Below, in pieces: positions 1 through 64,000 of a DNA stretch of 64,000 bases (position 1 is the first letter of the stretch; the number at the start of each line of letters is the position of its first letter). Below the pieces are notes generated by a model. The model did no database searches, had not been told where the DNA came from, and was given only the letters and a program-made list of their open reading frames with translations. Position numbers and translations under genes: made by a program. This DNA is from Methanofollis ethanolicus (GTDB lineage: Archaea > Halobacteriota > Methanomicrobia > Methanomicrobiales > Methanofollaceae): positions 2,333,470 to 2,397,469 of the forward strand of contig NZ_BCNW01000001.1 in the NCBI RefSeq assembly GCF_001571385.1, read 5' to 3'.

Positions 1-900
1 GAGATAACCGCTGCCGCTTCCGCTGACGCTCAGGTCGCGGGTGTAGGTGAGTTCGCTGTTCTTCTCCGGCGAGACATCGGCAGTGACGTCCCAGGTCTGG
101 TAACCCGAATAGGCTCCCTGGGGCGGATTGGTATCGAGGTCCTCCCCATTGAAAGCAAATTCCCCGACGTGACTTGCCAGGTACACCACCGAGAGTTCGG
201 CCGCATGCTCGCGCTCGTCGTCGTCGGGGAGATTGGTGGTGGCAAAGGTCGTCTCGCCCTCGTACGTCTCGCCGAGGTACTCCTCGACATAGTATGAATG
301 GACGTCGTGGCCCGGGTTCACCCAGTAATACACCTCGTCGCCGTCGCTGTCGTCGTAGGCGACGACCAGGGTGACGATCTTGATCCGCCCATCGAAAGTC
401 CCCTTGAACCCTTCGGGCTGCTCCGTCTTGACATGCGCCGTCACCGTGTTTTTCTTGATCGCGTCGGTGACGTCGTACCACATCAGGTAGTCGCTCGTCA
501 CCCTGTTGCAGTGGTCGTTCACCCAGACCGGCCCTGTCCCCCCGTTCGCCGGGAAGGAATACGACTTCCGCAGGTCCTCGACCCCCAGCGTCCGCATACC
601 ACTGCCGCCGTCGAACTGGACGGTCGCCCGGTGCTCGTAGTTGTTCTGCATATGCCCGCAATAGACGGAGGTGTAGAGACGGGCCCATTTGATCTTCGTG
701 TACGCCGGGAGAGAGAACGTCTTCGTGACATCACGCTCGTTCGCCACCCCGACAAAGGAGTCTACATAGACCCCGCCGGAGACCACGCCTTCGGCCTCGG
801 TCGTGAGCGGGATCCCGCCCACGTACTGGTCTGCAGCCGCACAGACGGGCAGCAGGAGCAGCAGGAGGAGAAGAGACGCCATTCTATATGCAGATGCCAT
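1..900 (-). CDS. Secreted DUF3344-domain protein (3' end outside window)
   Basis: Starts at an ATG two bases after the upstream permease stop and runs off the window edge, so only about the first 300 residues are seen. The N-terminus is a signal peptide: a short charged start, a run of Leu (residues 9-17) and a likely cleavage site near VCAAA-D. The rest reads like the DUF3344 family of methanogen surface proteins: a segment with KWARLYTSVYCGHMQNN near residue 55, NDHCNRVTSDYLMWYDV near 125, and YDDSDGDEVYYWVNPGHDV near 185. It is acidic and rich in Tyr, Gly and Asp, typical of an extracellular beta-sandwich protein. It is the last gene visible of a five-gene leftward operon that also carries two more DUF3344 proteins and an ABC transporter. 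Family assignment is from recognition of these motifs; no function is known for the family. Confidence 0.85.
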   Translation of the reverse strand, partial: MASAYRMASLLLLLLLLPVCAAADQYVGGIPLTTEAEGVVSGGVYVDSFVGVANERDVTKTFSLPAYTKIKWARLYTSVYCGHMQNNYEHRATVQFDGGSGMRTLGVEDLRKSYSFPANGGTGPVWVNDHCNRVTSDYLMWYDVTDAIKKNTVTAHVKTEQPEGFKGTFDGRIKIVTLVVAYDDSDGDEVYYWVNPGHDVHSYYVEEYLGETYEGETTFATTNLPDDDEREHAAELSVVYLASHVGEFAFNGEDLDTNPPQGAYSGYQTWDVTADVSPEKNSELTYTRDLSVSGSGSGYL

Positions 901-902
901 CG

Positions 903-2125
903 TCACACCCCCGTCCTGATCGCCGCCACGGGATCGAGTTTCGCCGCCTTCAGTGCCGGGTAGAACCCAGAGATCTGGGAGAGGGCGATGGCGATGGCGA
1001 TGCCGAGCAGGAGAAGGCCCGGTGTGACCATCGTGATGTCGGTATCGGCAAACGTGGCAAAGGTGTCGCCGAGCTGGGCGATGATAAAGGGTTTTCCGAA
1101 GACGTTGATCACGCCGGCGAAGACGATGCCGAGCAGATCCCCGAGTATCCCACCGATCAGGCCGATGAAGAGGCACTCATAGAGGATCAACCTGACCACG
1201 TCCCCGGACGACGCACCGATGGCCATCGTGATCCCGATCTCGCGAGTCCGCTCGAAGACCGACGTGATCATCGTGTTCATGATCATCAGCGCACCCACGA
1301 TCAGTGCCACGCCCGCAAAGAACGCAAGGAGCAGGACGACCACGTCCATAAGTTTGTTCACCGACTCGATCTGCTCGAACGCTCCGGTGGCGGTGAGACC
1401 GAGGCCCTGGATGCCGTCCACGACCGAAAAGACCGTATCCGGGCTGTCGACCCTGACGAGGACGCCGTCGAACGATGTCGAGGTGTCGCCGCGCAACTCC
1501 TGCGCGACACCGCGGTCGATGAGCATCGCCTGGTCGAACGGGTCGTCCCGCTCCTGCAGGACACCGACAAGGGTGAAGTCCACCTCGGTATCGACGGGCA
1601 TCCCGTCCTCGTCGTATTCACGGACCAGGATCGGGATCGTGTCGCCCAGGCGGATCCCCTCGTACCTCTGGAGGGACTCCGCAAGGTCGTGGCCGAGGAC
1701 CGCCTGTCGCGTCCCGGCCTCGAAAGGTACTCCTTTCAGGTACTTCGGCTGGATCACCCCGCCGATCCCGTCCGGGTCCACGCCCACGACCCCGAGATAG
1801 GTCTGTCGTTTTGTCGCATAGGCGCCCCGGACAATTGCCGAAGACGCCCCGATATGCGACAGACTCGAAATTTCATCGATCTTCGCCGGCGTGATCAACT
1901 GGAGCGTCCCGCCCCGCATATCGGCCGTCGCCTCGATGAGGGTCAGGTCGGACTGGTCCTTGATCGCCTCCACCGCCTGGTAACGGATCCCCTCCCCGAG
2001 GGAGACAGTCCCCACCACCGCCGCGACACCAATCGCGATGCCGAGGGCGGTCAAAAGCACGCGCACACGTTTCCGCGCCACCTGCCGTGCCGAGATCTTA
2101 AGGTATTCAAAAAATTTTTCCATTT

Positions 2126-2129
<4 letters not shown>
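903..2129 (-). CDS. ABC transporter permease, MacB/FtsX-like
   Basis: About 408 residues with the MacB/LolC/FtsX permease layout: one membrane helix near residues 20-40, after the KxARQVARKRVRVLLTALGI motif usual in this family, a large extracellular MacB_PCD-like domain (about 45-260), and three C-terminal helices (about 270-300, 315-345, 370-395) with ERTREIGI before the second, the coupling element that contacts the ATPase. The start codon overlaps the stop of the ATPase gene by four bases (ATGA), so the two are translationally coupled and form the core of one transporter. Archaea lack an outer membrane and the MacA/TolC partners; here the neighbours are secreted DUF3344 proteins, which may be clients or extracellular partners (inference). 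Confidence 0.92.
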
Positions 2130-2794
<665 letters not shown>

Positions 2795-2798
2795 CAGA

Positions 2799-3773
2799 TC
2801 ACTTCCTTTCCAGCCTGAGAACGGCATTTGTGAGGACAAGATAGTCTTTCTCGTCCCGTACGGCAGCGAAATTGTTCTCTGACCGCAGGTACGGGAGGAC
2901 ATCCCTCCGGTCGATCCCGACCTGATTTGTCTCGTCGGAGTCGAAGACGTTCACCCACTCCTTCCCGTTCGATCCCGGGAAAATGGCGGAGATGATTGCG
3001 TCGAAGAAAGACGGCATGCTCGACTCGCCCTCGCGGTTCACGAAGAGACGGTTGATCACCGGGATCTTCTCCCGCGTGTACCCTCCCGAAGGGGCAACGA
3101 GGAGGAGTTCGGCCGAGGAGAGGGAGGACCGATCGATCGTCCCTTCGAAGTCGATCCGGCCCGTCGCCATCGCGGGCGTGATCCCGTAACTGCTGTACAG
3201 GAGGTCGGCCCCCTCCTTTACCCAGACAACATTTTCAGGCGACGAGGGACTCCCGTAGACCGCCAGCACCCCGATCCCCTGGACGACAAAGGTCCGGTTG
3301 TCGTCGGCCGCGTTCTTCAGGACGACGGAAAAAGTGTTTTTACCGGGTTTGACGCCCCCGGTCTCGAAGATGTCCATGCCGGTGAAGAAGTCGTTGCTGC
3401 TCACGAACCCCTTGGAGTCGGCATATCTCCCGGTCCGGTTCACCTGCTCGCCCGTATCCGTGCGGGTGACCGAGATCAGGGGGTAGATCGCCTTCTGGTC
3501 GATCTTGCTCCAGGACCAGTAGACATAGAGGCGCTGGTACCCGACCGTCGCGTCAAGGGGGAGGTCGAAGTCGTATGCAACGGCATACGCATCCCCGGCC
3601 TTGACTGCGCCGCTATAGGTGCCGTTCCCCGTGGTAAAGAGATAGTCGCCCCTGAACTCATCGTGGTACGCCGTGTCGAGGGGGTGGTCCCCCGCATAGG
3701 TGGCCGACGCGGGGGCGAGGAGAGAGAGGAGCACGACCAGGGCGACAAGCACCGGAACCTTACGGGAAGACAT
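2799..3773 (-). CDS. Secreted DUF3344-domain protein
   Basis: About 324 residues. The N-terminus is a signal peptide (KVPVLVALVVLLSLLAPASA), and the mature part has the DUF3344 pattern of aromatic-rich beta strands (GYQRLYVYWSWSKID, then VVQGIGVLAVYGS and VVWVKEGADLLYSS). The frame extends 12 codons further up, but the internal ATG chosen is preceded by GGAGG at a good distance and overlaps the end of the previous gene by 14 bases. A second hydrophobic anchor is not evident, so it is probably secreted or held by another surface component. It lies between a larger DUF3344/CARDB protein and the ABC ATPase in the same operon. No catalytic motif is visible. Confidence 0.85.
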   Translation of the reverse strand: MSSRKVPVLVALVVLLSLLAPASATYAGDHPLDTAYHDEFRGDYLFTTGNGTYSGAVKAGDAYAVAYDFDLPLDATVGYQRLYVYWSWSKIDQKAIYPLISVTRTDTGEQVNRTGRYADSKGFVSSNDFFTGMDIFETGGVKPGKNTFSVVLKNAADDNRTFVVQGIGVLAVYGSPSSPENVVWVKEGADLLYSSYGITPAMATGRIDFEGTIDRSSLSSAELLLVAPSGGYTREKIPVINRLFVNREGESSMPSFFDAIISAIFPGSNGKEWVNVFDSDETNQVGIDRRDVLPYLRSENNFAAVRDEKDYLVLTNAVLRLERK

Positions 3774-5541
3774 GGTCGCCCTCCGCGACATTGTTCCCGG
3801 GGTTCGCATCCCTGACCGTACCGCTCTCGTCCGCGACTATCCTGAGACGGTGTTTCCCGGGCGTCGTATAGAGCGGGGCATCGATCGTAACCGTCTCTCC
3901 CGCCTTCACGCCGTCGTCGAGGTGCTTCACCGCCGCCCTCGCACCGTCAAGATAGATGGTGAGGTCGAATGAGGGTGCGTCGCTCCCGCCGCTGTTCGTG
4001 ATCGTGACCGGCACGGTATAGTCCGCATACCCGGCGGCGGCGACCGGCGGCGCTATCAGCGGGCACGAGGAGACGATGACCGCCGCCGCAATAAGGATGG
4101 CGGCACACTTCCCGCCGGGCGGGCGCCGCACCAGGAACGCGGCGATAAACAACCCCGCACACGCGGCAAAGAGGGGGAGAGGCGACTGCTGACTCCCTGT
4201 CTTTCCGGCCCCCGCGCTCACCGGCGTCCCGATGCGCACCGCAAGGTCGGGGATCGTCCCGACCCGGACCGGGACCGATGCTTCGGCACTCTCGCCGGCC
4301 CGCACGGAGATGGTGTGCCGGCCTTCGGCGAGAGTCATTTTCGCACCCACCTCCTGGACGCCCGACGCGGCCGGAGCGGCGGCAATGGTCTGCACGATTT
4401 TTCCGTCGACAGAGAAGGCCACCGGGATCGTACCTGCGGGCTTCGACCCATAGTTCCTCACGGTCGCAAGCACCGTGGCCTCCTCGCCGACATAGGCCCC
4501 CTTCACTCGCGGCGTGTCGACCGTAATGTCGGGGCCGCTCTGTGCGCCCGACAGTCTGGCGGTGAGAATGGCGATACAGGGGTGGATGTAGTCCTCGCCT
4601 TCGGGCTTCGTTCCTGTCGTGGTGATGACACCGTCGCCGTCCAGGTCCCGCCCACGCTCGAAGAGGATGGTGTTATTCTCCTTGAGAAGACTGCCGACAG
4701 GGAAGGTCTCGAAATCGACGTACCGGGTATCGGTCCCGGCCCCGCCCATGGCATTGCCGCATCGTTCGTCCCCGATATCCAGGGCACCGTCGGGATAATT
4801 CGACATGTCGGCCGGAGGGACGCCGAGGTCCTGCCCATTGAAGACGACATAGTCGGGCTGTCCCTTCGTCGAAGCCAGGAGCAGGATAGAAAGGTTCGCA
4901 CCGGCCAGAACCGCCGGGTCGGCGTGGTCGAAGGAGACCTCGCAGGTGTCGTGCCTGGTGGGGTTGGTTCCGGCCCAGCCCTCGCCATGAAGGTTCTCGT
5001 TTCCTTCGGCGATCCAGTACTTCGTGACCGGTCCATTTTTATTTTCCACGACGGCGACGACGAAGATGCCATAGACCCGGCCGTCGATCTTGCTCTCGGC
5101 CTGGCCCCTGCTGGTCGCAAGGGAGACCGTGTTCTTGCCGCCATGAAGCGCGTCCGTGCAATCGTGCGCGATCCAGTAGACGCCATAGCCGGTCACATAG
5201 GTATCTTCATGGCGATCATCTTTCCCGAAGAGATTTCGCCGGGCAGGAACGCCGTTGTTGACGGTGACTTCTTCCCATCCGGTATACCGTTCTGTCCCTC
5301 CCCAGACTCCCGTATATATCCGTGCCCATACAGGCTTCGAAGGGAGGGAAAAAGACAACTCCTGGGGAGGGGCTGCAAGTCCGTAGGTCCCGAAGGTGAG
5401 CACGTCGCCCTGCACCTCCCCCTGCGCGACCACGTCGAGAGGGATGCCTTCGAAATCATAGACTGCCGATACAGGAGCGGCAAGGACGACCGCCGCCAGG
5501 ACGATACCAAGAAGTACAGAGTGAAGGGGGGTTGAGCACAT
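3760..5541 (-). CDS. Secreted DUF3344 protein with CARDB-like repeats and internal membrane anchor
   Basis: About 593 residues. Signal peptide at the start (HSVLLGIVLAAVVLAAPVSA), a DUF3344 domain to about residue 330 (WARIYTGVWGGTERYTGW, YGVYWIAHDCTDAL, FVVAVVENKNGPVTKYWIAEG), then a CARDB-like adhesion repeat (about 340-430). Two hydrophobic segments follow (LPLFAACAGLFIAAFLV, and AAILIAAAVIVSSCPLIAPPVAAA), and then a second CARDB-like module with NPGNNVAEGDHVFP at the end. The two helices in the middle are odd for a surface protein and may reflect a fusion of two genes. The ATG used has no Shine-Dalgarno but sits about 33 bases below an AT-rich TATA-like element, which suggests a leaderless first gene of the operon; a GTG seven codons upstream is the alternative. 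Confidence 0.85.
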   Translation of the reverse strand: MCSTPLHSVLLGIVLAAVVLAAPVSAVYDFEGIPLDVVAQGEVQGDVLTFGTYGLAAPPQELSFSLPSKPVWARIYTGVWGGTERYTGWEEVTVNNGVPARRNLFGKDDRHEDTYVTGYGVYWIAHDCTDALHGGKNTVSLATSRGQAESKIDGRVYGIFVVAVVENKNGPVTKYWIAEGNENLHGEGWAGTNPTRHDTCEVSFDHADPAVLAGANLSILLLASTKGQPDYVVFNGQDLGVPPADMSNYPDGALDIGDERCGNAMGGAGTDTRYVDFETFPVGSLLKENNTILFERGRDLDGDGVITTTGTKPEGEDYIHPCIAILTARLSGAQSGPDITVDTPRVKGAYVGEEATVLATVRNYGSKPAGTIPVAFSVDGKIVQTIAAAPAASGVQEVGAKMTLAEGRHTISVRAGESAEASVPVRVGTIPDLAVRIGTPVSAGAGKTGSQQSPLPLFAACAGLFIAAFLVRRPPGGKCAAILIAAAVIVSSCPLIAPPVAAAGYADYTVPVTITNSGGSDAPSFDLTIYLDGARAAVKHLDDGVKAGETVTIDAPLYTTPGKHRLRIVADESGTVRDANPGNNVAEGDHVFP

Positions 5542-5567
5542 ATGATATTCAAATGATGACACGAGTT

Positions 5568-5582
5568 ATTAAAATAATTCTA
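5568..5582 (-). promoter_or_regulatory. Putative TATA element of the DUF3344/ABC operon
   Basis: Read leftward, the AT-only stretch TTATTTTAATAA lies about 33 bases before the ATG of the first gene in the operon, the usual archaeal TATA-to-start distance for a leaderless transcript. The 180-base gap to cobS is otherwise AT-rich and without a gene. Confidence 0.5.
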
Positions 5583-5747
5583 AATGATGTGAACAGATAT
5601 GTCATATACTAAAAATTGTAATCAGGCACTCACGGATCGTTCTGCAAAGGCTATCCCGGTCTCTCTGAAGGAGTCTCGACCGAATACAACCTTCGGGATC
5701 AGATAGCGCAGGCCTTATTGCAAAAGACCCGGAAAACAGTATACACC

Positions 5748-6461
5748 ATGCCCCTGAATGCAATCCGCGCCCTCCTCCAGTTCTGCACCGTCCTTCCCCT
5801 CGGACGGCCCGCAGACTTCGACGCCTTCGCGCGCCACTCCTGGCTCTACCCCGTTGCCGGGTGGGTCACCGGCGGGTGCGCCGCAGGCGTCGCCTTCCTC
5901 CTCTCCGGCAACCCCGGCCTTGCCGCGGCCGCCGCGATCGCCGCGGCGATCATCGTCTCCGGGGCAAACCACTTCGACGGCCTCCTCGACCTCGGCGACG
6001 GCCTGATGGCGCACGGCAGCCGCGAAAAAAGGGTCACCGCCCTCACCGACAGGCAGATCGGCGCGGGGGGCGTCGCCTGCGGCATCCTCACGACCCTCCT
6101 CGCCGTCCAGGGCCTCTCCACCGTCGCCTCGATTCCCCTCGCCGTCCTGACCGCCGAGGTCTGCGCAAAACTCGCCATGGCCGGGATCACCGCCCTCGGC
6201 ACACCCTTCCACGAGGGCATCCATGCCTACCTCCACGGCTTTGCACGGCCCTGGTTCGCGGGCCTCGCCCTGCTCCCGGTCGTTCCCCTCGTCCTCCTGA
6301 CGGGCCCGGTCCCCCTCCTGAAGGCCCTCCTCGCGACCGGGATCGTCGCCGCCCTCCTGGTCGCCCTCGCGTACCGCCTCTTCGGCGGGGTGAACGGCGA
6401 CGTCGCCGGCGCCTCGAACGAGATCGTACGGGCGGCGGCCATTATCGCCCTCGCGATCTAG
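5748..6461 (+). CDS. cobS: Adenosylcobinamide-GDP ribazoletransferase CobS
   Basis: Integral membrane enzyme, 237 residues, that joins adenosylcobinamide-GDP to alpha-ribazole (phosphate) in the last steps of cobamide assembly. The protein shows the family signature: LQFCTVLPLGRP near the start, NHFDGLLDLGDGLMAHG (metal-binding Asp residues) near residue 85, then DRQIGAGG, followed by several Ala/Leu-rich helices and GDVAGASNE near the end, also typical. Length agrees with the family. The frame opens at a TTG ten codons earlier, but the ATG before PLNAIRALLQF fits the family N-terminus. It stands alone here, without other cob genes; methanogens need corrinoid for the Mtr methyltransferase. 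Confidence 0.92.
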   Translation: MPLNAIRALLQFCTVLPLGRPADFDAFARHSWLYPVAGWVTGGCAAGVAFLLSGNPGLAAAAAIAAAIIVSGANHFDGLLDLGDGLMAHGSREKRVTALTDRQIGAGGVACGILTTLLAVQGLSTVASIPLAVLTAEVCAKLAMAGITALGTPFHEGIHAYLHGFARPWFAGLALLPVVPLVLLTGPVPLLKALLATGIVAALLVALAYRLFGGVNGDVAGASNEIVRAAAIIALAI

Positions 6462-6504
6462 GGCGCATACACCTTTTTATGCTCGTCTTCAGCATCTATT
6501 CCTG

Positions 6505-7386
6505 ATGATAACGGACAAAATGATACAGGAAAAAACCATCTATACGCGGGGCGGGGTGATCACGCAGAGGAACCCGGACCTCTGTGCGATCAGGATCCGG
6601 ATCCCTGCAGGCGTCCTATCCATTGAAAAGATGAGAGGGATCGCACGGATCGCCAAAAAATACGGGAGCGGCGAGGTGCACCTCACCACCAGGCAGACCA
6701 TGGAGATCCCGGACGTCGACGCCACCAAACTCGTGGCGATCGCCCGCGCCCTTGAAAAGAACGGGACGCCCCTTGGCGCCGAGCACAACGAAGTCGTCAA
6801 TATCATCGCCTGCCCGGGCACGGCACAGTGCAAATTTTCCAATATCGAGACCTTCGACCTTGCCCGGAAGATCGACGCACTGGTCTTCGGCCGCGAGATG
6901 CCGGTCAGGGTACGGATCTCCGTTGCAGGGTGCCCGAACGCCTGCACGAGCCCGGTGCTCAACGAGATCGGGATCGTCGGCCGGATCCGGCCCCTCAGGG
7001 TGGAGGGGATGTGCACCGGGTGCGGGACCTGTGCCGAATATTGCAAGGAGAAGGCGATCATCATCAGGAACGGGATCTCCGAACTGATCCCGGAAAAATG
7101 CGTTCAGTGCGGCATCTGCATCCTGTCCTGCCCCTTCGACCTGCTGAAGTCTGAGTACCGCCACTACCTCGTCACCGTCGGCGGGCGGCGCGGCCGGCAC
7201 CCGACGCCAGGACGGGACCTCGTCACCGTCGAGACCGAGGAAGATGTCCTGAAAGTGGTCGACAAAACCGTCTACTGGATCTTCAGAAAAGCATGGAGCG
7301 GAAGGCACCTCGCCGACCAGCTCGACGAGATCGGCTTCGAAGACTTCCGCAAAGGTATACGAGAGGAATTCAGCGGCGAAACATAG
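6505..7386 (+). CDS. Small sulfite/nitrite reductase-like Fe-S protein (Dsr-LP type)
   Basis: 293 residues. The N-terminal half is the ferredoxin-like plus 4Fe-4S region of siroheme sulfite/nitrite reductases (HLTTRQTMEIP near 60; Cys motif CPGTAQC near 103 and CPNACTSP near 146, which would bind the siroheme-coupled cluster). A two-cluster ferredoxin insert follows (CTGCGTCAEYC and CVQCGICILSCP, about 170-215). The protein is about half the length of an assimilatory reductase and matches the single-module Dsr-like proteins of methanogens, whose substrates are not settled. A TATA-like TTTTTATG lies about 28 bases before the ATG, so the message is likely leaderless. The 3' end overlaps that of the facing small Cys-rich gene by 17 bases. 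Confidence 0.87.
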   Translation: MITDKMIQEKTIYTRGGVITQRNPDLCAIRIRIPAGVLSIEKMRGIARIAKKYGSGEVHLTTRQTMEIPDVDATKLVAIARALEKNGTPLGAEHNEVVNIIACPGTAQCKFSNIETFDLARKIDALVFGREMPVRVRISVAGCPNACTSPVLNEIGIVGRIRPLRVEGMCTGCGTCAEYCKEKAIIIRNGISELIPEKCVQCGICILSCPFDLLKSEYRHYLVTVGGRRGRHPTPGRDLVTVETEEDVLKVVDKTVYWIFRKAWSGRHLADQLDEIGFEDFRKGIREEFSGET

Positions 7387-7669
7387 ACGTATAGCCACAA
7401 CCGGCATCGTCTTCACAGGCGACGGCGTCCCCGTCCCGCACTATCGAGTTGAAGAGCATCGCGGCGTTCAGGACCTCCTCGTCCATACCGAACCCCGCGG
7501 GCTTCTTCATGATCTCGCGCTGCGGGGCAGGGAGCACCCTTTTGCCCGCACGGACGCCGGTACAGTGCTTGCAGTAAGCGCAGTGGCTGTAAACGGAAAC
7601 CTCTCCCGTAGCGCAGGTCACGGTTACCCTGCCTTTTTCAGTATCGCGGTGGAACTCCAGTGTTTTCAT
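7370..7669 (-). CDS. Cys-rich small protein, unknown
   Basis: 99 residues starting MKTLEFHRDTEKG. It has a CxxCxxC cluster (HCAYCKHCTG, about 29-37), a single Cys near 19 and a C-terminal pair (ACEDDAGCGY), so it may bind metal or an iron-sulfur cluster. No family is recognised. The open frame continues upstream for 38 codons, but that part is the promoter region of the EF-1A gene in the other direction and does not look like protein. It converges on the Dsr-like gene with a 17-base overlap, and its own promoter would have to share the short gap with that of EF-1A. Codon use is ordinary for the genome. Confidence 0.65.
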   Translation of the reverse strand: MKTLEFHRDTEKGRVTVTCATGEVSVYSHCAYCKHCTGVRAGKRVLPAPQREIMKKPAGFGMDEEVLNAAMLFNSIVRDGDAVACEDDAGCGYTSMFRR

Positions 7670-7762
7670 AGGACACTGAGTGTTTGTACAATCAGGAATT
7701 TGAGCGTGTCGATACTCCAGTATAAACCCCGAGGACCAGAGAGCAGATGGATATCGAAATGG

Positions 7763-7770
7763 TTTATATA
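7763..7770 (+). promoter_or_regulatory. Putative TATA box and strong ribosome site of the EF-1A gene
   Basis: TTTATATA lies about 80 bases before the EF-1A start, giving a leader of roughly 50 bases. GGAGG at 7834-7838, seven bases before the ATG, is a strong Shine-Dalgarno, as expected for one of the most heavily translated genes. Confidence 0.5.
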
Positions 7771-7845
7771 GATCGATGCCCAATATATGATACTCGCTTC
7801 AATCCGACTGTGCAAACAGTCCCATATTTGAGTGGAGGATAACCA

Positions 7846-9126
7846 ATGGCAACCGAAAAACCACACATGAACCTCGCTGTCATCGGGCACATCGACCACG
7901 GCAAGTCGACTACCGTCGGTCGCATTCTCTTCGAGACAGGAGCCGTAGCGCCTCATATCATTGAGGGATTCAGAAAGGAAGCCGAAACCAAGGGTAAGGG
8001 TACCTTTGAGTTCGCATGGGTCATGGACAGTCTCAAGGAAGAGCGTGACCGCGGTATCACGATCGATATCGCTCACAAGCGCTTCGACACGGAGAAGTAC
8101 TACTTCACCGTCGTGGACTGCCCGGGTCACCGTGACTTCGTCAAGAACATGATCACCGGTGCATCCCAGGCCGACGCCGCACTTCTCGTCGTCGCCGCAC
8201 CCGATGGTGTCATGGAGCAGACCAAGGAGCACGTCTTCCTTTCGAGGACCCTCGGTATCAACCAGCTCATCGTCGGCATCAACAAGATGGACGCCGTCAA
8301 GTACGATGAGAAGCGTTACAACGAAGTCAAGGAACAGCTCTCCCAGCTCCTGAAGATGGTCGGCTTCAAGCCGTCGGAAGTTCCGTTCATTCCGATCTCC
8401 TCGTACGAAGGGACCAACATCAAGCCGAAGAGCAACGAGAAGACCCCGTGGTACACCGGCCCGTCGGTCATCGAAGCACTCAACGCGCTCAAGGAGCCCG
8501 AGAAACCCACGAGCCTTCCGCTCCGCCTCCCGCTTCAGGATGTCTACACGATCTCCGGCGTCGGCACCGTGCCTGTCGGCCGTATCGAGACCGGCATCAT
8601 GAAGAAGGGTATGAAGGTCTCCTTCATGCCGGCAAACGTAAACGGCGAAATCAAGTCCATCGAGATGCACCACGAGGAAGAACTCGAGGCGCTTCCGGGT
8701 GACAACGTCGGCTTCAACGTCCGTGGCGTCTCCAAGAACGAGATCCGCCGTGGCGACGTCTGCGGTCCCATCGAGGCCCCGCCGGTCGTTGCCGAGGAGT
8801 TCACCGCACAGATCGTCGTTCTTCACCACCCGAGCGCGATCACCGTCGGTTACACCCCGGTCTTCCACTGCCACACTGCACAGGTCGCCTGCACCTTCAC
8901 CGAACTCGTGAAGAAGCTCGACCCGCGTACCGGCCAGGTCAAGGAAGAGAACCCGACCTTCCTCAAGACCGGCGATGCAGCGATCGTCAAGATCCGCCCG
9001 ACCCGCCCGATGGTCATCGAGAAGATCAAGGAGATCCCGCAGCTCGGCCGCTTCGCGGTCCGTGATATGGGGTCGACGATTGCCGCCGGCATGTGCATCG
9101 ACATCCAGGCAAAGCAGATGAGATAA
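7846..9126 (+). CDS. tuf: Translation elongation factor EF-1 alpha
   Basis: 426 residues, full length for archaeal EF-1A, the GTPase that carries aminoacyl-tRNA to the ribosome. G1 is GHIDHGKST (residues 14-22), switch II/G3 is DCPGHRDF near 91, G4 is NKMD near 146, and the later beta-barrel domains include [16 protein letters not shown] and the C-terminal [22 protein letters not shown] block. The gene uses noticeably more T/A-ending and preferred codons (GGT, AAG, CGT) than its neighbours, as expected from high expression. It is followed 21 bases later by the S10 gene, the conserved archaeal arrangement. Confidence 0.99.
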
Positions 9127-9147
9127 ATCTGTCAGTGGGTGAAGTCA

Positions 9148-9456
9148 ATGCAAAAAGCCAGAATACGCCTTTCAGGGACGGACTACGATAAGGTTGAGAT
9201 GGTCTGCGACAGGATCAGGGAAATTGCCGAGAGGACGGGCGTGAATCTGGCAGGGCCGATCCCTCTGCCGACCAAGAAGCTTGTCGTCCCGATCCGGAAG
9301 AGCCCTGATGGCGAGGGAACTGCGACGTGGGATCGCTGGCAGATGCGCGTGCACAAGCGTCTCATCGACATTGACGCCGACGAGCGCGCTCTCAGGCAGC
9401 TGATGCGTATCCAGGTGCCGAAGGATATCGGCATCGAAATCGTGCTGGAGAGTTGA
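9148..9456 (+). CDS. rps10: 30S ribosomal protein S10
   Basis: 102 residues, the normal size for archaeal S10 (uS10), a small-subunit head protein. The start [11 protein letters not shown] and the internal [14 protein letters not shown] and VHKRLIDI segments are characteristic, with GIEIVLES at the end. A GTG three codons earlier is in frame, but the ATG has the GGGTGA ribosome site at the right distance and gives the family N-terminus. It follows the EF-1A gene in the same transcript. Confidence 0.97.
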
Positions 9457-9460
9457 TGCT

Positions 9461-11068
9461 GTGAGCGGCACCTCTGCCGCCGGATTTGCCATTCGAATCC
9501 AGAAATCTCTCTCATTTGAGAGACTATTTTTTTTTATCTTCGTGCTTGCGGCGGTCCTGCGGTTCGCATTCCTGGATCTCAAACTCTTCCACCACGACGA
9601 GGCCATCCACGCGTGGTTTTCGTACAAACTCCTGACCGAAGGCACCTATATCTATGACCCCTCGTATCACGGCCCTCTCCTCTACTATGTGACGGCCGGC
9701 ATGTTCGCCCTCTTCGGCGACTCCGACCTTGTCGGCAGGCTTGTCCCGGCATTTCTCGGTACCATGGTCGTGGCCCTGGTGTACCCCCTGTACCGCCTGG
9801 GATATCTCGACCGGATGCAGGCGCTGGTCGCGGCTCTGTTCCTCGCGATCTCGCCGAACATGGTCTATTTCTCGCGGTTTCTCAGGAACGACATCTTCAT
9901 TCTCTTCCTGACCTTCGTCCTGCTCCTCGCCCTGATCCTCTACTTCGAACGGGGGCAGGTGCGGTACGCCGTCCTTGCAGGGCTTGCGGCGGGCCTCGGC
10001 ATATCGTCCAAGGAGAACATGCCGATCGTGCTCGGCATCTTTGCGGCATATATCCTGTACCTCCTCTGGACACAGAAGGTGAAACTCCGGAAGGGGTGGA
10101 TACGTGACTTTGTCCTGGGCGTCCTGGTCATGGGCGGGGTGATCGCCGTCCTCTACTCGTCTTTCGGCGCCAACCCGGAGCGGGTGCTCACCTGGGTGCC
10201 CGACGCCATCGGTCACTGGTGGGCGATGCACGAACAGGAAAGGCTCGGCGGCCCGTTCTTCTTCTACATCATCTTCTTCCTGCTGTACGAGCTGCCGATC
10301 TTCGCCCTTGCCATTGTGGGCACGGCCCGGTTTATTCAGAAGGGGCGAAAGAAGGCAGAGGTAGCGGTCCAGAGCCTGCACGAGGTCGTCGAGACGTCCC
10401 TTGCACAGGTCAATGGTCATGCGCCCGTGCCCGTAGCCGTCGATCCCCCCTTCGACAAGAAGGAGGAGTTCTTCAGGTTCTGTATCGTCTGGATGGTCCT
10501 CTCGCTTGTGGCCTATGCCTATATCGGCGAAAAAGTGCCCTGGCTCATCGTCCACCAGCTCCTGCCCCTCATCTTCGTCGCCACCTACGCGATGACGAAG
10601 AAGAAGGCGGTGGTTGCCGTAGTGTCGAGCATCTTCCTGGTGCTCGCCCTCTGGCATGTCGCCTATGTCCCGGCCGACGTGAACGAACCGATCGTGCAGG
10701 TCCAGAACTCCGAGGACATGCGGGAGGTGATGGCCCTGATCGACGCCTCGAACGCGACGGCGATCGCCTCAGACCGCTACTGGCCGCTGCCGTGGTATTA
10801 CCGCGGCGACCGGGCAGCGAATCTGAGTTATTACGGGCGAAAGATCGAAGAGAGCAATTTCAGGGACGGGAAGTTCGACGTGGTCGTCGCCTCGGACCAG
10901 GAGAGTTACGATTCTCTCCCGGGCTTTGAGAAGAAGACCTACAACCTCAACTACTGGTTCTCGTGGTACGACAACAAGGACCGTCTCCCCCAGTATTACG
11001 TCCTCCGTGACGGGAAGATGGGGAACATGAAGCTCGATGTCTTTACGAGAAACGTGACATCGGCCTGA
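9461..11068 (+). CDS. Agl23-type multipass membrane protein (TIGR03663)
   Basis: 535 residues. After a short cytoplasmic start comes a helix (LFFFIFVLAAVLRFAFL), then the extracytoplasmic loop with the acidic motif FHHDEAIHAWFSYKLL near 45 that resembles the catalytic loop of GT-C/PMT glycosyltransferases, followed by YDPSYHGPLLYY and at least nine further helices. A cytoplasmic Lys/Glu-rich stretch (about 295-340) splits the membrane part, and a soluble C-terminal domain follows (about 400-535). This is the architecture of the family called flippase activity-associated protein Agl23. The GTG start lies five bases after the S10 stop. It may act on lipid-linked sugars with the cluster 3.5 kb downstream; the substrate is unknown. 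Confidence 0.85.
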   Translation: MSGTSAAGFAIRIQKSLSFERLFFFIFVLAAVLRFAFLDLKLFHHDEAIHAWFSYKLLTEGTYIYDPSYHGPLLYYVTAGMFALFGDSDLVGRLVPAFLGTMVVALVYPLYRLGYLDRMQALVAALFLAISPNMVYFSRFLRNDIFILFLTFVLLLALILYFERGQVRYAVLAGLAAGLGISSKENMPIVLGIFAAYILYLLWTQKVKLRKGWIRDFVLGVLVMGGVIAVLYSSFGANPERVLTWVPDAIGHWWAMHEQERLGGPFFFYIIFFLLYELPIFALAIVGTARFIQKGRKKAEVAVQSLHEVVETSLAQVNGHAPVPVAVDPPFDKKEEFFRFCIVWMVLSLVAYAYIGEKVPWLIVHQLLPLIFVATYAMTKKKAVVAVVSSIFLVLALWHVAYVPADVNEPIVQVQNSEDMREVMALIDASNATAIASDRYWPLPWYYRGDRAANLSYYGRKIEESNFRDGKFDVVVASDQESYDSLPGFEKKTYNLNYWFSWYDNKDRLPQYYVLRDGKMGNMKLDVFTRNVTSA

Positions 11069-11072
11069 ATCC

Positions 11073-11080
11073 TTTTTTTT
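11073..11080 (+). terminator. Poly-T transcription stop
   Basis: An uninterrupted run of eight T just behind the Agl23-like gene, the kind of sequence at which archaeal RNA polymerase terminates. Confidence 0.55.
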
Positions 11081-11185
11081 CGGCTCTGTAGAATCAGGCA
11101 TGAGTCGGGAGCACGCCTCAGGCATACCGCATGAAAATTGTTCTGAGGAGATTCTTCTGGTCGACATGCCTTCCCGCACGCTCGC

Positions 11186-11330
11186 GCCGGGGGACTACCT
11201 CGAAAATCTACGATTTTCTCAAGTTCCTTGCAGTCGCATCCCCCGGACGGCGAAGGGCTTCGCCCTTCTCGACTCCCTCCGGTCGTCCCCCGGATTGCGA
11301 TAGGGTCGGGAAGGCAGGGGGCGGAGATTC
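11186..11330 (+). repeat. Hairpin-rich dispersed repeat, copy A
   Basis: Opens with CCGGGGGACTACC, then a perfect hairpin GAAAATC-tac-GATTTTC, a CCCCCGG block, a second hairpin AAGGGC-ttc-GCCCTT, another CCCCCGG and GATAGGGTCGGGAAGG. The same order of modules recurs in copies F and I. Confidence 0.65.
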
Positions 11331-11542
11331 CATCTCGGAAAGGGGATGCCCGATGAGAGTCAGAGCCTCGTGCGAACCTGGAGAGTCGTTCTTCGAAATC
11401 ATTTTCATGAGCATATCCCAAAACTCTCGTTCATTCTCCCCATCTCTGCATGCAGAGATCGGGAGAAAATATCATGATCGGGTCGATATCTTCCTGAATT
11501 CCATGAAGAATCGTGCGAAACCACCGCCTTCCCCCAGGTCTC

Positions 11543-11670
11543 TGCCGGGGGACTGACGCCCCCGGACCCCCGAAACAGGATAGGGTCGGGGAAGAGAGAT
11601 CCTGATGAAGGAGATTGCCATCCACCCCCTATCGCAATGATGGGGGTCGGGGGGTGAAACCCCCCGGACA
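11543..11670 (+). repeat. Hairpin-rich dispersed repeat, copy B
   Basis: Begins with the self-pairing CCGGGGG-actgacg-CCCCCGG. From 11578 on it matches the reverse complement of 62046-62147 over about 100 bases with few mismatches and one small gap (shared GGATAGGGTCGGGGAAGAGA, GAGATTGCCATCCACCCCC and GGGTGAAACCCCCCGG). This is the clearest evidence that the family consists of true copies of one sequence. Confidence 0.75.
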
Positions 11671-11784
11671 AGACGCCAGAACAGGATTTTTCAGAACCAC
11701 ATACCGGTCATTCCATCGACAGGACAGAGGGTAGGATCAGTTTTTGGATGACCTCATGGTAAATCCTGTTCTGGAGTACCTGGC

Positions 11785-12090
11785 CCGGGGGACTCCCCGG
11801 CGCGATGGTATAGGGATGCGTGGTGATCAGGCGTGCCGCCCTCATCGTAGAGTCTTTCCTGTAATCTCGCACCCGGGGGTTGTACCCCCCGACCCCCCCA
11901 CGGTGAGGATAGACCGGGGCGGCAATGAAGTGGTGGCCCCGTGTGGCGTCCTGCTCCGAAGAGGGAACAAGGATCCACTCACCAGAGACCAACAAGAATT
12001 TTCATCCTTTTCGTCGAGATAGGGCGGGGAATTACCTCTCTCTTCTGGATCTCGTGTTCGCTCTTCCCCGGTCTTATCCTGATGGCAGCA
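11785..12090. repeat. Hairpin-rich dispersed repeat, copy C (degenerate)
   Basis: Scattered family modules: CCCGGGGGACTCCCCGG, then CCCGGGGGTTGTACCCCCCG, a block of C followed by GTGAGGATAGACCGGGG, and TCTCGTGTTCGCTCTTCCCC-GGTCTTATCC near the end, the last also present in copy E. Spacing between modules is larger than in other copies, so this one looks decayed or interrupted. Confidence 0.5.
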
Positions 12091-12175
12091 ATCGAAAACA
12101 TAGACCAGAATGAAAAAACGACAAAAAAGAATAGAGAGACGACGTCTCCCTGGCCGACTGATGGTAAATTATGGT

Positions 12176-13294
12176 TTATCCCAGTTCGTCCCACTTTCTC
12201 CGGCCCCTGAAGTGGAGCACACCGGCGACGATGAGGACGATCAGGACACCGGCACCGATATAGAGCGGGAGGTTCCCGAAGTTGAAGGAGAAGCCCTCGC
12301 CGACCTCCTGGCGAACCTGCGTCCCCATGGTGAGGGTGGAGTTCGCCTTCTGGTAGGCCTCTGTCGCCTTGATCCTGGCGGAGTTATAGTCCTTCGCGTT
12401 CATCTTCTCGTTTGCCGCAGAGAGGGACTGGGCCGCGAGGTCGCGCTGGGTCTTGAGGTTGATCACCCGCTGGTCGGTGCCCATCTTCCTCTCGACCTCG
12501 AAGTAGGTGATGATCCCGTCGATCTGGCCGATGGTATTCTGGGTGTCCGTGATCGCCTTCTGGGCCCAGGCCTGGGAGAGGGCGGTCTCTGCAGCGGCCA
12601 TGGCATCCTGTGCGGCGGTCAGTTCCTTCAGGGCCGCCGCATAATCGGAGGTCGCCTCGGCACGGTTGATCGCGGCCTTTGCCTCGTCGTACTTCGTCTG
12701 GGCCGCCGAGGTGTCGACGCCAAGGGCGATCTTCTCGTCGATGCCGGCCTTGAGGGTGTTCAGGCGGGTCTTTGCCGTGCCGATGTTTGTCTGGACGTCC
12801 TGCGGGTTCACGATCGTCCGCTTGATAGCGTACTCTGTGTTCTCCCGGGCCTTGTAATCGGCATCGACCTGCCTGTACCGGGTGACAATCTTCTCCTGGG
12901 TGCTCGTCACCTTCGGGACGGTCCCCTCGAAGTCGACGATAAGGGCCTCGTCACCCTTATATTCGAGGAGCCACACGCTGAGCCGGAGGTTGCGGCTGGA
13001 AGAGACCGTCGGTTTGCCTCCGGACATGTCCTTGCCATCGACCGAGACATAGTATGTCCACTTGATGTTGTCAAGGTCGGAGTAGAACTCCAGCATATCG
13101 TTTTCATACTTGTCGGCGGTCTCCTTCGGCGTAATCTTCATGGAAACGGTCACTTTCTCGCCGGGGGTGAGATCTCCCGACGACGGGCTGACTGTCGGAT
13201 TTCCTGAAACCGTGTAACTTGACGATGCAGATGCCGCCTGGACCAGACAGGCGGCAATGAGAAGCCCGATCAATACCTTTGTTATCGTCCTCAT
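12176..13294 (-). CDS. Secreted coiled-coil protein with C-terminal membrane anchor
   Basis: About 372 residues. Signal peptide (TITKVLIGLLIAACLVQAASA), a beta-rich domain to about residue 130 (VSGNPTVSPSSGDLTPGEKVTVSMKI at its start), an Ala/Glu/Lys-rich helical region (about 130-325) with heptad-like spacing, and a C-terminal helix (LPLYIGAGVLIVLIVAGVLHF) followed by RGRRK, so the protein sits on the cell surface with its tail inside. The stop of the tubulin-like gene overlaps a GTG three codons before the ATG chosen here, and the ATG follows GAGTGAGG, so the two genes are co-translated. No family is recognised; the pairing with a tubulin homologue suggests a role at the cell envelope or in shape (inference). 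Confidence 0.8.
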   Translation of the reverse strand: MRTITKVLIGLLIAACLVQAASASSSYTVSGNPTVSPSSGDLTPGEKVTVSMKITPKETADKYENDMLEFYSDLDNIKWTYYVSVDGKDMSGGKPTVSSSRNLRLSVWLLEYKGDEALIVDFEGTVPKVTSTQEKIVTRYRQVDADYKARENTEYAIKRTIVNPQDVQTNIGTAKTRLNTLKAGIDEKIALGVDTSAAQTKYDEAKAAINRAEATSDYAAALKELTAAQDAMAAAETALSQAWAQKAITDTQNTIGQIDGIITYFEVERKMGTDQRVINLKTQRDLAAQSLSAANEKMNAKDYNSARIKATEAYQKANSTLTMGTQVRQEVGEGFSFNFGNLPLYIGAGVLIVLIVAGVLHFRGRRKWDELG

Positions 13295-13299
13295 AGTCC

Positions 13300-14475
13300 T
13301 CACTCAAACAACGGATCGACATCGGAGTCATCGAACATCGAAGAGCGCTTCTTCGACTGGATAACATCCTCTTTCGTCTGCTTTGCAATTTCAAAGAGTT
13401 CGCGGACCCGCGGGGCCTCGCCGATGGTCGCAAGGACGACCACGGCCGCGACATAGTTGCTGGCGACCGGATAGTCGCCGCCGCGGACCTCGACACCGGC
13501 GATGTTCTCCTCAACCCAGCTCTTCGCCTTCTCGACACCTTTCCGGTCCATCTCTTCCGAGTTACCGGCGACGAGAACAAGCGCACGCTCCGCGGTCGAG
13601 TAGTCGCAGGGGAGGGTCAGACGCCCGAGCATGGCCCGGCGGACGAGGGCGATGATCTTTGCAGATTTGTCCTCGCCGGTCAGCACTTCCTCGACCTGCT
13701 CCTTCTTCGAGAGCGTGTCACGCAGGCCCCCGAAGAACCCTTTCTTCTGCTTCGTCCGCTCGCTCACGACCTCGGTGACGGCATAGCCGACACTCGTGAT
13801 CCCGCCCCCGCGGAGGGTGTTGATCACTTCGGACGAGTCGACGACCATCTCGCCGACGCCGGCCTTACCGACCTCGCCGGCACGGAAGAGGACGCCGAAC
13901 CGCCTGACGATCTCGTCGTTCAGACGGGAGTAGGCGGTCTTGACACTCTCCCCCTCGTTCTTCCAGGCGGCATTGTCGAAGACGAAGACGTTATCGGCCT
14001 CGTTGACAAGCGTGGAGAGACTGCGTGCCGCGTTGTAGGTGTACAGCCTGCCCTCTTCCGGCGCGGGGATGAGACCGAGCGCGTAGACAGGTTCACGGTA
14101 GATCCTCTTCAGGTGCCGGGCGAGCACAGGGGAGCCACCCGACCCGGTCCCTCCGCCGAGGCCGGCGACGATGACAAAGGCGTCGACGTCATGGGTGCCG
14201 CGCGTGTCGATCGCATTGATGACCGAGTCGATCTCGTCCGCGGCGATCCGTGCGCCGGTGACGTTGTCGGTGCCCACACCGTGCCCCTTGACCACTGTCT
14301 GGCCGATGAGAATCCGATCTTTGAGTTCGATATGCTTTAGCCCCATCAGGTCGGTGCGGGCGGTGTTGACGACGATGCCCCTGAAGTTATTCGAGCCGGA
14401 CACTCTGTCCTGCTCGATAAACATGTCAACGACCTTCCCGCCAGCCTGACCGAATCCTATGAAAAATACCCTCAT
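13300..14475 (-). CDS. CetZ-like tubulin/FtsZ-superfamily GTPase
   Basis: 391 residues. The N-terminus FFIGFGQAGGKVVDMF and the tubulin signature GLGGGTGSGG near residue 107 (the T4 glycine loop) place it in the tubulin/FtsZ superfamily. The N-terminal GQAG and the divergent C-terminal half are closer to the archaeal CetZ group than to division FtsZ. CetZ proteins control cell shape and motility structures in haloarchaea; here the function is unknown. It lacks the C-terminal conserved peptide that canonical FtsZ uses to bind membrane partners and instead ends in a Lys/Asp-rich tail (QSKKRSSMFDDSDVDPLFE). It is coupled to a secreted coiled-coil gene downstream. Identity as a superfamily member is sure; subfamily less so. 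Confidence 0.85.
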   Translation of the reverse strand: MRVFFIGFGQAGGKVVDMFIEQDRVSGSNNFRGIVVNTARTDLMGLKHIELKDRILIGQTVVKGHGVGTDNVTGARIAADEIDSVINAIDTRGTHDVDAFVIVAGLGGGTGSGGSPVLARHLKRIYREPVYALGLIPAPEEGRLYTYNAARSLSTLVNEADNVFVFDNAAWKNEGESVKTAYSRLNDEIVRRFGVLFRAGEVGKAGVGEMVVDSSEVINTLRGGGITSVGYAVTEVVSERTKQKKGFFGGLRDTLSKKEQVEEVLTGEDKSAKIIALVRRAMLGRLTLPCDYSTAERALVLVAGNSEEMDRKGVEKAKSWVEENIAGVEVRGGDYPVASNYVAAVVVLATIGEAPRVRELFEIAKQTKEDVIQSKKRSSMFDDSDVDPLFE

Positions 14476-14604
14476 TCAGTTACACCATCCAGTCGGCTCC
14501 ATAAGTATAAGGACACTAGTGCTGGTATCTAGCTAATAGTAAAGTTCTCCCATGAGTTCAAAAACTTTCTTATGCGCTTTCGATGATACACAGTATTGCA
14601 GATT

Positions 14605-15837
14605 ATGGATATTTGTATTCTCGGAGGGGGCTTATCAGGCCTTGTCGCCGCCCTCTCCCTCTCTGATATATCTGAGGTCACGATCCTTGAAAAAAGACCG
14701 GTCCTCGGCGGCTGCCTCGCTTCATATCACCGCGGGGACTCCTGGGTCGAAGAATATTATCATCACTGTTTTGCCGGGGACGAGCACCTTTTCGCCCTCC
14801 TCCGCGACCTCGGGCTCTACGAGAGTCTTGAATGGCTGAAGGGCTCGACAGGCTACTACGTGGACGGAAAGGTCCATCCCCTGACCTCCCCGATGGAGAT
14901 CCTCCGCTATCCCCACCTCTCCTTTTTCGATAAATTCCGCCTGGGCATGCTCACTCTCCGGGCAAAGCACCTCGACCTCGGACCTCTGGACGCGGTGCCG
15001 GCGGTCGACTATATCAGGGAGCACCTGGGCGACCGGGTCTACACGTCCTTCTTCGAGCCCCTGCTGCGGAGCAAGTTCGGGGAGAGGCGGCACGAGGTCT
15101 CGGCGGCGTGGCTCATCTCCCGCATTGCGATCCGGTCGGACCGCGGCGTCGAGGGGGAGAGGCTCGGGTACCTGAAGGGTGGCTGGCACCAGGTCATCGA
15201 CGGGATGGAGGAGAGGCTCCTCGACAAGGGGTGCACGATCGAGAAAGGGACGCCTGCCACCTCGATCAGACGCGAGGGGGAGAAATGGCTCGTCAATGAC
15301 CGGCCCTTCGATGCCGTGCTCGCCACGATCCCGCCACAGGAGGTCGCACGCCTCAGCGGGATCAAGGAGTTCGCTCCGGTGCCGTACCAGGGGGCGGCCT
15401 GCATGACCATCGGTCTCGACCGCGACGTCTCGAAGGGTATCTACTGGCTGAACATGAAGGACCAGGCGCCGTACGGCGCCGTCGTCATGCACACGAACTT
15501 CGCGCCGCGCGAGCGGTACGGCGAGGACATTGTCTATCTTGCCTCGTATTTCAGCGACAGACCTGCGCCCGGACTGAAAGAGACGATGCTCGCCGATTTC
15601 CGCCGCCGGTTCTCGGTGCCAGAGAGTGCAGTCCACTGGAGCGAACTTGCGGTGGAGCGTTTTGCCGGCCCGGTCTATACGACGGGTTTCGCCGACCAGA
15701 TCCCGGCATACGAGGAGCACGGCCTCTACCTTGCCGGGATGTTCTCGAAGCCCAACTACCCCGAACGTTCGATGGAGGGGTCGATCGTCGCCGGGCAGGA
15801 GGTCGCCCGGAAGATGACGGAGGCGCTCCGTGGTTGA
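14605..15837 (+). CDS. FAD-dependent oxidoreductase, protoporphyrinogen-oxidase/amine-oxidase-like
   Basis: 410 residues. The dinucleotide motif ICILGGGLSGLVAAL (residues 3-17) followed by VTILEKRPVLGG with the acidic end of the second beta strand marks a Rossmann FAD domain, and AGMFSKPNYPERSMEGSIVAGQ near the C-terminus is the second FAD contact, where a Tyr/Glu-rich GxxM block is typical. Proteins of this subgroup occur in archaeal and bacterial glycan clusters and are often annotated as UDP-galactopyranose-mutase-like. The gene overlaps the following glycosyltransferase by eight bases and heads a four-gene operon for lipid-linked sugar handling. An in-frame TTG lies three codons upstream; the ATG is preferred. 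Confidence 0.83.
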   Translation: MDICILGGGLSGLVAALSLSDISEVTILEKRPVLGGCLASYHRGDSWVEEYYHHCFAGDEHLFALLRDLGLYESLEWLKGSTGYYVDGKVHPLTSPMEILRYPHLSFFDKFRLGMLTLRAKHLDLGPLDAVPAVDYIREHLGDRVYTSFFEPLLRSKFGERRHEVSAAWLISRIAIRSDRGVEGERLGYLKGGWHQVIDGMEERLLDKGCTIEKGTPATSIRREGEKWLVNDRPFDAVLATIPPQEVARLSGIKEFAPVPYQGAACMTIGLDRDVSKGIYWLNMKDQAPYGAVVMHTNFAPRERYGEDIVYLASYFSDRPAPGLKETMLADFRRRFSVPESAVHWSELAVERFAGPVYTTGFADQIPAYEEHGLYLAGMFSKPNYPERSMEGSIVAGQEVARKMTEALRG

Positions 15838-16546
15838 GGACGGGGTCTCGGTGATCCTGCCGGTCTTCAATGACAGACCTGCTCTTGAACGGGCGGTCCC
15901 GGAGTCGGTCGCCGCACTCGCGGCGATCACCGACGCATTCGAGGTGATCGTCGCGGAGGACGGGAGTACGGACGGGAGCGCGGAGTTCGTGCGGGCATGG
16001 CACGAGAAGGACCCGAGGGTCCGCCTCCTCCACGCCGACGAGCGTCTCGGCCGGGGGAAAGCGCTGAACCGCGCGATCGATGCCGCACGCTACGAGGTCG
16101 TCTGCTACTATGACGTGGACCTGGCGACCGACCTCGCCCATCTCCCCGAACTTGTCGGGGCGATCAGGTCAGGTGCCGACATCGCGACGGGGTCGCGCCT
16201 GATGCCCGACTCGGACATCGTCAGGAGCGGCGGCAGGGAGGTCGCAAGCCGGGGCTACAACCTCCTGGTGAGGACGGTTCTCGGGAGCCGTCTCCACGAC
16301 CACCAGTGCGGCTTCAAGGCCTTCAGGCGGGACCGCATCCTCGCCCTCGTCCCGGAGGTGCAGGCGCCGCACTGGTTCTGGGACACCGAGGTACTCGTGC
16401 GGGGGCAGCGCAAAGGCTATGTGGTGAAAGAGTTCCCTGTGGTCTGGCGGCAGGGGCCGGGGACGACTGTCCGGTTCAAGGACGTCTTCTCGATGGGCTC
16501 GCAGATCCTCGGGCTCTGGTGGCAGATTCATGTGGCGAAAAATTAG
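15830..16546 (+). CDS. Family 2 glycosyltransferase (dolichol-phosphate sugar synthase-like)
   Basis: 238 residues. GT-A fold motifs: VSVILPVFND at 6-15, VIVAEDGSTDGS (nucleotide-binding Asp) at 39-50, and YYDVDLAT with the metal-binding DxD near 96, then GSRLMPDSDIVR and FKAFRRD, all usual for polyprenyl-phosphate glucose/mannose synthases. It would move a sugar from a nucleotide donor to dolichyl phosphate on the cytoplasmic face. The GTG start is preceded by GGAGG at seven bases. It overlaps genes on both sides (8 and 17 bases), so the operon is tightly coupled. No C-terminal membrane helices are present, as in DPM1-type enzymes. Confidence 0.88.
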   Translation: MVEDGVSVILPVFNDRPALERAVPESVAALAAITDAFEVIVAEDGSTDGSAEFVRAWHEKDPRVRLLHADERLGRGKALNRAIDAARYEVVCYYDVDLATDLAHLPELVGAIRSGADIATGSRLMPDSDIVRSGGREVASRGYNLLVRTVLGSRLHDHQCGFKAFRRDRILALVPEVQAPHWFWDTEVLVRGQRKGYVVKEFPVVWRQGPGTTVRFKDVFSMGSQILGLWWQIHVAKN

Positions 16547-17501
16547 TGCGGTCGTCATCCCGACTGTCATTGCTGTCGGAATCCTTGCATACATGCTCTG
16601 GCGGGTCTGGGACGACCTTGTGATGACGGTCGCCCATGCCCATCCCCTGTACCTCGCGGTGGCCGTCGTCGTCTGCATAGCCGCCTGGTTCCTGCGGGGC
16701 TGGCGGTACCGGGCGGTCCTGGGGGGGCTCACCGTCAGGGTGAGCCTTATCTTCTCGACGGCCTGCATCTTCCTCTCCCAGACGGCGAACCTGATCGTGC
16801 CGGCACGCCTGGGCGACCTTGTGCGTCTCTTTATCCTGAAGCACGAGAAGATGGCCACCTATTCCCAGGGATTCTCGTCGATCGTCGTCGAGCGGGTCTT
16901 CGATGTCGTGACCATTGCGGTCCTCGGCCTGATCGCCCTGCCCTTCGTCCTCGACGTGCCCGACTGGTTCCTGCCCCTCATCGCCGTCCCGATCCTCGGC
17001 GGGATCGCCTTCGCCCTCTTCCTCTGGTTCGTGGGCGACCGGCACTCGGAGAACCGCATCCTCGCCGTCGTCTACCGTATGTTTGCGGAGATCAGGGCGG
17101 CCTCCCTCAACCTGCAGGCCGTCCTGGTCCTGGGGGCCTCGTCCATCGTGATATGGCTCGTGGACATCGCGGTCTGCACCATCGTTGTCCTGATGTTCGG
17201 GGAGTGGATACCTGTCCCGGTCATCGTCCTTGCGGTGGTCGTCGGCAACCTGGTGAAGGCCGTCCCGATCACGCCCGGCGGCGTCGGCACCTACGAGTTC
17301 GCCCTTGCCGTCACCTTCGAACTCGCCGGGATGGCCCCGGCGACGGCGACGGTGATCGCCGTCGTCGACCACCTGATCAAAAACGGTGTCACCCTCTTCG
17401 GCGGGATCGCGTCCCTCTACTACTTCGGCGACTGGTCGGTCTCCCTGATGAAGCGCTCCTTCTCGGAGGGCCTTTCCCGGGAGGAGTTGCGTGAGCCCTG
17501 A
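16530..17501 (+). CDS. TIGR00374/UPF0104 flippase-like membrane protein
   Basis: 323 residues with about eight hydrophobic helices. The motifs SQTANLIVPARLGDLVRLFILK (split over residues 91-112) and TPGGVGTYEFALAVT near 250 are hallmarks of the UPF0104/TIGR00374 family, which includes the membrane part of bacterial lysylphosphatidylglycerol synthase and archaeal AglD-associated proteins. In archaeal glycosylation loci it is suspected of flipping or otherwise handling dolichol-linked sugars. Here it follows a family 2 glycosyltransferase and precedes a DUF2298 protein, which supports that role. In many archaea the GT2 and this domain are fused; here they are separate genes overlapping by 17 bases. 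Confidence 0.87.
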   Translation: MWRKISAVVIPTVIAVGILAYMLWRVWDDLVMTVAHAHPLYLAVAVVVCIAAWFLRGWRYRAVLGGLTVRVSLIFSTACIFLSQTANLIVPARLGDLVRLFILKHEKMATYSQGFSSIVVERVFDVVTIAVLGLIALPFVLDVPDWFLPLIAVPILGGIAFALFLWFVGDRHSENRILAVVYRMFAEIRAASLNLQAVLVLGASSIVIWLVDIAVCTIVVLMFGEWIPVPVIVLAVVVGNLVKAVPITPGGVGTYEFALAVTFELAGMAPATATVIAVVDHLIKNGVTLFGGIASLYYFGDWSVSLMKRSFSEGLSREELREP

Positions 17502-19467
17502 GGCCCAGGTCCTGATGGTCCTCTCCTGGCTCGTGCTGGTCAAGTTCCTCCAGGTCGCCCTCTGGCCCCGCCTTGCCGGGGCGCTCGGCGAGTATGCCGC
17601 ACCTGTCGCATACCCGGCGTCGGTCCTCATCTACGGGGCCGTCTCGTGGTACGCCGCCCTTGCAGGGCTTCCGGTGCAGACGGCGCTGGTACCTTTCGTC
17701 GCCCTCGCGGGCTACGCCCTGTACAGGCGCGAGTACACGCGGGAGGCCCTGCGGTCGGCCCTGATCTGGGACGCCGTATTCCTGGCCTTCTTCGCCGCGA
17801 TGCTCTCCACACGGTTCGTCACCCCGTCCATCTCCTTTGCCGAGAAGTTCATGGACCACGCTTTCCTCGCCTCGGTGATGCGGGAACCGGTCGTGCCGCC
17901 CCTTGACCCCTGGTTTGCCGGCGGGACTCTCAACGTCTACTATTATCTCGGCTACTGGATCGCGGGCGTCCTCGGGGTCACGGCGGGCGTGCCCTCGGCG
18001 GTGGCGTACAACCTCGCCCTGCCGACGATCGCGGGCGCCGCGGCGGTGACGGCCTATGCCACCGGCCGTCTCCTGGTCCCGCGTCTCCCCTGGGCCCCGC
18101 TCGCTCTCTTCCTCCTGGTGAACCCGGCGTTCATCAGGGAGGTCGTCATCGGCACGCCTGTGGCGAAGGTCCTCTGGAACAGCACCCGCGTCATCGACGG
18201 GACGATCAACGAGTACACTTTCTTCTCGTTCGTCTGGGGCGACCTCCACCCCCATGTCTCCGGGATCGCCGTCCAGTTCCTCCTCATCTTCCTGATCGCG
18301 TACGCCCTCTGCCGCTGGGAGGAGTCGGGGGAGAGGGCGCGGTGGACGGTCGTCGGTCTCTCGGCCCTCGCCCTGGGGTCGATGCCCGCGATCAATTCCT
18401 GGGACGTCCTCCTGTACGCTCCCGTCATCGTCGCCGTCGGTCTCCTGATCTGGCGGCGGCACGGCGACCTGCGCTACCTGCTGGCGGTCCCGCCCCTCGG
18501 GATCGCCCTCTATGCGCCGTATTATCTCATGCTCAACGGCGCCGGCGTCAAGGGACCGGGTTTCATCACCGCACCGTCCGACCCGGCCCAGTTCCTTCTC
18601 GTCCACGGCTTTTTCCTCGTTGTCCTCATCGCACTCCTTATCCCTGAGATCAGGCGGATGCCGGCGCTCCTCCTGGTGCCCGTTCCGTTCGCCCTCGCGG
18701 GCTACCTCGCGGCAGGGATCGCCGCCCTGCCTCTTGCGGCGCTCCTTTCCCGGCGGAAGGTCTCACCGGAGGCATTCCTCTGCGCCGCGGGTCTCATCGT
18801 CGTCATCGTCTGCGAGTTCGTCTACCTCCAGGACAACATGGGGGAGACGTATTTCAGGATGAACACCGTCTTCAAGTGTTACTCGGTCGCCTGGATCCTC
18901 CTCGGCACCGGCACCCTTGTCGCCGCGGGGCAGAGGCTTGCAGGGGTGGTCAGGCCCGAGAGGTTCTCCACCGCACAGTGGCGGGCCCTCGGGGCGGTCG
19001 CGGCCCTTGCCCTGGTCGTCATCCCCTTCACCGTCCCCATCGGCTACGGCACCGGCACCCACACCCTCGACGGCGCCGCCTGGATCGCGGACGAGCACCC
19101 CGGCGATGCCGACGCGATCGCATGGCTCAGGACACAGGAGGGAGACCTCACCCTCGTCGAGGCGGTGGACGGGGACTACACCTACTACTCGCGGGTCTCC
19201 TCTTTCACCGGTATCCCGGCGGTCCTCGGCATGCCCTTCCACGAACAGATGTGGCGGAACGACTGGCCGGAGATCGCGCAGCGGAAAAATGACGTGCAGG
19301 CCATCTATGAAGACCCGTCGAGAACTCTCTCCCTGATGGAGAAATACGGTGTGACGCACCTGTACGTCGGCGACCTCGAACGCTCGCACTACCGGATCGC
19401 CCTCCCTGAAGAGGGTCTTGTGCCCGCGTATAATGCCGGTGGGGTTACGGTGTATATCAGGCAGTGA
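17491..19467 (+). CDS. DUF2298 multipass membrane protein (Chlor_Arch_YYY family)
   Basis: 658 residues, at least twelve hydrophobic helices. The family motif PLDPWFAGGTLNVYYYLGYWIAG (split over about 132-154) gives the YYY name, and FFSFVWGDLHPHVSGI near 248 and ETYFRMNTVFKCYS near 450 are also conserved. The family is related to GT-C glycosyltransferases and frequently neighbours Agl23/TIGR03663 proteins, one of which is encoded 6.4 kb upstream. The soluble C-terminus (about 540-658) resembles that of oligosaccharyltransferase-like proteins in layout. GTG start, overlapping the previous gene by 11 bases. Substrate unknown; likely a glycosyl or oligosaccharide transfer on the outer face (inference). 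Confidence 0.86.
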   Translation: MSPEAQVLMVLSWLVLVKFLQVALWPRLAGALGEYAAPVAYPASVLIYGAVSWYAALAGLPVQTALVPFVALAGYALYRREYTREALRSALIWDAVFLAFFAAMLSTRFVTPSISFAEKFMDHAFLASVMREPVVPPLDPWFAGGTLNVYYYLGYWIAGVLGVTAGVPSAVAYNLALPTIAGAAAVTAYATGRLLVPRLPWAPLALFLLVNPAFIREVVIGTPVAKVLWNSTRVIDGTINEYTFFSFVWGDLHPHVSGIAVQFLLIFLIAYALCRWEESGERARWTVVGLSALALGSMPAINSWDVLLYAPVIVAVGLLIWRRHGDLRYLLAVPPLGIALYAPYYLMLNGAGVKGPGFITAPSDPAQFLLVHGFFLVVLIALLIPEIRRMPALLLVPVPFALAGYLAAGIAALPLAALLSRRKVSPEAFLCAAGLIVVIVCEFVYLQDNMGETYFRMNTVFKCYSVAWILLGTGTLVAAGQRLAGVVRPERFSTAQWRALGAVAALALVVIPFTVPIGYGTGTHTLDGAAWIADEHPGDADAIAWLRTQEGDLTLVEAVDGDYTYYSRVSSFTGIPAVLGMPFHEQMWRNDWPEIAQRKNDVQAIYEDPSRTLSLMEKYGVTHLYVGDLERSHYRIALPEEGLVPAYNAGGVTVYIRQ

Positions 19468-19564
19468 AGGAAGGTTTATCAGTTTCCCTGTAGAATTGAT
19501 ATGGTTGCTCAATCACGACTGATGATTGATGAGGGAGAATCTACGCTCCTGAATGAGGTGAGTT

Positions 19565-19933
19565 ATGGCAAAGATATACGTTAAATTCGAAGTTCCGGAG
19601 GAAATCCAGAACAAGGCTCTTGAATCGCTCGAGATCGCCCGTGACACCGGTAAGATCAAGAAGGGATCGAACGAGGCCACCAAGTGCATCGAGCGCGGTA
19701 CAGCACAGCTCGTACTCATCGGATCCGATGTCGAGCCCGAAGAGATCGTCATGCATCTTGCTCCTCTCTGCGACGAGAAGAAGATCCCGTACCTCTTCAT
19801 CAGCAAGCAGAACGAGATCGGCGCGGCGTCCGGCCTGAATGTAGGCTCTGCTGCAGCGGCGATCGTCAAGTCAGGCAAGGCAAAAGAGCTCGTCGAAGAG
19901 ATCGTGAAGCAGGTCAGCGAACTGCGCGCTTGA
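19565..19933 (+). CDS. rpl7ae: Ribosomal protein L7Ae
   Basis: 122 residues, the usual archaeal size. L7Ae binds kink-turn RNA in the large subunit, C/D and H/ACA guide RNPs and RNase P. Characteristic segments are [14 protein letters not shown] near 36-50, [20 protein letters not shown] near 55-75, and [17 protein letters not shown] near 80-96. A strong GAGGTGA ribosome site lies four bases before the ATG, and TTTATCA at about 19472 can be the TATA box. First gene of the conserved L7Ae-S28e-L24e-Ndk operon. Confidence 0.97.
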
Positions 19934-19946
19934 GGGGGTTTTCAGA

Positions 19947-20153
19947 ATGGCAGACGGAACACCCGCAGAGGTCATTGAAGTCATCGGCAGCACCGGGATG
20001 CACGGCGAGGCCATGCAGGTGAAGTGCCGCGTCCTTGAAGGCAACAACAAGGGCCGGATCATCACCCGCAACACCGTCGGCCCCATCCGCGAGGGTGACA
20101 TCCTGATGCTCCTCGAGACCGAGCGCGAAGCGAAGAAACTTTCGAGGCGGTAA
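19947..20153 (+). CDS. rps28e: 30S ribosomal protein S28e
   Basis: 68 residues, full length. The sequence [16 protein letters not shown] near the start, [19 protein letters not shown] in the middle and [19 protein letters not shown] at the end are nearly invariant in archaeal S28e (eS28), an OB-fold protein near the mRNA exit site. It starts 13 bases after the L7Ae stop and ends two bases before L24e. Confidence 0.97.
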
Positions 20154-20155
20154 GG

Positions 20156-20347
20156 ATGGTAGAGACGTACAAGTGCAACTTCTGTGGCAAGGCAATAGAG
20201 CCGGGGACAGGGAGACTCTTCGTCCGGAAGGACGGGGCTCTCTTCTACTTCTGCTCCATGAAGTGCCACAAGAACTACGATCTCGGGCGTGTCCCTCGTA
20301 AGGTCGCCTGGACCGAAGCAGGCCGCAAGGCCCTCGGCAAGGAGTGA
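20156..20347 (+). CDS. rpl24e: 50S ribosomal protein L24e
   Basis: 63 residues with the zinc-binding CNFC...C-x3-C arrangement (Cys at about 7, 10, 33 and 37; [14 protein letters not shown]) that defines eL24. The C-terminal [14 protein letters not shown] is also typical. The ATG is preceded by AGGCGGTAAGG within the S28e stop region, so translation is coupled. Its stop overlaps an in-frame GTG of the Ndk frame. Confidence 0.97.
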
Positions 20348-20352
20348 ACCGG

Positions 20353-20802
20353 ATGGACAGGACCTTCGTGATGATCAAGCCCGACGGTGTCCAGCGCGGC
20401 ATCATCGGCGCGGTCATCTCCCGGCTCGAGGCCAAGGGCCTCAAGCTCGTGGCGGCACGGCTCACCATGCTCCCTGAGGAGAAGGTCATGGAGCACTATG
20501 CCGAGCACGTCAGCAAGCCCTTCTTCCCCTCCCTCAAGGAGTATGTCATGAGCGGTCCCGTGCTCACGATGGTCTGGGAAGGCAAGGGTGCCGTGGCGAT
20601 TGTCAGGAAGCTTGTCGGCGCAACCAACCCGGCCGAGGCCGCACCCGGGACTATCAGGGGCGACTTCGGCATGGAGACCGGCAAGAACGTTATCCACGCC
20701 TCGGACTCCGACGAGAGCGCCGCCCGCGAGATTGCGATCCACTTCGCTGGCGACGAACTCGTCTCCTACACCAGGATCGACGAACCGGTCCTGTACGAGT
20801 GA
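20353..20802 (+). CDS. ndk: Nucleoside diphosphate kinase
   Basis: 149 residues, standard length. The enzyme passes phosphate between NTPs and NDPs through a phospho-His. The start [14 protein letters not shown], the FYxxH equivalent [16 protein letters not shown] and the active-site NVIHASDS (His near 117) are all present. A GTG three codons upstream overlaps the L24e stop, but [12 protein letters not shown] is the family start. Last gene of the ribosomal operon; a good hairpin terminator follows. Confidence 0.97.
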
Positions 20803-20808
20803 ATAATA

Positions 20809-20833
20809 CCGGGATTTTCCCGGTTTCTTTTTC
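20809..20833 (+). terminator. Hairpin plus T-tract terminator behind ndk
   Basis: CCGGGA-ttt-TCCCGG forms a perfect six-pair stem, followed directly by TTTCTTTTT. The form is like a bacterial intrinsic terminator and also provides the T-tract that archaeal polymerase needs. Confidence 0.7.
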
Positions 20834-20884
20834 TCGTCTGTTCTGGTACGGTTCTTTTCTTCGCGGTTTCTTTTGCGGATCTCC

Positions 20885-21200
20885 GGAGAGTGAGCTTTGG
20901 GGATCGGGTCGGGGGAATATTATGGATTCGCGGAGGAGAGAGGGAAAACCCCTTCGATAGACCCCCGGACCCAGCGTCAGGAGAGGACCGGGGACGGCAC
21001 CTCCCTCTTCATGTTCATTGATTTTGCCTTCCCGACCCAATCGCAATTCCGGGGGACGACCGAAGGAAGTCGAGAAGACGAAGTCTTCGCTGTCCGGTGG
21101 ATGCGAACGGAGTGAGCATGAGAACACAGAGAATCAAAGATTCTCTGAGCAGGCAAATGTTTTATTTGCCATGTGCGGAAAATGCAGAGCATTTTCCTGT
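20885..21200. repeat. Hairpin-rich dispersed repeat, copy D
   Basis: Family modules CCCCCGGACCCAGCGTCAGG, GGACCGGGGACGGCACCTCC, then 21008-21055, which agrees with 28684-28731 in 45 of 48 bases by my count. It ends with the hairpins CGAAGAC-type (AAGACGAAGTCTTC) and AGAATC-aaa-GATTCT. No gene is recognisable across 20803-21523. Confidence 0.65.
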
Positions 21201-21224
21201 TCAGGCACATCTTTGATCTGCACT

Positions 21225-21400
21225 GAGACAAAGTCTTCGAGGAGCCCCCGGCGCGAGACCCCTCCTCAGGATTTCGTGTTCACTCTTCCCCGGCCCTATC
21301 TTGGATCGGGGGTCCGGGGGCTGCGAACGGAGTGAGCACAAGAAAATCTCTGATTTTCGGCGTAAGTCCCCCGGTTCAGAGTGTGGGGAAGACAGTTGAT
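21225..21400. repeat. Hairpin-rich dispersed repeat, copy E
   Basis: AAAGTCTTCGAGGAGCCCCC leads into TTTCGTGTTCACTCTTCCCC, CGGCCCTATC, GGGGGTCCGGGGG, the module GAACGGAGTGAGCACAAG also seen in copy D, and a hairpin AAAATCtctGATTTT followed by GTCCCCCGG. The end matches the start of copy F (GTTGATCGGTGT). Confidence 0.65.
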
Positions 21401-21523
21401 CGGTGTATTGCCCATCCCATCGCCTATCCCGATTACACTCTGCTATGGTTTGGAGGCTTCCGAGAACGCCGGCAGGATGTGCCAGGAGATAGCGGCTCCA
21501 CCAGAAAAGTGAGATCTCTGGCC

Positions 21524-21727
21524 TCAATCATAGTCCGGCATATTCTCTTCAGGGTTCCGTATGGGACATTCCCCTCTTTTCACGCAGTTTCTGGTTTTTC
21601 TGACGCAACAAAACTCAAAGATCTCACTTGAATACACACCTATCGAAATCACCAGGTCGGGGCATGCATCCACATTGCCGCAGCAATACCCCTCTCTTTC
21701 CGGCACCATCCTCTCTTTAATATCCAT
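21524..21727 (-). CDS. Cys-rich small protein, unknown family
   Basis: 67 residues from an ATG that follows AGGAAGCGAG, a fair ribosome site. Eight or so Cys residues occur in pairs and singles: GYCCGN near 17-19, a Cys near 24, FCCVRK near 42-43, NCVK near 49 and ECPI near 55, a pattern that suggests a zinc- or cluster-binding fold. No family is recognised. The surrounding 0.9 kb has clearly lower GC than the rest of the window. The last 27 codons recur as a frameshifted copy 0.6 kb upstream on the same strand, which argues that this was once a real, duplicated gene rather than a chance frame. Confidence 0.45.
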   Translation of the reverse strand: MDIKERMVPEREGYCCGNVDACPDLVISIGVYSSEIFEFCCVRKTRNCVKRGECPIRNPEENMPDYD

Positions 21728-22406
21728 GCTCTCGCTTCCTTTTTGTCGCCTATTCGAAAACGATGCATCAATCATGTACGATGCATCTGTCAGGGTCACA
21801 CTTTTATCTTCCGATTTTTTTCATTTTATGGGCCAAAATCAGCCCGGGATCCATAAATCCACACATAGTCGGGTATTATGCAATTTAGTCTTCCGCACAG
21901 CGATATTTTGCCATAATCTTTAGTCCTGTACCGGCATCATACAGAGTGTCCCTGCTTCACAGATTGGATCACGGAGACATCCGGGCAGAAGAGCAGTTCA
22001 TTTTCAAAACAGACCGACATCACATCTCGAAAGATATATCTCGTTTCTTTTCAACCTCCGACCAATACGGGAGGGAAACCTGTAACGCCCTCAATCGAAC
22101 AGGACTAAAAAGTATGATTGATTTTGACACCTGCCCTAATCATCTTGGGGCATGTTCTCTTTGGGGGTTCCGTATTGGGCATTCCCCTTTTTAACACATT
22201 TTTCGGTTTTTCTGACGCAACAAAAATCACAATATAAAGACATTCCGGATGCTGAGAAAGATGAGTGCCGAAGTCCGAGAGTGATCAGTGAGGCTATAGA
22301 TATAGGGGATTACCCTCCCTGACTCCATTCTTTCATTGCCATGCTGGTATTGAATCAGATGTGGAAGTTCGAAAGGCATTAACCCGGAGAGCGCCTACCT
22401 TTCTCC
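21728..22406. other. AT-richer gene-poor interval
   Basis: Apart from the small duplicate described at 22136-22226, no protein is recognisable in about 680 bases. Base composition is much nearer to 45% GC than the 60%+ of neighbouring genes, consistent with old inserted or degenerate DNA. TTTTTTCATTTTATG near 21821-21835 is a possible promoter element, but no gene was found to go with it. Confidence 0.5.
22136..22226 (-). pseudogene. Partial duplicate of the small Cys-rich gene
   Basis: Read leftward, this stretch aligns with the 3' end of the gene at 21524-21727: both share TTGTTGCGTCAGAAAAACC, then GGGGAATG-CC-ATACGGAACC and GAGAA-ATGCC, and end in a stop at the same place. One base is missing after the Lys-Lys codons and one extra base follows the PN/PK region, so the reading frame is lost and regained. 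Upstream of the shared part no similarity is seen, so it is a 3' fragment. Confidence 0.5.
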
Positions 22407-23063
22407 ATGAGCGGCGACATGCTGAGTTTTGTACTGCTCAGCGTATCATCGATTTTCATCGTCATCAACCCCCTGGCAGCGACGCTTCTCTATGTCTCCC
22501 TGACCGAAGGGATGGAGGAGGTCCAGAAAAGGTCGGTCGCCAGGGTGGCGTGCTGGTACGCCCTCGCCGTCCTCCTCCTCTTTGCGATCGCGGGCGGCCT
22601 GATCCTGCAACTCTTCGGGATCACCCTGGAGGCCTTCAGGATCGCGGGCGGGCTTCTCCTCTTCGGCATCGGTATGGAGATGGTCCACGCGAAGACCTCG
22701 CGGACGAAGATCTCGGCGACCGAGAAGTACGAGAGCCAGGACGCCGACGACGTCGGGGTGATGCCCCTCGCCATCCCGATGATCGCGGGGCCGGGCGCCA
22801 TCACGACGGCGATCGTGCTCACCAACGAGGCGACGTCCTGGAACCCGGTCGGCATCGCCGTCGTCATCGGGGCGATCCTCCTGGCGGTCGGGACCACGTA
22901 CCTGATGCTCGCCAACTCCGAGAGGATCATGCGCCATGTGGGGCAGCGGGAATACCGCGCCGTGAACAGGCTGATGGGTATGATGCTCATCGCCATCGCG
23001 GTCCAGTTCGTGATCACCGGGATCAAGGCGGCATTCCCCATCCTGGTGGGGGCGGGGCTGTGA
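22407..23063 (+). CDS. MarC family integral membrane protein
   Basis: 218 residues, six predicted helices. The family pattern is clear: FIVINPLAATLLYVSLTEGM near 18, an internal repeat of the first half, VGVMPLAIPMIAGPGAITTAIVL near 115 with the conserved PLAxPxxAGPGAI, and IRMMGM-like NRLMGMMLIAIAVQFVITGI near 190. MarC proteins are named after the E. coli multiple-antibiotic-resistance locus, but their substrate is not established. Its stop overlaps the start of the hydrolase gene by four bases. Confidence 0.92.
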   Translation: MSGDMLSFVLLSVSSIFIVINPLAATLLYVSLTEGMEEVQKRSVARVACWYALAVLLLFAIAGGLILQLFGITLEAFRIAGGLLLFGIGMEMVHAKTSRTKISATEKYESQDADDVGVMPLAIPMIAGPGAITTAIVLTNEATSWNPVGIAVVIGAILLAVGTTYLMLANSERIMRHVGQREYRAVNRLMGMMLIAIAVQFVITGIKAAFPILVGAGL

Positions 23064-23800
23064 AGGTCTGCTGTGCCGGCATGGCGCCCGCCGCCACGGT
23101 CGCGGACGGCCTTGCCCGGGCCGGCGCCCTCGCCGGAGAGGCACGGGCCGCCGGGGCCGACCTCCTCCTCCTCCCGGAGCAATTCGCGACCGGGTGGTCG
23201 GCCACGGAGCCGCGGGCCGACCCCCGCATCCTCCGGTCCCTCTGCCGGACCGCCGCGGAGCACGGCATCTGGGTCGTCGGGTCGTGCTATGAAGGCTATC
23301 TCAGGCCGCGGAACATGGCCTATGCGATCAGCCCGGAGGGCCGGGTCGCCGCAGGCTATGCAAAGGTCCACCTCTTCTCCCCTGACGGCGAGGACGCAGC
23401 CTGCACGCCGGGCACTGTCCCGGCGACCTTCGAGGCCGGGGGCGTCAGGTTCGCCCTCGCGGTCTGCTACGACCTCAGGTTCCCCGACCTCTTCACCCGC
23501 TACGCGGCCTGCGGGGCCGACTGCGTCCTCGTCCCTGCCGCGTGGCCGGCTGTGCGCCTCGCCCAGTGGGACCTCCTCGTGCGGGCGCGGGCCCTCGACG
23601 GGGAATATTATGTCGCCGGCGCGAACGCCGGGCCCGGGTCCTGCATCGCCGGCCCGGACGGGGAACTCGTCGGCGAAGAGACGGGCGACCTCGTCATCGG
23701 CGAGATCGACCTCACGAAAATTTCAGCGATGCGGACGGCCGTCCCGGTCATGAAAGACCGGCGGCCCGACCTGTACGCTGCATGGAAGGAGTGCCTTTGA
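23060..23800 (+). CDS. Carbon-nitrogen hydrolase (nitrilase superfamily, omega-amidase-like)
   Basis: 246 residues. The catalytic triad of the superfamily is visible: Glu in LLLLPEQFATG near 37, Lys in YAKVHLFSP near 94, and Cys in AVCYDLRFPDLF near 125. VPAAWPAVRLAQWDLLVRARALD and GSCIAGPDGE are further conserved parts. It hydrolyses a carboxamide, possibly omega-amides or deaminated glutathione; the exact substrate cannot be told. The GTG start lies in GTGA overlapping the MarC stop. The region before the GTG in the same frame is only a shadow of marC. Confidence 0.88.
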   Translation: MKVCCAGMAPAATVADGLARAGALAGEARAAGADLLLLPEQFATGWSATEPRADPRILRSLCRTAAEHGIWVVGSCYEGYLRPRNMAYAISPEGRVAAGYAKVHLFSPDGEDAACTPGTVPATFEAGGVRFALAVCYDLRFPDLFTRYAACGADCVLVPAAWPAVRLAQWDLLVRARALDGEYYVAGANAGPGSCIAGPDGELVGEETGDLVIGEIDLTKISAMRTAVPVMKDRRPDLYAAWKECL

Positions 23801-24510
23801 ACGGTAACGAACATATCACCATCAGCCTTGCGACAGCGGCCGCCGTGCTCGCCCCCTGGCTCTGGTCCATCCACCCGGCCTGGCTGATCGCCAGCCTCTT
23901 CGGCGTCTTCATCGGGGCCCTCGCCCCTGACGCCGACGCCAACGACTCCGCAATCTTCCACACCCGCGTCCCGGGCGGCAGGGGAAAGAGGCTTGTCATC
24001 CTCCCGGTCTTCGGCTACGGCATCCGCTACCTGATCTACTATCCCATCTCCCTGCCTTTCATCCTCCTCTGCGGGGAGAGGGGCATGCCCCGGCACCGCG
24101 GCGTCCTCCACTCCCTTATCGGCGTCGTGCTGATGACGGCCCTCCTCGGCTTCTATGCCTGGGCAATCGGTGCCATCGTCTTCGCGATACCCTGGGACAT
24201 GGGCTTCACCATCTTCCTCCTCGGGTTCCTGGGCGGGGCAATTGGCCACCTCCTCGAAGACTCGTGCACGAAGAGCGGCGTCGCCTGGCTCTTCCCCCTC
24301 TCCGACCACCGGACGCGGGGGAAGATCGTCACAGGCAGCGGCGACCAGAGACCCGCCATCTATGCAGGCGCGATGTGCGCCGTCGCCTTCGGCCTTGCTG
24401 CCGCAGGGCCCGCCGGACTCGTCCCGACCGACCTCTACCCCTGGACGGGCATCGTTGCAGCCTGTATCCTCTGGCTTCTCTTTCTCATCACCGCCCGGAT
24501 AGGGCGGTAG
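23797..24510 (+). CDS. YdjM/DUF457-like membrane-bound metal-dependent hydrolase family protein
   Basis: About 237 residues with five or six helices. The family's metal-ligand-like motifs are present: NEHITISLATAAA near the start, GALAPDADANDSAIFH near 45 (PDxD), HRGVLHSLIG near 105 (HRGxxHS) and GHLLEDSCTKSGVAWLFPLS near 155 (GHLxxDxxTxxG). Members are related to the LexA-regulated YdjM and to phospholipase-like membrane proteins; the reaction is unproven. The TTG overlapping the previous stop is chosen because AAGGAG lies six bases before it; an ATG five codons further up (23782) is the alternative. Confidence 0.82.
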   Translation: MNGNEHITISLATAAAVLAPWLWSIHPAWLIASLFGVFIGALAPDADANDSAIFHTRVPGGRGKRLVILPVFGYGIRYLIYYPISLPFILLCGERGMPRHRGVLHSLIGVVLMTALLGFYAWAIGAIVFAIPWDMGFTIFLLGFLGGAIGHLLEDSCTKSGVAWLFPLSDHRTRGKIVTGSGDQRPAIYAGAMCAVAFGLAAAGPAGLVPTDLYPWTGIVAACILWLLFLITARIGR

Positions 24511-24550
24511 CGTCCCGAATTTTATCTACCCTGACAACCTACTCTCTTTC

Positions 24551-25756
24551 ATGTACCGTCTCTCGTGCATCCACTGCGGTGCCGAATACGCGCCCGGCGA
24601 GATCATCTATACCTGCAAAAAATGCGGGCACCTGCTCACCGTCAACTACGACCTTGACGCGATCAGCGTGACAAAGAAGGAGTGGGAACAGCGCCCCCTC
24701 TCTGTCTGGCGTTACCGGGAGCTCCTGCCGGTCACCATCAAGCCGGTCACCCTCCAGGAAGGCGGAACACCCCTGTACCACCTTGAGAGGCTCGGTAAAG
24801 AACTCGGCCTCCCCCACCTCTATGCCAAACACGAGGGCATGAACCCGAGCGGCTCCTTCAAGGACCGCGGCATGACCGTCGGCGTCTCGATGGCTATCCA
24901 GCTCGGCATGAAGAGCGTGGCCTGCGCAAGCACCGGCAACACCTCGGCAAGCCTGGCGGTGTACGCCGCAAAGGCTGGCATCCCGGCGGTCGTCCTCCTC
25001 CCGGCAGGGAAGGTCGCCCTCGGCAAGGTCGCCCAGGCGCTGATGCACGGCGCGAAAGTGATCGCGATCCGCGACAACTTCGACGTGGCCCTCGCTCTTG
25101 TCCGCGAACTCTGTATCAAGCATGGCATCTACCTCCTCAATTCCATCAACCCCTACCGGCTGGAGGGGCAGAAGACCATCGGCTTCGAGTCGGTCGACCA
25201 GCTCGGCGAGGTGCCGGACAGGCTCGTCCTCCCTGTCGGCAACGCGGGCAACATCTCCGCAGTCTACAAGGGGCTGAAAGAACTGGAGACTCTCGGATTC
25301 ATCGACCGCCTCCCGAAGATGACAGGCATCCAGGCCGCGGGTTCGCAGCCCCTCGTGCGTGCGATCCAGGGCAACCTCGGCGAGGTCGTGCCCGACGAGC
25401 ACCCGGAGACAGTGGCGACCGCGATCAGGATCGGCGCCCCGGTGAATGCCGAGAAGGCCCTCATCGCCATCAGGGCGACCGGCGGCACTGCGGCCTCGGT
25501 GACAGACGAGGAGATCCTGGCCATGCAGCGTGCCCTCGCCCAGAAGGAAGGGATCGGTGTCGAACCGGCGTCGGCGGCCTCGGTGGCGGGGATCAAGAAA
25601 CTCGTGGAAGAGGGTGCGATCGATCGCGACGAGAAGATCGTCTGCGTCGTGACCGGCCACCTCCTCAAGGACCCGGAAACGGTGATAAAACAGTGTCCAC
25701 CCCCGATCGAGATCGACGCCACCGAGCAGGCGTTACTCTCTGTCTTGCACTTGTAA
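24551..25756 (+). CDS. thrC: Threonine synthase
   Basis: 401 residues. PLP enzyme that turns O-phosphohomoserine into threonine. The N-terminus has a zinc-ribbon-like pair (CIHCGAEY and CKKCGHLL, residues 6-27) found in many archaeal ThrC. NPSGSFKDRGMTVGVS near 98 holds the PLP Lys, ACASTGNTSASLAVYA near 120 is the phosphate/asparagine loop, and LPVGNAGNISAVYKG near 235 is the glycine-rich PLP-phosphate site. The 3' end overlaps the next gene's GTG start by 64 bases. Confidence 0.95.
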   Translation: MYRLSCIHCGAEYAPGEIIYTCKKCGHLLTVNYDLDAISVTKKEWEQRPLSVWRYRELLPVTIKPVTLQEGGTPLYHLERLGKELGLPHLYAKHEGMNPSGSFKDRGMTVGVSMAIQLGMKSVACASTGNTSASLAVYAAKAGIPAVVLLPAGKVALGKVAQALMHGAKVIAIRDNFDVALALVRELCIKHGIYLLNSINPYRLEGQKTIGFESVDQLGEVPDRLVLPVGNAGNISAVYKGLKELETLGFIDRLPKMTGIQAAGSQPLVRAIQGNLGEVVPDEHPETVATAIRIGAPVNAEKALIAIRATGGTAASVTDEEILAMQRALAQKEGIGVEPASAASVAGIKKLVEEGAIDRDEKIVCVVTGHLLKDPETVIKQCPPPIEIDATEQALLSVLHL

Positions 25757-26307
25757 TCCTGCTGGCGCCTGCCGCAGCCTTCGAGGCGACGGTGACGGTG
25801 CTCCCCGGCGGCGATGCCTACCGGGGGGAGGTCACCCTCGTCAACGCGAGTGAATACTCTTTCTGGGAACCCGGGATGCTTGGGGAGAGGGTGCCCCTTG
25901 CGGCGAAAAATGTGACGGTCTCCGGGGCGTGCGGGGAGAACTGCACCTACACGCAGAAGAACCGGAACACCATCGCCTTCGAGAAGGGGAATGTGACGGT
26001 GACCTATGAGGGCCCGGTCACGGAGAAGAACTTCCAGATGATCTTTACCGAGCCTTCGAACATCACGGTCACCCTCCCTGAAGGCCAGGCCGTCAAAAAC
26101 CCCCTTCTCGGGCGGGTGAGCGAGGGGGGGAAGGTCTCGACGGAGAACAACACGACCGTGATCGCATTCGACCGCGTGCGTTCTGCCGAGGTGCGCTTCT
26201 ACGACCCGGCACGGGAGCGTCTCCTCTTTATCTTCGGGAGCGTCTGGCTCACCGTGGCGGTTGTGCTCCTCTTTCCCTTCCTGCTGATGCGAAGACGACA
26301 GGAGTGA
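25693..26307 (+). CDS. Membrane-anchored extracellular protein, unknown function
   Basis: 204 residues. A signal peptide (GVTLCLALVILLAPAAAFEA) is followed by a beta-rich extracellular region with several N-glycosylation sequons (NAS, NVT, NCT, NIT, NNT), then one helix (LLFIFGSVWLTVAVVLLFPFLL) and a basic tail MRRRQE. Such single-span proteins are common in Methanomicrobia; the layout resembles small DUF families of that group but I cannot name one with certainty. The only possible start is a GTG inside thrC, so the two genes overlap by 64 bases and are presumably co-transcribed. Confidence 0.75.
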   Translation: MSTPDRDRRHRAGVTLCLALVILLAPAAAFEATVTVLPGGDAYRGEVTLVNASEYSFWEPGMLGERVPLAAKNVTVSGACGENCTYTQKNRNTIAFEKGNVTVTYEGPVTEKNFQMIFTEPSNITVTLPEGQAVKNPLLGRVSEGGKVSTENNTTVIAFDRVRSAEVRFYDPARERLLFIFGSVWLTVAVVLLFPFLLMRRRQE

Positions 26308-26686
26308 GGCAAACTTTTCTCCAGAGTCCTCTTTTTTCCTTCCTCTGTCAGGCAGACGACCCGATGCAGGGGGCGTTTCATCAAAGCGCCCCTCTCAGGG
26401 CCAGGAAAATCACAATTTCGCCTCTATCCGTGCAGCCTCTGCTGTCGGCGAATACCAGAGGGGGCCGGACACCAGCCCTGTCGGTTCCGGGACGGTCACG
26501 AAACCGCCAGCCCCGGACACGAGGGGCCGTATATATAACACCCCCCAATAGATGGCAATTTCGCAGAATATTATGATGAAAATAAATATATCAAGAGGTT
26601 TAGAAATGAATAATTTTATAATCTAAAGATAGCAATAGAAAATATCGCATGAACGTGACACCAGGACAGCACTTCCGGTACACCCC
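26308..26686. other. AT-rich control region before the histidine kinase
   Basis: No gene is seen. The last 120 bases are AT-rich (GAAAATAAATATATCAAGAG near 26578, and AATAATTTTATAATCTAAAG near 26609), offering several TATA-like elements for the rightward kinase gene. The first half holds a few short GC hairpins but none of the dispersed repeat modules. Confidence 0.5.
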
Positions 26687-28516
26687 ATGAATGAGAGCAG
26701 CACCACCTCCCCGGACAGAAGGCCGTATCTTCATTACGTGCTGTTCTTCGTTTTTCTGGTCATCAGCGTCACCATCGGTTTTCTCTCGACGATCTCGTAC
26801 CTCGAAGTGAGGGGCGAGATCGTCGAGGCGTACGAGGAGGTGATGGACCACACCGACGAGATGATCCGCGAGGTCGTCGTCCTGGTCAACAGAGAGGATA
26901 CCTCCAGGGGACGAGACTACAGCACGGAGATCGTCGCCGTCCTCGACGCGTACCTCGCGGGGTACACCCCGCCGCCGGACAATGCGTCCCTGCCCGATAC
27001 CCGGCCGCCGGAGGAACATCTGCACCGTCTGTTCGGGGAAAACGCCGCGGTATCGGTGCACATCACCAGAATCACCGAGGTCGCCGACGTTGTCAGGTAC
27101 AGCAGGGCACGGCCCCCATGGGAGGTCAGGACGAACCCCGACGGTTCGGTCACCACCAGCGCATACGACCTGACGCCTGACGGGTCCTATCTCCTGGAAG
27201 CGGCCGTCATCATCCCGCAGCAGGGCGGGATACCGGCGATCTACCAGCAGGACATCGTCGCGAAAGCGCGGGACGTCAACCCGTTCCTGGAATCGGTCAG
27301 GGTCTATGACACTGCCGGAGATCTGGTCGTCGACCTCACCGACCCGATGAACACGACGGCAGGGACGCTCGGGCCGGAGATGGTGCAGCAGGTCCTCACG
27401 ACGCGGGCGGACATTGCGGTCATGGACGAAGAGACCTCCAGGATGACCAGGTACCTCTTCGTCGACCCTGACAGGGAGACAGACGAGAACATCAGGATCG
27501 TCGAAGTCACCTACAACCTGCAGGACAGGATCGACCACCTCAACACGGTCAGATTGTTCAATATCATCACAAGTTTGTTGGGTATCATCTTCGGGGCGCT
27601 GGTCGCCCTCGCCTCCTCGTGGTACATCACCCGCCCGGTGGACGCCATCGTGGAGGACGTCGGGATCATCGCGCGGGGCGACCTCGACCACAGGATCAGG
27701 GCGACAAAAGGGATCGAGTTCGCCCGCCTGGAAGAGAGCGTCAACCTGATGGTCAGGCAACTCAAGGAGACCATCAAGAAGTTGAGGGAGTCCGAGGAAC
27801 AGGTCAGGGAGTACAGCAAGAACCTCGAAGAGATGGTGGACCGGCGGGCCGAACAACTGGAGGTGGCAAACGAGGAGGCGAACCTCTACATCGACATCCT
27901 CCTCCACGACATCAACAACGCGAACACCGTCACCCTCTCGTACCTCGAGTTCCTGAAAGAGTCGGGCCTGTCAGAGGAGCAGCGCGAGTACGCCGGGAAG
28001 GCCCTTGTCGGTGCGCAGAAGAGCGTCGAGATCATCATGAATGTCGGGACGATCAGGAAGACCTACGAGAAGAAGACCGACCTTGCGCCCATCTCTCTCG
28101 ACCGGGTGATCAGGGAGGAGATCGCGCATTACCCGGACGCGAGGATCCGGTACGACGGAACCGACGCCGTGGTGATCGCGGACAACCTCTTTGGCGAGGT
28201 CTTCACAAACCTCATCGGGAACAGCCTGAAGCACGGCGGCGACGGCACGGAGATCAGGATCGCCGTCGCCGATCGCGGCGACAAGGTCGAGGTCTCGGTC
28301 GAGGACACCGGCCCGGGCATCCCTGACGACCTCAAGGGCGCTGTCTTCGAGCGCTTCAGGCGCGGGAAGACCCGGGCCTCGGGTAAAGGTCTCGGTCTCC
28401 ATATCTGCCGGTCCCTGGTGACCTGGTACGGCGGGACGATCCGGGCGGACGACCGGGTCGCGGGACGTCCGGGAGAGGGGGCGGCGATACGGTTCACCCT
28501 CAGGAAATGGGTCTGA
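26687..28516 (+). CDS. Membrane sensor histidine kinase with HAMP domain
   Basis: 609 residues. Helix 1 at about 18-40 and helix 2 at about 288-310 flank a large extracytoplasmic sensor region. A HAMP domain follows (WYITRPVDAIVEDVGIIARGD, split over 309-360), then a coiled coil (360-395), the phosphoacceptor-like H-box LLHDINNANTVTLSYLEF with His near 407, and an HATPase domain: N-box GNSLKHGGDG near 513, G1 DTGPGIP near 542, F-box FERFRRG and G2 GKGLGLHICRSLV near 567. No response regulator is adjacent, so the partner is elsewhere. The HDINN form of the H-box is common in methanogen kinases. No ligand can be inferred. Confidence 0.92.
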   Translation: MNESSTTSPDRRPYLHYVLFFVFLVISVTIGFLSTISYLEVRGEIVEAYEEVMDHTDEMIREVVVLVNREDTSRGRDYSTEIVAVLDAYLAGYTPPPDNASLPDTRPPEEHLHRLFGENAAVSVHITRITEVADVVRYSRARPPWEVRTNPDGSVTTSAYDLTPDGSYLLEAAVIIPQQGGIPAIYQQDIVAKARDVNPFLESVRVYDTAGDLVVDLTDPMNTTAGTLGPEMVQQVLTTRADIAVMDEETSRMTRYLFVDPDRETDENIRIVEVTYNLQDRIDHLNTVRLFNIITSLLGIIFGALVALASSWYITRPVDAIVEDVGIIARGDLDHRIRATKGIEFARLEESVNLMVRQLKETIKKLRESEEQVREYSKNLEEMVDRRAEQLEVANEEANLYIDILLHDINNANTVTLSYLEFLKESGLSEEQREYAGKALVGAQKSVEIIMNVGTIRKTYEKKTDLAPISLDRVIREEIAHYPDARIRYDGTDAVVIADNLFGEVFTNLIGNSLKHGGDGTEIRIAVADRGDKVEVSVEDTGPGIPDDLKGAVFERFRRGKTRASGKGLGLHICRSLVTWYGGTIRADDRVAGRPGEGAAIRFTLRKWV

Positions 28517-28544
28517 CATCCTTCGCTATCCTGAACCCCTGGTG

Positions 28545-28880
28545 AGCAGTACAGGGAAGGCGGTTGATCGGTGTCCCGTGCCGGGGGACTACCGTTGAAA
28601 ATCAAAGATTTTCTCGAACTCGCTATCGCTCGTTGTCCCCGGTCCCCCCGCATCAGGATAGGACCCGGGACGGTAAATCCCCATTCGTGTTCATTGATTT
28701 TGCCTTCCTGACCCAATCACAATTCCGGGGGTCAGGGGGCAGAGCCCCCGGCGCGAAGATGTAGGAAGGCAATTGAGTCACACTCGTACCCAGAAATGGT
28801 GAGGGTTTCTACAAAGCCAGAAGACGAAGTCTTCGAGTAGGCCCCCGGTCTCGATTGTGGGGAAGGCATTTAATGGGCAT
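28545..28880. repeat. Hairpin-rich dispersed repeat, copy F
   Basis: CCGGGGGACTACCGTT, hairpin GAAAATC-aaa-GATTTTC, CGAACTCGCTATCGCTCG, GTCCCCGGTCCCCCC, GCATCAGGATAGGACCCGGG, then 28684-28731 (45 of 48 bases equal to copy D), GGGGGTCAGGGGGCAGAGCC and AGAAGACGAAGTCTTCGAGT. It lies between two converging gene ends (histidine kinase and porB); nothing else is seen in 28517-29003. Confidence 0.7.
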
Positions 28881-28975
28881 CCTTCTCCGGGCCGGGCAAC
28901 GAGCACAGAGAGTATAATCCATTCCGGGACACCGTCTCCTACAGCGACCGCTCGTACGCGATTCGGTCAGGTGCG

Positions 28976-28982
28976 AAAAAAA
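28976..28982 (-). terminator. Poly-T stop of the por operon
   Basis: A run of seven A on the plus strand, so T7 for the leftward por transcript, 20-odd bases after the porB stop. Confidence 0.5.
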
Positions 28983-29003
28983 GATCTCTGACCGGTCTCC
29001 CGG

Positions 29004-29903
29004 TCACTCTTCCTTCTTCATGTTCAGGTCGACCCCGAACTTTGCGGCGTTGGCATCGGCGATCGCCTGGATCTTGGCGATCTCCTCCTCGTTCCGGCCG
29101 GGCCGGTAGAGGTGGCGGAACCGCTTCTGGACAGAGAGATAGTCGTCGACAGCCTTCCTGTGGCCGACCTTGCGCACACGCTCGACCTCGCCGTTCATCA
29201 TCTCGTAGTTCACCCAGAGACCGGTCTCCACCGCGAGACGGCCGACGGCCATCGTCTGCGAGCCGTCAAAGCCCCAGCCCGTGCAGCAGGGGGCGTGGAC
29301 CTGGATGTAGTTCGGGCCGTGCGTCGAGACGGCGCGCTGCACCTTCTTGATCAGGTCGTTCGGGTAGGCGATCGAGGCCGTGGCCACATAGGCCGCCCCG
29401 TGGGCCGCCAGGATCGCCGGGAGGTCTTTCTTCGGCCGCGGGTTCCCGGTCGAGCACTTGCCGGCAGGGCTCGTCGTCGTGTCGGCGTCGTACGGCGTCG
29501 CACCCGAGCGCTGGATGCCGGTGTTCATGTAGGCCTCGTTGTCGTAGCAGATGTAGGTGATGTCGTGCCCCCGCTCGAAGGCGCCGGAGATGCAGAGCAT
29601 CCCGATATCGAAGGTGGCGCCGTCGCCGCAGATGCAGACGACATGCTCGTCCCGCCCCTGCTTCTTGAGGGAGGCCTCGATCCCGGATGCCACGGCCGCG
29701 GCATTCTCGAAGAGAGAGTGGATCCAGGGCACGCCCCACGCCGTCTCCGGGTACGGGGTCGAGAAGACCTCCATGCACCCGGTGGAGGCGACGACGATCG
29801 TGTTCTCGCCGGTCGCCTTCATGATCAGCCTGGCCGCAAGGGCCGGGCCGCAGCCACCGCAGGCGCGGTGGCCGCACTCAAAGAGTTCGCATTCCTCGGT
29901 CAT
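29004..29903 (-). CDS. porB: Pyruvate:ferredoxin oxidoreductase (pyruvate synthase) beta subunit
   Basis: 299 residues. Carries the thiamine-diphosphate and 4Fe-4S sites: [11 protein letters not shown] near 10-20 (two of the cluster Cys), TGCMEVFST near 42, the TPP motif [11 protein letters not shown] ending in [12 protein letters not shown], and CCTGWGFDG near 200 with another Cys. Length and the tail LNMKKEE are typical of methanogen PorB. It makes pyruvate from acetyl-CoA, CO2 and reduced ferredoxin, the entry into biosynthesis. Last gene of porCDAB; it starts one base before the porA stop codon is finished being cleared, so translation is coupled. Confidence 0.95.
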
Positions 29904-29904
29904 C

Positions 29905-31059
29905 TCAGAGCACCTCCGTCCGCAGGCCGAAGAACTGGTCGCCCTCTCCTTTTTCGAGGAGGTCGGCGATCGCCTTGATATCGGCCTGCCGCACGTCCCT
30001 GCCGCCGAGGGCCAGGATGTAGCCTTTCACGTCGATCCCGCTGCCGTACAGGGCGTCCCGCACTTCGAGTGCGAGCGCGCCCTTCTGGCCGAGGGAGATG
30101 TTCTTGTCGAGGACCGCAACCTTCGAGACGCCCGGGAGGGCGGCCCTGATCTCCTCGGAGGGGAAGGGGCGGAAACTGCGGACCTTCAGCAGACCGACCT
30201 TCTTCCCGTCGGCCCGCATCTCGTCGATCGCTTCCCTGACAGTCCCGCAGATCGAGCCCAGCGCAATAAACGCCATGTCGGCGTCCTCAAGGCGGTAGCC
30301 CTCGACGAGACCGGAGTAGTCGCGGCCGAACTTTGCGGCGAACTCGGCGCCGACCTCGGCAAAGACTTCCTTCGCCCGCTTCTGGGCCTGGTCGGTCTCG
30401 TACCTGAACTCCATGTAATAGTCAGGGGTCGCGTACATGCCAAGGGACATCGGCTTCTTCGCGTCCAGGATGTTGACCGGTGCATATGGCGGGAGGAAGG
30501 CATCGATCGCCTCCTGCGAGGGCATGTCCACCGGTTCATACGTATGCGTCAGGATGAAACCGTCGAAGCAGACCATCGCGGGCAGGAGAACCCTGTGGTC
30601 CTCGGCAACCTTGTAGGCGATGAAGTGGAGGTCTGTCGCCTCCTGGTTGTCCTCGGCGTAGAACTGCAGCCAGCCCGAGTCCCGCAGGGAGATCGAGTCC
30701 TGCTGGTCGTTCCAGATATTCAGGGGCGCACCGAGGGCGCGGTTTGCGATCGTCATCACGACCGGCTGGCGCATCCCGGCGACGTTGAAGCAGACCTCGA
30801 ACATAAGGGCAAGGCCCTGCGAGGTGGTCGCGGAGTAGACGCGGGACCCCGCGGCGCTTGCCCCGAGGCAGGCCGAAAGGGCAGAAAACTCGCTTTCCAC
30901 ACAGATATACTCGGCGTCCAGTTTGCAGTCGGCGACCATGCTCGCGAGCGCCTCGACGATATGCGTCTGCGGCGTGATCGGGTATGCCGCGACCACCTGG
31001 GGACGGCAGAGCCTGACAGCCTCGGCGACCGCATGGGAACCTTCCAGAATCTCCATCAT
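29905..31059 (-). CDS. porA: Pyruvate:ferredoxin oxidoreductase alpha subunit
   Basis: 384 residues. The alpha subunit pattern is complete: [28 protein letters not shown] (split over residues 7-34), the [19 protein letters not shown] block, [12 protein letters not shown], and the C-terminal [14 protein letters not shown] domain. The YPITPQT motif binds substrate near TPP. The 2-oxoglutarate relative KorA is excluded by the PorA-like domain order and by the small separate porD and porC genes beside it. A double ATG starts the gene; GGAG lies 10-13 bases before it. Confidence 0.95.
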
Positions 31060-31062
31060 GTC

Positions 31063-31323
31063 TTACTTCTCCTCCTGGACGAGTTCGATGTCATCAACAG
31101 GGCACTCCTCGGCACAGAGGCCGCAGCCCTTGCAATAGGTATAGTCAGGGCGGTAATAGCCGTCCTCGCCCTCGTGCACGCAGCCCTCGGGACAGACGAC
31201 CTCGCAGAGACCACATTTCACGCATTTGTCGTACTTGAAAACAGGCTTGAAGACCCGCCAGGACCCGGTCTTATTGTCCCGAGCCCGGCCCGGTGCGGCG
31301 GCGCACCCGACATTCAACCCCAT
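31063..31323 (-). CDS. porD: Pyruvate:ferredoxin oxidoreductase delta subunit (ferredoxin-like)
   Basis: 86 residues with two 4Fe-4S motifs, CVKCGLCEVVCPEGC near 36 and CKGCGLCAEECPVDD near 65. It conducts electrons between the TPP/cluster core and external ferredoxin. The N-terminal extension with TGSWRVFKPV is the usual PorD feature. Its ATG overlaps the porC stop by one base (TGATG). Confidence 0.94.
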   Translation of the reverse strand: MGLNVGCAAAPGRARDNKTGSWRVFKPVFKYDKCVKCGLCEVVCPEGCVHEGEDGYYRPDYTYCKGCGLCAEECPVDDIELVQEEK

Positions 31324-31865
31324 CAGGCCTCACCTTTCACGAGTTTGTAGGCATATTCGGCTGCCGCCACGTTCTTCTCGCCAAGTTTTCCCGGGAAGCG
31401 CCGCATAAGGGCCTTCCTGATCGCGGGGAGGGCGATCTCGCCGGTCGCCGCGGCGAAGGCGCCGATGAGCGTGGTGTTCATGATCGGGACACCGAGTTTC
31501 TCAAGGGCGATGCCGGTGGCGTCGAGGGTGATCAGCCTGACCCCCTCGGGAACAGCGGCGTCGATCGAGCGTTCTGTATTCACGATCGCGATGCCCCCCT
31601 TCTTCAAACCGCCGAAGACATCGACGTCACGGATCAGGCTGCTGTCCTGGACGATGATGTAGTCGGGTTCATAGACCTGACTGCGCAGGCGGATCTTCGC
31701 GTCGTTGAACCGGACGAACGCCTGCACGGGGGCGCCGCGCCGTTCGACTCCAAATGCAGGAAATGCCTGCGAATAGACGCCGTCTTCGAATGCAGCGACG
31801 GCGATCAGTTCGGCAGCAGTGACAGAACCCTGCCCACCCCTGCCATGGATGCGTAACTCTCTCAC
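31323..31865 (-). CDS. porC: Pyruvate:ferredoxin oxidoreductase gamma subunit
   Basis: 180 residues, the CoA-binding gamma subunit. The start RELRIHGRGGQGSVTAAELI is the family signature, followed by SQAFPAFGVERRGAPVQAFVR and NTTLIGAFAAATG. GTG start. First gene of the operon: an AT-rich TATA-like stretch lies 27-40 bases upstream. Order C-D-A-B is that of methanogen pyruvate synthase. Confidence 0.95.
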   Translation of the reverse strand: MRELRIHGRGGQGSVTAAELIAVAAFEDGVYSQAFPAFGVERRGAPVQAFVRFNDAKIRLRSQVYEPDYIIVQDSSLIRDVDVFGGLKKGGIAIVNTERSIDAAVPEGVRLITLDATGIALEKLGVPIMNTTLIGAFAAATGEIALPAIRKALMRRFPGKLGEKNVAAAEYAYKLVKGEA

Positions 31866-31891
31866 TCAGACTACCCCATAGAATTTATCAT

Positions 31892-31905
31892 GATTAATAA
31901 ATAAG
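31892..31905 (-). promoter_or_regulatory. Putative TATA element of porCDAB
   Basis: Read leftward, TTATTTATTAATC is centred about 33 bases before the porC GTG. Confidence 0.5.
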
Positions 31906-31996
31906 AATCTTGTGTAGGGGACAATCGACCCGGAATCGCGGGAAAAACCCCTATCCACTCATGCATATCCCGGGACATCAATGTACCATATAAATG

Positions 31997-32014
31997 AAAA
32001 ACCCCATCGGGTTT
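31997..32014 (-). terminator. Hairpin with T-run behind methanogenesis marker 12
   Basis: On the leftward strand AAACCC-gatg-GGGTTT is followed by TTTC. A second small stem (CCTTC-ttttcg-GAAGG) precedes it. Both lie between the converging-away marker 12 stop and the por promoter; the 296-base gap has no gene. Confidence 0.4.
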
Positions 32015-32161
32015 CAACCTTCCGAAAAGAAGGAAAAAACCGGAAACGAAAAAATACCCCGGCAAATAATATTTCACGGATAGTTTTGCCTGCCCGCCGG
32101 GGAAGGGGGAGGGAGGCACCCGGACTCTTTCCTGCGCGGGGCCACGGTTCCCGGCACGGCG

Positions 32162-33034
32162 TCAGAGGTCAACGGAAAGTCCCAGGATCTCCTGTTTTCC
32201 GGAGAAGACGTCCCGCGCTATCCGGGCAAGGCCGCGGGCCGCACACCACTCGTCATAGACCGCGACCGGGCGGCCGAGCAACGCGCTCACCTCTTCGGCC
32301 ACGATGGGCCCCTTCGACCCGGCCAGGGCCACATGAGCCTCGGGGTTGAGGAGGAGCATCGCGGCGCACTCCATCGCCGCGAACATCGCGATCGTCCTGT
32401 CCTGCTCCTCGGGCGGGAGGGTGTGGGAGACGCCGGCATGGAGGAAGGCCTCGTTCGCCGTCTCCACGCCCGCGTCGATCCTCCGGATCGCGTCGACGTC
32501 CAGGGCGCCGTGCTGCGTGCCCGGGGCGAAGACGCAGGCGTCGAAGGCGCCGACGATCCGCCCCCCGGAGACCAGGAGGGTGACGGTGTTCGATGAGGTG
32601 TCGCAGACCACGGCGTCGGACCCGAGGTCGTGGCAGACTTCGTAGGCGATCCCGATCTTCTCCGGGCTGGTCTGGTGGGAGTACGCCTTGAACCGGGGAT
32701 CTGTCGGGGAGCCGCGGTGGATGCCCGGCATCACGACGGCAGGGATGCCGCTTGCGGCGACCTCGTCGAAGACCCGCGTGCCCCCGCCGATGTGCTTGCC
32801 CGCGCCCTCCTGCGAGACGACGCCGCGGTTCTCGACCCTGCAGATGTCGGTGATGGTCGATATGCCGTCTCCCATCGAATAGCAGACCGCAATGCCCTCG
32901 ATCTCGTCGAGAGGACAGAGACGTTCGAGGTCACGGACCGAAAAGTCCCGCGCGGCCTCGCGCGAGACTTTGAAGTGGTCGACCTCAGATGCAAAGCGCA
33001 TGGCCGTTGTGCCATGATCGATCCCGATGAACAT
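32162..33034 (-). CDS. Methanogenesis marker protein 12 (ASKHA kinase-fold)
   Basis: 290 residues. The N-terminus MFIGIDHGTTAMRF is the phosphate-1 loop of an acetate/sugar kinase-like (ASKHA) fold, with VVCDTSSNTVTLLVSGGRIVG near 170 as the second phosphate loop and HVALAGSKGPIVAEEV near 235 as the adenosine site. The family (TIGR03281) is found only in methanogens and is called methanogenesis marker 12; its reaction is not established as far as I know. The frame extends 11 codons upstream, but the ATG before FIGIDHG fits the fold. It is 90 bases behind the DUF368 gene, same strand. Confidence 0.92.
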   Translation of the reverse strand: MFIGIDHGTTAMRFASEVDHFKVSREAARDFSVRDLERLCPLDEIEGIAVCYSMGDGISTITDICRVENRGVVSQEGAGKHIGGGTRVFDEVAASGIPAVVMPGIHRGSPTDPRFKAYSHQTSPEKIGIAYEVCHDLGSDAVVCDTSSNTVTLLVSGGRIVGAFDACVFAPGTQHGALDVDAIRRIDAGVETANEAFLHAGVSHTLPPEEQDRTIAMFAAMECAAMLLLNPEAHVALAGSKGPIVAEEVSALLGRPVAVYDEWCAARGLARIARDVFSGKQEILGLSVDL

Positions 33035-33123
33035 GATATCTTCCGTACCTCTTGGACCTGCCTGCACAAGTACGTTTTTCTGATCCGTCCCGGAAAAAAG
33101 AGAGGTTCAGGCACCGCCCGACC

Positions 33124-33972
33124 CTAGCGCCGTTTTACGTACTCCACCATGCCGATGACGACGATGCCGGCGACGAGGAAGATGCCGCCGTCGACGAGGA
33201 TATTGCCGGACATAGCGGCCTTTTCGGAGAGCATCCTGGTCGAACCGAGCATCAGGCCGGTGAGGAAGGCGAGCATCGCGGTCTTGTGGTTCTTCAGGAG
33301 ATATTTGAGGGCCTTCGTAAAGAGGAGGAGACCGGTGAGGCCGCCGACCATGAAGGTGACGATCTCGGGGAGGGCGAATGACTTGAGCGCCGCGAGCATG
33401 AACTCGTACTGGTTGAGGATGAGGGTCATGTAGGCGCCCGATATGCCGGGGAGGACCATGGCGCAGATCGCCACCATCCCGGTCAGAAAGATCACCGGCA
33501 GGGAGTGGCCGGCGTCGAGGTGGCCGAGGCCGGTCAGGAAAAACCCGGCGACGGTTCCGGCGAGAAGGAAGGCCAGGCCCGCAAGGCCGGGCGAGCGGAT
33601 CTCCAGGAAGAGGACGACGGCGGAGGCGATGATCAGCCCGATGAAGAAGGAGTAGGTCTCGACCCCGTGGTATCCCAGGAGGTACAGGATGACTCCCGAC
33701 ATGACCAGGAATGCCGTGGCGATCCCGGCAAGGAGGACGACCAGGAAGGGGAAGTCGATTTTTTCGAGGTCGTTCCTGAACGCCCCGAAGTCGCCGTGCA
33801 GCACGTGCTTCAGCGACCCGGGATCGACGGCGCCGATCGCCCCGATCAGGCGCTCGTAGATGCCGGTGATGAGGGCGATGGTCCCTCCCGAGACGCCCGG
33901 GATGACGTCGCAGGCCCCCATCATCAGGCCACGGAGATATATCCCGGCGTGTTCTCGTAGTTCTCTGCGCAT
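33124..33972 (-). CDS. DUF368 membrane protein (PopT-type polyprenyl-phosphate transporter family)
   Basis: About 282 residues, eight or more helices, with the two inverted-repeat motifs of the family: GACDVIPGVSGGTIALITG near 20 and CAMVLPGISGAYMTLILNQY near 165. Bacterial DUF368 proteins (PopT) were identified as undecaprenyl-phosphate translocases that recycle the lipid carrier; an archaeal member could recycle dolichyl phosphate for the surface glycosylation encoded elsewhere in this window (inference). Two ATGs lie at the start; AGGA is eight bases before the second, which is used here. It probably shares a transcript with marker 12. Confidence 0.9.
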   Translation of the reverse strand: MRRELREHAGIYLRGLMMGACDVIPGVSGGTIALITGIYERLIGAIGAVDPGSLKHVLHGDFGAFRNDLEKIDFPFLVVLLAGIATAFLVMSGVILYLLGYHGVETYSFFIGLIIASAVVLFLEIRSPGLAGLAFLLAGTVAGFFLTGLGHLDAGHSLPVIFLTGMVAICAMVLPGISGAYMTLILNQYEFMLAALKSFALPEIVTFMVGGLTGLLLFTKALKYLLKNHKTAMLAFLTGLMLGSTRMLSEKAAMSGNILVDGGIFLVAGIVVIGMVEYVKRR

Positions 33973-34119
33973 GGTCATGGTCCTGTGTGCATAGGGTGTG
34001 GAGGCGGGCCGTAATTAATGATTATGATAGAAGCATGGCAGGCATGCCGCGGCGGAAAGGGACGGCACTCGACGACCCGGACGAGTGAGGAGAGGGGAGG
34101 GAATGGTCCTGCCGTCACC

Positions 34120-34127
34120 CATATTAT
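34120..34127 (+). promoter_or_regulatory. Putative TATA box that decides the epimerase start
   Basis: CATATTAT is centred 29 bases before the third candidate start (34152) of the epimerase. This distance is that of an archaeal leaderless promoter and supports that ATG over the GTG and ATG further up. Confidence 0.5.
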
Positions 34128-34151
34128 CTCGCGGTGCCAATGAGATCGTAT

Positions 34152-35090
34152 ATGTTCTCGATCGTCACGGGCGGCGCCGGATTTATCGGCTCCCATCTGG
34201 TCGACACCCTTGTGGAGCAGGGGGATCGCGTGCTGGTTCTCGACAGCCTCCGCACCGGGGATCTCGCCAATATCAGGGGGCATCTCGATGCCGGGAGAAT
34301 CGATTATCTTCAGGCCGACCTGCTCGAAGATGGCTGGCAGGAGAGGTTCGAAGGGGCAGAGAGGGTCTATCACCTCGCCGCCGACCCTGATGTTCGGGGG
34401 AGCGCCGCAACGCCGGCAGACGTCTATGAGAACAATGTCACCGCTACGGTCCGCGTCCTCGAAGCGATGCGGGTCCACGGTGTCGGCGAGATCGTCTTCA
34501 CCTCCACCTCGACTGTCTACGGCGAGGCGTCGGTCATCCCGACGCCCGAGGACTACAGCCCGATGGAACCGATCTCGGTCTATGCCGCGAGCAAACTGGC
34601 CGCGGAAGCGATGATCTCGTCCTATGCCCACACCTACGGGATGAAGGCGCGGGTCTTCCGGTTCGCCAACATCATCGGCGAGCGGAGCAACCATGGCGTG
34701 ATCTGGGACTTCGCCCACAAACTGAAAGAGAACCCGGCCGAACTGGAGATCCTGGGGGACGGGAAGCAGATCAAGTCGTACCTCCTCGTCTCGGAGTGCG
34801 TGGCGGCCCTCCTCCACGCGGTCAGGGCGGCGGACGGGCCTTTTGCCTGTTTCAATATCGGGTCCGAGGACTGGATCGATGTCACGGCGATCGCCCGGAT
34901 CGTCGCCGACGAGATGGGTCTCCCCGACGTGCGTTTCCGGTACACCGGGGGCGACCGCGGCTGGGTGGGCGATGTCCCGAGGATGCAGCTTGCCGTCGAA
35001 AAGATCGGGGCGACGGGGTGGCACACGACCGTCGGGTCCGAGGAGTCGGTGCGGCAGGCGGCACGCGCCCTTGTCAGGGAAATCTGCTGA
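34152..35090 (+). CDS. NAD-dependent sugar epimerase/dehydratase (GalE-like)
   Basis: 312 residues of the extended short-chain dehydrogenase family. FSIVTGGAGFIGSHLVD at the start is the NAD-binding glycine motif, VYHLAADPDV near 75, the catalytic pair in TSTSTVYGEA (Ser/Thr) near 120 and YAASKLAAE (Tyr-x3-Lys) near 145, and RFANIIGERSNHGVI near 172. It is most like UDP-glucose 4-epimerase or UDP-glucuronate epimerase; substrate not certain. The leaderless start agrees with the family N-terminus. Followed 25 bases later by apgM. Confidence 0.88.
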   Translation: MFSIVTGGAGFIGSHLVDTLVEQGDRVLVLDSLRTGDLANIRGHLDAGRIDYLQADLLEDGWQERFEGAERVYHLAADPDVRGSAATPADVYENNVTATVRVLEAMRVHGVGEIVFTSTSTVYGEASVIPTPEDYSPMEPISVYAASKLAAEAMISSYAHTYGMKARVFRFANIIGERSNHGVIWDFAHKLKENPAELEILGDGKQIKSYLLVSECVAALLHAVRAADGPFACFNIGSEDWIDVTAIARIVADEMGLPDVRFRYTGGDRGWVGDVPRMQLAVEKIGATGWHTTVGSEESVRQAARALVREIC

Positions 35091-35115
35091 AAAACAGAGG
35101 AGAAAAAGACCAGTC

Positions 35116-36273
35116 ATGAAATATATCGTCGTTCTAGGAGACGGCATGGCCGACGAGCCCATCGACGCGCTCGGCGGCATGACCCCCCTCGACTATGCCG
35201 ACACCCCGAACATGGACCGCATCGCCCGCGAGGGCGCCTGCGGTCTTCTCCGGACGGTGAAGGACGAGTTCGAGCCGGGGAGCGACGTCGCAAACCTCTC
35301 GGTGCTCGGCTACGACCCGGCCACCTGCTATACCGGCAGGGGCCCTCTCGAAGCCGCGAGCATGGGGATCGACCTCGGGCCGGCAGACTATGCCTACCGC
35401 TTCAACCTGGTGACGGTGCGGGACGGCGTCATGGAGGACTTCAATGCCGGGCACATCACGAGCGAGGAGGGGGCCGACCTCATCGGGTCCCTTGCCATGC
35501 CGGGCGCGGACTTCCACCCCGGGATCTCGTACAGGAATCTGATGGTCGTCCACGGCGCGAAGGGGTCTGTGACCACGCCGCCCCACGACATCGTCGGGCA
35601 GGCGGTCGCACCCCACCTCCCCTCAGGCGGGGACGCTCCCCTCCTGATGCGGTGCATGGACGCCGCGAGGGAGGCCTTTGCCGACCACCCGGTGAACCGC
35701 GCCCGCGTTGCCGCCGGCAGACTCCCGGCCACGACGATCTGGCCGTGGAGCGGCGGGAAGCGCCCGGCGATCCCTGACTTCAGGGGCCGCTGGGGCCTTG
35801 CGGGCGGGATGATCTCGGCGGTCGACCTCCTCAACGGGATCGCCCGCTATGCCGGTATGGAGGTGATCCATGTCCCGGGCGCGACCGGGTTCATCGACAC
35901 CGACTACCAGGCGAAGGCGCGGTACGCCCTGGACGCGATCGAGCGCCTCGACTTCGTCTATGTCCATGTGGAGGCGCCTGACGAGGCCGGGCACATGGGC
36001 AGCGTCGAGGAGAAGGTAAAGGCGATCGAAGGGGTGGACGGCCTCATCGGCACCATCCTGGACAATTTCGACGGCACGGTCGCGGTCCTCCCCGACCACC
36101 CGACCCCGATCCGGCTGAAGACCCACACCAGGACGCCTGTGCCCTTCGCGATCCGCGGCGAGGTGACGGACAGCACCGCCTGCTTCACGGAGAAGGAGGC
36201 GGCGAAGGGTGCGTTCGGCCTGCACGAAGCCGCGGACTTCCTGCCCCTCCTCTTCGGGCGGAAGGCGGCGTGA
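35116..36273 (+). CDS. apgM: 2,3-bisphosphoglycerate-independent phosphoglycerate mutase, archaeal type
   Basis: 385 residues. Alkaline-phosphatase-fold enzyme of gluconeogenesis. The metal site starts at YIVVLGDGMADEPI, the phospho-Ser lies in GSDVANLSVLGYDP near 57-70, ARVAAGRLPATTIWPWSGGKRP near 200 is the ApgM signature, and VHVEAPDEAGHMG and VLPDHPTPI supply the remaining metal ligands. It converts 3- to 2-phosphoglycerate. Standard length. A short T-run (TTCTTTTTTTC) behind the stop may end transcription. Confidence 0.94.
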   Translation: MKYIVVLGDGMADEPIDALGGMTPLDYADTPNMDRIAREGACGLLRTVKDEFEPGSDVANLSVLGYDPATCYTGRGPLEAASMGIDLGPADYAYRFNLVTVRDGVMEDFNAGHITSEEGADLIGSLAMPGADFHPGISYRNLMVVHGAKGSVTTPPHDIVGQAVAPHLPSGGDAPLLMRCMDAAREAFADHPVNRARVAAGRLPATTIWPWSGGKRPAIPDFRGRWGLAGGMISAVDLLNGIARYAGMEVIHVPGATGFIDTDYQAKARYALDAIERLDFVYVHVEAPDEAGHMGSVEEKVKAIEGVDGLIGTILDNFDGTVAVLPDHPTPIRLKTHTRTPVPFAIRGEVTDSTACFTEKEAAKGAFGLHEAADFLPLLFGRKAA

Positions 36274-36374
36274 AGGGCAGGATATATTCTTTTTTTCGGG
36301 TCTGGAGGTATCCAGATCAGATCGATGTCTGCGGGACCGCACGGAGAGCGTCGATCACCTGCCTTCCCCAAACT

Positions 36375-36555
36375 GCTCGTCGGGGGACTACGCCCCCGAA
36401 CCCCCGCTCAGGATTGGAGCAGGATGGCAGTCTCCCTCATCACATCTTCTTCTCTGTCTTCCCCCGTCCTATCCTAGTTTCGGGGGTTCGGGGGCAAAGA
36501 GAAAGCCGGAGGCTTTCGAGGCAGTCCCCCGACGAAGAGTGTAGGGAAGGCAGAG
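36375..36555. repeat. Hairpin-rich dispersed repeat, copy G
   Basis: The neatest copy: GGGGGACTACGCCCCCGAAC and CTCAGGATTGG on the left are mirrored on the right by CCTATCCTAG, TTTCGGGGGTTCGGGGGC, a hairpin GCCGGAGGCTTTCGAGGC and AGTCCCCCGAC. In between lies GATGGCAGTCTCC and TCTGTCTTCCCCC. The remainder of 36274-36817 has no gene; an AT-rich stretch near 36740-36760 could hold the next promoter. Confidence 0.7.
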
Positions 36556-36817
36556 GGATCCACGCCACTCTTCCATAGATTCAAGGGGCTACATCGATCT
36601 GATCATGAAGGTTTCTCCAAAGCCACGCATGCGGAGATAAGAGGAATGAACGAAAGTTCTGAGATGAACTTAAGAAGAGAAGCGGCATCAGCACCCTGCT
36701 TCATCATGGATCAGAGGGGGTAACTATCATCATCTGCCGCAATTGTGTGTACTATAATATCCTCCCCATGGAATAATGTTCTGACCGTCCCGGCCAGACC
36801 TCCGGGACACATGGCTG

Positions 36818-38362
36818 ATGACGACCATGGCATCATTCAACATCGCCGGAAAACTCCGGGAACTGGAGAAAGATGTCGGCACTCTCTCGCCGATGCAGAA
36901 GATCCTCCTCGGCACCGACGGCTCGGTGACCACTCTTCTGGAAAACGCGCTTGATTGCGAGGTGACGGTGCAGACGCTCTCGCAGGAGGTGGTGCCTGCC
37001 GACGACCGCGTGGCGGTGTCCCTCGGTATCCGTGCAGGCGAAGCGGTCAACCACCGGATCGTGACCCTGAACGAGAAGGAGAGCGGGAAGGCACTTCTGT
37101 ACGCGGCGTCCGACACCCCGCTCTCCCGCCTCGACCCTTCGTTCAAGGACGACCTGATGCGGGCCGACATCCCGATCGGGCGGATCATGCAGAAGCACCG
37201 GATCGAGGCGCGGCGCGAACTCAGCGACGTGCGGGTGTGCCGGGCCGGCACCGGCATCAGCGGCGTCTTCGGCATCTTCCGCCACGAACCCCTCCTCTCC
37301 CGCAGGTATCGGATCATCACCCGCGGGGAACCCCTGATCGCCATCAGGGAAACTTTCCCGTACTGCAACTTCACCGACGAGGCCAGGGTGATCGTGGAGG
37401 CCCCGGCACGGGTCCATATGACCCTCATCGACATGAACGGGAGTTCGGGGCGGGTCGACGGCGGGATAGGCCTCTCTGTCGAGGACCCGGCCGTCGTCGT
37501 CGAGGCGAAAAAGAGCGACAGACTCACGGTGAGAGGAGAGGGGGAGAGTGCCGAGAGGGTGAAAAAGACCGCAGAGAAAGTCCTTGCCGCCCTCGGCGTC
37601 CGGGGAGGTGCCGAGATCACCCTCCACCGCACCTATCCCGGACACATCGGCCTCGGCAGCGGCACCCAGATCGCCCTCGCCACCGCCCGCGCCCTCTCCG
37701 CCCTGTACCGGCCCATGGAGGTCAGGGAGATCGCGGCGATCGCCGGGAGAGGCGGGACGTCGGGGATCGGGACCGCGGCATTCGAGTCGGGCGGTTTCAT
37801 CCTGGACGGCGGGCACAGTTTCGGCCCTTCGGGAGCGAAGTCCGACTTCAGGCCGTCGGCGGCCTCGCACGGCGTGAGGCCCGCCCCCGTACTCTTCAGG
37901 CACCCTGTCCCCGAGGACTGGCAGGTCCTCCTCGCCACTCCCGCCATTCCGAAGGGCGAAAACGGGAAGGCCGAGGTCGATATCTTCAGGCAGTACTGCC
38001 CGGTACCCATCGGCGACGTGCAGGCGCTCTGCCACACGGTGCTGATGCAGATGCTCCCCGGCATCGTCGAAAAAGACCTCGACCTCTTCGGGACGGCGGT
38101 GAACGCGATCCAGGGCCTCGGGTTCAAACGTGTCGAACACAGCCTCCAGCCCCCTCTCATCCACGACCTCGTCGCCGCACTCAGGGCAACCGACGCCGCA
38201 GGAGTCGGGCTGAGTTCCTTCGGCCCGACTGTCTACGCGATCGGCGACACAGGCATGCAGGACGCCCTCGGGGCCGCGGAGGAAGCGATGGCGGAGACCG
38301 GCGGGACGGCGTTCCTCACCCGCGCACGGAACCGCGGGGCGGACGTCAGGGCATCCCCCTGA
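36818..38362 (+). CDS. mptG: Fused chorismate lyase-like / beta-RFAP synthase (methanopterin biosynthesis)
   Basis: 514 residues, about 190 longer than a usual RFAP synthase. Residues 1-185 read as a chorismate-lyase (UbiC/DUF98-like) domain: LSPMQKILLGTDGSVTTLLE near 24, a central VVSLGIRAGEAVNHRIVTL-like strand, and IGRIMQKHRIEARRELSDV near 120, all as in that family. Residues 190-510 are a GHMP-kinase-like RFAP synthase: EAPARVHMTLIDMNGSSGRVDGGIG and the loop GHIGLGSGTQIALATARAL near 285, then GRGGTSGIGTAAFESGGFI. RFAP synthase condenses an aromatic acid with phosphoribosyl pyrophosphate; in methanogens 4-hydroxybenzoate, the product of chorismate lyase, is a reported substrate. Two ATGs (36818, 36827) are possible starts. 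Confidence 0.88.
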   Translation: MTTMASFNIAGKLRELEKDVGTLSPMQKILLGTDGSVTTLLENALDCEVTVQTLSQEVVPADDRVAVSLGIRAGEAVNHRIVTLNEKESGKALLYAASDTPLSRLDPSFKDDLMRADIPIGRIMQKHRIEARRELSDVRVCRAGTGISGVFGIFRHEPLLSRRYRIITRGEPLIAIRETFPYCNFTDEARVIVEAPARVHMTLIDMNGSSGRVDGGIGLSVEDPAVVVEAKKSDRLTVRGEGESAERVKKTAEKVLAALGVRGGAEITLHRTYPGHIGLGSGTQIALATARALSALYRPMEVREIAAIAGRGGTSGIGTAAFESGGFILDGGHSFGPSGAKSDFRPSAASHGVRPAPVLFRHPVPEDWQVLLATPAIPKGENGKAEVDIFRQYCPVPIGDVQALCHTVLMQMLPGIVEKDLDLFGTAVNAIQGLGFKRVEHSLQPPLIHDLVAALRATDAAGVGLSSFGPTVYAIGDTGMQDALGAAEEAMAETGGTAFLTRARNRGADVRASP

Positions 38363-38418
38363 ATCCCTGGACAAATATACACAGATATAGATATGCCGCC
38401 CATAGTAGAGTGAGTACC

Positions 38419-38955
38419 ATGCCGGCAAAAAAGACTCTTACCCTTGGAATCACCGTCAACCTGGACAACTACGAGAACCTCCGCCTGGAAGTGAGCGGGG
38501 AGGTGGGATCACAGGAGGATGCCGACGACCTCGCGGGCTTCCTCGACGCCACCCTCGCCCGTCTCGGCAGGGGGGACGAGGCGACGGCCGAACGTGTGGA
38601 CGCCTACCGCCGCAGGGTCTTCTCGATGAAACCCGTCGAAGCGCCCCTGCCCCCGCAGCCCGAAGAAGGCCAGACCGTCCTGGTCCCGATCGAGGCAGAG
38701 GAAGCGGAGGCCCCGGAGGCCGTGCCCGAACCGGTGCCAGAACCCGTCGCCGCACCGGAACCGGAACCAGTACCAGAACCTGTCGCCGCACCGGAACCAG
38801 CACCAAAGCCCGAAAAGCCGCAGGCCCCGGCGGCGGCCGCCGCCTGTGAAGAGTGCGGCGAGCCCGTCACGAAGACCCAGAAACAGATGAGCAACCTCTT
38901 CCTGAACAAGACGCTCTGCAAGGCCTGTATGGACCGCCTGACTCACCACCAGTGA
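38419..38955 (+). CDS. Pro/Glu-repeat protein with zinc-ribbon-like tail, unknown
   Basis: 178 residues in three parts. Residues 1-75 form an alpha/beta domain (KTLTLGITVNLDNYENLRLEVSGEV, split here over 4-28). Residues 85-135 are a low-complexity linker built on tandem units of PEPVPEPVAAP encoded by a near-identical 36-base DNA repeat. The tail has CEECGEPVT and CKACMDR, a four-Cys zinc ribbon (about 143-172). No family is recognised. It sits alone between RFAP synthase and Orc1/Cdc6 and is followed at 60 bases by the latter; a common transcript is possible. Confidence 0.75.
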   Translation: MPAKKTLTLGITVNLDNYENLRLEVSGEVGSQEDADDLAGFLDATLARLGRGDEATAERVDAYRRRVFSMKPVEAPLPPQPEEGQTVLVPIEAEEAEAPEAVPEPVPEPVAAPEPEPVPEPVAAPEPAPKPEKPQAPAAAAACEECGEPVTKTQKQMSNLFLNKTLCKACMDRLTHHQ

Positions 38956-39014
38956 GGGAGGGTAAAAGTAAAGATCTACAGCCTATAAATAGAGAAAAAT
39001 CGAGGAAATAGGTG

Positions 39015-40139
39015 ATGACAAAGGATCTCCTCATGTGGGATGAGACACTCTTCCGGGACCCCGAGGTCTTCGAGATCGACTATGTCCCGGAGCAGTTCAA
39101 CCACAGGGAGACGCAGATGCGGGAACTCGCCTTCCAGATCAGGCCGGGAGCGCGGGGCGGCCGGCCCCTGAACACGATCTGCAGGGGCCTGCCCGGCACC
39201 GGCAAGACGACGAGCGTGCGAAAACTCTTCGCCGAGATCGAGGCCGAGACCAAAAAACTCGTGCCCGTCTACGTCAACTGCGAGATCGACAACACGAAGT
39301 TCGCCGTCTTCGCCCAGATCTACCGGAAACTCTCCGGCCACCTGCCGCCTGCCTCCGGCACCTCCTTCAAGCAGGTCTTCGACGCCATCGCCCGGATCCT
39401 CCAGAAGGAGGAGATCGTCCTGCTCGTCACCCTCGACGACGCCAACTACCTCCTGTACGAGAACGAGATCAACCGGGTGCTCTACGCCCTCCTGCGGTCG
39501 CACGAGTCCTATCCCGGCACGCGGATCGGGGTGATCGCGATCATCTCCGATATGAACGTCGACCTCTCGCGCGAGGTGGACCCGCGGGTCGCCTCGGTCT
39601 TCAGGCCGACAGAGATCTATTTCCCCCCGTACTCCGCGGACGAGGCCCGCCACATCCTCACCGAGAGGGTGATGAGCGGCCTGTACCCCGGCGTCCTCTC
39701 CGATGCGATGCTCGACCTGGTCGTCGAGCAGACGATGAAGAGCGGCGACCTGCGGGTCGGCCTCGACCTCCTGAAGCGTGCCGCCCTCAATGCCGAGAAG
39801 GACGCGAGAAAGAAGATCGAGGAGGACGACATCTGCCTGGCCTACCAGGTCTCGAAGTACCTCCATCTCTCCTTCACCCTGCGGACCCTGAAGGACGAGG
39901 AAAAAGTCCTCTTAAAGACCATCGCCGACATGAGCAGCGAAGGGAAAGAGATGAACGCGGGAGAGGTCTATACCCATGCAAAAGAGGTGATGAAAATCGG
40001 CTATACCCGCTTCTACGAGATCGTCAAAAAGCTCGATGCGATGCGGTTGATCAACCTCGATTACAGGCAGGGACGGGGCCGAACACGCGTTATCACGCTG
40101 CGATACGAGCCGCAACGCGTCCTCGATCTCCTGGCCTGA
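39015..40139 (+). CDS. Orc1/Cdc6 family replication initiator
   Basis: 374 residues. AAA+ ATPase: Walker A GLPGTGKTTS near 61, Walker B LLVTLDDANYLL near 135, sensor-like IGVIAIISDMNVD near 170, arginine-finger region VDPRVASVFRP, and a winged-helix domain (about 285-370, ending RVITLRYEPQRVLDLL) that binds origin DNA in archaeal homologues. The Walker B reads DDAN instead of the common DEID/DEAD, as in divergent second-copy Orc1 paralogues. GAGG lies ten bases upstream of the ATG. I saw no clear ORB repeats in the short gap before the gene, so it may not mark an origin. Confidence 0.9.
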   Translation: MTKDLLMWDETLFRDPEVFEIDYVPEQFNHRETQMRELAFQIRPGARGGRPLNTICRGLPGTGKTTSVRKLFAEIEAETKKLVPVYVNCEIDNTKFAVFAQIYRKLSGHLPPASGTSFKQVFDAIARILQKEEIVLLVTLDDANYLLYENEINRVLYALLRSHESYPGTRIGVIAIISDMNVDLSREVDPRVASVFRPTEIYFPPYSADEARHILTERVMSGLYPGVLSDAMLDLVVEQTMKSGDLRVGLDLLKRAALNAEKDARKKIEEDDICLAYQVSKYLHLSFTLRTLKDEEKVLLKTIADMSSEGKEMNAGEVYTHAKEVMKIGYTRFYEIVKKLDAMRLINLDYRQGRGRTRVITLRYEPQRVLDLLA

Positions 40140-40156
40140 GCGATCGATTGGCAAGT

Positions 40157-40164
40157 CTTATCTA
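40157..40164 (+). promoter_or_regulatory. Putative TATA box and ribosome site of mch
   Basis: CTTATCTA lies 40-odd bases before the mch ATG, giving a short leader. GGTGAT at 40190-40195, six bases before the ATG at 40202, decides for that start against a longer frame. Confidence 0.45.
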
Positions 40165-40201
40165 TTCTCTCCGCGTTGTTTATGTGAATGGTGATATTTC
40201 C

Positions 40202-41146
40202 ATGCTGAGCGTGAATGAACAGGCCCTTGACATTTTCAACGACATTTTCGAATATCCCGATGATTACAACGCGGCGTCCCATGAACTTGACAACGGCGCC
40301 AGGATCGTCGATGCAGGCGTCTCCGTTCCCGGCGGATACCAGGCCGGCCGGACCTTCACCGAGATCTGCATGGGCGGCCTCGCCGACGTGAACCTCACGA
40401 TGGGACAGATCAAGGGGATCCCGATGCCCTTCATCGAGGTCTCCACCGACTTCCCCTCGGTCTCCTGCCTCGGCGCCCAGAAGGCCGGCTGGACGATCAA
40501 GGTCGGCAACTACTTCGCGATGGGTTCAGGCCCGGCCCGCGCCCTCTCCCTCAAGCCGAAGCACACCTATGAGGTCATCGGATACGAGGACGAGTGCGAC
40601 TCAGCCGTGATCTGCCTGGAGAGCGACCACCTCCCGAACGGCGAGGTCATGCAGACGATCGCCGACGCGTGCAAGGTGGACGTCGCCAACACCTGCGCCA
40701 TCGTCGCCCCCACCTCCTCCATCGTCGGCTCGGTTCAGGTCGCCGGCCGTTGCGTGGAGACCGCGGTCTACAAGCTGAACGAACTCGGCTTCGACACCAG
40801 GAAGATCGTCGCCGGTTTCGGCACCGCCCCGGTCCCGCCGGTCCGCGGCGCCAAGCGTGCGATGGGTGTCACGAACGACGCCACCATCTACCACGGCCAG
40901 ATCGCCCTCACCATGAATGCCCCGGAGATCAAGGACTACCTCGGGAAGATCCCGTCCAATACGTCCCAGGGCTACGGCAAGCCCTTCAACGAGATCTTCA
41001 AGGAGGCGGGCTACGACTTCTACAAGATCGACACGTCGCTCTTCTCCCCGGCAGACGTTGTCATCAACGAGATCTCCGAGGGTGTCGTCTACCATGTCGG
41101 CGAGGTCAACCCCGACGTGACCCTGCAGTCCTTCGGTCTCCAGTAA
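40202..41146 (+). CDS. mch: Methenyltetrahydromethanopterin cyclohydrolase
   Basis: 314 residues, complete. Third enzyme of CO2 reduction to methane: it interconverts N5-formyl- and N5,N10-methenyl-tetrahydromethanopterin. Recognised by LSVNEQALDIFNDIF at the start, AGRTFTEICMGGLADVNLT near 57, VSTDFPSVSCLGAQKAGW near 82, NYFAMGSGPARAL near 105, and TNDATIYHGQIALTM near 225. Codon use is strongly biased to C-ending and preferred codons, in line with high expression. No other methanogenesis genes are adjacent. Confidence 0.98.
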   Translation: MLSVNEQALDIFNDIFEYPDDYNAASHELDNGARIVDAGVSVPGGYQAGRTFTEICMGGLADVNLTMGQIKGIPMPFIEVSTDFPSVSCLGAQKAGWTIKVGNYFAMGSGPARALSLKPKHTYEVIGYEDECDSAVICLESDHLPNGEVMQTIADACKVDVANTCAIVAPTSSIVGSVQVAGRCVETAVYKLNELGFDTRKIVAGFGTAPVPPVRGAKRAMGVTNDATIYHGQIALTMNAPEIKDYLGKIPSNTSQGYGKPFNEIFKEAGYDFYKIDTSLFSPADVVINEISEGVVYHVGEVNPDVTLQSFGLQ

Positions 41147-41157
41147 ACGCTCTTTTC

Positions 41158-41186
41158 CCGGGGGGCCATACCCCCCCCCCCAGATT
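41158..41186 (+). terminator. G-run/C-run hairpin behind mch
   Basis: GGGGGG-ccata-CCCCCC with a C-run of about twelve, followed by AGATTTT. It can fold into a strong stem and lies between the converging mch and nitroreductase genes. The long C homopolymer is also a likely site of length error or variation. Confidence 0.4.
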
Positions 41187-41768
41187 TTATCCGATCCAGG
41201 TGATGACGGGATCGCGCCGGGTCTGCGGTTCGGGCGTGCCCTTCGGGTAGCCGAAGATGATCGGCGCCACGATCCGCCAGCCCTCGGGCACGCCGAGGGC
41301 CGCAAGGAACTCGGGGCTGCCGGAGACAGGTTCGGCAGATCCGATCCAGCAGCTCCCGACCCCCAGTGCACGGGCGGCGAGCATCATGGTCCCGGCGCAG
41401 AGGGTGCAGTCGTAGATGCTGTACCTGTTCCGCACGTCGCCGAGGACGAGGACGAGCACCGGGGCGTCGTAGAAGATGTCGTACTCCTCCTGCGCGAGGA
41501 TCTCCCTGTACGCGATGGACGCTTCGTCGGTGGCGTCCTTGAGGGCCGCAAGGAGAAAAGGCTTGCAGTACTCCGAGATCTGTTTCATGAGGGTCTGGTC
41601 ACGGACGACGATGAACTGCCAGGGCTGGAGGCCGAGGGCCGTCGGGGCATGGATGCCGGCGTCGATGATCGCCTGCACGGTCCCATCGTCGAGGGGCCTG
41701 TCCTCGTACGACCTGATGCTCCGTCTCCCCCGGATCGCCGCCATGACGGCGTCGTGCTCTCTCTGCAT
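41187..41768 (-). CDS. Nitroreductase-family flavoprotein
   Basis: 193 residues. FMN-binding pattern RRSIRSYEDRPLDD near 14 (the first phosphate contact), HAPTALGLQPWQFIVVRD near 40, and IYDCTLCAGTMMLAARALGVGSCWIGS near 120. Closest in feel to the short methanogen nitroreductases of unknown substrate. The ATG lies 27 bases below TTTATAGG read leftward, so the gene is probably leaderless. The longer open frame upstream overlaps the PH-domain gene and is rejected. Confidence 0.9.
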   Translation of the reverse strand: MQREHDAVMAAIRGRRSIRSYEDRPLDDGTVQAIIDAGIHAPTALGLQPWQFIVVRDQTLMKQISEYCKPFLLAALKDATDEASIAYREILAQEEYDIFYDAPVLVLVLGDVRNRYSIYDCTLCAGTMMLAARALGVGSCWIGSAEPVSGSPEFLAALGVPEGWRIVAPIIFGYPKGTPEPQTRRDPVITWIG

Positions 41769-41847
41769 GGTCCGCCCTCTTATCCCGCCTCCTATAAAGG
41801 TTCGGCGGCGACCATACCTTGATGTGGTCGGAGGAGAAAATCTGCAC

Positions 41848-42441
41848 ATGACGGATTCCATCACAATCGGGGAGGACTTCAAGCCGGCCCCGCAGTTCAA
41901 GACATATTATTTCCTCTATCTTTTCCTTACGACTCTGCTTGCGGCCGCCTTCATCCTCTTCCCTGTCTCCCTTGCCGGCGAACCGATTCTCAACACCCTC
42001 TTTGCCGGGGGTCTGATCGCGGTCGTCGTCTTTATCGCGGTCTGGATCCCGCTCTACTACCGGAGTGTGGTCTACCACCTCAGCGGGACAGAGATGACCT
42101 GGAAGAGGGGTGTCTGGTTCAGGGGGACGGGCATCGTGCCGTACAACAGGATCACGAATGTCGATATCGTGCAGGGGCCGCTGATGCGGGTCTTCGGCAT
42201 CTCCGACCTCCGCATCCAGACGGCCGGGTACTCGGCCCAGGCCCAGGCGGAGATCCGCATCCAGGGCGTCGAGGAGCCCGAAGAGGTGCGGGAACTGATC
42301 ATGGCCCAGGTCCGCGGCAGGCCGCCGGTGGCGGCGACGACAGGGGGGGAGGAGACCGTCGCCGCACCCGAGGACGCGGTCCTCGCCGAGTTGCAGGCGA
42401 TCCGCCGGGTGCTTGAGAGGATGGCGGAGAAGAAGGAGTGA
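41848..42441 (+). CDS. Bacterial-type PH domain (DUF304/YdbS-like) membrane protein
   Basis: 197 residues. Two helices (about 20-40 and 48-68), then a PH-like domain with YRSVVYHLSGTEMTWKRGVWFRGTGIVPYNRITNVDIVQGPLMRVFGI (split, residues 71-120), the known bPH2 core: a turn, WxxRG, I-PYxRI-x-V. A Glu/Ala-rich linker and a short helical tail (EDAVLAELQAIRRVLERM) follow. Function of the family is not known; it may act at the membrane. Divergent to the nitroreductase. Confidence 0.88.
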   Translation: MTDSITIGEDFKPAPQFKTYYFLYLFLTTLLAAAFILFPVSLAGEPILNTLFAGGLIAVVVFIAVWIPLYYRSVVYHLSGTEMTWKRGVWFRGTGIVPYNRITNVDIVQGPLMRVFGISDLRIQTAGYSAQAQAEIRIQGVEEPEEVRELIMAQVRGRPPVAATTGGEETVAAPEDAVLAELQAIRRVLERMAEKKE

Positions 42442-42550
42442 ATTTCCCTCTCTTTTTTTCGTCGACGCCCGGCCGGGAGCGTCACCCGCGATGCCGCCGG
42501 CCCGACAACAGAGATATAAGGAAGAGGGTAAAAGAGTACACGGCATTTCT

Positions 42551-42624
42551 GGGCTTGTGGTCTAGTCGGTTATGACGTCGCCCTTACACGGCGAAGATCT
42601 CCGGTTCGAACCCGGACAGGCCCA
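42551..42624 (+). tRNA. tRNA-Val (anticodon TAC)
   Basis: 74 bases fold into a full cloverleaf. The acceptor stem GGGCTTG pairs with CAGGCCC (one G-T pair), the anticodon arm is CGCCC-TTACACG-GCG with anticodon TAC (Val GTA/GTG), and the T arm is CCGG-TTCGAAC-CCGG. The discriminator base is A; no CCA is encoded and no intron is present. Confidence 0.93.
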
Positions 42625-42747
42625 TCTATCCTTTACGACGCCCCGCGGGACAGATCTATTCTGAGCGAAATTCTCCCCGCATATCCGCAGAAATCCCAGA
42701 GAAAACACTATATCCCATGCATTCTATTGACCACCCGGTGATGGTAT

Positions 42748-42915
42748 ATGCCGTCGTTTAAATGCAAAGATATCGGGCTGAAATGCCCCTTCGAGGCGTC
42801 CGAATCGAATGAGTTCGACCTGGAAAAGAAGATCGCCGACCACGCACGGGAGGCACACGACAAGGCGCACCTCTCCGCGGATGAGTGGACGAAGATCAAG
42901 AAGGTCATCCACTGA
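42748..42915 (+). CDS. Small DUF1059-family protein
   Basis: 55 residues, MPSFKCKDIGLKCPFEASES at the start. The Cys at 6 and 13 and the His-rich helix IADHAREAHDKAH with a Trp near 47 match DUF1059, small proteins predicted to bind metal. GGTGATGG lies in front of the ATG at a normal distance. It is set between the tRNA gene and a T-rich stop (CACTCCTTTTTTG). The codon pattern is like that of real genes of the genome, in contrast to overlapping frames. Confidence 0.82.
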   Translation: MPSFKCKDIGLKCPFEASESNEFDLEKKIADHAREAHDKAHLSADEWTKIKKVIH

Positions 42916-42961
42916 GAAGAGCAGGGCACAATTTTTCCACTCCTTTTTTGTATCCGCTTCG

Positions 42962-43167
42962 TCACCCGACCCTCGCACAGGGGTACCTCCCCTTTACCGA
43001 CGCGTTCAGGTACCGCCCGTGGGACGGCGCGGCGAGCAGGACATCGTACACCGCGGCAGGCACCCCGGAGTACCTGTAGAGGCGGCCGCTCCTGAACTCC
43101 ACCTCAAGGGTCAGAGGGTCTAGCCGACCGGGGAGATGCAGGAGGAAGCGACCGGGACGCGGTTCAT
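42962..43167 (-). pseudogene. KTSC-domain protein gene with a one-base frameshift
   Basis: Reading leftward from an ATG, the frame gives MNRVPVASSCISPVG and then a TAG stop. The next frame continues with DPLTLEVEFRSGRLYRYSGV and ends in RYLNASVKGRYPCARVG, the body of a KTSC domain (the Lys-Thr-Ser-Cys-named fold often next to nuclease or tRNA-synthetase-like domains). If one base, most simply a T giving Tyr, is restored between 43120 and 43121, a continuous 68-residue KTSC protein results (...SPVGY-DPLTLEVEF...). It is either a fresh pseudogene or a sequence error. Confidence 0.7.
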
Positions 43168-43298
43168 GAGGGGCGGTCAGGGATCTTCGCGGAGGTAGGC
43201 CTGGTGAAACCCTCCTGCGCAGGTCGACGTCGCCTCCTGATCCCAGGAGGGAGAGTGCGGACCCACCGGCACCCCGTACCAGAAATTCCCCAGAGCCG

Positions 43299-43305
43299 AA
43301 AAAAA
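43299..43305 (-). terminator. Poly-T stop behind the ClC gene
   Basis: Seven A on the plus strand, preceded in the leftward sense by GGCCCCC; it lies 16 bases after the ClC stop. Confidence 0.45.
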
Positions 43306-43320
43306 GGGGGCCTGACCCAC

Positions 43321-45111
43321 TCACGGCGCACGGGCGGCGATCGCCTTGCTGTGGGCGAGCATCAGGTCTGTCCGCGTGACAAACCCGGCAAGACGTCCGG
43401 GGTCTCCGGTCGAGACCACGGGGAGGTGGTGGATGTCGTGATCGATCATCAGGCGCAGGGCCTCCTCCAGGGTCCGGTCCTCGCGTATCGAGACCAGGGA
43501 CCTCGTCATCCTCTCCCCCACAGGGAGGGAGAGGTCGCCGCCCGCCAGGAGTTCGCGCACGTCCCTCGTCGTGATGATGCCGGCCAGGCGGTCGCCGTCG
43601 AGCACCGGATAGCCGGTGTGGTGCGTCGAAGTGATGAGGGAGAAGACCTGCGAACAGGCGTCGGCAGGGGAGAGGGAGATCACGCGGTCACGCGGGACCA
43701 TCACCTCGGCTACCCCGATCTTCTCCAGGATATCGACCTCGAACTCGCCGCGGTGGGCATTGGAGAAGGACTTGTTCCGCACCTGCTCCACGAAGATCGT
43801 CTCCTCGCCGGTGAGCACATGGGCGACGGCCACCGCACCCATCGCGGGCACGAAGAGGGAGAAGTTGCCGGTCATCTCCACGACCATGATCATCACCGCG
43901 ATGGGCGCGTTCGAGATCGCCCCGAAGAGGGCGATCATGCCGACGACCACAAAACCCGGCACCAGTTCGATGGGTACCATACCGGGCAGGAAGGTGTGGA
44001 GGGCCATCCCGACAGCCCCGCCTGTCGCCCCGCCGATGACCAGGCCCGGCGCGAAGACGCCGCCGCTCCCCCCCGACCCGATGGTCAGGGAGGTGGTGAG
44101 GATCTTGATGAACGGGATGAAGAGGAGGACGGAGAGGGGGAGCATCGAGTACAGGGCAAGCTGTATGAAGCCGTACCCGGTGCCCAGGCCGGCAAGCCCG
44201 ATGATCGCGGTCTCCGGGGAGAGGTAGACGAGGGCGACGACAAGGCTGCCGGTGATGAAGGCTCCGGCGAGGGGCTTGACGTGCTTCGGGAGGTGGTACC
44301 TCTCGAAGATCCCGGCAAAGAGGCGTTTCGTCCCGTAGAAAGTCCTGATATAGAGGACGCCGACCGCGGCGCAGACCACGCCGAGGAGGAGGAAGAAGGG
44401 GATCTGGCCGGTCGTCCACTCGACCTCTACCGGCGAGAAGACCGGTTCGAAACCCTCGAATGCACCGAAGATCGCGTACCCGATGACAGAGGCGAGGAAA
44501 CCCGGGATGATCGCATCGGACTCGAAGTCCCGGCTGTAGAGCACCTCGGCCGCAAGGATGGCGCCGCCGAGGGGTGCCTTGAAGATCGTCCCGATACCGG
44601 CGCCGATACCTGTCGCCAGGGCGATCCGCCGCTCCCTCTCGGAGAGACCGAGGAGATCGGCGACAAGGGACCCGAAACCCGCCGACATCTGGGCGGTCGG
44701 CCCCTCCCTGCCGGCACTCCCGCCTGTGGAGATGGTGATGATCGCGGTCAGGGCCTTGAGGATGGGGATGCGGCGACGGATCCGCCCCTCGCCATGGAAG
44801 GCCCGGATCGCCGCGTCCGTCCCGTGGCCCTCGGCCTCGGGGGCATAGGTGTACACGAGGAGGCCGGAGACGAGGGCACCAAAGCAGATCACGGGGAGGA
44901 TGAGCCACGGCGTCTCGGGCGGGGCCCATTGTGAGATTTCGGCGATGCTCTGCCCCTCCTCGGGCAGGTTGAACCCGACGATGGTCTCCATGAAGAAGGA
45001 GGTGCCGATCTTGAGGCCCTCGAAGAACAAAAGGGCACCGATTCCAGAAATTATTCCTACGATTATCGATATGAGAAAGATACGCTGTACAGGTGCGGCA
45101 CCGTCTGACAT
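43321..45111 (-). CDS. ClC-family chloride channel/antiporter with C-terminal CBS pair
   Basis: 596 residues. Ten or more helices with the ClC selectivity motifs: GSAGREGPT near 145 (GxxGREGP, first anion-site loop; GREGP is invariant), GIGAGIGTIFKAPLGGAILAAEV near 185, GSGGSGGVFAPGLVIGGATGG near 335 (GxFxP). Residues 465-590 are two CBS domains (VMVPRDRVISLSPADAC and VGERMTRSLVSIREDRTLEEA) that bind nucleotides and may gate the channel. The Glu of GREGP, needed for gating or proton coupling, is kept. The ATG lies 30-40 bases below an ATATATTTTATG element, so it is probably leaderless; the frame extends 39 codons further but has no ribosome site. Confidence 0.93.
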   Translation of the reverse strand: MSDGAAPVQRIFLISIIVGIISGIGALLFFEGLKIGTSFFMETIVGFNLPEEGQSIAEISQWAPPETPWLILPVICFGALVSGLLVYTYAPEAEGHGTDAAIRAFHGEGRIRRRIPILKALTAIITISTGGSAGREGPTAQMSAGFGSLVADLLGLSERERRIALATGIGAGIGTIFKAPLGGAILAAEVLYSRDFESDAIIPGFLASVIGYAIFGAFEGFEPVFSPVEVEWTTGQIPFFLLLGVVCAAVGVLYIRTFYGTKRLFAGIFERYHLPKHVKPLAGAFITGSLVVALVYLSPETAIIGLAGLGTGYGFIQLALYSMLPLSVLLFIPFIKILTTSLTIGSGGSGGVFAPGLVIGGATGGAVGMALHTFLPGMVPIELVPGFVVVGMIALFGAISNAPIAVMIMVVEMTGNFSLFVPAMGAVAVAHVLTGEETIFVEQVRNKSFSNAHRGEFEVDILEKIGVAEVMVPRDRVISLSPADACSQVFSLITSTHHTGYPVLDGDRLAGIITTRDVRELLAGGDLSLPVGERMTRSLVSIREDRTLEEALRLMIDHDIHHLPVVSTGDPGRLAGFVTRTDLMLAHSKAIAARAP

Positions 45112-45140
45112 AATGCAGAATATTGTTGCAGGACAAACAA

Positions 45141-45152
45141 CATAAAATATAT
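45141..45152 (-). promoter_or_regulatory. Putative TATA element of the ClC gene
   Basis: ATATATTTTATG read leftward, centred about 35 bases before the ClC ATG. Confidence 0.5.
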
Positions 45153-45328
45153 CGCGAAACTGCCCGATAGTCCTGAAATCATCGTATCCTCCTGAAATAG
45201 GGAGGCACGGGGGCCGGTGCGCGCCCATGCCCGATCCGGCCTCCAGAGAGGGCAGGGAAGCGGCATCAGGTCATCTCAGGGGGGGAAAAGGCGGACGGTC
45301 TGGTATGATACTTATTAACATAACGCAG

Positions 45329-45352
45329 GAGTAAAGACCATATTGTTTACTC
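45329..45352. promoter_or_regulatory. Inverted repeat, possible operator upstream of fdhC
   Basis: GAGTAAA and TTTACTC, perfect seven-base arms ten bases apart, about 170 bases before fdhC in the gap shared with the ClC promoter. The arm spacing fits one helical turn and a half, as for a dimeric regulator. Confidence 0.35.
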
Positions 45353-45357
45353 TGGCC

Positions 45358-45381
45358 CTGACAGGTGCTGAAAGGTGTCAG
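45358..45381. promoter_or_regulatory. Second inverted repeat upstream of fdhC
   Basis: CTGACA and TGTCAG, six-base arms twelve bases apart, only five bases after the first inverted repeat and close to the same total length (24 bases). Two palindromes of equal size side by side suggest paired regulator sites. Confidence 0.35.
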
Positions 45382-45464
45382 ACAAAGAAAAGCCATGAGC
45401 AGCAACGATTAGAAAGATTTTAATAAGATTTCGGGGTATTTTAGTTTGACCTATACAAGAAAGG

Positions 45465-45472
45465 ATTTATAG
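45465..45472 (+). promoter_or_regulatory. Putative TATA box of fdhC
   Basis: ATTTATAG lies 38-45 bases before the fdhC ATG. GAGGTG at 45496-45501, eight bases before the ATG, is the ribosome site, giving a short leader. The rest of 45112-45509 holds no gene. Confidence 0.5.
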
Positions 45473-45509
45473 TGTCGGTATAGGTAGGACGTTTAGAGGT
45501 GTTAAAAAA

Positions 45510-46376
45510 ATGGTGTTCCATCCTCCAGTAGCAATCGTCGCAAAGGCTGGCGATGCAGGGAAGTACAAGGTTTCCCTGCCCGCATGGAACATGATCCTGA
45601 GAGGGTTCATGTCCGGTGCGTACATCGCCATGGGTGCCGGACTGGCAACGGTCTGTGCCACCGGCGTCGCACCGTTCCTCGGTGCGGGTATAGCCAAGCT
45701 TGTCCTGGGCGCCGTCTTCCCCGTCGGCCTCATCATCACCGTCATGACCGGTGCAGAACTCTTCACCGGTGACGCGATGTTCGCCCCGATGGCGGCATTC
45801 ATCCACAAGGTCTCCTGGGCAAGCGTGCTCAATCTCTGGCTCTGGGTCTACATCGGCAACCTCATCGGTTCCCTTGTCTACGCCTACATCATGGCCTACG
45901 GCCCCCTGACCTCCTGGTCAGCCGCTGGTGTCGGCACAGCAACCGCCTTCGGCGTCAATGCAGTCGGTATCGCCGCAGGCAAGACCTCTTATCTTGGCGC
46001 AGCAGCCCTCTGGTCCTGCTTCCTCAAGGCCATCGGTTGTAACTGGCTCGTCAACCTCGCCATCCTCCTCGGCATCTGCGCCGACGACGCGATCGGCAAG
46101 ATTGTCGGCATCTGGTTCCCGATCATGGCCTTCGTTTCCACCGGCTTCGAGCACTGTGTCGCGAACATGTACTTCATCCCCGCAGGCATCCTGACAATGC
46201 CGTACCTCTCCGCTGAACAGGCGGCAGGTATCGCTGGCCTCAGCAACCTCGGCTGGGTGACCATGTGGACGAACAACATCATCATCGTCACCCTCGGCAA
46301 CATCGTCGGTGGCCTGCTCTTCGTCGGTGTTATCTACTGGGTCGCCTTCCGCAAGGAAATCGCCGCACTCAAGTAA
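45510..46376 (+). CDS. fdhC: Formate/nitrite transporter family protein FdhC
   Basis: 288 residues, six helices of the pentameric FNT fold with its broken helices: SGAYIAMGAGLATV near 35, VGLIITVMTGAELFTGDAM near 70 (TGAELFTG is the family motif), LKAIGCNWLVNLAILLG near 171, where GCNWLVN is also invariant, and GFEHCVANMYFIPAG near 212. Closest to methanogen FdhC, which imports formate for methanogenesis. Biased codon use points to high expression. Formate dehydrogenase genes are not beside it. Confidence 0.93.
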   Translation: MVFHPPVAIVAKAGDAGKYKVSLPAWNMILRGFMSGAYIAMGAGLATVCATGVAPFLGAGIAKLVLGAVFPVGLIITVMTGAELFTGDAMFAPMAAFIHKVSWASVLNLWLWVYIGNLIGSLVYAYIMAYGPLTSWSAAGVGTATAFGVNAVGIAAGKTSYLGAAALWSCFLKAIGCNWLVNLAILLGICADDAIGKIVGIWFPIMAFVSTGFEHCVANMYFIPAGILTMPYLSAEQAAGIAGLSNLGWVTMWTNNIIIVTLGNIVGGLLFVGVIYWVAFRKEIAALK

Positions 46377-46389
46377 ACCCGAGCAGACA

Positions 46390-46896
46390 ATGGAAATAAA
46401 GAATGTCAATGTGCGAATATCGGCCGTTTCCCTGGCCGTATTCGCATTTTTTACCATTCTGGTCGTTTTTGCAGTCACTCTTACAGGAGACCTCTCGATC
46501 CTCATCTGGGGAATTCCGACTCTCGTCCTCCTCATCATCATCCCGGGCATGCTCAACTACATGAGCCAGAGCCAGTACGCAGGCCTGGTCCCGGTCTATG
46601 AGAAGGAAGCAAAGGACGTCAGGGCCAGGGCAATCACCATTGCCATGATCGGAAAGCCCGTCAGGCTTCGCGGCACCGTCAAAACGGTGAAGTTCCGCTA
46701 CCTCAACAGGCCCCACTACATCGTCGAGGACACCAGCGGCGAGATGACGGTGAAGATGTTCACCACGCCGCAGGAAGACGTGGAGGTCGGGGACAGGGTC
46801 GAGATCCTGGGCCTTGTGATCAAGCGCTACGTGGTATCGGGCGACGCCGTGGTCAACTGCGTTTCGATCAGGCGGATCAAAAAAGAAGAACAGTAA
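46390..46896 (+). CDS. Membrane-anchored OB-fold protein, unknown
   Basis: 168 residues. Two close N-terminal helices (about 12-32 and 36-56, ending in IIIPGMLNYM) are followed by an OB-fold-like domain (about 75-165): IGKPVRLRGTVKTVKFRYLNRPHYIVEDTSGEMTVKMF (split here, residues 93-130), and VGDRVEILGLVIKRYVVSGDAVVNCVSI. The pattern is that of NfeD- or tRNA-anti-like OB domains on the membrane. It starts 13 bases after fdhC and probably shares its transcript. No function can be assigned. Confidence 0.8.
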   Translation: MEIKNVNVRISAVSLAVFAFFTILVVFAVTLTGDLSILIWGIPTLVLLIIIPGMLNYMSQSQYAGLVPVYEKEAKDVRARAITIAMIGKPVRLRGTVKTVKFRYLNRPHYIVEDTSGEMTVKMFTTPQEDVEVGDRVEILGLVIKRYVVSGDAVVNCVSIRRIKKEEQ

Positions 46897-46932
46897 AGCC
46901 CGCAAGGGATTGTTAAGGAGAGGATGGGGCTT

Positions 46933-48531
46933 TCAGGAAAAGCCCCGTTTCAGTCCTTCCCCGGGAGACGGGCGTACACCTTTGTTGCATTCCTTGAGAT
47001 AATCGTCGAAGAGATGGATCCTGGTGCTCACCGGGAAGGGGATCTTCAGGGTGGAGATCACCGCTTCGCCGGCGTCGAGAGTCTGGATCTCGGTGTCCAT
47101 CTTTGAAAGGTCCTGTTTTGCGCTGCTCGCGATGGTGTCGCGGTCGCCCCGGTCGCCAAGCCCCATCACCACGAAGGTGTTCAACTGGGCGAGGACGCGG
47201 GGGTCGATGTTCTTCGGCTGCTGGGTGACGACGCAGAGGCCGACGCCGAACTTGCGCCCCTCCATCGCGGCCTCCCTGAAGACCTGGGTCCGCCGTCCGC
47301 CCGCGCCGAGGACGCGCTGCGCCTCCTCGATCGCAATCAGGACCTGCGGCGGCTTCTCATCCCGGCCGACGCCCCACTCCCTGTGGCGTTCCATGATCTG
47401 CCGGGTGATCACCGAGAGGACGAAGAGTTCGCTCCTCTCGCCCATGCCGGGGATGTCGATGAGGACGACCCTGTTCTCGTCGAGGGCCCGCATGATCTCC
47501 GGGATGGACGAACCCCTTTCGCGGAAGAACCGGCCGTTCACCCGTGTCAGGATATCAAAGTGGCGCTTGAGGACATTCAGGGGACCGGGATGGGAGGTCC
47601 GGAGTTTCTCCGCGATCCACCCGAAGTCCCCGACGTACTCTTTCTTGTCGAAATCGGCGAACTCGGTCTCCCGGAAAAAGGCGATGAGGTCTGACCCCTT
47701 CTCGTCCTCAAGGATTTCGAGGGCGTCGTGCTGCGGTTCCGAGTGGTCGAAGAGGATGTTCAGGTCGGAGGCCCTGATGTCGTCGTACTCGAGCCAGAGG
47801 CGGTTGAGGTGGTACGTCTTCATCTTCTCGGCATCGATCGTGAAGACGGACAGTCCGTCCAGGGCCGCGGTGACGTGGATGAGGCCCTTTGTCGCATCGC
47901 CTGTGGACGAGCGGCCGCCCGTGGCGTACTCGCCGTGCGGGTCGACGATGAGCATGCCAAACTGCTTCGCCTTCATGCAGGAGGCGGAAAAGACCTTCAT
48001 GAAGTTGCTCTTGCCCATGCCTGTGGTCGCAAAGACCCCCATGTGCTGGGCCATCACCTCTGCATGGAGGGCGACCGGCACCCCCTCGACGACGCCCTGG
48101 CCCGTCTTCAGGAGGCCGACCTCGATCTCGCCCATCTCCTCCTTCAGGAAGGCGAAGTCGTCGGCCTTCGGGTTGGCGACGACCTCGGAGAACTTCGAGG
48201 GGAGGGTGTTCGGTTTCCTGAACCGGCCGTCGCCGTCGAGGTAGCCGAGGGGCACCGCCTCGACGCCCAGGAAGACGTCCTCGCCCAGTTCGTAGAAGTG
48301 CGCGGTGTGAGGGCGGGTGTCCCATTTCGGGTCGGCGAAGTTGCAGTCATGGCAGATCTCGGTCACCTTCGCAAAGAAGGTGAGGCCCTTCGTCTCGTCC
48401 CGGATCTTCAGGAGGTCGCCGACGAAGATCCTGCTGTCATGGGGGACGATGAACCTGTACGAGAGGACCTTCTCGCCGATGAGCCTGAACTTGGCCGGGT
48501 CGGCATTATCGATAGGATGCAAATGTGTCAT
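46933..48531 (-). CDS. herA: HerA hexameric DNA translocase/helicase
   Basis: 532 residues. HAS-barrel-like N-terminal domain (KFRLIGEKVLSYRFIVPHDS...), then the RecA-like motor with Walker A ATTGMGKSNFMKV near 170, Walker B VLIAIEEAQRVLG near 390 and the HerA-specific CVVTQQPKNIDPRVLAQLNTFVVMGLGDRGD near 425-455. HerA works with NurA and Mre11-Rad50 in resecting DNA double-strand ends. Start chosen at the ATG three codons inside the frame, since GGTGA lies six bases before it. The gene overlaps nurA by 26 bases. A rightward T-run is absent; the gap to the previous gene is 36 bases. Confidence 0.95.
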   Translation of the reverse strand: MTHLHPIDNADPAKFRLIGEKVLSYRFIVPHDSRIFVGDLLKIRDETKGLTFFAKVTEICHDCNFADPKWDTRPHTAHFYELGEDVFLGVEAVPLGYLDGDGRFRKPNTLPSKFSEVVANPKADDFAFLKEEMGEIEVGLLKTGQGVVEGVPVALHAEVMAQHMGVFATTGMGKSNFMKVFSASCMKAKQFGMLIVDPHGEYATGGRSSTGDATKGLIHVTAALDGLSVFTIDAEKMKTYHLNRLWLEYDDIRASDLNILFDHSEPQHDALEILEDEKGSDLIAFFRETEFADFDKKEYVGDFGWIAEKLRTSHPGPLNVLKRHFDILTRVNGRFFRERGSSIPEIMRALDENRVVLIDIPGMGERSELFVLSVITRQIMERHREWGVGRDEKPPQVLIAIEEAQRVLGAGGRRTQVFREAAMEGRKFGVGLCVVTQQPKNIDPRVLAQLNTFVVMGLGDRGDRDTIASSAKQDLSKMDTEIQTLDAGEAVISTLKIPFPVSTRIHLFDDYLKECNKGVRPSPGEGLKRGFS

Positions 48532-49531
48532 GGTAGTCACCGAAATAGGCGCGGAAATCCGCGTTTGTCATGCCCGTCTCGCTCATGCGGCGGATGAGGG
48601 CCTGCCGGACCATATCCACCTGGTCCTTCCCGATCGCCGCGAAACGGTGGGCATCGAAGAGGGGGAAGGGGTAGCCGGTGACCCTTCCATCGTCCGCATA
48701 GGTGGCGAGGGCGGCAAAGGTCGCCCTGACGGCCGGCGGCGGCGTCCCTGCCGGGAGATCCACCTTGAAGGCGCGGGGAGATCCGGGGTGGAGGGAGGCG
48801 ACATAGGTCGCGCTGAAGTCCCACTGGCGGTATCTCTCCGCGTCCAGGACAGACGGCGGGACGGCGAGGTGCCAGGCCCCTGCCACCCCGAGGTCGCGGG
48901 CAAGGGCCTCGGCCGCGGGGACGAGGGGGATGCCGCCGCCCCAGGTCGACGACGCCATCTTGGTCACCGCAGCAACGAGGACGCCGCGGGAACGGGCGGT
49001 GTCGAGGATCTTTTTGAGGACAGGGCGGTGGCTCTCGTGGTCGACGCGCAGGGCGCCGTCAAGGAGGAGGACGTCGCCCCGATCGAGGGTCTCGGCGAGG
49101 CGGAGGGCCGTCCAGTACTCGAGGGTGTCCCTGAACGCGGCCGCGGCGCGGGAGCGGTTCTCGTTGTCAAGGGGTTCCCGGGGCGTGTCCTCGAAGCACT
49201 CCCTGTAGAGAGTTTCATAGGCCGTGTTCTTTTCTTCCGGCCCGATCCTGAAGGCCCGGAGGGACGTCTCCCCGGCATGGTCCCGCCGGCCGGCAAGGAA
49301 CGTCGTCTCGACGGCACGGACGAGCACGACGGAGAAACTCCCGGTCTCAAGGACCATGGCATTGCTCCCGTCCACCGCGGCGACAGAGCCCCCAAAGCCC
49401 GTGCCGCAGGGAGAGAAGGAGGAGGCGTCGAAGCCGCCGGCCCGCGCAAAACGCGAGGCCATGTCTGCCGGGCGGATCTGCCCGAGATAACCGATGATGC
49501 CGGCGATGTCGCCCTCGTCAAGGGGGATCAC
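48506..49531 (-). CDS. nurA: NurA 5'-3' nuclease
   Basis: 341 residues. The nuclease core starts at VAAVDGSNAMVLE (catalytic Asp54), with LLLDGALRVDHES near 150 holding the second Asp, and ends with FPLFDAHRFAAIGKDQV near 300 carrying the conserved Asp/His pair. It degrades the 5' strand in partnership with HerA. GTG start, in GTGA overlapping the rad50 stop. Length is normal. Confidence 0.92.
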   Translation of the reverse strand: MIPLDEGDIAGIIGYLGQIRPADMASRFARAGGFDASSFSPCGTGFGGSVAAVDGSNAMVLETGSFSVVLVRAVETTFLAGRRDHAGETSLRAFRIGPEEKNTAYETLYRECFEDTPREPLDNENRSRAAAAFRDTLEYWTALRLAETLDRGDVLLLDGALRVDHESHRPVLKKILDTARSRGVLVAAVTKMASSTWGGGIPLVPAAEALARDLGVAGAWHLAVPPSVLDAERYRQWDFSATYVASLHPGSPRAFKVDLPAGTPPPAVRATFAALATYADDGRVTGYPFPLFDAHRFAAIGKDQVDMVRQALIRRMSETGMTNADFRAYFGDYHDTFASYR

Positions 49532-52500
49532 CGGTCCGCCTCCTCGATGTGGCTCTCGGGGCCGGGCCCGAGTTCGACCCGCAAGGTCGTCTCGAACTCG
49601 TCCTGGACCTCGCCGACATGGGAGATGAGGAAGATCTGGGGGAAGTGCGCTTCCTGCGTCCTGAGGGCCCTGACCAGGTTGGCCCGTCTCTCTTCGTCCT
49701 GGCTGCCGAAGATCTCGTCGAATATCAGGACGGCGGGGTCGTGCATGCCCCGCATACCGGCGAGGTACCGGGATAGGGCGATGCGGAGGGCGATCGCGAT
49801 ATCGTCCTGCTCGCCCCCGGAGAAACGGTCGGCCGGGTAGTCTGCCCCCATGTCGTTGACCAGGAGGGTGAAGGTGTCGTCGAAGGAGACGGTGTCGTAC
49901 CGGCCGTCGGTGATCTCGGCGAGCACCTCGCCGACAACCCCTTCGAGCTGGCCGCGCACGACGCCAAGGAGGTAGGCGATGTACTCGGAGAGGAGGGAAC
50001 GGGTCAGTTTCAGGTTCTCCCTCTCCTCGCCGAGGGCGGCGACCCTGTTCCTGACCTCCCGCACCTGCCTGAGTTTCCCGACGATCTCCCCCTCCTTCTC
50101 GGCGAGGTGAGCGAGGGCGGCCTGGAGTTTCGTCGTCTCCGCCTGCTTTTCCTGGACTGCATCCGCGGCCCTCGCGGCCTTCTCCCGAGCCCCGGCAAGG
50201 CGGTCGGGGTCGAAGGCGAGGGCCTCGACCTCGCGGCCGACGGCGGCACGGCGTTCCTCCGCGGCGGCGAGGGCCGACCTGACATCTGCCAGCCTCTTCT
50301 CCAGGTCGGGGAGGCGGGCCGCCTCACGCTCGCACGCGAGGTACCGGCGGTGCTTCTCCTCGGCCGCCTCCCTCGCCCCGGCGACGCGGGCATACCCGGC
50401 CTCGTCGAAACCAACCTCGTCCCTCTCTGCCGTGCACGCCGCGATCAAACCGTCGATGCGGGCGAGGGCGGCGCTCACCTCCCGGTGATCGGCCTCCACC
50501 TGCGGACGCCTCTCGCACTTCGTCTTCAATGCGAGGTACTCCTGCCAGAGGGGTTCGAGACGCTTCTGCTCCGCGTCGAGGGCGGCCTTCCGGTTCGGGT
50601 CGTAGGCGAAGGCCTCGCAGTCGGCGCGGGCGACCTCGGCGGCGACAAGCGCCGTCGCGGCCTCGGCGTCGAGGGCCTCCAGGTCCCCGGCCTTCGAGGG
50701 GAGAGCGGCGACCTCGCCGGAAAGCCTGTCGTATCTCTCCTTGAGACGGGAGAGGGCGTCGAGGCGCCCGACCACCTCCGCATGGTGCGCAGGGTCGTAG
50801 GTGCCGGCGGCGTATTCCTCGATCTCCAGGCGCTCCCTGAGGGCAGCGACCCGGCGCTTCTGGTCCACACATTTCTCCACCGCCACGGCGGCCCCGGCCA
50901 GGAGGTCCTGGAGGGCCTGGCGACGGCCCTCGATCTCCCGTATCCCGGACTGCACCGCGGCAAGGTCCCTGTCGATGCGGGCGAGGTCCCTGTCGAGGGT
51001 AAGGGCCTCCTCCTCGCCTGCCGCGGCACCCCTCTCCAGGTCGGCGACAAGGCCCCCATAATGCCCTCCAAGGGGGCGGTGGCAGGTGGGACAGGGGGAG
51101 TCAGGCCCGAGGGACGCAACCTCCGCGAGGTGCGCCCGGAGAGACGCCACCTCTTCGGTGCAGATCTTCTTCTTCGCCTCCGCGGCGGCGCGGGTGCGGG
51201 TGAGGTCGTCCCTCCTCTCCCCGGCCGCCTTCAGGTCCGCAGCAGGGTCGCCGGCCGCCGTCACGTCTTTTTTCAGGCCCTCGACCATTGCCTGAAGCGC
51301 TGCCTCTTCCCTCTCCGCCGTTGCAATCTCGTCCCTGATGCGGAGGGCCTCGCGGGCATGGACCGCGGCCAGGTCGAGCGCCTCCTTCTCCCGGAAAAGG
51401 TCGTCGTACCCGGCAAGGTCAGCCTCAAGATCGGCGCATTCCGCGTCTTTTTCCCTGAGTGTCTCGACCTCCCGGACGAGTCCGGCCATCGCCCTCCCCA
51501 GCGCGGCGACATGCTGCTCCGCGGCGCGGACACGGTCGGCAAGGTCGCGGTGCCTGATCTCGTCGGCCGCACAGGCCTCCCGTGCCCCGAGTACCTCGTT
51601 CCGCCGCGCGGCGACGGGCGCAAGGTCCCGGCACCGGACGAGGTCGGCGTCGAGTCCTTCGAGTGTGTGGGCAAGGGTCACGAGACGGCCAACCTCGCGT
51701 CGCCGTTCGCCATCGAGAGAGGAGAGGCGTGCCGAGAGGAGGTCGTGGCTCTGCTTCTTCCGGCCCCACTCCTCAGAGGCCTCCTGGAGGGCCGCGTACT
51801 CCTCCTCTGCCGCGGCGAGGGCCTCGTACTCACCGAGGTGTGCTCGAATACCCTCGATGTCCTTCTCAAGCCCCGACACCTCGGCCGCGTACCGTTCATT
51901 CTCCCTGACGGCAGAGGCCTGTGCCTCGCCGAGGCGCGCTGCCTCGCGGCCTGCCGCATCGAGGGCGGCGAGGTCGGCACCGGCCGCGTCCCTCTCCGCA
52001 CAGAGAGAGACCAGGGCCTCGGTGCATGCCTTCATCCCGGCCCGGGCAGAGTTCGCATCTGCCCGGCAGATCTCCAGCCCGCCCTCCAGCGCCTCCTCGT
52101 CGAGGACGGAAAGGGCGCCCTCGGCACGGCTGATGTCCGCCTCGACGGCGTCGATCTCCCCCTTCAGGGCGGCCTGCCCCTCGTCCTTCAGGTAGTCGAT
52201 ACCGAGGGCCTTCATGAACCACTCCCGCCTGGCCGCCGGCCTCTCGTCGAGGAGGGCGAGCAGGTCCTTCTGGGCGGCAAAGACCGTGCTCCTGAAGTCG
52301 GCCGGCCCCATACCGAGGACCCGCATCACCTCCGCGGCGACAGCGCTCACCCCCTCGGCCAGCTGCTTCTCGCCCCCGTCCATGAAGAGGGAGGCATTGT
52401 GCTGGGTGGAACTCCCCGTCTTCCTGAAGGTCCGCTGGACGACGTAATCCTCGCCGCCGGCCGAGAACTCCAGGACGACCTCGCACTTCTCCTTCGGGCC

Positions 52501-52692
52501 GGCAAAGGAGGAGACGACATACTCGCCGTCGACCCCGCCCTGCACGCCGTACAGCCCGAAGAGGACGGCGTCGGTGATCGTGCTCTTGCCCGCGCCGTTG
52601 TTCCCGACGATGCCGGTGATCCCGTCGCGGAACAGGATCTCCTCGTCCCGGTAGCGCTTGAAGTTGCGGAGGACAAGTTTATGCAGGAGCAT
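49528..52692 (-). CDS. rad50: DNA double-strand break repair ATPase Rad50
   Basis: 1054 residues, SMC-like. Walker A GNNGAGKST at 30-38, Q-loop region STVFAAQKDLLALL near 138, two long Ala/Glu/Arg-rich coiled coils (about 180-520 and 545-870), the zinc hook SPCPTCHRP near 530 (CPTC), and the C-terminal lobe with signature FSGGEQDDIAIALRIALSR and Walker B AVLIFDEIFGSQDEERR near 990. Dimerises through the hook and regulates Mre11. It overlaps mre11 by 14 bases and nurA by four. Very GC-rich, so long antisense open frames lie across it, which are not genes. Confidence 0.97.
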   Translation of the reverse strand: MLLHKLVLRNFKRYRDEEILFRDGITGIVGNNGAGKSTITDAVLFGLYGVQGGVDGEYVVSSFAGPKEKCEVVLEFSAGGEDYVVQRTFRKTGSSTQHNASLFMDGGEKQLAEGVSAVAAEVMRVLGMGPADFRSTVFAAQKDLLALLDERPAARREWFMKALGIDYLKDEGQAALKGEIDAVEADISRAEGALSVLDEEALEGGLEICRADANSARAGMKACTEALVSLCAERDAAGADLAALDAAGREAARLGEAQASAVRENERYAAEVSGLEKDIEGIRAHLGEYEALAAAEEEYAALQEASEEWGRKKQSHDLLSARLSSLDGERRREVGRLVTLAHTLEGLDADLVRCRDLAPVAARRNEVLGAREACAADEIRHRDLADRVRAAEQHVAALGRAMAGLVREVETLREKDAECADLEADLAGYDDLFREKEALDLAAVHAREALRIRDEIATAEREEAALQAMVEGLKKDVTAAGDPAADLKAAGERRDDLTRTRAAAEAKKKICTEEVASLRAHLAEVASLGPDSPCPTCHRPLGGHYGGLVADLERGAAAGEEEALTLDRDLARIDRDLAAVQSGIREIEGRRQALQDLLAGAAVAVEKCVDQKRRVAALRERLEIEEYAAGTYDPAHHAEVVGRLDALSRLKERYDRLSGEVAALPSKAGDLEALDAEAATALVAAEVARADCEAFAYDPNRKAALDAEQKRLEPLWQEYLALKTKCERRPQVEADHREVSAALARIDGLIAACTAERDEVGFDEAGYARVAGAREAAEEKHRRYLACEREAARLPDLEKRLADVRSALAAAEERRAAVGREVEALAFDPDRLAGAREKAARAADAVQEKQAETTKLQAALAHLAEKEGEIVGKLRQVREVRNRVAALGEERENLKLTRSLLSEYIAYLLGVVRGQLEGVVGEVLAEITDGRYDTVSFDDTFTLLVNDMGADYPADRFSGGEQDDIAIALRIALSRYLAGMRGMHDPAVLIFDEIFGSQDEERRANLVRALRTQEAHFPQIFLISHVGEVQDEFETTLRVELGPGPESHIEEADR

Positions 52693-53827
52693 CGTCGACC
52701 TCCTGGCGCTCCCTGATCACCGTCTTCAGGACCTCCTGCCCTTTCCTGAGGACATACGCCTCCCTCTCCGGGGGGAGGTGCTTCTCGCCCAGGAAACGCC
52801 CGAACTCGGCGACATAGTCGAGGCCGGCAAGGTCTCCGCCGGCAAGGCGGGGGACCTCCTCCTCGGCCACCTCGGCCCTCACCTTCAGGTCGAGGAGGCG
52901 GTCGGCGGCACAGGCAGGGCCGCGGCGCCCGAGGTCGCGGAGAGTCTCCCGCCCCACACCGGCGACCGTCACCTGGCACATCGCATGGGGCGCGGCGACC
53001 CTCTCGACGGCCCCGGCGATCGCGTCGGCGACCCCGCCGGCCGAAAGATCGGCGCAGTCCAGGGTGCCGAGGTCGTACATCGGGGTCTTCGGGAGGGCGA
53101 GGGGCGTGACACGACCCGTCGCCGTGTCGACGACAAGGCCCCCCTTCCGGTCATGGATCTCGCCGTACGTGCAGTGTTCCAGGGACCCGCTGTACCAGGC
53201 GCGGCTGCCGACCTGCACCTGGCCGTGGTAGTGGCCGAGGGCGATGTAGTCGAAGTCGTCGGAGATCATCGTGTTGTCTATCTCGTGCTCCGCGATGGTG
53301 TGGAGTTTTTTGTCGGCGACCATGCTCGCAAGGCCGTGGGTGACCAGCACGTTGGCCGATGAGGAAGAGAGGTCGACCTGGTCGAAGGCGACCCTGTAGT
53401 CGCCGGCCTCGAGCATGTTCGGAATGAGGTGGAAGACGGTGTCGCCGACCTCCACCCTCTCGTACCGGTAGCGGTAGGCGGCATGGACCTCGGCGCCGTG
53501 GTATGCGAGCACGGCAAAGGGGGACTCGGTGTACCGGGTCTTCGCCATCGAGTGGTTGCCGGCGATGAGGATGAGGGGGACGCCCGCGTCCTGCAGTCTG
53601 TCCAGGGCCTCGAGGACCGTCGTGTAGGCCCTGGTCTTTGGCCTGACAGTGTGGAAGAGGTCGCCCGCGTGGACGACGGCGTCCGGCCTCTCCCTGATGA
53701 CCGCGTCGACGGCCGCAAGAAAATTCTCGTAGACCAGTTTTTCCCGCAGGTTCATCCCGGTATCCGGGTCGATTTTATTGAAGGCCGCAAGGCCGAGGTG
53801 CGTATCGGCAATATGGACGAATTTCAT
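52679..53827 (-). CDS. mre11: DNA repair exonuclease Mre11
   Basis: 382 residues. Phosphodiesterase motifs in order: HIADTHLG (residues 5-12), HAGDLFHTVRP near 52, LIAGNHSMAKT near 87, NVLVTHGLAS near 160 and ALGHYHGQVQ near 197, all metal ligands. The C-terminal capping and Rad50-binding region follows (to the Glu-rich LRKGQEVLKTVIRERQE). The TTG three codons up is rejected; the ATG sits 28-30 bases behind a CTATATAC element, so the operon likely begins with a leaderless mRNA. First gene of mre11-rad50-nurA-herA. Confidence 0.96.
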   Translation of the reverse strand: MKFVHIADTHLGLAAFNKIDPDTGMNLREKLVYENFLAAVDAVIRERPDAVVHAGDLFHTVRPKTRAYTTVLEALDRLQDAGVPLILIAGNHSMAKTRYTESPFAVLAYHGAEVHAAYRYRYERVEVGDTVFHLIPNMLEAGDYRVAFDQVDLSSSSANVLVTHGLASMVADKKLHTIAEHEIDNTMISDDFDYIALGHYHGQVQVGSRAWYSGSLEHCTYGEIHDRKGGLVVDTATGRVTPLALPKTPMYDLGTLDCADLSAGGVADAIAGAVERVAAPHAMCQVTVAGVGRETLRDLGRRGPACAADRLLDLKVRAEVAEEEVPRLAGGDLAGLDYVAEFGRFLGEKHLPPEREAYVLRKGQEVLKTVIRERQEVDDAPA

Positions 53828-53854
53828 CTTTATCAAACCCTCATCTGCCGGTCG

Positions 53855-53861
53855 TATATAG
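53855..53861 (-). promoter_or_regulatory. Putative TATA box of the mre11-rad50-nurA-herA operon
   Basis: TATATAC, read leftward as CTATATAC, centred about 31 bases before the mre11 ATG. Confidence 0.5.
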
Positions 53862-53942
53862 AGCTCTCCGGCGGACCCTGAAAGTGAAGGGGAGCGTCAC
53901 CACTATCTAATAGCGGGTGCACACTATGAAGATGGTGATTCT

Positions 53943-54125
53943 GTGACACAGCGGGCTGTGGACGCAATATTTCAGGCGATGTTCCTCCTCACCGATCTGC
54001 GGGTGCTGATGCGGGAGACGGCGCCCCTTCACGATCTCGACGAGGAACAGCGGGCAAAGGCCTCGAAGGCCCTTGAGAAACTGAAAAAACAGATCAATAC
54101 TCTTGAGCAGGAGCTGTCTCGATGA
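53943..54125 (+). CDS. Small coiled-coil protein coupled to SepCysS
   Basis: 60 residues from a GTG that follows GGTGAT at six bases. Two amphipathic helices: AVDAIFQAMFLLTDLRVLMRE and, after PLHDLDEEQ, a Lys/Leu/Glu heptad run (ASKALEKLKKQINTLEQEL). No family is recognised. The stop overlaps the SepCysS start (ATGA), so the two proteins are made together. The position suggests a partner or stabiliser of the tRNA-dependent cysteine machinery (inference). Confidence 0.72.
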   Translation: MTQRAVDAIFQAMFLLTDLRVLMRETAPLHDLDEEQRAKASKALEKLKKQINTLEQELSR

Positions 54126-55303
54126 AGTGCACGGCCGATATCGAGGCACGCGACCTCGAAGAGATGAACATCAATATCGACCCGATCCAGGCCGGCGGCA
54201 GGCTGACCGCGGACGCGATGAAGGCGATCATCGCCTGGGGCGACGGCTACTCGGTCTGCGACAACTGCCGGAAACCTTTCAGGCTCGACTACATCGAAAA
54301 GCCGGCAATCAACGTCTTCCACGACGACCTCGCCGCCTTCGTCGGCATGGACGAGGCGCGGGTCGTGCCCGGCGCGAGGCGCGGCTTCCAGGCGGTCGCC
54401 GGCACCTACGTGCAGAAGGGCGACCCGGTGATGCTCACCGGCCTCTCCCACTACACCGAGTTCCTGGCCGTCGAGAACACCGGCGGCGTGCCCCTGGAGA
54501 TCCCGAAGGACGAGAAGAATATCATCAGGGCCGGGGCGGCGGCGGAAAAACTCGAAGAGGCGGTGCGGACCTTCGGGCGGCCGCCTGTCCTCCTCTTCAT
54601 CGACCATGTCGACTACCAGTACGGCAACCTCCATGAGGTGAAGGAGATCGCCCGCGTCGCCCACCAGTACGACGTCCCCGTCCTCCTCAACGGCGCCTAC
54701 ACGGTCGGCATCCTGCCTGTGGACGGGAAGGCGCTCGGCGTCGACTTCGTCGTCGGGTCGGGGCACAAGAGCATGGCGGCGCCGGCGCCCTCGGGCGTGC
54801 TCGCCACGACCGCGGAGCGTGCCGACGAGGTCTTCAGGACGACGACGATCAAGGGAGACGTCACGGGCCGGACCTTCGGGTTGAAGGAGGTGGAGATGAT
54901 GGGCTGCACCCTGATGGGCGTCACCCTCATGGGCATGATGGCCTCCTTCCCGCACGTGCAGGAGCGGGTGAACCACTGGGAGGAGCACCTTGCCAATGGC
55001 ACGCTCTTCGTCAACGCCCTGGCCGCCATCGAGGGGACGGAGATCAGGTCCGAGATGCCGCGGCGCCACACCCTGACCCGCGTCGACACGACCGCCTCCT
55101 TCGATCGGGTGGCCGAGACGCACAAAAAACGCGGTTTCTTCCTCTCCTCCGCGCTGAAGAAGAAGGGGATCGTCGGCGTCATTCCCGGGGCGACGAAGGT
55201 CTGGAAGTTCAACACCTACGGCCTCTCCCGGGCACAGGTGGAGTACCTCGCCGCCGCGTACCTGGAGATCGCGGAGGAGAACGAACTTTCCGTCTCCTCG
55301 TAA
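54122..55303 (+). CDS. pscS: O-phosphoseryl-tRNA:Cys-tRNA synthase (SepCysS)
   Basis: 393 residues, fold type I PLP enzyme. It turns phosphoseryl-tRNA(Cys) into cysteinyl-tRNA(Cys), the only cysteine route in many methanogens. INIDPIQAGGRLT near 17 and the three-Cys region YSVCDNCRKPFRLDYIEKP near 44-62 are typical, as is FGRPPVLLFIDHVDYQYGN near 150 with the PLP Asp, and FVVGSGHKSMAAPAPSGVL near 211 with the PLP Lys. TTIKGDVTGRTFGLKEVEMMGCT is the family-specific loop. No SepRS gene is adjacent. A T-run (GGTTCTTTTTTTC) lies behind the stop. Confidence 0.97.
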   Translation: MKCTADIEARDLEEMNINIDPIQAGGRLTADAMKAIIAWGDGYSVCDNCRKPFRLDYIEKPAINVFHDDLAAFVGMDEARVVPGARRGFQAVAGTYVQKGDPVMLTGLSHYTEFLAVENTGGVPLEIPKDEKNIIRAGAAAEKLEEAVRTFGRPPVLLFIDHVDYQYGNLHEVKEIARVAHQYDVPVLLNGAYTVGILPVDGKALGVDFVVGSGHKSMAAPAPSGVLATTAERADEVFRTTTIKGDVTGRTFGLKEVEMMGCTLMGVTLMGMMASFPHVQERVNHWEEHLANGTLFVNALAAIEGTEIRSEMPRRHTLTRVDTTASFDRVAETHKKRGFFLSSALKKKGIVGVIPGATKVWKFNTYGLSRAQVEYLAAAYLEIAEENELSVSS

Positions 55304-55479
55304 GGATAGGATAGAGTGCCGGCCCTGAAGGGGTCGGTGCGGTTCTTTTTTTCTATCACATTGTTCCGGATAGAGTCTTAAATGGGAGTCCGGAGGGAAC
55401 TTGAAAAGACGAAGGCTTCGAAGAAAATCCCGGGAGAAACATGGGAAGGCATTATCTCCAGGGATAAATCGGTGGAGCG

Positions 55480-55690
55480 GCATCTTGTCCGGGGGGCATC
55501 GCTCGAAAACGTTCCGTTTTCTCAAGCTCCCTTCGGTCGCACCCCCGGTCCCCCCACCATCAGGATAGGGGAGGGATGGTAACCTCCTCCTTCAGGACCT
55601 CTGCTCTGTCTTCCCGGGGTTTATCCGGAGTCGGGGACGACCAGTGGGAGTCGAGAAGACGAAGGCTTTCGAGGCCAGCACCCCCGGGCA
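55480..55690. repeat. Hairpin-rich dispersed repeat, copy H
   Basis: GTCCGGGGGGCATCG, hairpin GAAAAC-gttcc-GTTTTC, then CCCCCGGTCCCCCCACCATC, AGGATAGGGG, GGGATGGTAACCTCCTCC, CTCTGCTCTGTCTTCCCGGG and a GAAGACGAAGGCTTTCGAGG module before CACCCCCGGG. It aligns in the same order as copy I. The start of the gap (55304-55479) shows only GAAGGCTTCG-type small hairpins and no gene. Confidence 0.68.
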
Positions 55691-55741
55691 GAAAACCATA
55701 ACATCTCAGAATCTATTCCATGATGCCATGGGGAGGATACC

Positions 55742-56386
55742 GTGCCGGCAGACCTCGGCGACCTTCTGCGCCTGAAAAAGGATCAGGTCGGCCCTGCTGC
55801 CGAAATGCTCGCCCGGGCTTTCGGGCAGGACCCGAAGATAGACTATTTCGCTCCCGACGACGGGACGCGGGGGGCGATCGCGCGTCACCACTTCGAGTTC
55901 CTGCTCAGGTACGGCCTGATCTACGGGGAGGTCTACGCGACATCGCCGCGACTGGAGGGCGTCGCGGTCTGGCTCCCCGCAAAAAAGGTGGAGATCACCC
56001 TCTGGAGGGCGCTTCGGGCCGGACTCTTCCGGTTCAGGAAGGGAGTCGGGAAAGAGGCCCTGGAACGCATCCTCTCCTTCTCGGAGTACGTCGACGGCCT
56101 CCACCGCCGGCATATGCCCGGCCCTCACCACTATCTCTTCTTCATCGGCGTGGACCCGACCTTCCAGGGAAAGGGGTATGCGAGCCGCCTGATCCGTCCG
56201 ATACTCGATCGCCTGGACAGGGAGGGACTCCCCTGCTATCTCGTCACCCAGAACGAGCAGAACGTGGCGCTGTACGAGCACTACGGGTTTCGGGTGATCG
56301 AAAAAAGTCTCGTCCCGGGGACAGAAGTGGGGAACTGGGCGATGGTGTGGGAGGGAGGAAAAAATCCCGGTTCCGCTACGCGGTGA
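55742..56386 (+). CDS. GNAT-family N-acetyltransferase
   Basis: 214 residues. Acetyl-CoA site VDPTFQGKGYASRLIRPIL (residues 137-155, with Q-x-x-G-x-G/A at FQGKGYA), followed by QNEQNVALYEHYGFRVIEKS, the usual GNAT C-terminal pattern. The N-terminal half (AAEMLARAFGQDPKIDYFAPD) matches the GNATs of microbes that are annotated only as acetyltransferase. Substrate unknown. GTG start with GGGGAGG seven bases before it. It faces the thiI gene, ten bases apart. Confidence 0.87.
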   Translation: MPADLGDLLRLKKDQVGPAAEMLARAFGQDPKIDYFAPDDGTRGAIARHHFEFLLRYGLIYGEVYATSPRLEGVAVWLPAKKVEITLWRALRAGLFRFRKGVGKEALERILSFSEYVDGLHRRHMPGPHHYLFFIGVDPTFQGKGYASRLIRPILDRLDREGLPCYLVTQNEQNVALYEHYGFRVIEKSLVPGTEVGNWAMVWEGGKNPGSATR

Positions 56387-56395
56387 AGAAACTCC

Positions 56396-57583
56396 TCAGG
56401 CCCCTTCCTCTTCGCCGACAATCTTCCCGTTCTTCGCCCTGACCCGCCTGAGAGTCTCCATCGCCGCGGCCACCAGGTCGTCGACCCCGATCTTCTCCTC
56501 CGCCGCTTCGATCTTCGTGACGTCGGCCTTCGTCGCCGGTTTTTTCGGGACGGCCCGGCACGAGAGGTCGCCGGCATCGTCGTCAAAGGTGCCGATCATC
56601 CGGGCGAGATCGATCGCCTCGGCCTTCTCGTAGGTGAGGAGAGGGCGGAGGACAGGAAGAGTCGCCGCCGCCTCGATCACCCCGAGGTTCGCCAGGGTCT
56701 GGGACGCCACCTGGCCGAGGTTGTCCCCGGTGACGACCGCGAGCGCCCTCTCCTTCCGGGCGACGGCGTCGGCCATCCTGGCCATGAAGCGCTTGCAGAG
56801 GATGCAGCGGTAGTGGTACTCCCCCGACGCCGTCATCGCATCGAAGAAAGGCTCCATGTCCGCGACGACCAGGTCGAGGGGGCGGCCCATGCACCAGGTC
56901 GAGAGGACGGCATGGTGGCGGAGGACCGCGTCCCGCACCGCCGCCCCCTGCCAGCGCCCCGCGTCAAGGGAGAGGTGGGTGACCGTGCAGCCCCGGCGCA
57001 TCATCAGCCAGCTTGCGACAGGCGAGTCGATCCCGGCGGAGAGGAGGGTGAGCACCCGGTCCTGCGTGCCGAAGGGCAGGCCGCGGGGCGCCGGGATACG
57101 TTCGTCGTACACGAGCCCGCCGTACGGCCGCGCCTCGACAAAGACCTCGTAGTCGGGATGGGAGAGGTCGACCCTGAGGCCAGGGATCGCGTCATAGATC
57201 ACGCTCCCGACCTCGGCCCCGATCTCCGGGCTCGTATAGCCCTCCACCCCCTCCCTCTTCGCCCTGACCGCGAAACTCATGCCTGCCCGCAGGTGGCGGC
57301 GCGCCCGCTCCAGGGCCGCCGCCCCCATCTCGGGGATGGTGGTCCCTGTCCGGGTGCAGACCGCCACATCGACGATCCCGAAGGTCCGGGAGACGACACC
57401 GGCGATCCCATCGACGTCAGGGCCGTGCACCAGAATACGGTCCCGTCGCACCTCGATATCGTGCTCGGCCCCGGCGGCCGTAAGGGCCAGGTCGATGTTC
57501 TGCCTGAGCATCCGCATGTAGACTTTCTTGACCGCCTCGCTCTTCAGGAAAAGTTCGCCAAAACGCAGGAGCACCGTTCCCAT
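56396..57583 (-). CDS. thiI: ThiI: tRNA 4-thiouridine / thiazole sulfurtransferase without rhodanese domain
   Basis: 395 residues. N-terminal ferredoxin-like and THUMP domains (about 1-165; VLLRFGELFLKSEAVKK at the start is the family mark), then the adenylating PP-loop LLSAGIDSPVASWLMMRRGC near 182. There is no rhodanese domain carrying the persulfide, as in most archaea. Instead CILC (Cys260, Cys263) sits in YRCILCKRFM, the CxxC that in Methanococcus ThiI was shown to hold an Fe-S cluster. The stop of the LarE-like gene directly abuts the ATG, so both come from one message. Confidence 0.93.
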   Translation of the reverse strand: MGTVLLRFGELFLKSEAVKKVYMRMLRQNIDLALTAAGAEHDIEVRRDRILVHGPDVDGIAGVVSRTFGIVDVAVCTRTGTTIPEMGAAALERARRHLRAGMSFAVRAKREGVEGYTSPEIGAEVGSVIYDAIPGLRVDLSHPDYEVFVEARPYGGLVYDERIPAPRGLPFGTQDRVLTLLSAGIDSPVASWLMMRRGCTVTHLSLDAGRWQGAAVRDAVLRHHAVLSTWCMGRPLDLVVADMEPFFDAMTASGEYHYRCILCKRFMARMADAVARKERALAVVTGDNLGQVASQTLANLGVIEAAATLPVLRPLLTYEKAEAIDLARMIGTFDDDAGDLSCRAVPKKPATKADVTKIEAAEEKIGVDDLVAAAMETLRRVRAKNGKIVGEEEGA

Positions 57584-58315
57584 TTACACACCTCTGATCG
57601 TCACGTCGTCAAAACCGATGGCCCGGACACGCTCGATGAGCGCCCGTGCCTCGGCCTCGTACCCGGCAGGCACCTCGACCCTGGCCGAGCGCCCCTGCAC
57701 CCGCACCCGCACGCGGCCCGGTATCCTCTCCCTGAGGATGGCCTCGGCCTCGCCGATGAGCCCGAGTTTTTCGGGCGTCACCTCCTCGCCGACAGGGAGG
57801 CGGGTCGCAAGGCAGGAGGAGGAGGGCCTGACAGGCAGGCCAAAGGCGCGGGCCATGGCGACGATCTCATCTCTGCCGATCCCGCAGGCCGCAAAGGGAC
57901 TCTCGACCCCCAGTTCGCGGAGGGCCCGCAGGCCCGGACGGTCTGCCGGGTCGTCGCCCGCATGGGTGCCGTCGACGACATGGGCGTAGCCGTGCTCCTC
58001 CGCCCACGCGAGGACCGCCTCCATCATCAGCCTCTTGCAGACATAGCACCGCTCAGCGGTGTTGTGCCTGACCGCGTCGACGGCAAGCATCTCGACCCTG
58101 ACCACCGCGTGGGGCACGCCAAGGGAGGCCGCGACCTTCGCCGCAATCCCGGCCTCGGCCGGGGCAGCAAGCCCGGTCTCCACTGTCACCGCCGCCGTCC
58201 TGACGCCGGCCCGCGCCGCCGCCGCAAGGAGGACCGCACTGTCGGTCCCGCCCGAGAGGGCGACGACAAGAGGGGCATGCTCACGGAGATACCTGCAGAG
58301 GCAGTCGGGAATCAT
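57584..58315 (-). CDS. LarE-like ATP-dependent sulfur transferase (three-Cys type)
   Basis: 243 residues of the PP-loop ATP pyrophosphatase family. LVVALSGGTDSAVLLAA (residues 16-32) is the PP-loop. Cys90 and Cys93 in RCYVCKRLM and Cys168 in SSSCLATRLP fit the LarE subgroup with three Cys, in which a 4Fe-4S cluster is reported to carry sulfur instead of the single sacrificial Cys of Lactobacillus LarE. No larB or larC is visible, so the substrate is probably not the nickel-pincer cofactor of lactate racemase and is open. It precedes thiI with no gap. Confidence 0.87.
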   Translation of the reverse strand: MIPDCLCRYLREHAPLVVALSGGTDSAVLLAAAARAGVRTAAVTVETGLAAPAEAGIAAKVAASLGVPHAVVRVEMLAVDAVRHNTAERCYVCKRLMMEAVLAWAEEHGYAHVVDGTHAGDDPADRPGLRALRELGVESPFAACGIGRDEIVAMARAFGLPVRPSSSCLATRLPVGEEVTPEKLGLIGEAEAILRERIPGRVRVRVQGRSARVEVPAGYEAEARALIERVRAIGFDDVTIRGV

Positions 58316-58362
58316 GCCATCTGGTGGGCGCTGATCTCAGATGAAGATTGGGTGAAGACAGT

Positions 58363-58692
58363 TCAGGCCACTTTCAGATAGCGCTCCACCGCATCTTTCG
58401 CCATCACCTTCGGCATCAGCACGATAATGATCCCCTCCTCGCCGAAGATCTCCTCGGCATGGGGGCCGAAGTGCCCGGCGACCACGGCGTCAACCCCCTC
58501 CCTCATCATCTGATCGGCGGCGGCCATGCCGGCCCCCTGTGCCACGCGGCAGGCATCATTCGCCACGGTCTCGACCGTGCCGACTGCACCCCCCTCCACC
58601 TCGACAAAGGTGAATGTGTCGGCACGGCCGAAATCGGTGGCCACGACGGCGTCAAGGCCGCCCTCTCCATCGGTTGCTACGGCGATCTTCAT
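58363..58692 (-). CDS. NifB/NifX-family iron-molybdenum cofactor-binding-like protein
   Basis: 109 residues. MKIAVATDGEGGLDAVVATDFGRADTFT is the start of the dinitrogenase Fe-Mo cofactor biosynthesis domain; GMAAADQMMREGVDAVVAGHFGPHAEEIF is its second half. Small stand-alone forms are abundant in methanogens and are thought to carry metal-sulfur clusters; their clients are unknown. The frame extends six codons upstream, but the ATG given matches the family. It lies 47 bases ahead of the LarE-like gene on the same strand. Confidence 0.9.
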   Translation of the reverse strand: MKIAVATDGEGGLDAVVATDFGRADTFTFVEVEGGAVGTVETVANDACRVAQGAGMAAADQMMREGVDAVVAGHFGPHAEEIFGEEGIIIVLMPKVMAKDAVERYLKVA

Positions 58693-58814
58693 GAGAAACC
58701 CTTTTCGCACATCAGTTAAAGCGCTTGCCCCCCTCCTGCCGGCCGAAAAATCATGTGCAGCCGCCGTTCCCGGATAGAAAATTCTTTAATTGGAGGTATT
58801 CTATCTCTATAGGA

Positions 58815-59441
58815 ATGGCAAAGAAGAGCGCAAAAGAACAGGAGCCGATGAAGTTATTCTATATTTTCTACAGCGAAGAACGCTGGAATAACTGGGTGTC
58901 CACTCTCAGGGAGGCGGACTTCGAGGGCGGCGACGACGAGGAGGAGATGCCGCAGGGCCTCCAGACCCTCCAGAGTTTTGTCGAGGACATCACCATCTCG
59001 GTCCTGAAGATCGTGAAACTCTACCAGAACGAGCGGTTCAGCAAGGAAGATGCGCTCGAAAAACTCGAGGGCGTCGAGAATATCGTGATGGCCGGCCTCC
59101 CTGAAGACGAACCCCTCGTCGATATCATCGGAGACGTACAGATCTCTCTGCTTGCGCTCTTTGCATCCTGCAGGACATTCCTTGAGGGCGACTATGAGGC
59201 CGACCCGAAGGCGCTCGTCAAGGACGGGAGAAAGGCGGCCGACGACGAACCCGAGGTCGCCCTGGACATGGCGGCAAAACTCGGCGCACAGATCATCAAC
59301 GGAGGCAAGTGGAGCGCCACCTACCTCAAGAGCAAGGGGGACCCGACCGTCTTCGACGAGTGGCTCACCGAGATCGAGACGATGTCGGAGGCCGTGCAGT
59401 CCCTGAAGAAGTTCGACGAAGAGCCCGGTGAAGGGACGTGA
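58815..59441 (+). CDS. DUF2150-family protein
   Basis: 208 residues. A Lys-rich start, then FYIFYSEERWNNWVSTLREADF near 14, a Glu/Asp-rich stretch, QSFVEDITISVLKIVKLYQNERFSKEDALEKL and INGGKWSATYLKSKGDPTVFDEWLTEIE. These match DUF2150, found in methanogens and not characterised. All-helical, soluble, acidic. Stop overlaps the next start in GTGA. The ATAG-ATTC pattern 40 bases upstream is a weak promoter candidate. Confidence 0.85.
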   Translation: MAKKSAKEQEPMKLFYIFYSEERWNNWVSTLREADFEGGDDEEEMPQGLQTLQSFVEDITISVLKIVKLYQNERFSKEDALEKLEGVENIVMAGLPEDEPLVDIIGDVQISLLALFASCRTFLEGDYEADPKALVKDGRKAADDEPEVALDMAAKLGAQIINGGKWSATYLKSKGDPTVFDEWLTEIETMSEAVQSLKKFDEEPGEGT

Positions 59442-59890
59442 TCGCAGACAAGGCCCGGTTCCGCGCAAGCAGGAAGATCGAACGGGTTACGGGAGTCCGC
59501 CTCCCCGACCGGGTCTTCAACACTGCATTTCTGGAAGCGGTCGCCCCGGCGATGGGCAACCGCGCCCTCGATACCCGCGTGCGGGAGCAACTCCTCAATA
59601 TCCACCGGGATTTTCTCGCCTGCACGTGCAGGGACAACCCGAACTGCGGGTGTCCTGAGAAGAAGTTTGCAAAGACGATCCTCGAATACAGGGAGACCGG
59701 CCTCGACCACCGCCAGATCGCGGATGCGATCCTGGACGAATATGGCATCGATGTCTTCCCTGCCGATATACTCTCGTTCCTCGAAGAGATGGTCCACACC
59801 CTCGAAGTGGTCAAGGAGGTGGCCAGGATCGAGGGGAAAGAGGGCCTGATGAAGGAGACGGACAGGCATATCAAAGCGGTGGAGCGGTGA
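59438..59890 (+). CDS. Cys-rich helical protein, DUF5814-like
   Basis: 150 residues. A Cys cluster CTCRDNPNCGCPEKK (about 62-76) in an otherwise helical protein, with ETGLDHRQIADAILDEYGID and FPADILSFLEEMVHTLEVVKEVARI behind it. This tail resembles the DUF5814 segment at the C-terminus of certain archaeal SF2 helicases, here as a separate protein; the match is from memory and moderate. GTG start coupled to the DUF2150 gene. Its stop TGA directly meets the ancestral stop of the facing hepT (TGATCA). Confidence 0.68.
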   Translation: MIADKARFRASRKIERVTGVRLPDRVFNTAFLEAVAPAMGNRALDTRVREQLLNIHRDFLACTCRDNPNCGCPEKKFAKTILEYRETGLDHRQIADAILDEYGIDVFPADILSFLEEMVHTLEVVKEVARIEGKEGLMKETDRHIKAVER

Positions 59891-60323
59891 TCACCGCAGC
59901 GCTTCCTTCACCTGCAGAACGAAATCCGAAACCTGCGGCAGGCGGGCGAGGATCTCCATAAGGTCGCTCTCATCGAAGGTATGGTACGCTCTCATCGAAG
60001 GTATGGTATTCGTGAGAGAGCAGGTTCCGGTAATATACCAGCGATGAGAGAGAGCGGTTCATCCCTCCATCGATAATACCCCCTTTTTCCAGCATCCTGA
60101 AGATGTCCCGGTAGGTTGCCGGCGTCCCGAGGTTGGCTCCCATCGCCATCTCGCTGCCAAGATCGATCACCCGGTTGAGCAGGGAGAAGAGGACCATAGA
60201 GACGGCATAATAGGTCTTTTTGTCGCGGAGATCCTCGGCCGAACCTATCTGAAACTCTTTCAGGTCGGTGCAATATATTTCAATATCCGCAAGGATAAGA
60301 GCGATCCGCTCACGGTCGTACAT
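59891..60323 (-). pseudogene. hepT: hepT toxin gene (HEPN, DUF86) disrupted by a 22-bp tandem duplication
   Basis: From an ATG the protein reads MYDRERIALILADIEIYC and continues through the HEPN core to the RNase/AMPylation motif YRNLLSHEYH (R-x4-H-x-Y). After this a perfect 22-bp duplication shifts the frame and the protein ends after EYHTFDESVPYLR, 117 residues. Removing one copy gives a continuous 136-residue protein whose tail is DESDLMEILARLPQVSDFVL..., ending exactly where the facing gene ends. The catalytic motif is before the break, so the shortened toxin could still be active. It is preceded by mntA, overlapping 14 bases. Confidence 0.8.
59965..60008. repeat. Perfect 22-bp tandem duplication inside hepT
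   Basis: Two identical units, 59965-59986 and 59987-60008, each beginning CGCTCTCATCG and ending GTATGGTA, with no mismatch. The length is not a multiple of three, which explains the frameshift. Absence of differences between the units suggests a recent event. Confidence 0.95.
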
Positions 60324-60705
60324 CGCACTCCCCCAGCACCCGGTCGCAACAGCGCCTGAGAATCCGGGAAAAGTCCAGATACCCACTGACAGTCTTTCCC
60401 CTCAGTCTCTGCAATTGCGTCTCGTCACGACAGAAGAGCACCTTCCCGTCCCTGAACACACGGTACTGAATGTAGAGTGGCAGGTCCTGGAAGAAGGACA
60501 GATCGTATCCCGGAGCACTGTTGCTGAAGAGGTCCTCTTTTTCCTCTCTCTCAAGGGGTCGGGACGCGATGATGCAGAGATCGACATCGGAGAACGGTCT
60601 CCGCGTTCCTGTTGCCGTCGAGCCGAAGAGAACGACGGCAAGGACTGCAGGGTGCTCTGCAAGCGGTCCGACCACATGCGACCATGCCTTCGTTGCTGTT
60701 TCCAT
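60310..60705 (-). CDS. mntA: MntA-type nucleotidyltransferase antitoxin
   Basis: 131 residues. Minimal nucleotidyltransferase with the signature GSTATGTRRPFSDVD (G28, S29, x10, D40-x-D42) that binds metal and ATP. Proteins of this kind AMPylate the Tyr of HepT and so neutralise it. GTGAAGAGAGG lies ahead of the ATG; a longer start 23 codons up (MTAGPKLYEHRV) is also open. It is longer than the second MNT of the window and of a different subgroup. Its partner hepT follows but is frameshifted. Confidence 0.85.
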   Translation of the reverse strand: METATKAWSHVVGPLAEHPAVLAVVLFGSTATGTRRPFSDVDLCIIASRPLEREEKEDLFSNSAPGYDLSFFQDLPLYIQYRVFRDGKVLFCRDETQLQRLRGKTVSGYLDFSRILRRCCDRVLGECDVRP

Positions 60706-60778
60706 CCTCTCTTCACCCCCTTCTTCTACGAGAATGGGAACCCTGTGCTCATATAGTTTCGGCCCTGCGGTCATCCCG

Positions 60779-60901
60779 TCACCGCACAACCCCGAGGTCG
60801 GCAAGATCCCGGACACAGAACCCCTCCTCCCTCAGTTTTTCTTTCCCCGGGAGAGTCCGTGCTACAAGCCCCGGCGTCACCGGGCCGGAGAGTCCTTTCA
60901 C
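60779..60901 (-). CDS. Possible 40-residue leader protein of the mntA-hepT locus
   Basis: GTG AAA GGA CTC opens a frame KGLSGPVTPGLVARTLPGKE and ends ...RDLADLGVVR. It is placed right below an AT-rich TATA-like element (60931-60942), with the start 30-odd bases after it, so it would be the first frame on the message, ahead of mntA. No family is recognised. It may be a remnant of a larger gene. Confidence 0.3.
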   Translation of the reverse strand: MKGLSGPVTPGLVARTLPGKEKLREEGFCVRDLADLGVVR

Positions 60902-60918
60902 CAGCAGTATCCTGAGAG

Positions 60919-60942
60919 AATCACGTAGTGATTATTTTTATA
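60919..60942 (-). promoter_or_regulatory. Palindrome next to TATA-like element before mntA
   Basis: AATCAC-gta-GTGATT (60919-60933) abuts TTATAAAAATAA read leftward (60931-60942). A palindrome at the transcription start side of a TATA box is where an autoregulating toxin-antitoxin protein would bind. AT-rich repeats (ATTATCATAAT) follow on the other side. The rest of 60706-61040 has no clear gene besides the small frame listed. Confidence 0.4.
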
Positions 60943-61040
60943 ATCATTATGGAAATTATCATAATTTCGGCGAGGTGCCCATATGGATGCCTCCCAGGGA
61001 GGAGAGGAACGGCAGGGACGCTACGAACTATGACGCCCTG

Positions 61041-61267
61041 TTATTGCAGCAGGGCGGAGAACTCTTCAGGACTGATATCAGCATCTCTCAGAAGCTTTCA
61101 AAGAACCCTTTTCCAAGAACATCATGCCGGGGGATTGTTAATGGTTTCTTGCTCTGATCAGGGCGGACCATACGGACATGGCTACCGTTCTGTCTCACAA
61201 CCTGATATCCAGGTTTTTCAAAAGATCGTATCGCGGCATCTCCTGAAAGAACAGGCAATCCGGTCAT
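61041..61267 (-). pseudogene. hicA: hicA mRNA interferase gene with C-terminal frameshift
   Basis: ATG, overlapping the hicB stop by ATGA, gives MTGLPVLSGDAAIRSFEKPG, then YQVVRQNGSHVRMVRPDQ with the HicA catalytic His in NGSHVRM, and PLTIPRHDVLGKGFF. A stop then follows at 61088. The next frame continues with LLRDADISPEEFSALLQ and a stop at 61041, just what the end of HicA should be. Adding one A in the run before GCTTCTGAG (near 61097) restores one protein (GKGFFEKLLRDADIS). So a one-base loss removed the last helix; the active site is before it. Confidence 0.72.
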
Positions 61268-61498
61268 ATCTCTACCGAAACGACATGGTAACTGAGATCC
61301 CGGATGGATTTCAAATGCCTGATATCTTCTTCGGTCTGCTCTTCAAGACGGAGATCGATGACCTCATGGATGTTCTTCAGCGCTTCATCCAGTGTCTCCC
61401 CCTGCGTATAAAACCCCGGAAGAAGAGGGCACTCCACCACATAGAAGCCATCTTCATCTTTTTCAACACGAACCGGGAGATTGATCTAATCGGGTCAT
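61264..61498 (-). pseudogene. hicB: hicB antitoxin gene with N-terminal frameshift
   Basis: The body is plainly HicB: INLPVRVEKDEDGFYVVECP, then LLPGFYTQGETLDEALKNIH and EVIDLRLEEQTEEDIRHLKS, ending VVSVEI. But the frame has no start: the codon before INLP is TAG. Taking one A out of TTAG gives TTG-ATC and joins it to an ATG (61496-61498): MTRLINLPVRVEKDED. The antitoxin of the pair is therefore probably not made properly while the toxin still has its active site. The C-terminal DNA-binding part of longer HicB forms is absent. Confidence 0.7.
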
Positions 61499-61576
61499 TT
61501 CACGCCATCCTGATAGTCGTATCTACCCCGCAGGTCATCAAAAAACTACTGGTGGTCGGCGGGAACTGTCTTTCAT
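61495..61576 (-). pseudogene. Remnant of a small coupled reading frame before hicB
   Basis: From ATG (inside the wecB stop region) MKDSSRRPPVVF is followed by a stop in a run of six T. With one T less the frame goes on as DDLRGRYDYQDGVK and stops in AAATGA, overlapping the reconstructed hicB start. The single-base repair and ATGA coupling suggest a third broken gene, but 26 residues are too few to name it; it could be the end of a larger lost gene. Confidence 0.35.
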
Positions 61577-61871
61577 ACTCCCATCTGCCCGATGACCCTC
61601 GCGATCGCCGACGCCGCGTCTCCTGCAGGATCAGATCCTCGATCGCGGCGAGCATCGCCCCGGTCTGGTGGCCGTGGGTGCCCGAACCGATGCCCAGGTT
61701 GTGGTCAGGGTGCGGGATCCCGAGTTCCTCGAAGAAGAGGTCTGACATCTCCCGGTCATAGTGCTGGCCGGTGTGGACGAGGACCTCCTCGTGCTCTTTC
61801 CGCAGTTCCCTGGAGACGGGCGCACACTTGATGAACTGGGGGCGGGCCCCGACAACGGTGAGGATCTTCAT
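61573..61871 (-). pseudogene. wecB: UDP-GlcNAc 2-epimerase (wecB) remnant with large internal deletion
   Basis: The first 84 residues are a good WecB start: MKILTVVGARPQFIKCAPVS, then HTGQHYDREMSDLFFEELGI and IGSGTHGHQTGAMLAAIEDL. After ILQE the frame changes and a short piece DAASAIARVIGQMGV follows to a stop, which is what the last helix of a WecB looks like (GDGDAA...IAR-type ending). So about 250-270 codons have been deleted between 61620 and about 61617. The enzyme made UDP-ManNAc for surface glycans; this copy is dead. Confidence 0.72.
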
Positions 61872-62045
61872 GCTGAGGATAGGGTAGGGAGGAGGAGGGC
61901 AAGAGGGTTGCGATAGGAGGTTGAGGGGCTGGGCGAAGAGTCATTCTGGAGTCATTCTGATGAGATCATCCCAAAACTGATCATACCCTCTCCTGTCGAT
62001 GGAATGATCGGTATTTGATTCTAAAAAAAATCCTGATCTCATGTC

Positions 62046-62345
62046 TGTTCCGGGGGGTTTCACCCCCCGGTCCCCCCACCATTACGATAGGGGGTGGATG
62101 GCAATCTCCCTCCGCAGACCTCTGTTCTCTCTTCCCCGACCCTATCCTCTTTCGGAGGAACAAGCGCCAGCGAGTTCGAGACACAGGAGACCGGAGATCT
62201 CCTGAGCAGGCACATCTATGATGTGCCATGAGACGAAGTCTTCGCTGTCCGGGGACAACGAGTGATAGCGAGTTCAAGAAAATCTTTGATTTTCGGCGGC
62301 AGTCCCCCGACAGAGAGTTGGGGGAAGGCGGTGGTTTCGCACTGT
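62046..62345. repeat. Hairpin-rich dispersed repeat, copy I
   Basis: 62046-62147 is the reverse complement of copy B over about 100 bases (GGGGGGTTTCACCCCCCGG, ATAGGGGGTGGATGGCAATC, TCTTCCCCGACCCTATCC). It continues with GAGACGAAGTCTTCGCTG, GTCCGGGGACAACGAGTG, GATAGCGAGTTCAAG, hairpin AAAATC-ttt-GATTTT and GGCAGTCCCCCGAC, the mirror of copy F's left part. No gene is seen in 61872-62485; short AT-rich patches flank the repeat. Confidence 0.75.
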
Positions 62346-62485
62346 TCTTTATGGAATTCGGGGAGACATCGATCCAATCCTGAAATTTTCTCCCGTGCCC
62401 CACATGCAGAGGTGGGGGAGTGAACAAGAGTTTTGGGATATGCTCGATGACAGGAATTCAGAGAGGCATCAGTAACCTCGAAATA

Positions 62486-62845
62486 TCACTCGTTCTCTGG
62501 AGGCTTCAGAGTGCGCCGCATCGTCTCAATCTGATCTCTCAGTTCAGGGAGTTGCCTGGTGATGATGAACCAGACCGTCGCAGGGTCAACACCGAAGTAA
62601 TGGTGAATGACAACATTCCTGAGGCCGACAATTTTTCGCCAGGGAATCTGGGCATACTGCTCCCGGAGAGCGTCAGGTATATTGCCGCAGGCCTCACCGA
62701 TCACCTCGAGATTCCGGATCACCGCATCAAAGGTCTTTCGATCAGTGGCGAACTCCTCTTCAGAGAGACCGTGGATATATTCTTCAATGGCACCGATGCC
62801 TTCCAGAATATCGTCGAGAAAGAAGGTGATTTCACGCTCAGACAT
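62486..62845 (-). CDS. hepT: HepT-like HEPN toxin (DUF86), intact
   Basis: 119 residues. Start EREITFFLDDILEGIGAIEEY, then FDAVIRNLEVIGEACGNIPD and the motif GLRNVVIHHYFGVD (R-x4-H-x-Y), the HEPN RNase site. Length and sequence agree with the family, so this copy looks functional, unlike the one 2.3 kb away. It overlaps the mntA stop by eight bases. The two HepT proteins of the window are not close paralogues. Confidence 0.9.
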   Translation of the reverse strand: MSEREITFFLDDILEGIGAIEEYIHGLSEEEFATDRKTFDAVIRNLEVIGEACGNIPDALREQYAQIPWRKIVGLRNVVIHHYFGVDPATVWFIITRQLPELRDQIETMRRTLKPPENE

Positions 62846-63125
62846 AGACGAGGTCCCGGGAAATGGATCTCTTCAGATTTTTGCGCCGGTTGATCCCGCC
62901 TTTCAGGACGAGGTCGACCCTGAGACCAAGAAGATGTTCCAGGTCATCCCGCAGGTCCACGACATCCCACCCGATAGGATGTGCAAGATCGACCAGGATA
63001 TCCACATCGCTCCCTTCGACCTGTTCATTTCGGGAATAGGATCCAAAGACACCGATCTCCCTGACCCCATATTTCCTCAGGAGATCGGGCTTTGCCTGCC
63101 TGAGAACCTCAAGGATCCGTTGCAT
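62838..63125 (-). CDS. mntA: MntA-like minimal nucleotidyltransferase antitoxin
   Basis: 95 residues. IGVFGSYSRNEQVEGSDVDILVDL has the GS-x10-D-x-D motif (written here in two parts in the text: GSYSRN and SDVDILV). DVVDLRDDLEHLLGLRVDLVLKGGI (split by the helix end) is the usual second half. The start is uncertain: ATGs exist 13 and 16 codons further up with a better fit to the length of the open frame; the one used gives the normal family length. It pairs with the intact hepT. Confidence 0.87.
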   Translation of the reverse strand: MQRILEVLRQAKPDLLRKYGVREIGVFGSYSRNEQVEGSDVDILVDLAHPIGWDVVDLRDDLEHLLGLRVDLVLKGGINRRKNLKRSISRDLVYV

Positions 63126-63384
63126 CTCCCAGGTTCCAGGAATGGTGTCGACTGTTCCGGCCATGCATTCCATTCTGTTGCTGGAATATTAACGATTCCG
63201 GTCATACTCTGCTGAACTTCCCAAGAACAAAACGGTGTCGATTCATGCGGATCTCCAGGGCCATATCAAATCAAAGTTTGATTGAGAAAGCAGTTCACAG
63301 AGGATCAGAAAATTATCGGGTAAATAAAGATCCCGGGAAAAGAGTAAACTGCCGAAAGATTTTTTGCATCTCTCCTCCGGCAGA
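63126..63384. other. Spacer between flippase 3' end and the second mntA
   Basis: About 260 bases, AT-richer than the flanks, with no gene seen. AAATCAAAGTTTGATT near 63268 is a near-palindrome (AATCAAA/TTTGATT) and may be a regulator or terminator element. Confidence 0.4.
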
Positions 63385-64000
63385 TCACAACCACCGCGGC
63401 CAGGGCGCGCCGAGCTGCACGACAAGGTCCCGGATCTCGTCGTGGAGGCCGTGGTCTGCCTTCAGGAGGACGAGGCCATAGACGAGGCCGCCGAGGGCGA
63501 CGGCGGCAAGGACGATGAAGACATTTGTGAGGGGAATAGCAAAGCGGTATGCGAGGACGACGAGGGCCATCGCTCCCGCGGCGAGGAGGATGTGAAGGAC
63601 AGGGCCGCGTTCGAGTTTTACCGGGATTTGTTTCGAAAGATAATATCTGGCGATCCCGGCATTGACGAGCATCGTTACGAGGGTGGCAATCGCCGCCCCC
63701 TCGATCCCGAAGAGGGGGATCAGGGCAAGATCGAGGACGATGTTCACGACAGCCGCCGTACCGGTGGCATAGAAAGACTCCCTGGGGCGATCGAGGGCAT
63801 TGAGACACATCGTCTGGAGGTACATGAAGACATTGACCACCTGCACGAGGAGGAGGATTGCGAGGGCCGTCGTGCCCTCGGCAAAGCCCGCACCATAGAA
63901 GAAGTACAGGAGGCGGTCGCCGAGGACCCAGCCCCCGACCGCGACCGGTATCGCGAGGAGGAGGGAGTAGGTGAAGGCGCGCGCGAGGGAGAGGGTGACG
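63385..64000 (-). CDS. Wzx/MATE-like polysaccharide flippase, C-terminal part (start outside window)
   Basis: About 205 residues are seen, all hydrophobic helices with short loops: AFTYSLLLAIPVAVGGWVLG, then RLLYFFYGAGFAEGTTALAI, LALIPLFGIEGAAIATLVTM and the last pair of helices. FYGAxF and LxLIPxFGxxGAAxAT are the usual marks of the polysaccharide-biosynthesis (Wzx, RfbX) family that flips lipid-linked oligosaccharides. The frame is open to the window edge. With the nearby wecB remnant it suggests a glycan locus to the right. Confidence 0.88.
   Translation of the reverse strand, partial: VTLSLARAFTYSLLLAIPVAVGGWVLGDRLLYFFYGAGFAEGTTALAILLLVQVVNVFMYLQTMCLNALDRPRESFYATGTAAVVNIVLDLALIPLFGIEGAAIATLVTMLVNAGIARYYLSKQIPVKLERGPVLHILLAAGAMALVVLAYRFAIPLTNVFIVLAAVALGGLVYGLVLLKADHGLHDEIRDLVVQLGAPWPRWL

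Follow-up and report, generated by a model that had tools for sequence, protein, structure and literature searches.

A chorismate lyase-like domain fused to beta-RFAP synthase in Methanofollis ethanolicus and related methanogens

The fusion gene and its surroundings

The stretch of Methanofollis ethanolicus DNA analysed here (the window, 64,000 nucleotides in all) carries on its plus strand, at 36818..38362, a gene that joins a chorismate-lyase-like domain to a beta-RFAP synthase in a single product of 514 aa. The frame runs from the ATG at 36818 to a stop at 38362 and is open for another 11 codons upstream, the choice of start codon being putative. Just upstream and divergent, on the minus strand at 36685..36738, lies a C/D-box sRNA-like element with the boxes C ATGATGA, D' CTGA, C' ATGATGA and D CTGA. 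Its best Rfam matches (snoPyro_CD with 37.4 bits and sR1 with 32.8) are both below gathering, and the stretch is present in 10/10 genomes of the same genus tested, including G087. The D' guide could form 12 paired bases with the organism's own 23S rRNA near position 1947, which suggests that the element may be a methylation guide. Downstream on the plus strand, a gene at 38419-38955 encodes a 178-aa product with a Pro/Glu-rich middle, for which no Pfam family was found at E 0.1, and mch, for methenyl-tetrahydromethanopterin cyclohydrolase, follows about 2 kb from the fusion gene (40148-41146, plus strand). The position of mch relative to the fusion is kept in G085, and G087 keeps mch and the other neighbours without the fusion.

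Family searches divide the product in two. Pfam PF01947 (Chorismate pyruvate-lyase Rv2949c-like) matches residues 31-182 with E 6.8e-23 and 81.7 bits (cut-off 22), followed C-terminally by GHMP_N and then GHMP_C, and NCBIfam NF040726 (BetaRFA-P_synth) matches residues 192-509 with 387.8 bits (cut-off 328); TIGR00144 likewise scores 364.1 bits for the frame against a cut-off of 113.5. Sequence matches in the PDB split the protein at the same boundary, with residues 23-188 resembling 2nwi (AF1396; 3.7e-34) and residues 190-489 resembling ForT-PRPP 6yqq (8.4e-34). Together with the predicted model, these matches place the lyase fold at residues 23-188 (36884..37381), and NCBIfam, PDB and structure matches place the beta-RFAP synthase domain, a member of the GHMP superfamily, at residues 192-509 (37391..38344), both on the plus strand like the features within the gene that are given below. 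By DSSP of the model, the last strand of the lyase (171-181) and the first of the synthase (190-203) are connected by a short linker, residues 182-189 (37361..37384). The first-pass annotation had proposed a chorismate-lyase-like N-terminal half followed by a beta-RFAP synthase, and domain searches on each half bear out both calls: PF01947 scores above cut-off and the predicted model has the chorismate-lyase fold, and NF040726 and TIGR00144 both exceed their cut-offs.

Two other affiliations of the N-terminal half were rejected because the scores fall under the cut-offs, namely the UTRA family (PF07702; 19.2 bits against 23.8 for the full length, 22.1 for the lyase half alone) and the cyanobacterial chorismate lyase equivalog (NF037993; 30.6 against 175 bits). 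In the source genome, a profile search returns one PF01947 match, the fusion itself, and two TIGR00144 matches, the second being a weak paralog with 72.1 bits, below cut-off. The homologue of G085, at the corresponding position of its locus, is 85% identical to the fusion, and the nearest of the 51 named relatives aligned are from Methanogenium sp. (81 and 80%).

Within the lyase half, Arg80 (37055..37057) and Glu178 (37349..37351) are the putative counterparts of UbiC Arg76 and Glu155 (R77 and E156 with Met counted), which we take to be active-site residues, Arg76 presumably contacting the carboxylate of the product. Both are invariant in 48/48 distinct fused and 25/25 distinct single lyase sequences, drawn from 51 and 28 ORFs, respectively, and again across two further alignments of 52 and 40 rows; T33, D34, G35, S36, A116, D117, P119, I120 and G121 are likewise unvarying in the former set. 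The correspondence of Arg80 with UbiC comes from one alignment of an AF1396-like protein with E. coli UbiC, in which the positions of R80 and E178 fall on R77 and E156. A profile comparison of the lyase half with E. coli UbiC gives no significant match (Prob 1.7); it puts a Glu opposite E178, but V82 rather than R80 opposite the Arg, two residues off. The Arg/Glu residues to which the first-pass annotation had tied the lyase call are thus putatively kept, the match of the Arg to UbiC being indirect and contradicted by one alignment.

A full-length model built on the window protein and 51 named relatives reaches a pLDDT of 91.0 and a pTM of 0.88, and its synthase half superposes on ForT (VIA-align; 8ap0 with Z 38.8; 6yqq with Z 36.5 over 311 aligned residues at 2.2 A). 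Folded alone (pLDDT 92.3), the lyase half matches AF1396 (2nwi_F; Z 22.0, 159 aligned, 1.7 A, 46% identity) and UbiC with bound product (1g81; Z 14.5, 147 aligned, 2.6 A), and the claim that this half has the chorismate-lyase fold holds at the level of the predicted structure. UTRA effector domains reach Z values of up to 16.9 (4zsi with 16.8), and Foldseek places them above UbiC (E 1e-9 versus 2.7e-6 for 1g81). Since these ligand-binding domains have the same fold, with scores equal to or above those of UbiC, the fold alone is no proof of a lyase. The predicted fold is compatible with a lyase and also with a binding domain, and a lyase is favoured by the score of the family match and by the residues that never vary.

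In the synthase half, the PRPP-binding residues known from ForT are present as R198, H276, T283, R311 and S315. By alignment with ForT, Arg198 (37409..37411) corresponds to Arg19, which contacts PRPP, the pyrophosphate loop from H276 to T283 (37643..37666) to His99 to Thr106, and R311-GG-T314-S315 (37748..37762) to Arg135, Thr138 and Ser139 of the 5'-phosphate pocket. The accessible text of PMC8183095 reports ForT Arg19, Thr106 and Arg135 as essential for PRPP binding. Among 107 distinct fused sequences, R311, T314, S315 and H276 are kept in all, R198 and R212 in 106 (one gap each), the D205 position holds 103 Asp, 3 Glu and 1 gap, and the T283 position 89 Thr and 18 Ser. ForT Ser142 is replaced by Gly318 in the window protein, with Gly at this position in 107/107 fused and 29/29 single sequences. 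The segment D205...R212 (37430..37453) was matched to D19 and R26 in the benzoate pocket of MTH0830 by position and spacing, not by sequence alignment. Asp19 and Arg26 are required for activity of MTH0830, and R26 was proposed to bind pABA, with which the Mth RFAP synthase was assayed (accessible text of PMC6787355). Because the Mth enzyme uses pABA in this assay, the synthase half does not by itself force the use of 4-hydroxybenzoate.

Distribution and history of the fusion

The fusion is not peculiar to one genome. PF01947 occurs in 158/232 genomes of Methanomicrobiales and in 102/135 of those of high quality. Among the PF01947 matches listed for the order, which cover 149 genomes (9 further genomes have matches outside this set), 144/150 rows lie in frames of at least 431 aa and 6 in shorter ones. 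Frame length by itself is no proof of fusion, and both domains were therefore checked in 30 fetched, lyase-matched loci of the order (L004-L033): 29 of them carry both in one frame, the exception, L022, being cut by a contig end. Four of the six short frames are at contig ends or frameshifted, another is that of L022, and the last, in G189, is a true remnant. Beyond the order, a phylum sample holds PF01947 in 208/392 genomes. Frames as long as the fusion turn up there in families f12 and f22 as well, where both domains share one frame in 19/19 loci (18 genomes, L140 and L155 representing one gene of G300). In a scan of named sequences, all 80 loci kept out of 511 confirmed stretches span both halves; they belong to Methanotrichaceae, Methanomicrobiales and Ca. 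Methanolliviera, with a few labelled only Methanosarcinales or Euryarchaeota archaeon. The recurrence of the same two-domain architecture in so many loci rules out a mis-assembly or a chance read-through. As to how common the fusion is, a question that the first-pass annotation had raised, it is widespread in the order and beyond but not universal, PF01947 being absent from 33/135 high-quality genomes of the order.

Unfused relatives of the two halves are found as well. Families f7, f8, f9, f10 and further ones in the phylum sample have stand-alone lyase frames of about 157-236 aa, and in the six f7 genomes read, a synthase gene is directly followed by a lyase gene on the same strand, unfused and in the order opposite to that of the fusion.

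In the synthase tree, the fused proteins of Methanomicrobiales and Methanotrichaceae form one clade (100/99). A single clade of all 32 fused rows was not recovered, yet it is not rejected either (p-AU 0.219). In the lyase tree, whose resolution is poor, the fused proteins are not gathered in one clade, and a single origin is again not rejected (p-AU 0.115). One ancient fusion, later transferred between lineages, may explain these trees most simply. Genus g9 has stand-alone synthases in 13/25 genomes (loci L034-L046) and lacks PF01947 in 25/25. These single synthases do not nest inside the fused clade of Methanomicrobiales, but as the AU test does not reject such a grouping (p 0.181), the genus might have inherited a fusion and then dropped its lyase half.

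A GHMP paralog and Methanomicrobiales without the fusion

Of the 74 genomes of the order that lack PF01947, 14 have a synthase above the TIGR00144 cut-off (13 from genus g9 and G003, with a partial gene), and most others have a weak GHMP paralog only. At high quality, 33 genomes are without PF01947, 6 with a canonical synthase and 27 without one; G087, G120, G024 and G157 are examples of these 27/135 genomes without the lyase domain and a canonical RFAP synthase. The case of G087, from the same genus as the window, is one of clean loss: homology to the window ends at 38372 and restarts at 36741, such that 36742..38371 (plus strand) is missing with the flanks kept, and a stretch (L084) of 12001 bases with 0 N retains nothing of the gene. 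In G189, a single contig, a 175-aa lyase remnant ends in IEKQLS, against IRETFP in the window, and the stretch read after it holds no synthase match. That G189 retains a working stand-alone lyase was rejected, since the putative catalytic Glu is gone.

MptA (TIGR00294) was found in 20/20 genomes tested, 18 of which belong to the 27, and Mch in 20/20 genomes tested, 13 of which lack the fusion and 11 of which are among the 27. From their gene content, the species behind these 27 genomes appear to synthesize tetrahydromethanopterin and to employ it, although no RFAP synthase can be recognised in them. In the accessible portions of the literature, we found no usable statement on the pABA or 4-hydroxybenzoate needs of such species.

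A 360-aa GHMP paralog (L003:1435-2517, minus strand; G000:C1:2173467-2174546), used as a query, finds a match in 221/232 genomes of the order and in 133/135 of high quality, counts that take any match, some being to the fusion or to another synthase only. Outside the order, the paralog is present at 62-67% identity in 5/80 genomes tested, all from f22; 56 others of the 80 give weak matches only, to synthases. The paralog keeps counterparts of ForT Arg19 and MTH0830 D19 and has no counterpart of R26 in 48/48 sequences, nor of T138 and the downstream D and H, and, lacking these residues, it is better not named an RFAP synthase. A gene for a DUF2148 (Fe-S-type) protein precedes it on the same strand in 45/51 loci (duplicates of one genome included). 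It is the sole remaining family member in 26/27 of the genomes without lyase and canonical synthase, G080 having none; this genome, 99% complete, is without the fusion, the canonical synthase and the paralog and has MptA and Mch. It is conceivable, but in our estimation unlikely, that the paralog, encoded together with the DUF2148 Fe-S-type protein, is a second aryl-C-riboside enzyme that would act on another acid or precursor than the fusion does and would render the fusion dispensable. If true, such a second aryl-ribose route would account for the fusion having been cleanly lost, repeatedly, from genomes still making the pterin half.

A candidate bifunctional enzyme of methanopterin synthesis

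The analysis shows the identity of the domains, a predicted fold, conserved residues and a conserved architecture, and the fusion protein is very probably a bifunctional enzyme that carries out the first two steps in making the aryl-ribose half of tetrahydromethanopterin. Its N-terminal domain would convert chorismate into 4-hydroxybenzoate and pyruvate, and the C-terminal GHMP-fold domain would combine 4-hydroxybenzoate with PRPP to yield beta-RFH-P, that is 4-(beta-D-ribofuranosyl)phenol 5'-phosphate, along with CO2 and PPi. The phenol would be aminated later through a succinyl-aminobenzene, to be cleaved by PurB. From sequence and model we infer both activities, the use of 4-hydroxybenzoate over pABA and any benefit of proximity, and we hypothesize that the product may be handed over between the two sites, as the first-pass annotation had supposed.

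It is possible that the N-terminal domain is instead a catalytically dead, UTRA-like sensor of 4-hydroxybenzoate or chorismate that regulates the synthase, with the aromatic acid coming from elsewhere. The UTRA regulator domains, which share the fold with high scores, and the sub-threshold Pfam match (19.2 bits versus 23.8) would fit such a role. However, PF01947 lies about 60 bits over its cut-off where UTRA fails, the putative catalytic Arg and Glu never vary, whether the protein is fused or single, and the profile search of the organism's own genome returned no second PF01947 match that could supply the acid, which together make a sensor improbable. We deem it slightly more improbable still that the synthase half mainly uses pABA in vivo, the 4-hydroxybenzoate from the lyase half being a minor or unrelated pool. 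While the Mth RFAP synthase does use pABA and its proposed pABA-binding R26 corresponds to R212 of the fusion (PMC6787355, accessible text), fusion and gene adjacency tie the lyase to this very synthase. Moreover, a paper citing White 2011 has PurB cleaving a succinyl-aminobenzene intermediate (accessible text of PMC3261824), which fits the phenol route and is what this route requires.

The fusion, together with the adjacent unfused pairs of f7, supports 4-hydroxybenzoate as the likely substrate in vivo, and to this extent the preference for 4-hydroxybenzoate over 4-aminobenzoate voiced in the first-pass annotation stands. The idea is not new, however, White having reportedly described 4-hydroxybenzoate as the precursor in 2011, and since PF01947 is absent from those 33/135 high-quality genomes, 4-hydroxybenzoate made by the fusion cannot serve the whole order as its sole source. 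A further scenario retains both activities, and hence is compatible with the bifunctional enzyme: the fusion might serve only co-expression and a fixed stoichiometry, with no channelling or allostery and with split enzymes being equally good. Split genes in many relatives, seen as stand-alone frames in f7, f8, f9 and others, and the opposite gene order of the f7 pair speak for this, whereas the short linker and the pTM of 0.88 hint, as a weak point from a predicted model, at a fixed arrangement of the halves. We regard the chances of this scenario as evenly balanced.

The bifunctional enzyme proposed here would combine features of several known systems. Its C-terminal half passes the equivalog cut-off of MptG (MJ1427, MTH0830, AF2089; NF040726) and shares the benzoate-pocket Asp/Arg and the PRPP residues with it, but MTH0830 is a synthase alone (accessible text of PMC6787355), whereas the fusion has a lyase domain in front. 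Its N-terminal half resembles the PF01947 lyases (Rv2949c-like; AF1396, 2nwi) in sequence (46% identity), in structure (Z 22.0) and in the shared invariant residues, these lyases being stand-alone proteins of about 157-236 aa in f7, f8, f9 and other families. E. coli UbiC has the same fold as the lyase half (Z 14.5, product bound) and matching motifs (TPLGRYL and TELF versus DIPIGRIM and RETF in the fusion), but it differs in its identity of about 20%, its Pfam family and its non-significant profile match. The C-nucleoside synthase ForT has the fold and the PRPP site of the synthase half at about 30% identity; its substrate is 4-amino-1H-pyrazole-3,5-dicarboxylate and it has no lyase domain (accessible text of PMC8183095). 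Archaeal fusions such as aroE-aroK of Methanomicrobiales likewise join adjacent steps of aromatic metabolism within this order, and the main text of the survey that describes them (PMC11237513) does not mention a fusion of lyase and RFAP synthase; nor does the accessible text of a Methanomicrobiales genome paper (PMC2686161). Titles and opening lines of abstracts in the open literature gave us no description of it, though the architecture could well be on record in domain databases.

Methanogens that have repeatedly lost the fusion gene while retaining MptA and Mch reveal a gap, which either a precursor from outside or another enzyme for the aryl-ribose unit would have to fill. For the archaeal PF01947 proteins, whose solved member AF1396 was deposited as a hypothetical protein, the fusion suggests a pathway in which they may act. 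With the fusion, a single gene would connect chorismate straight to the branch leading to methanopterin, such that the choice between 4-hydroxybenzoate and pABA becomes testable with a single protein.
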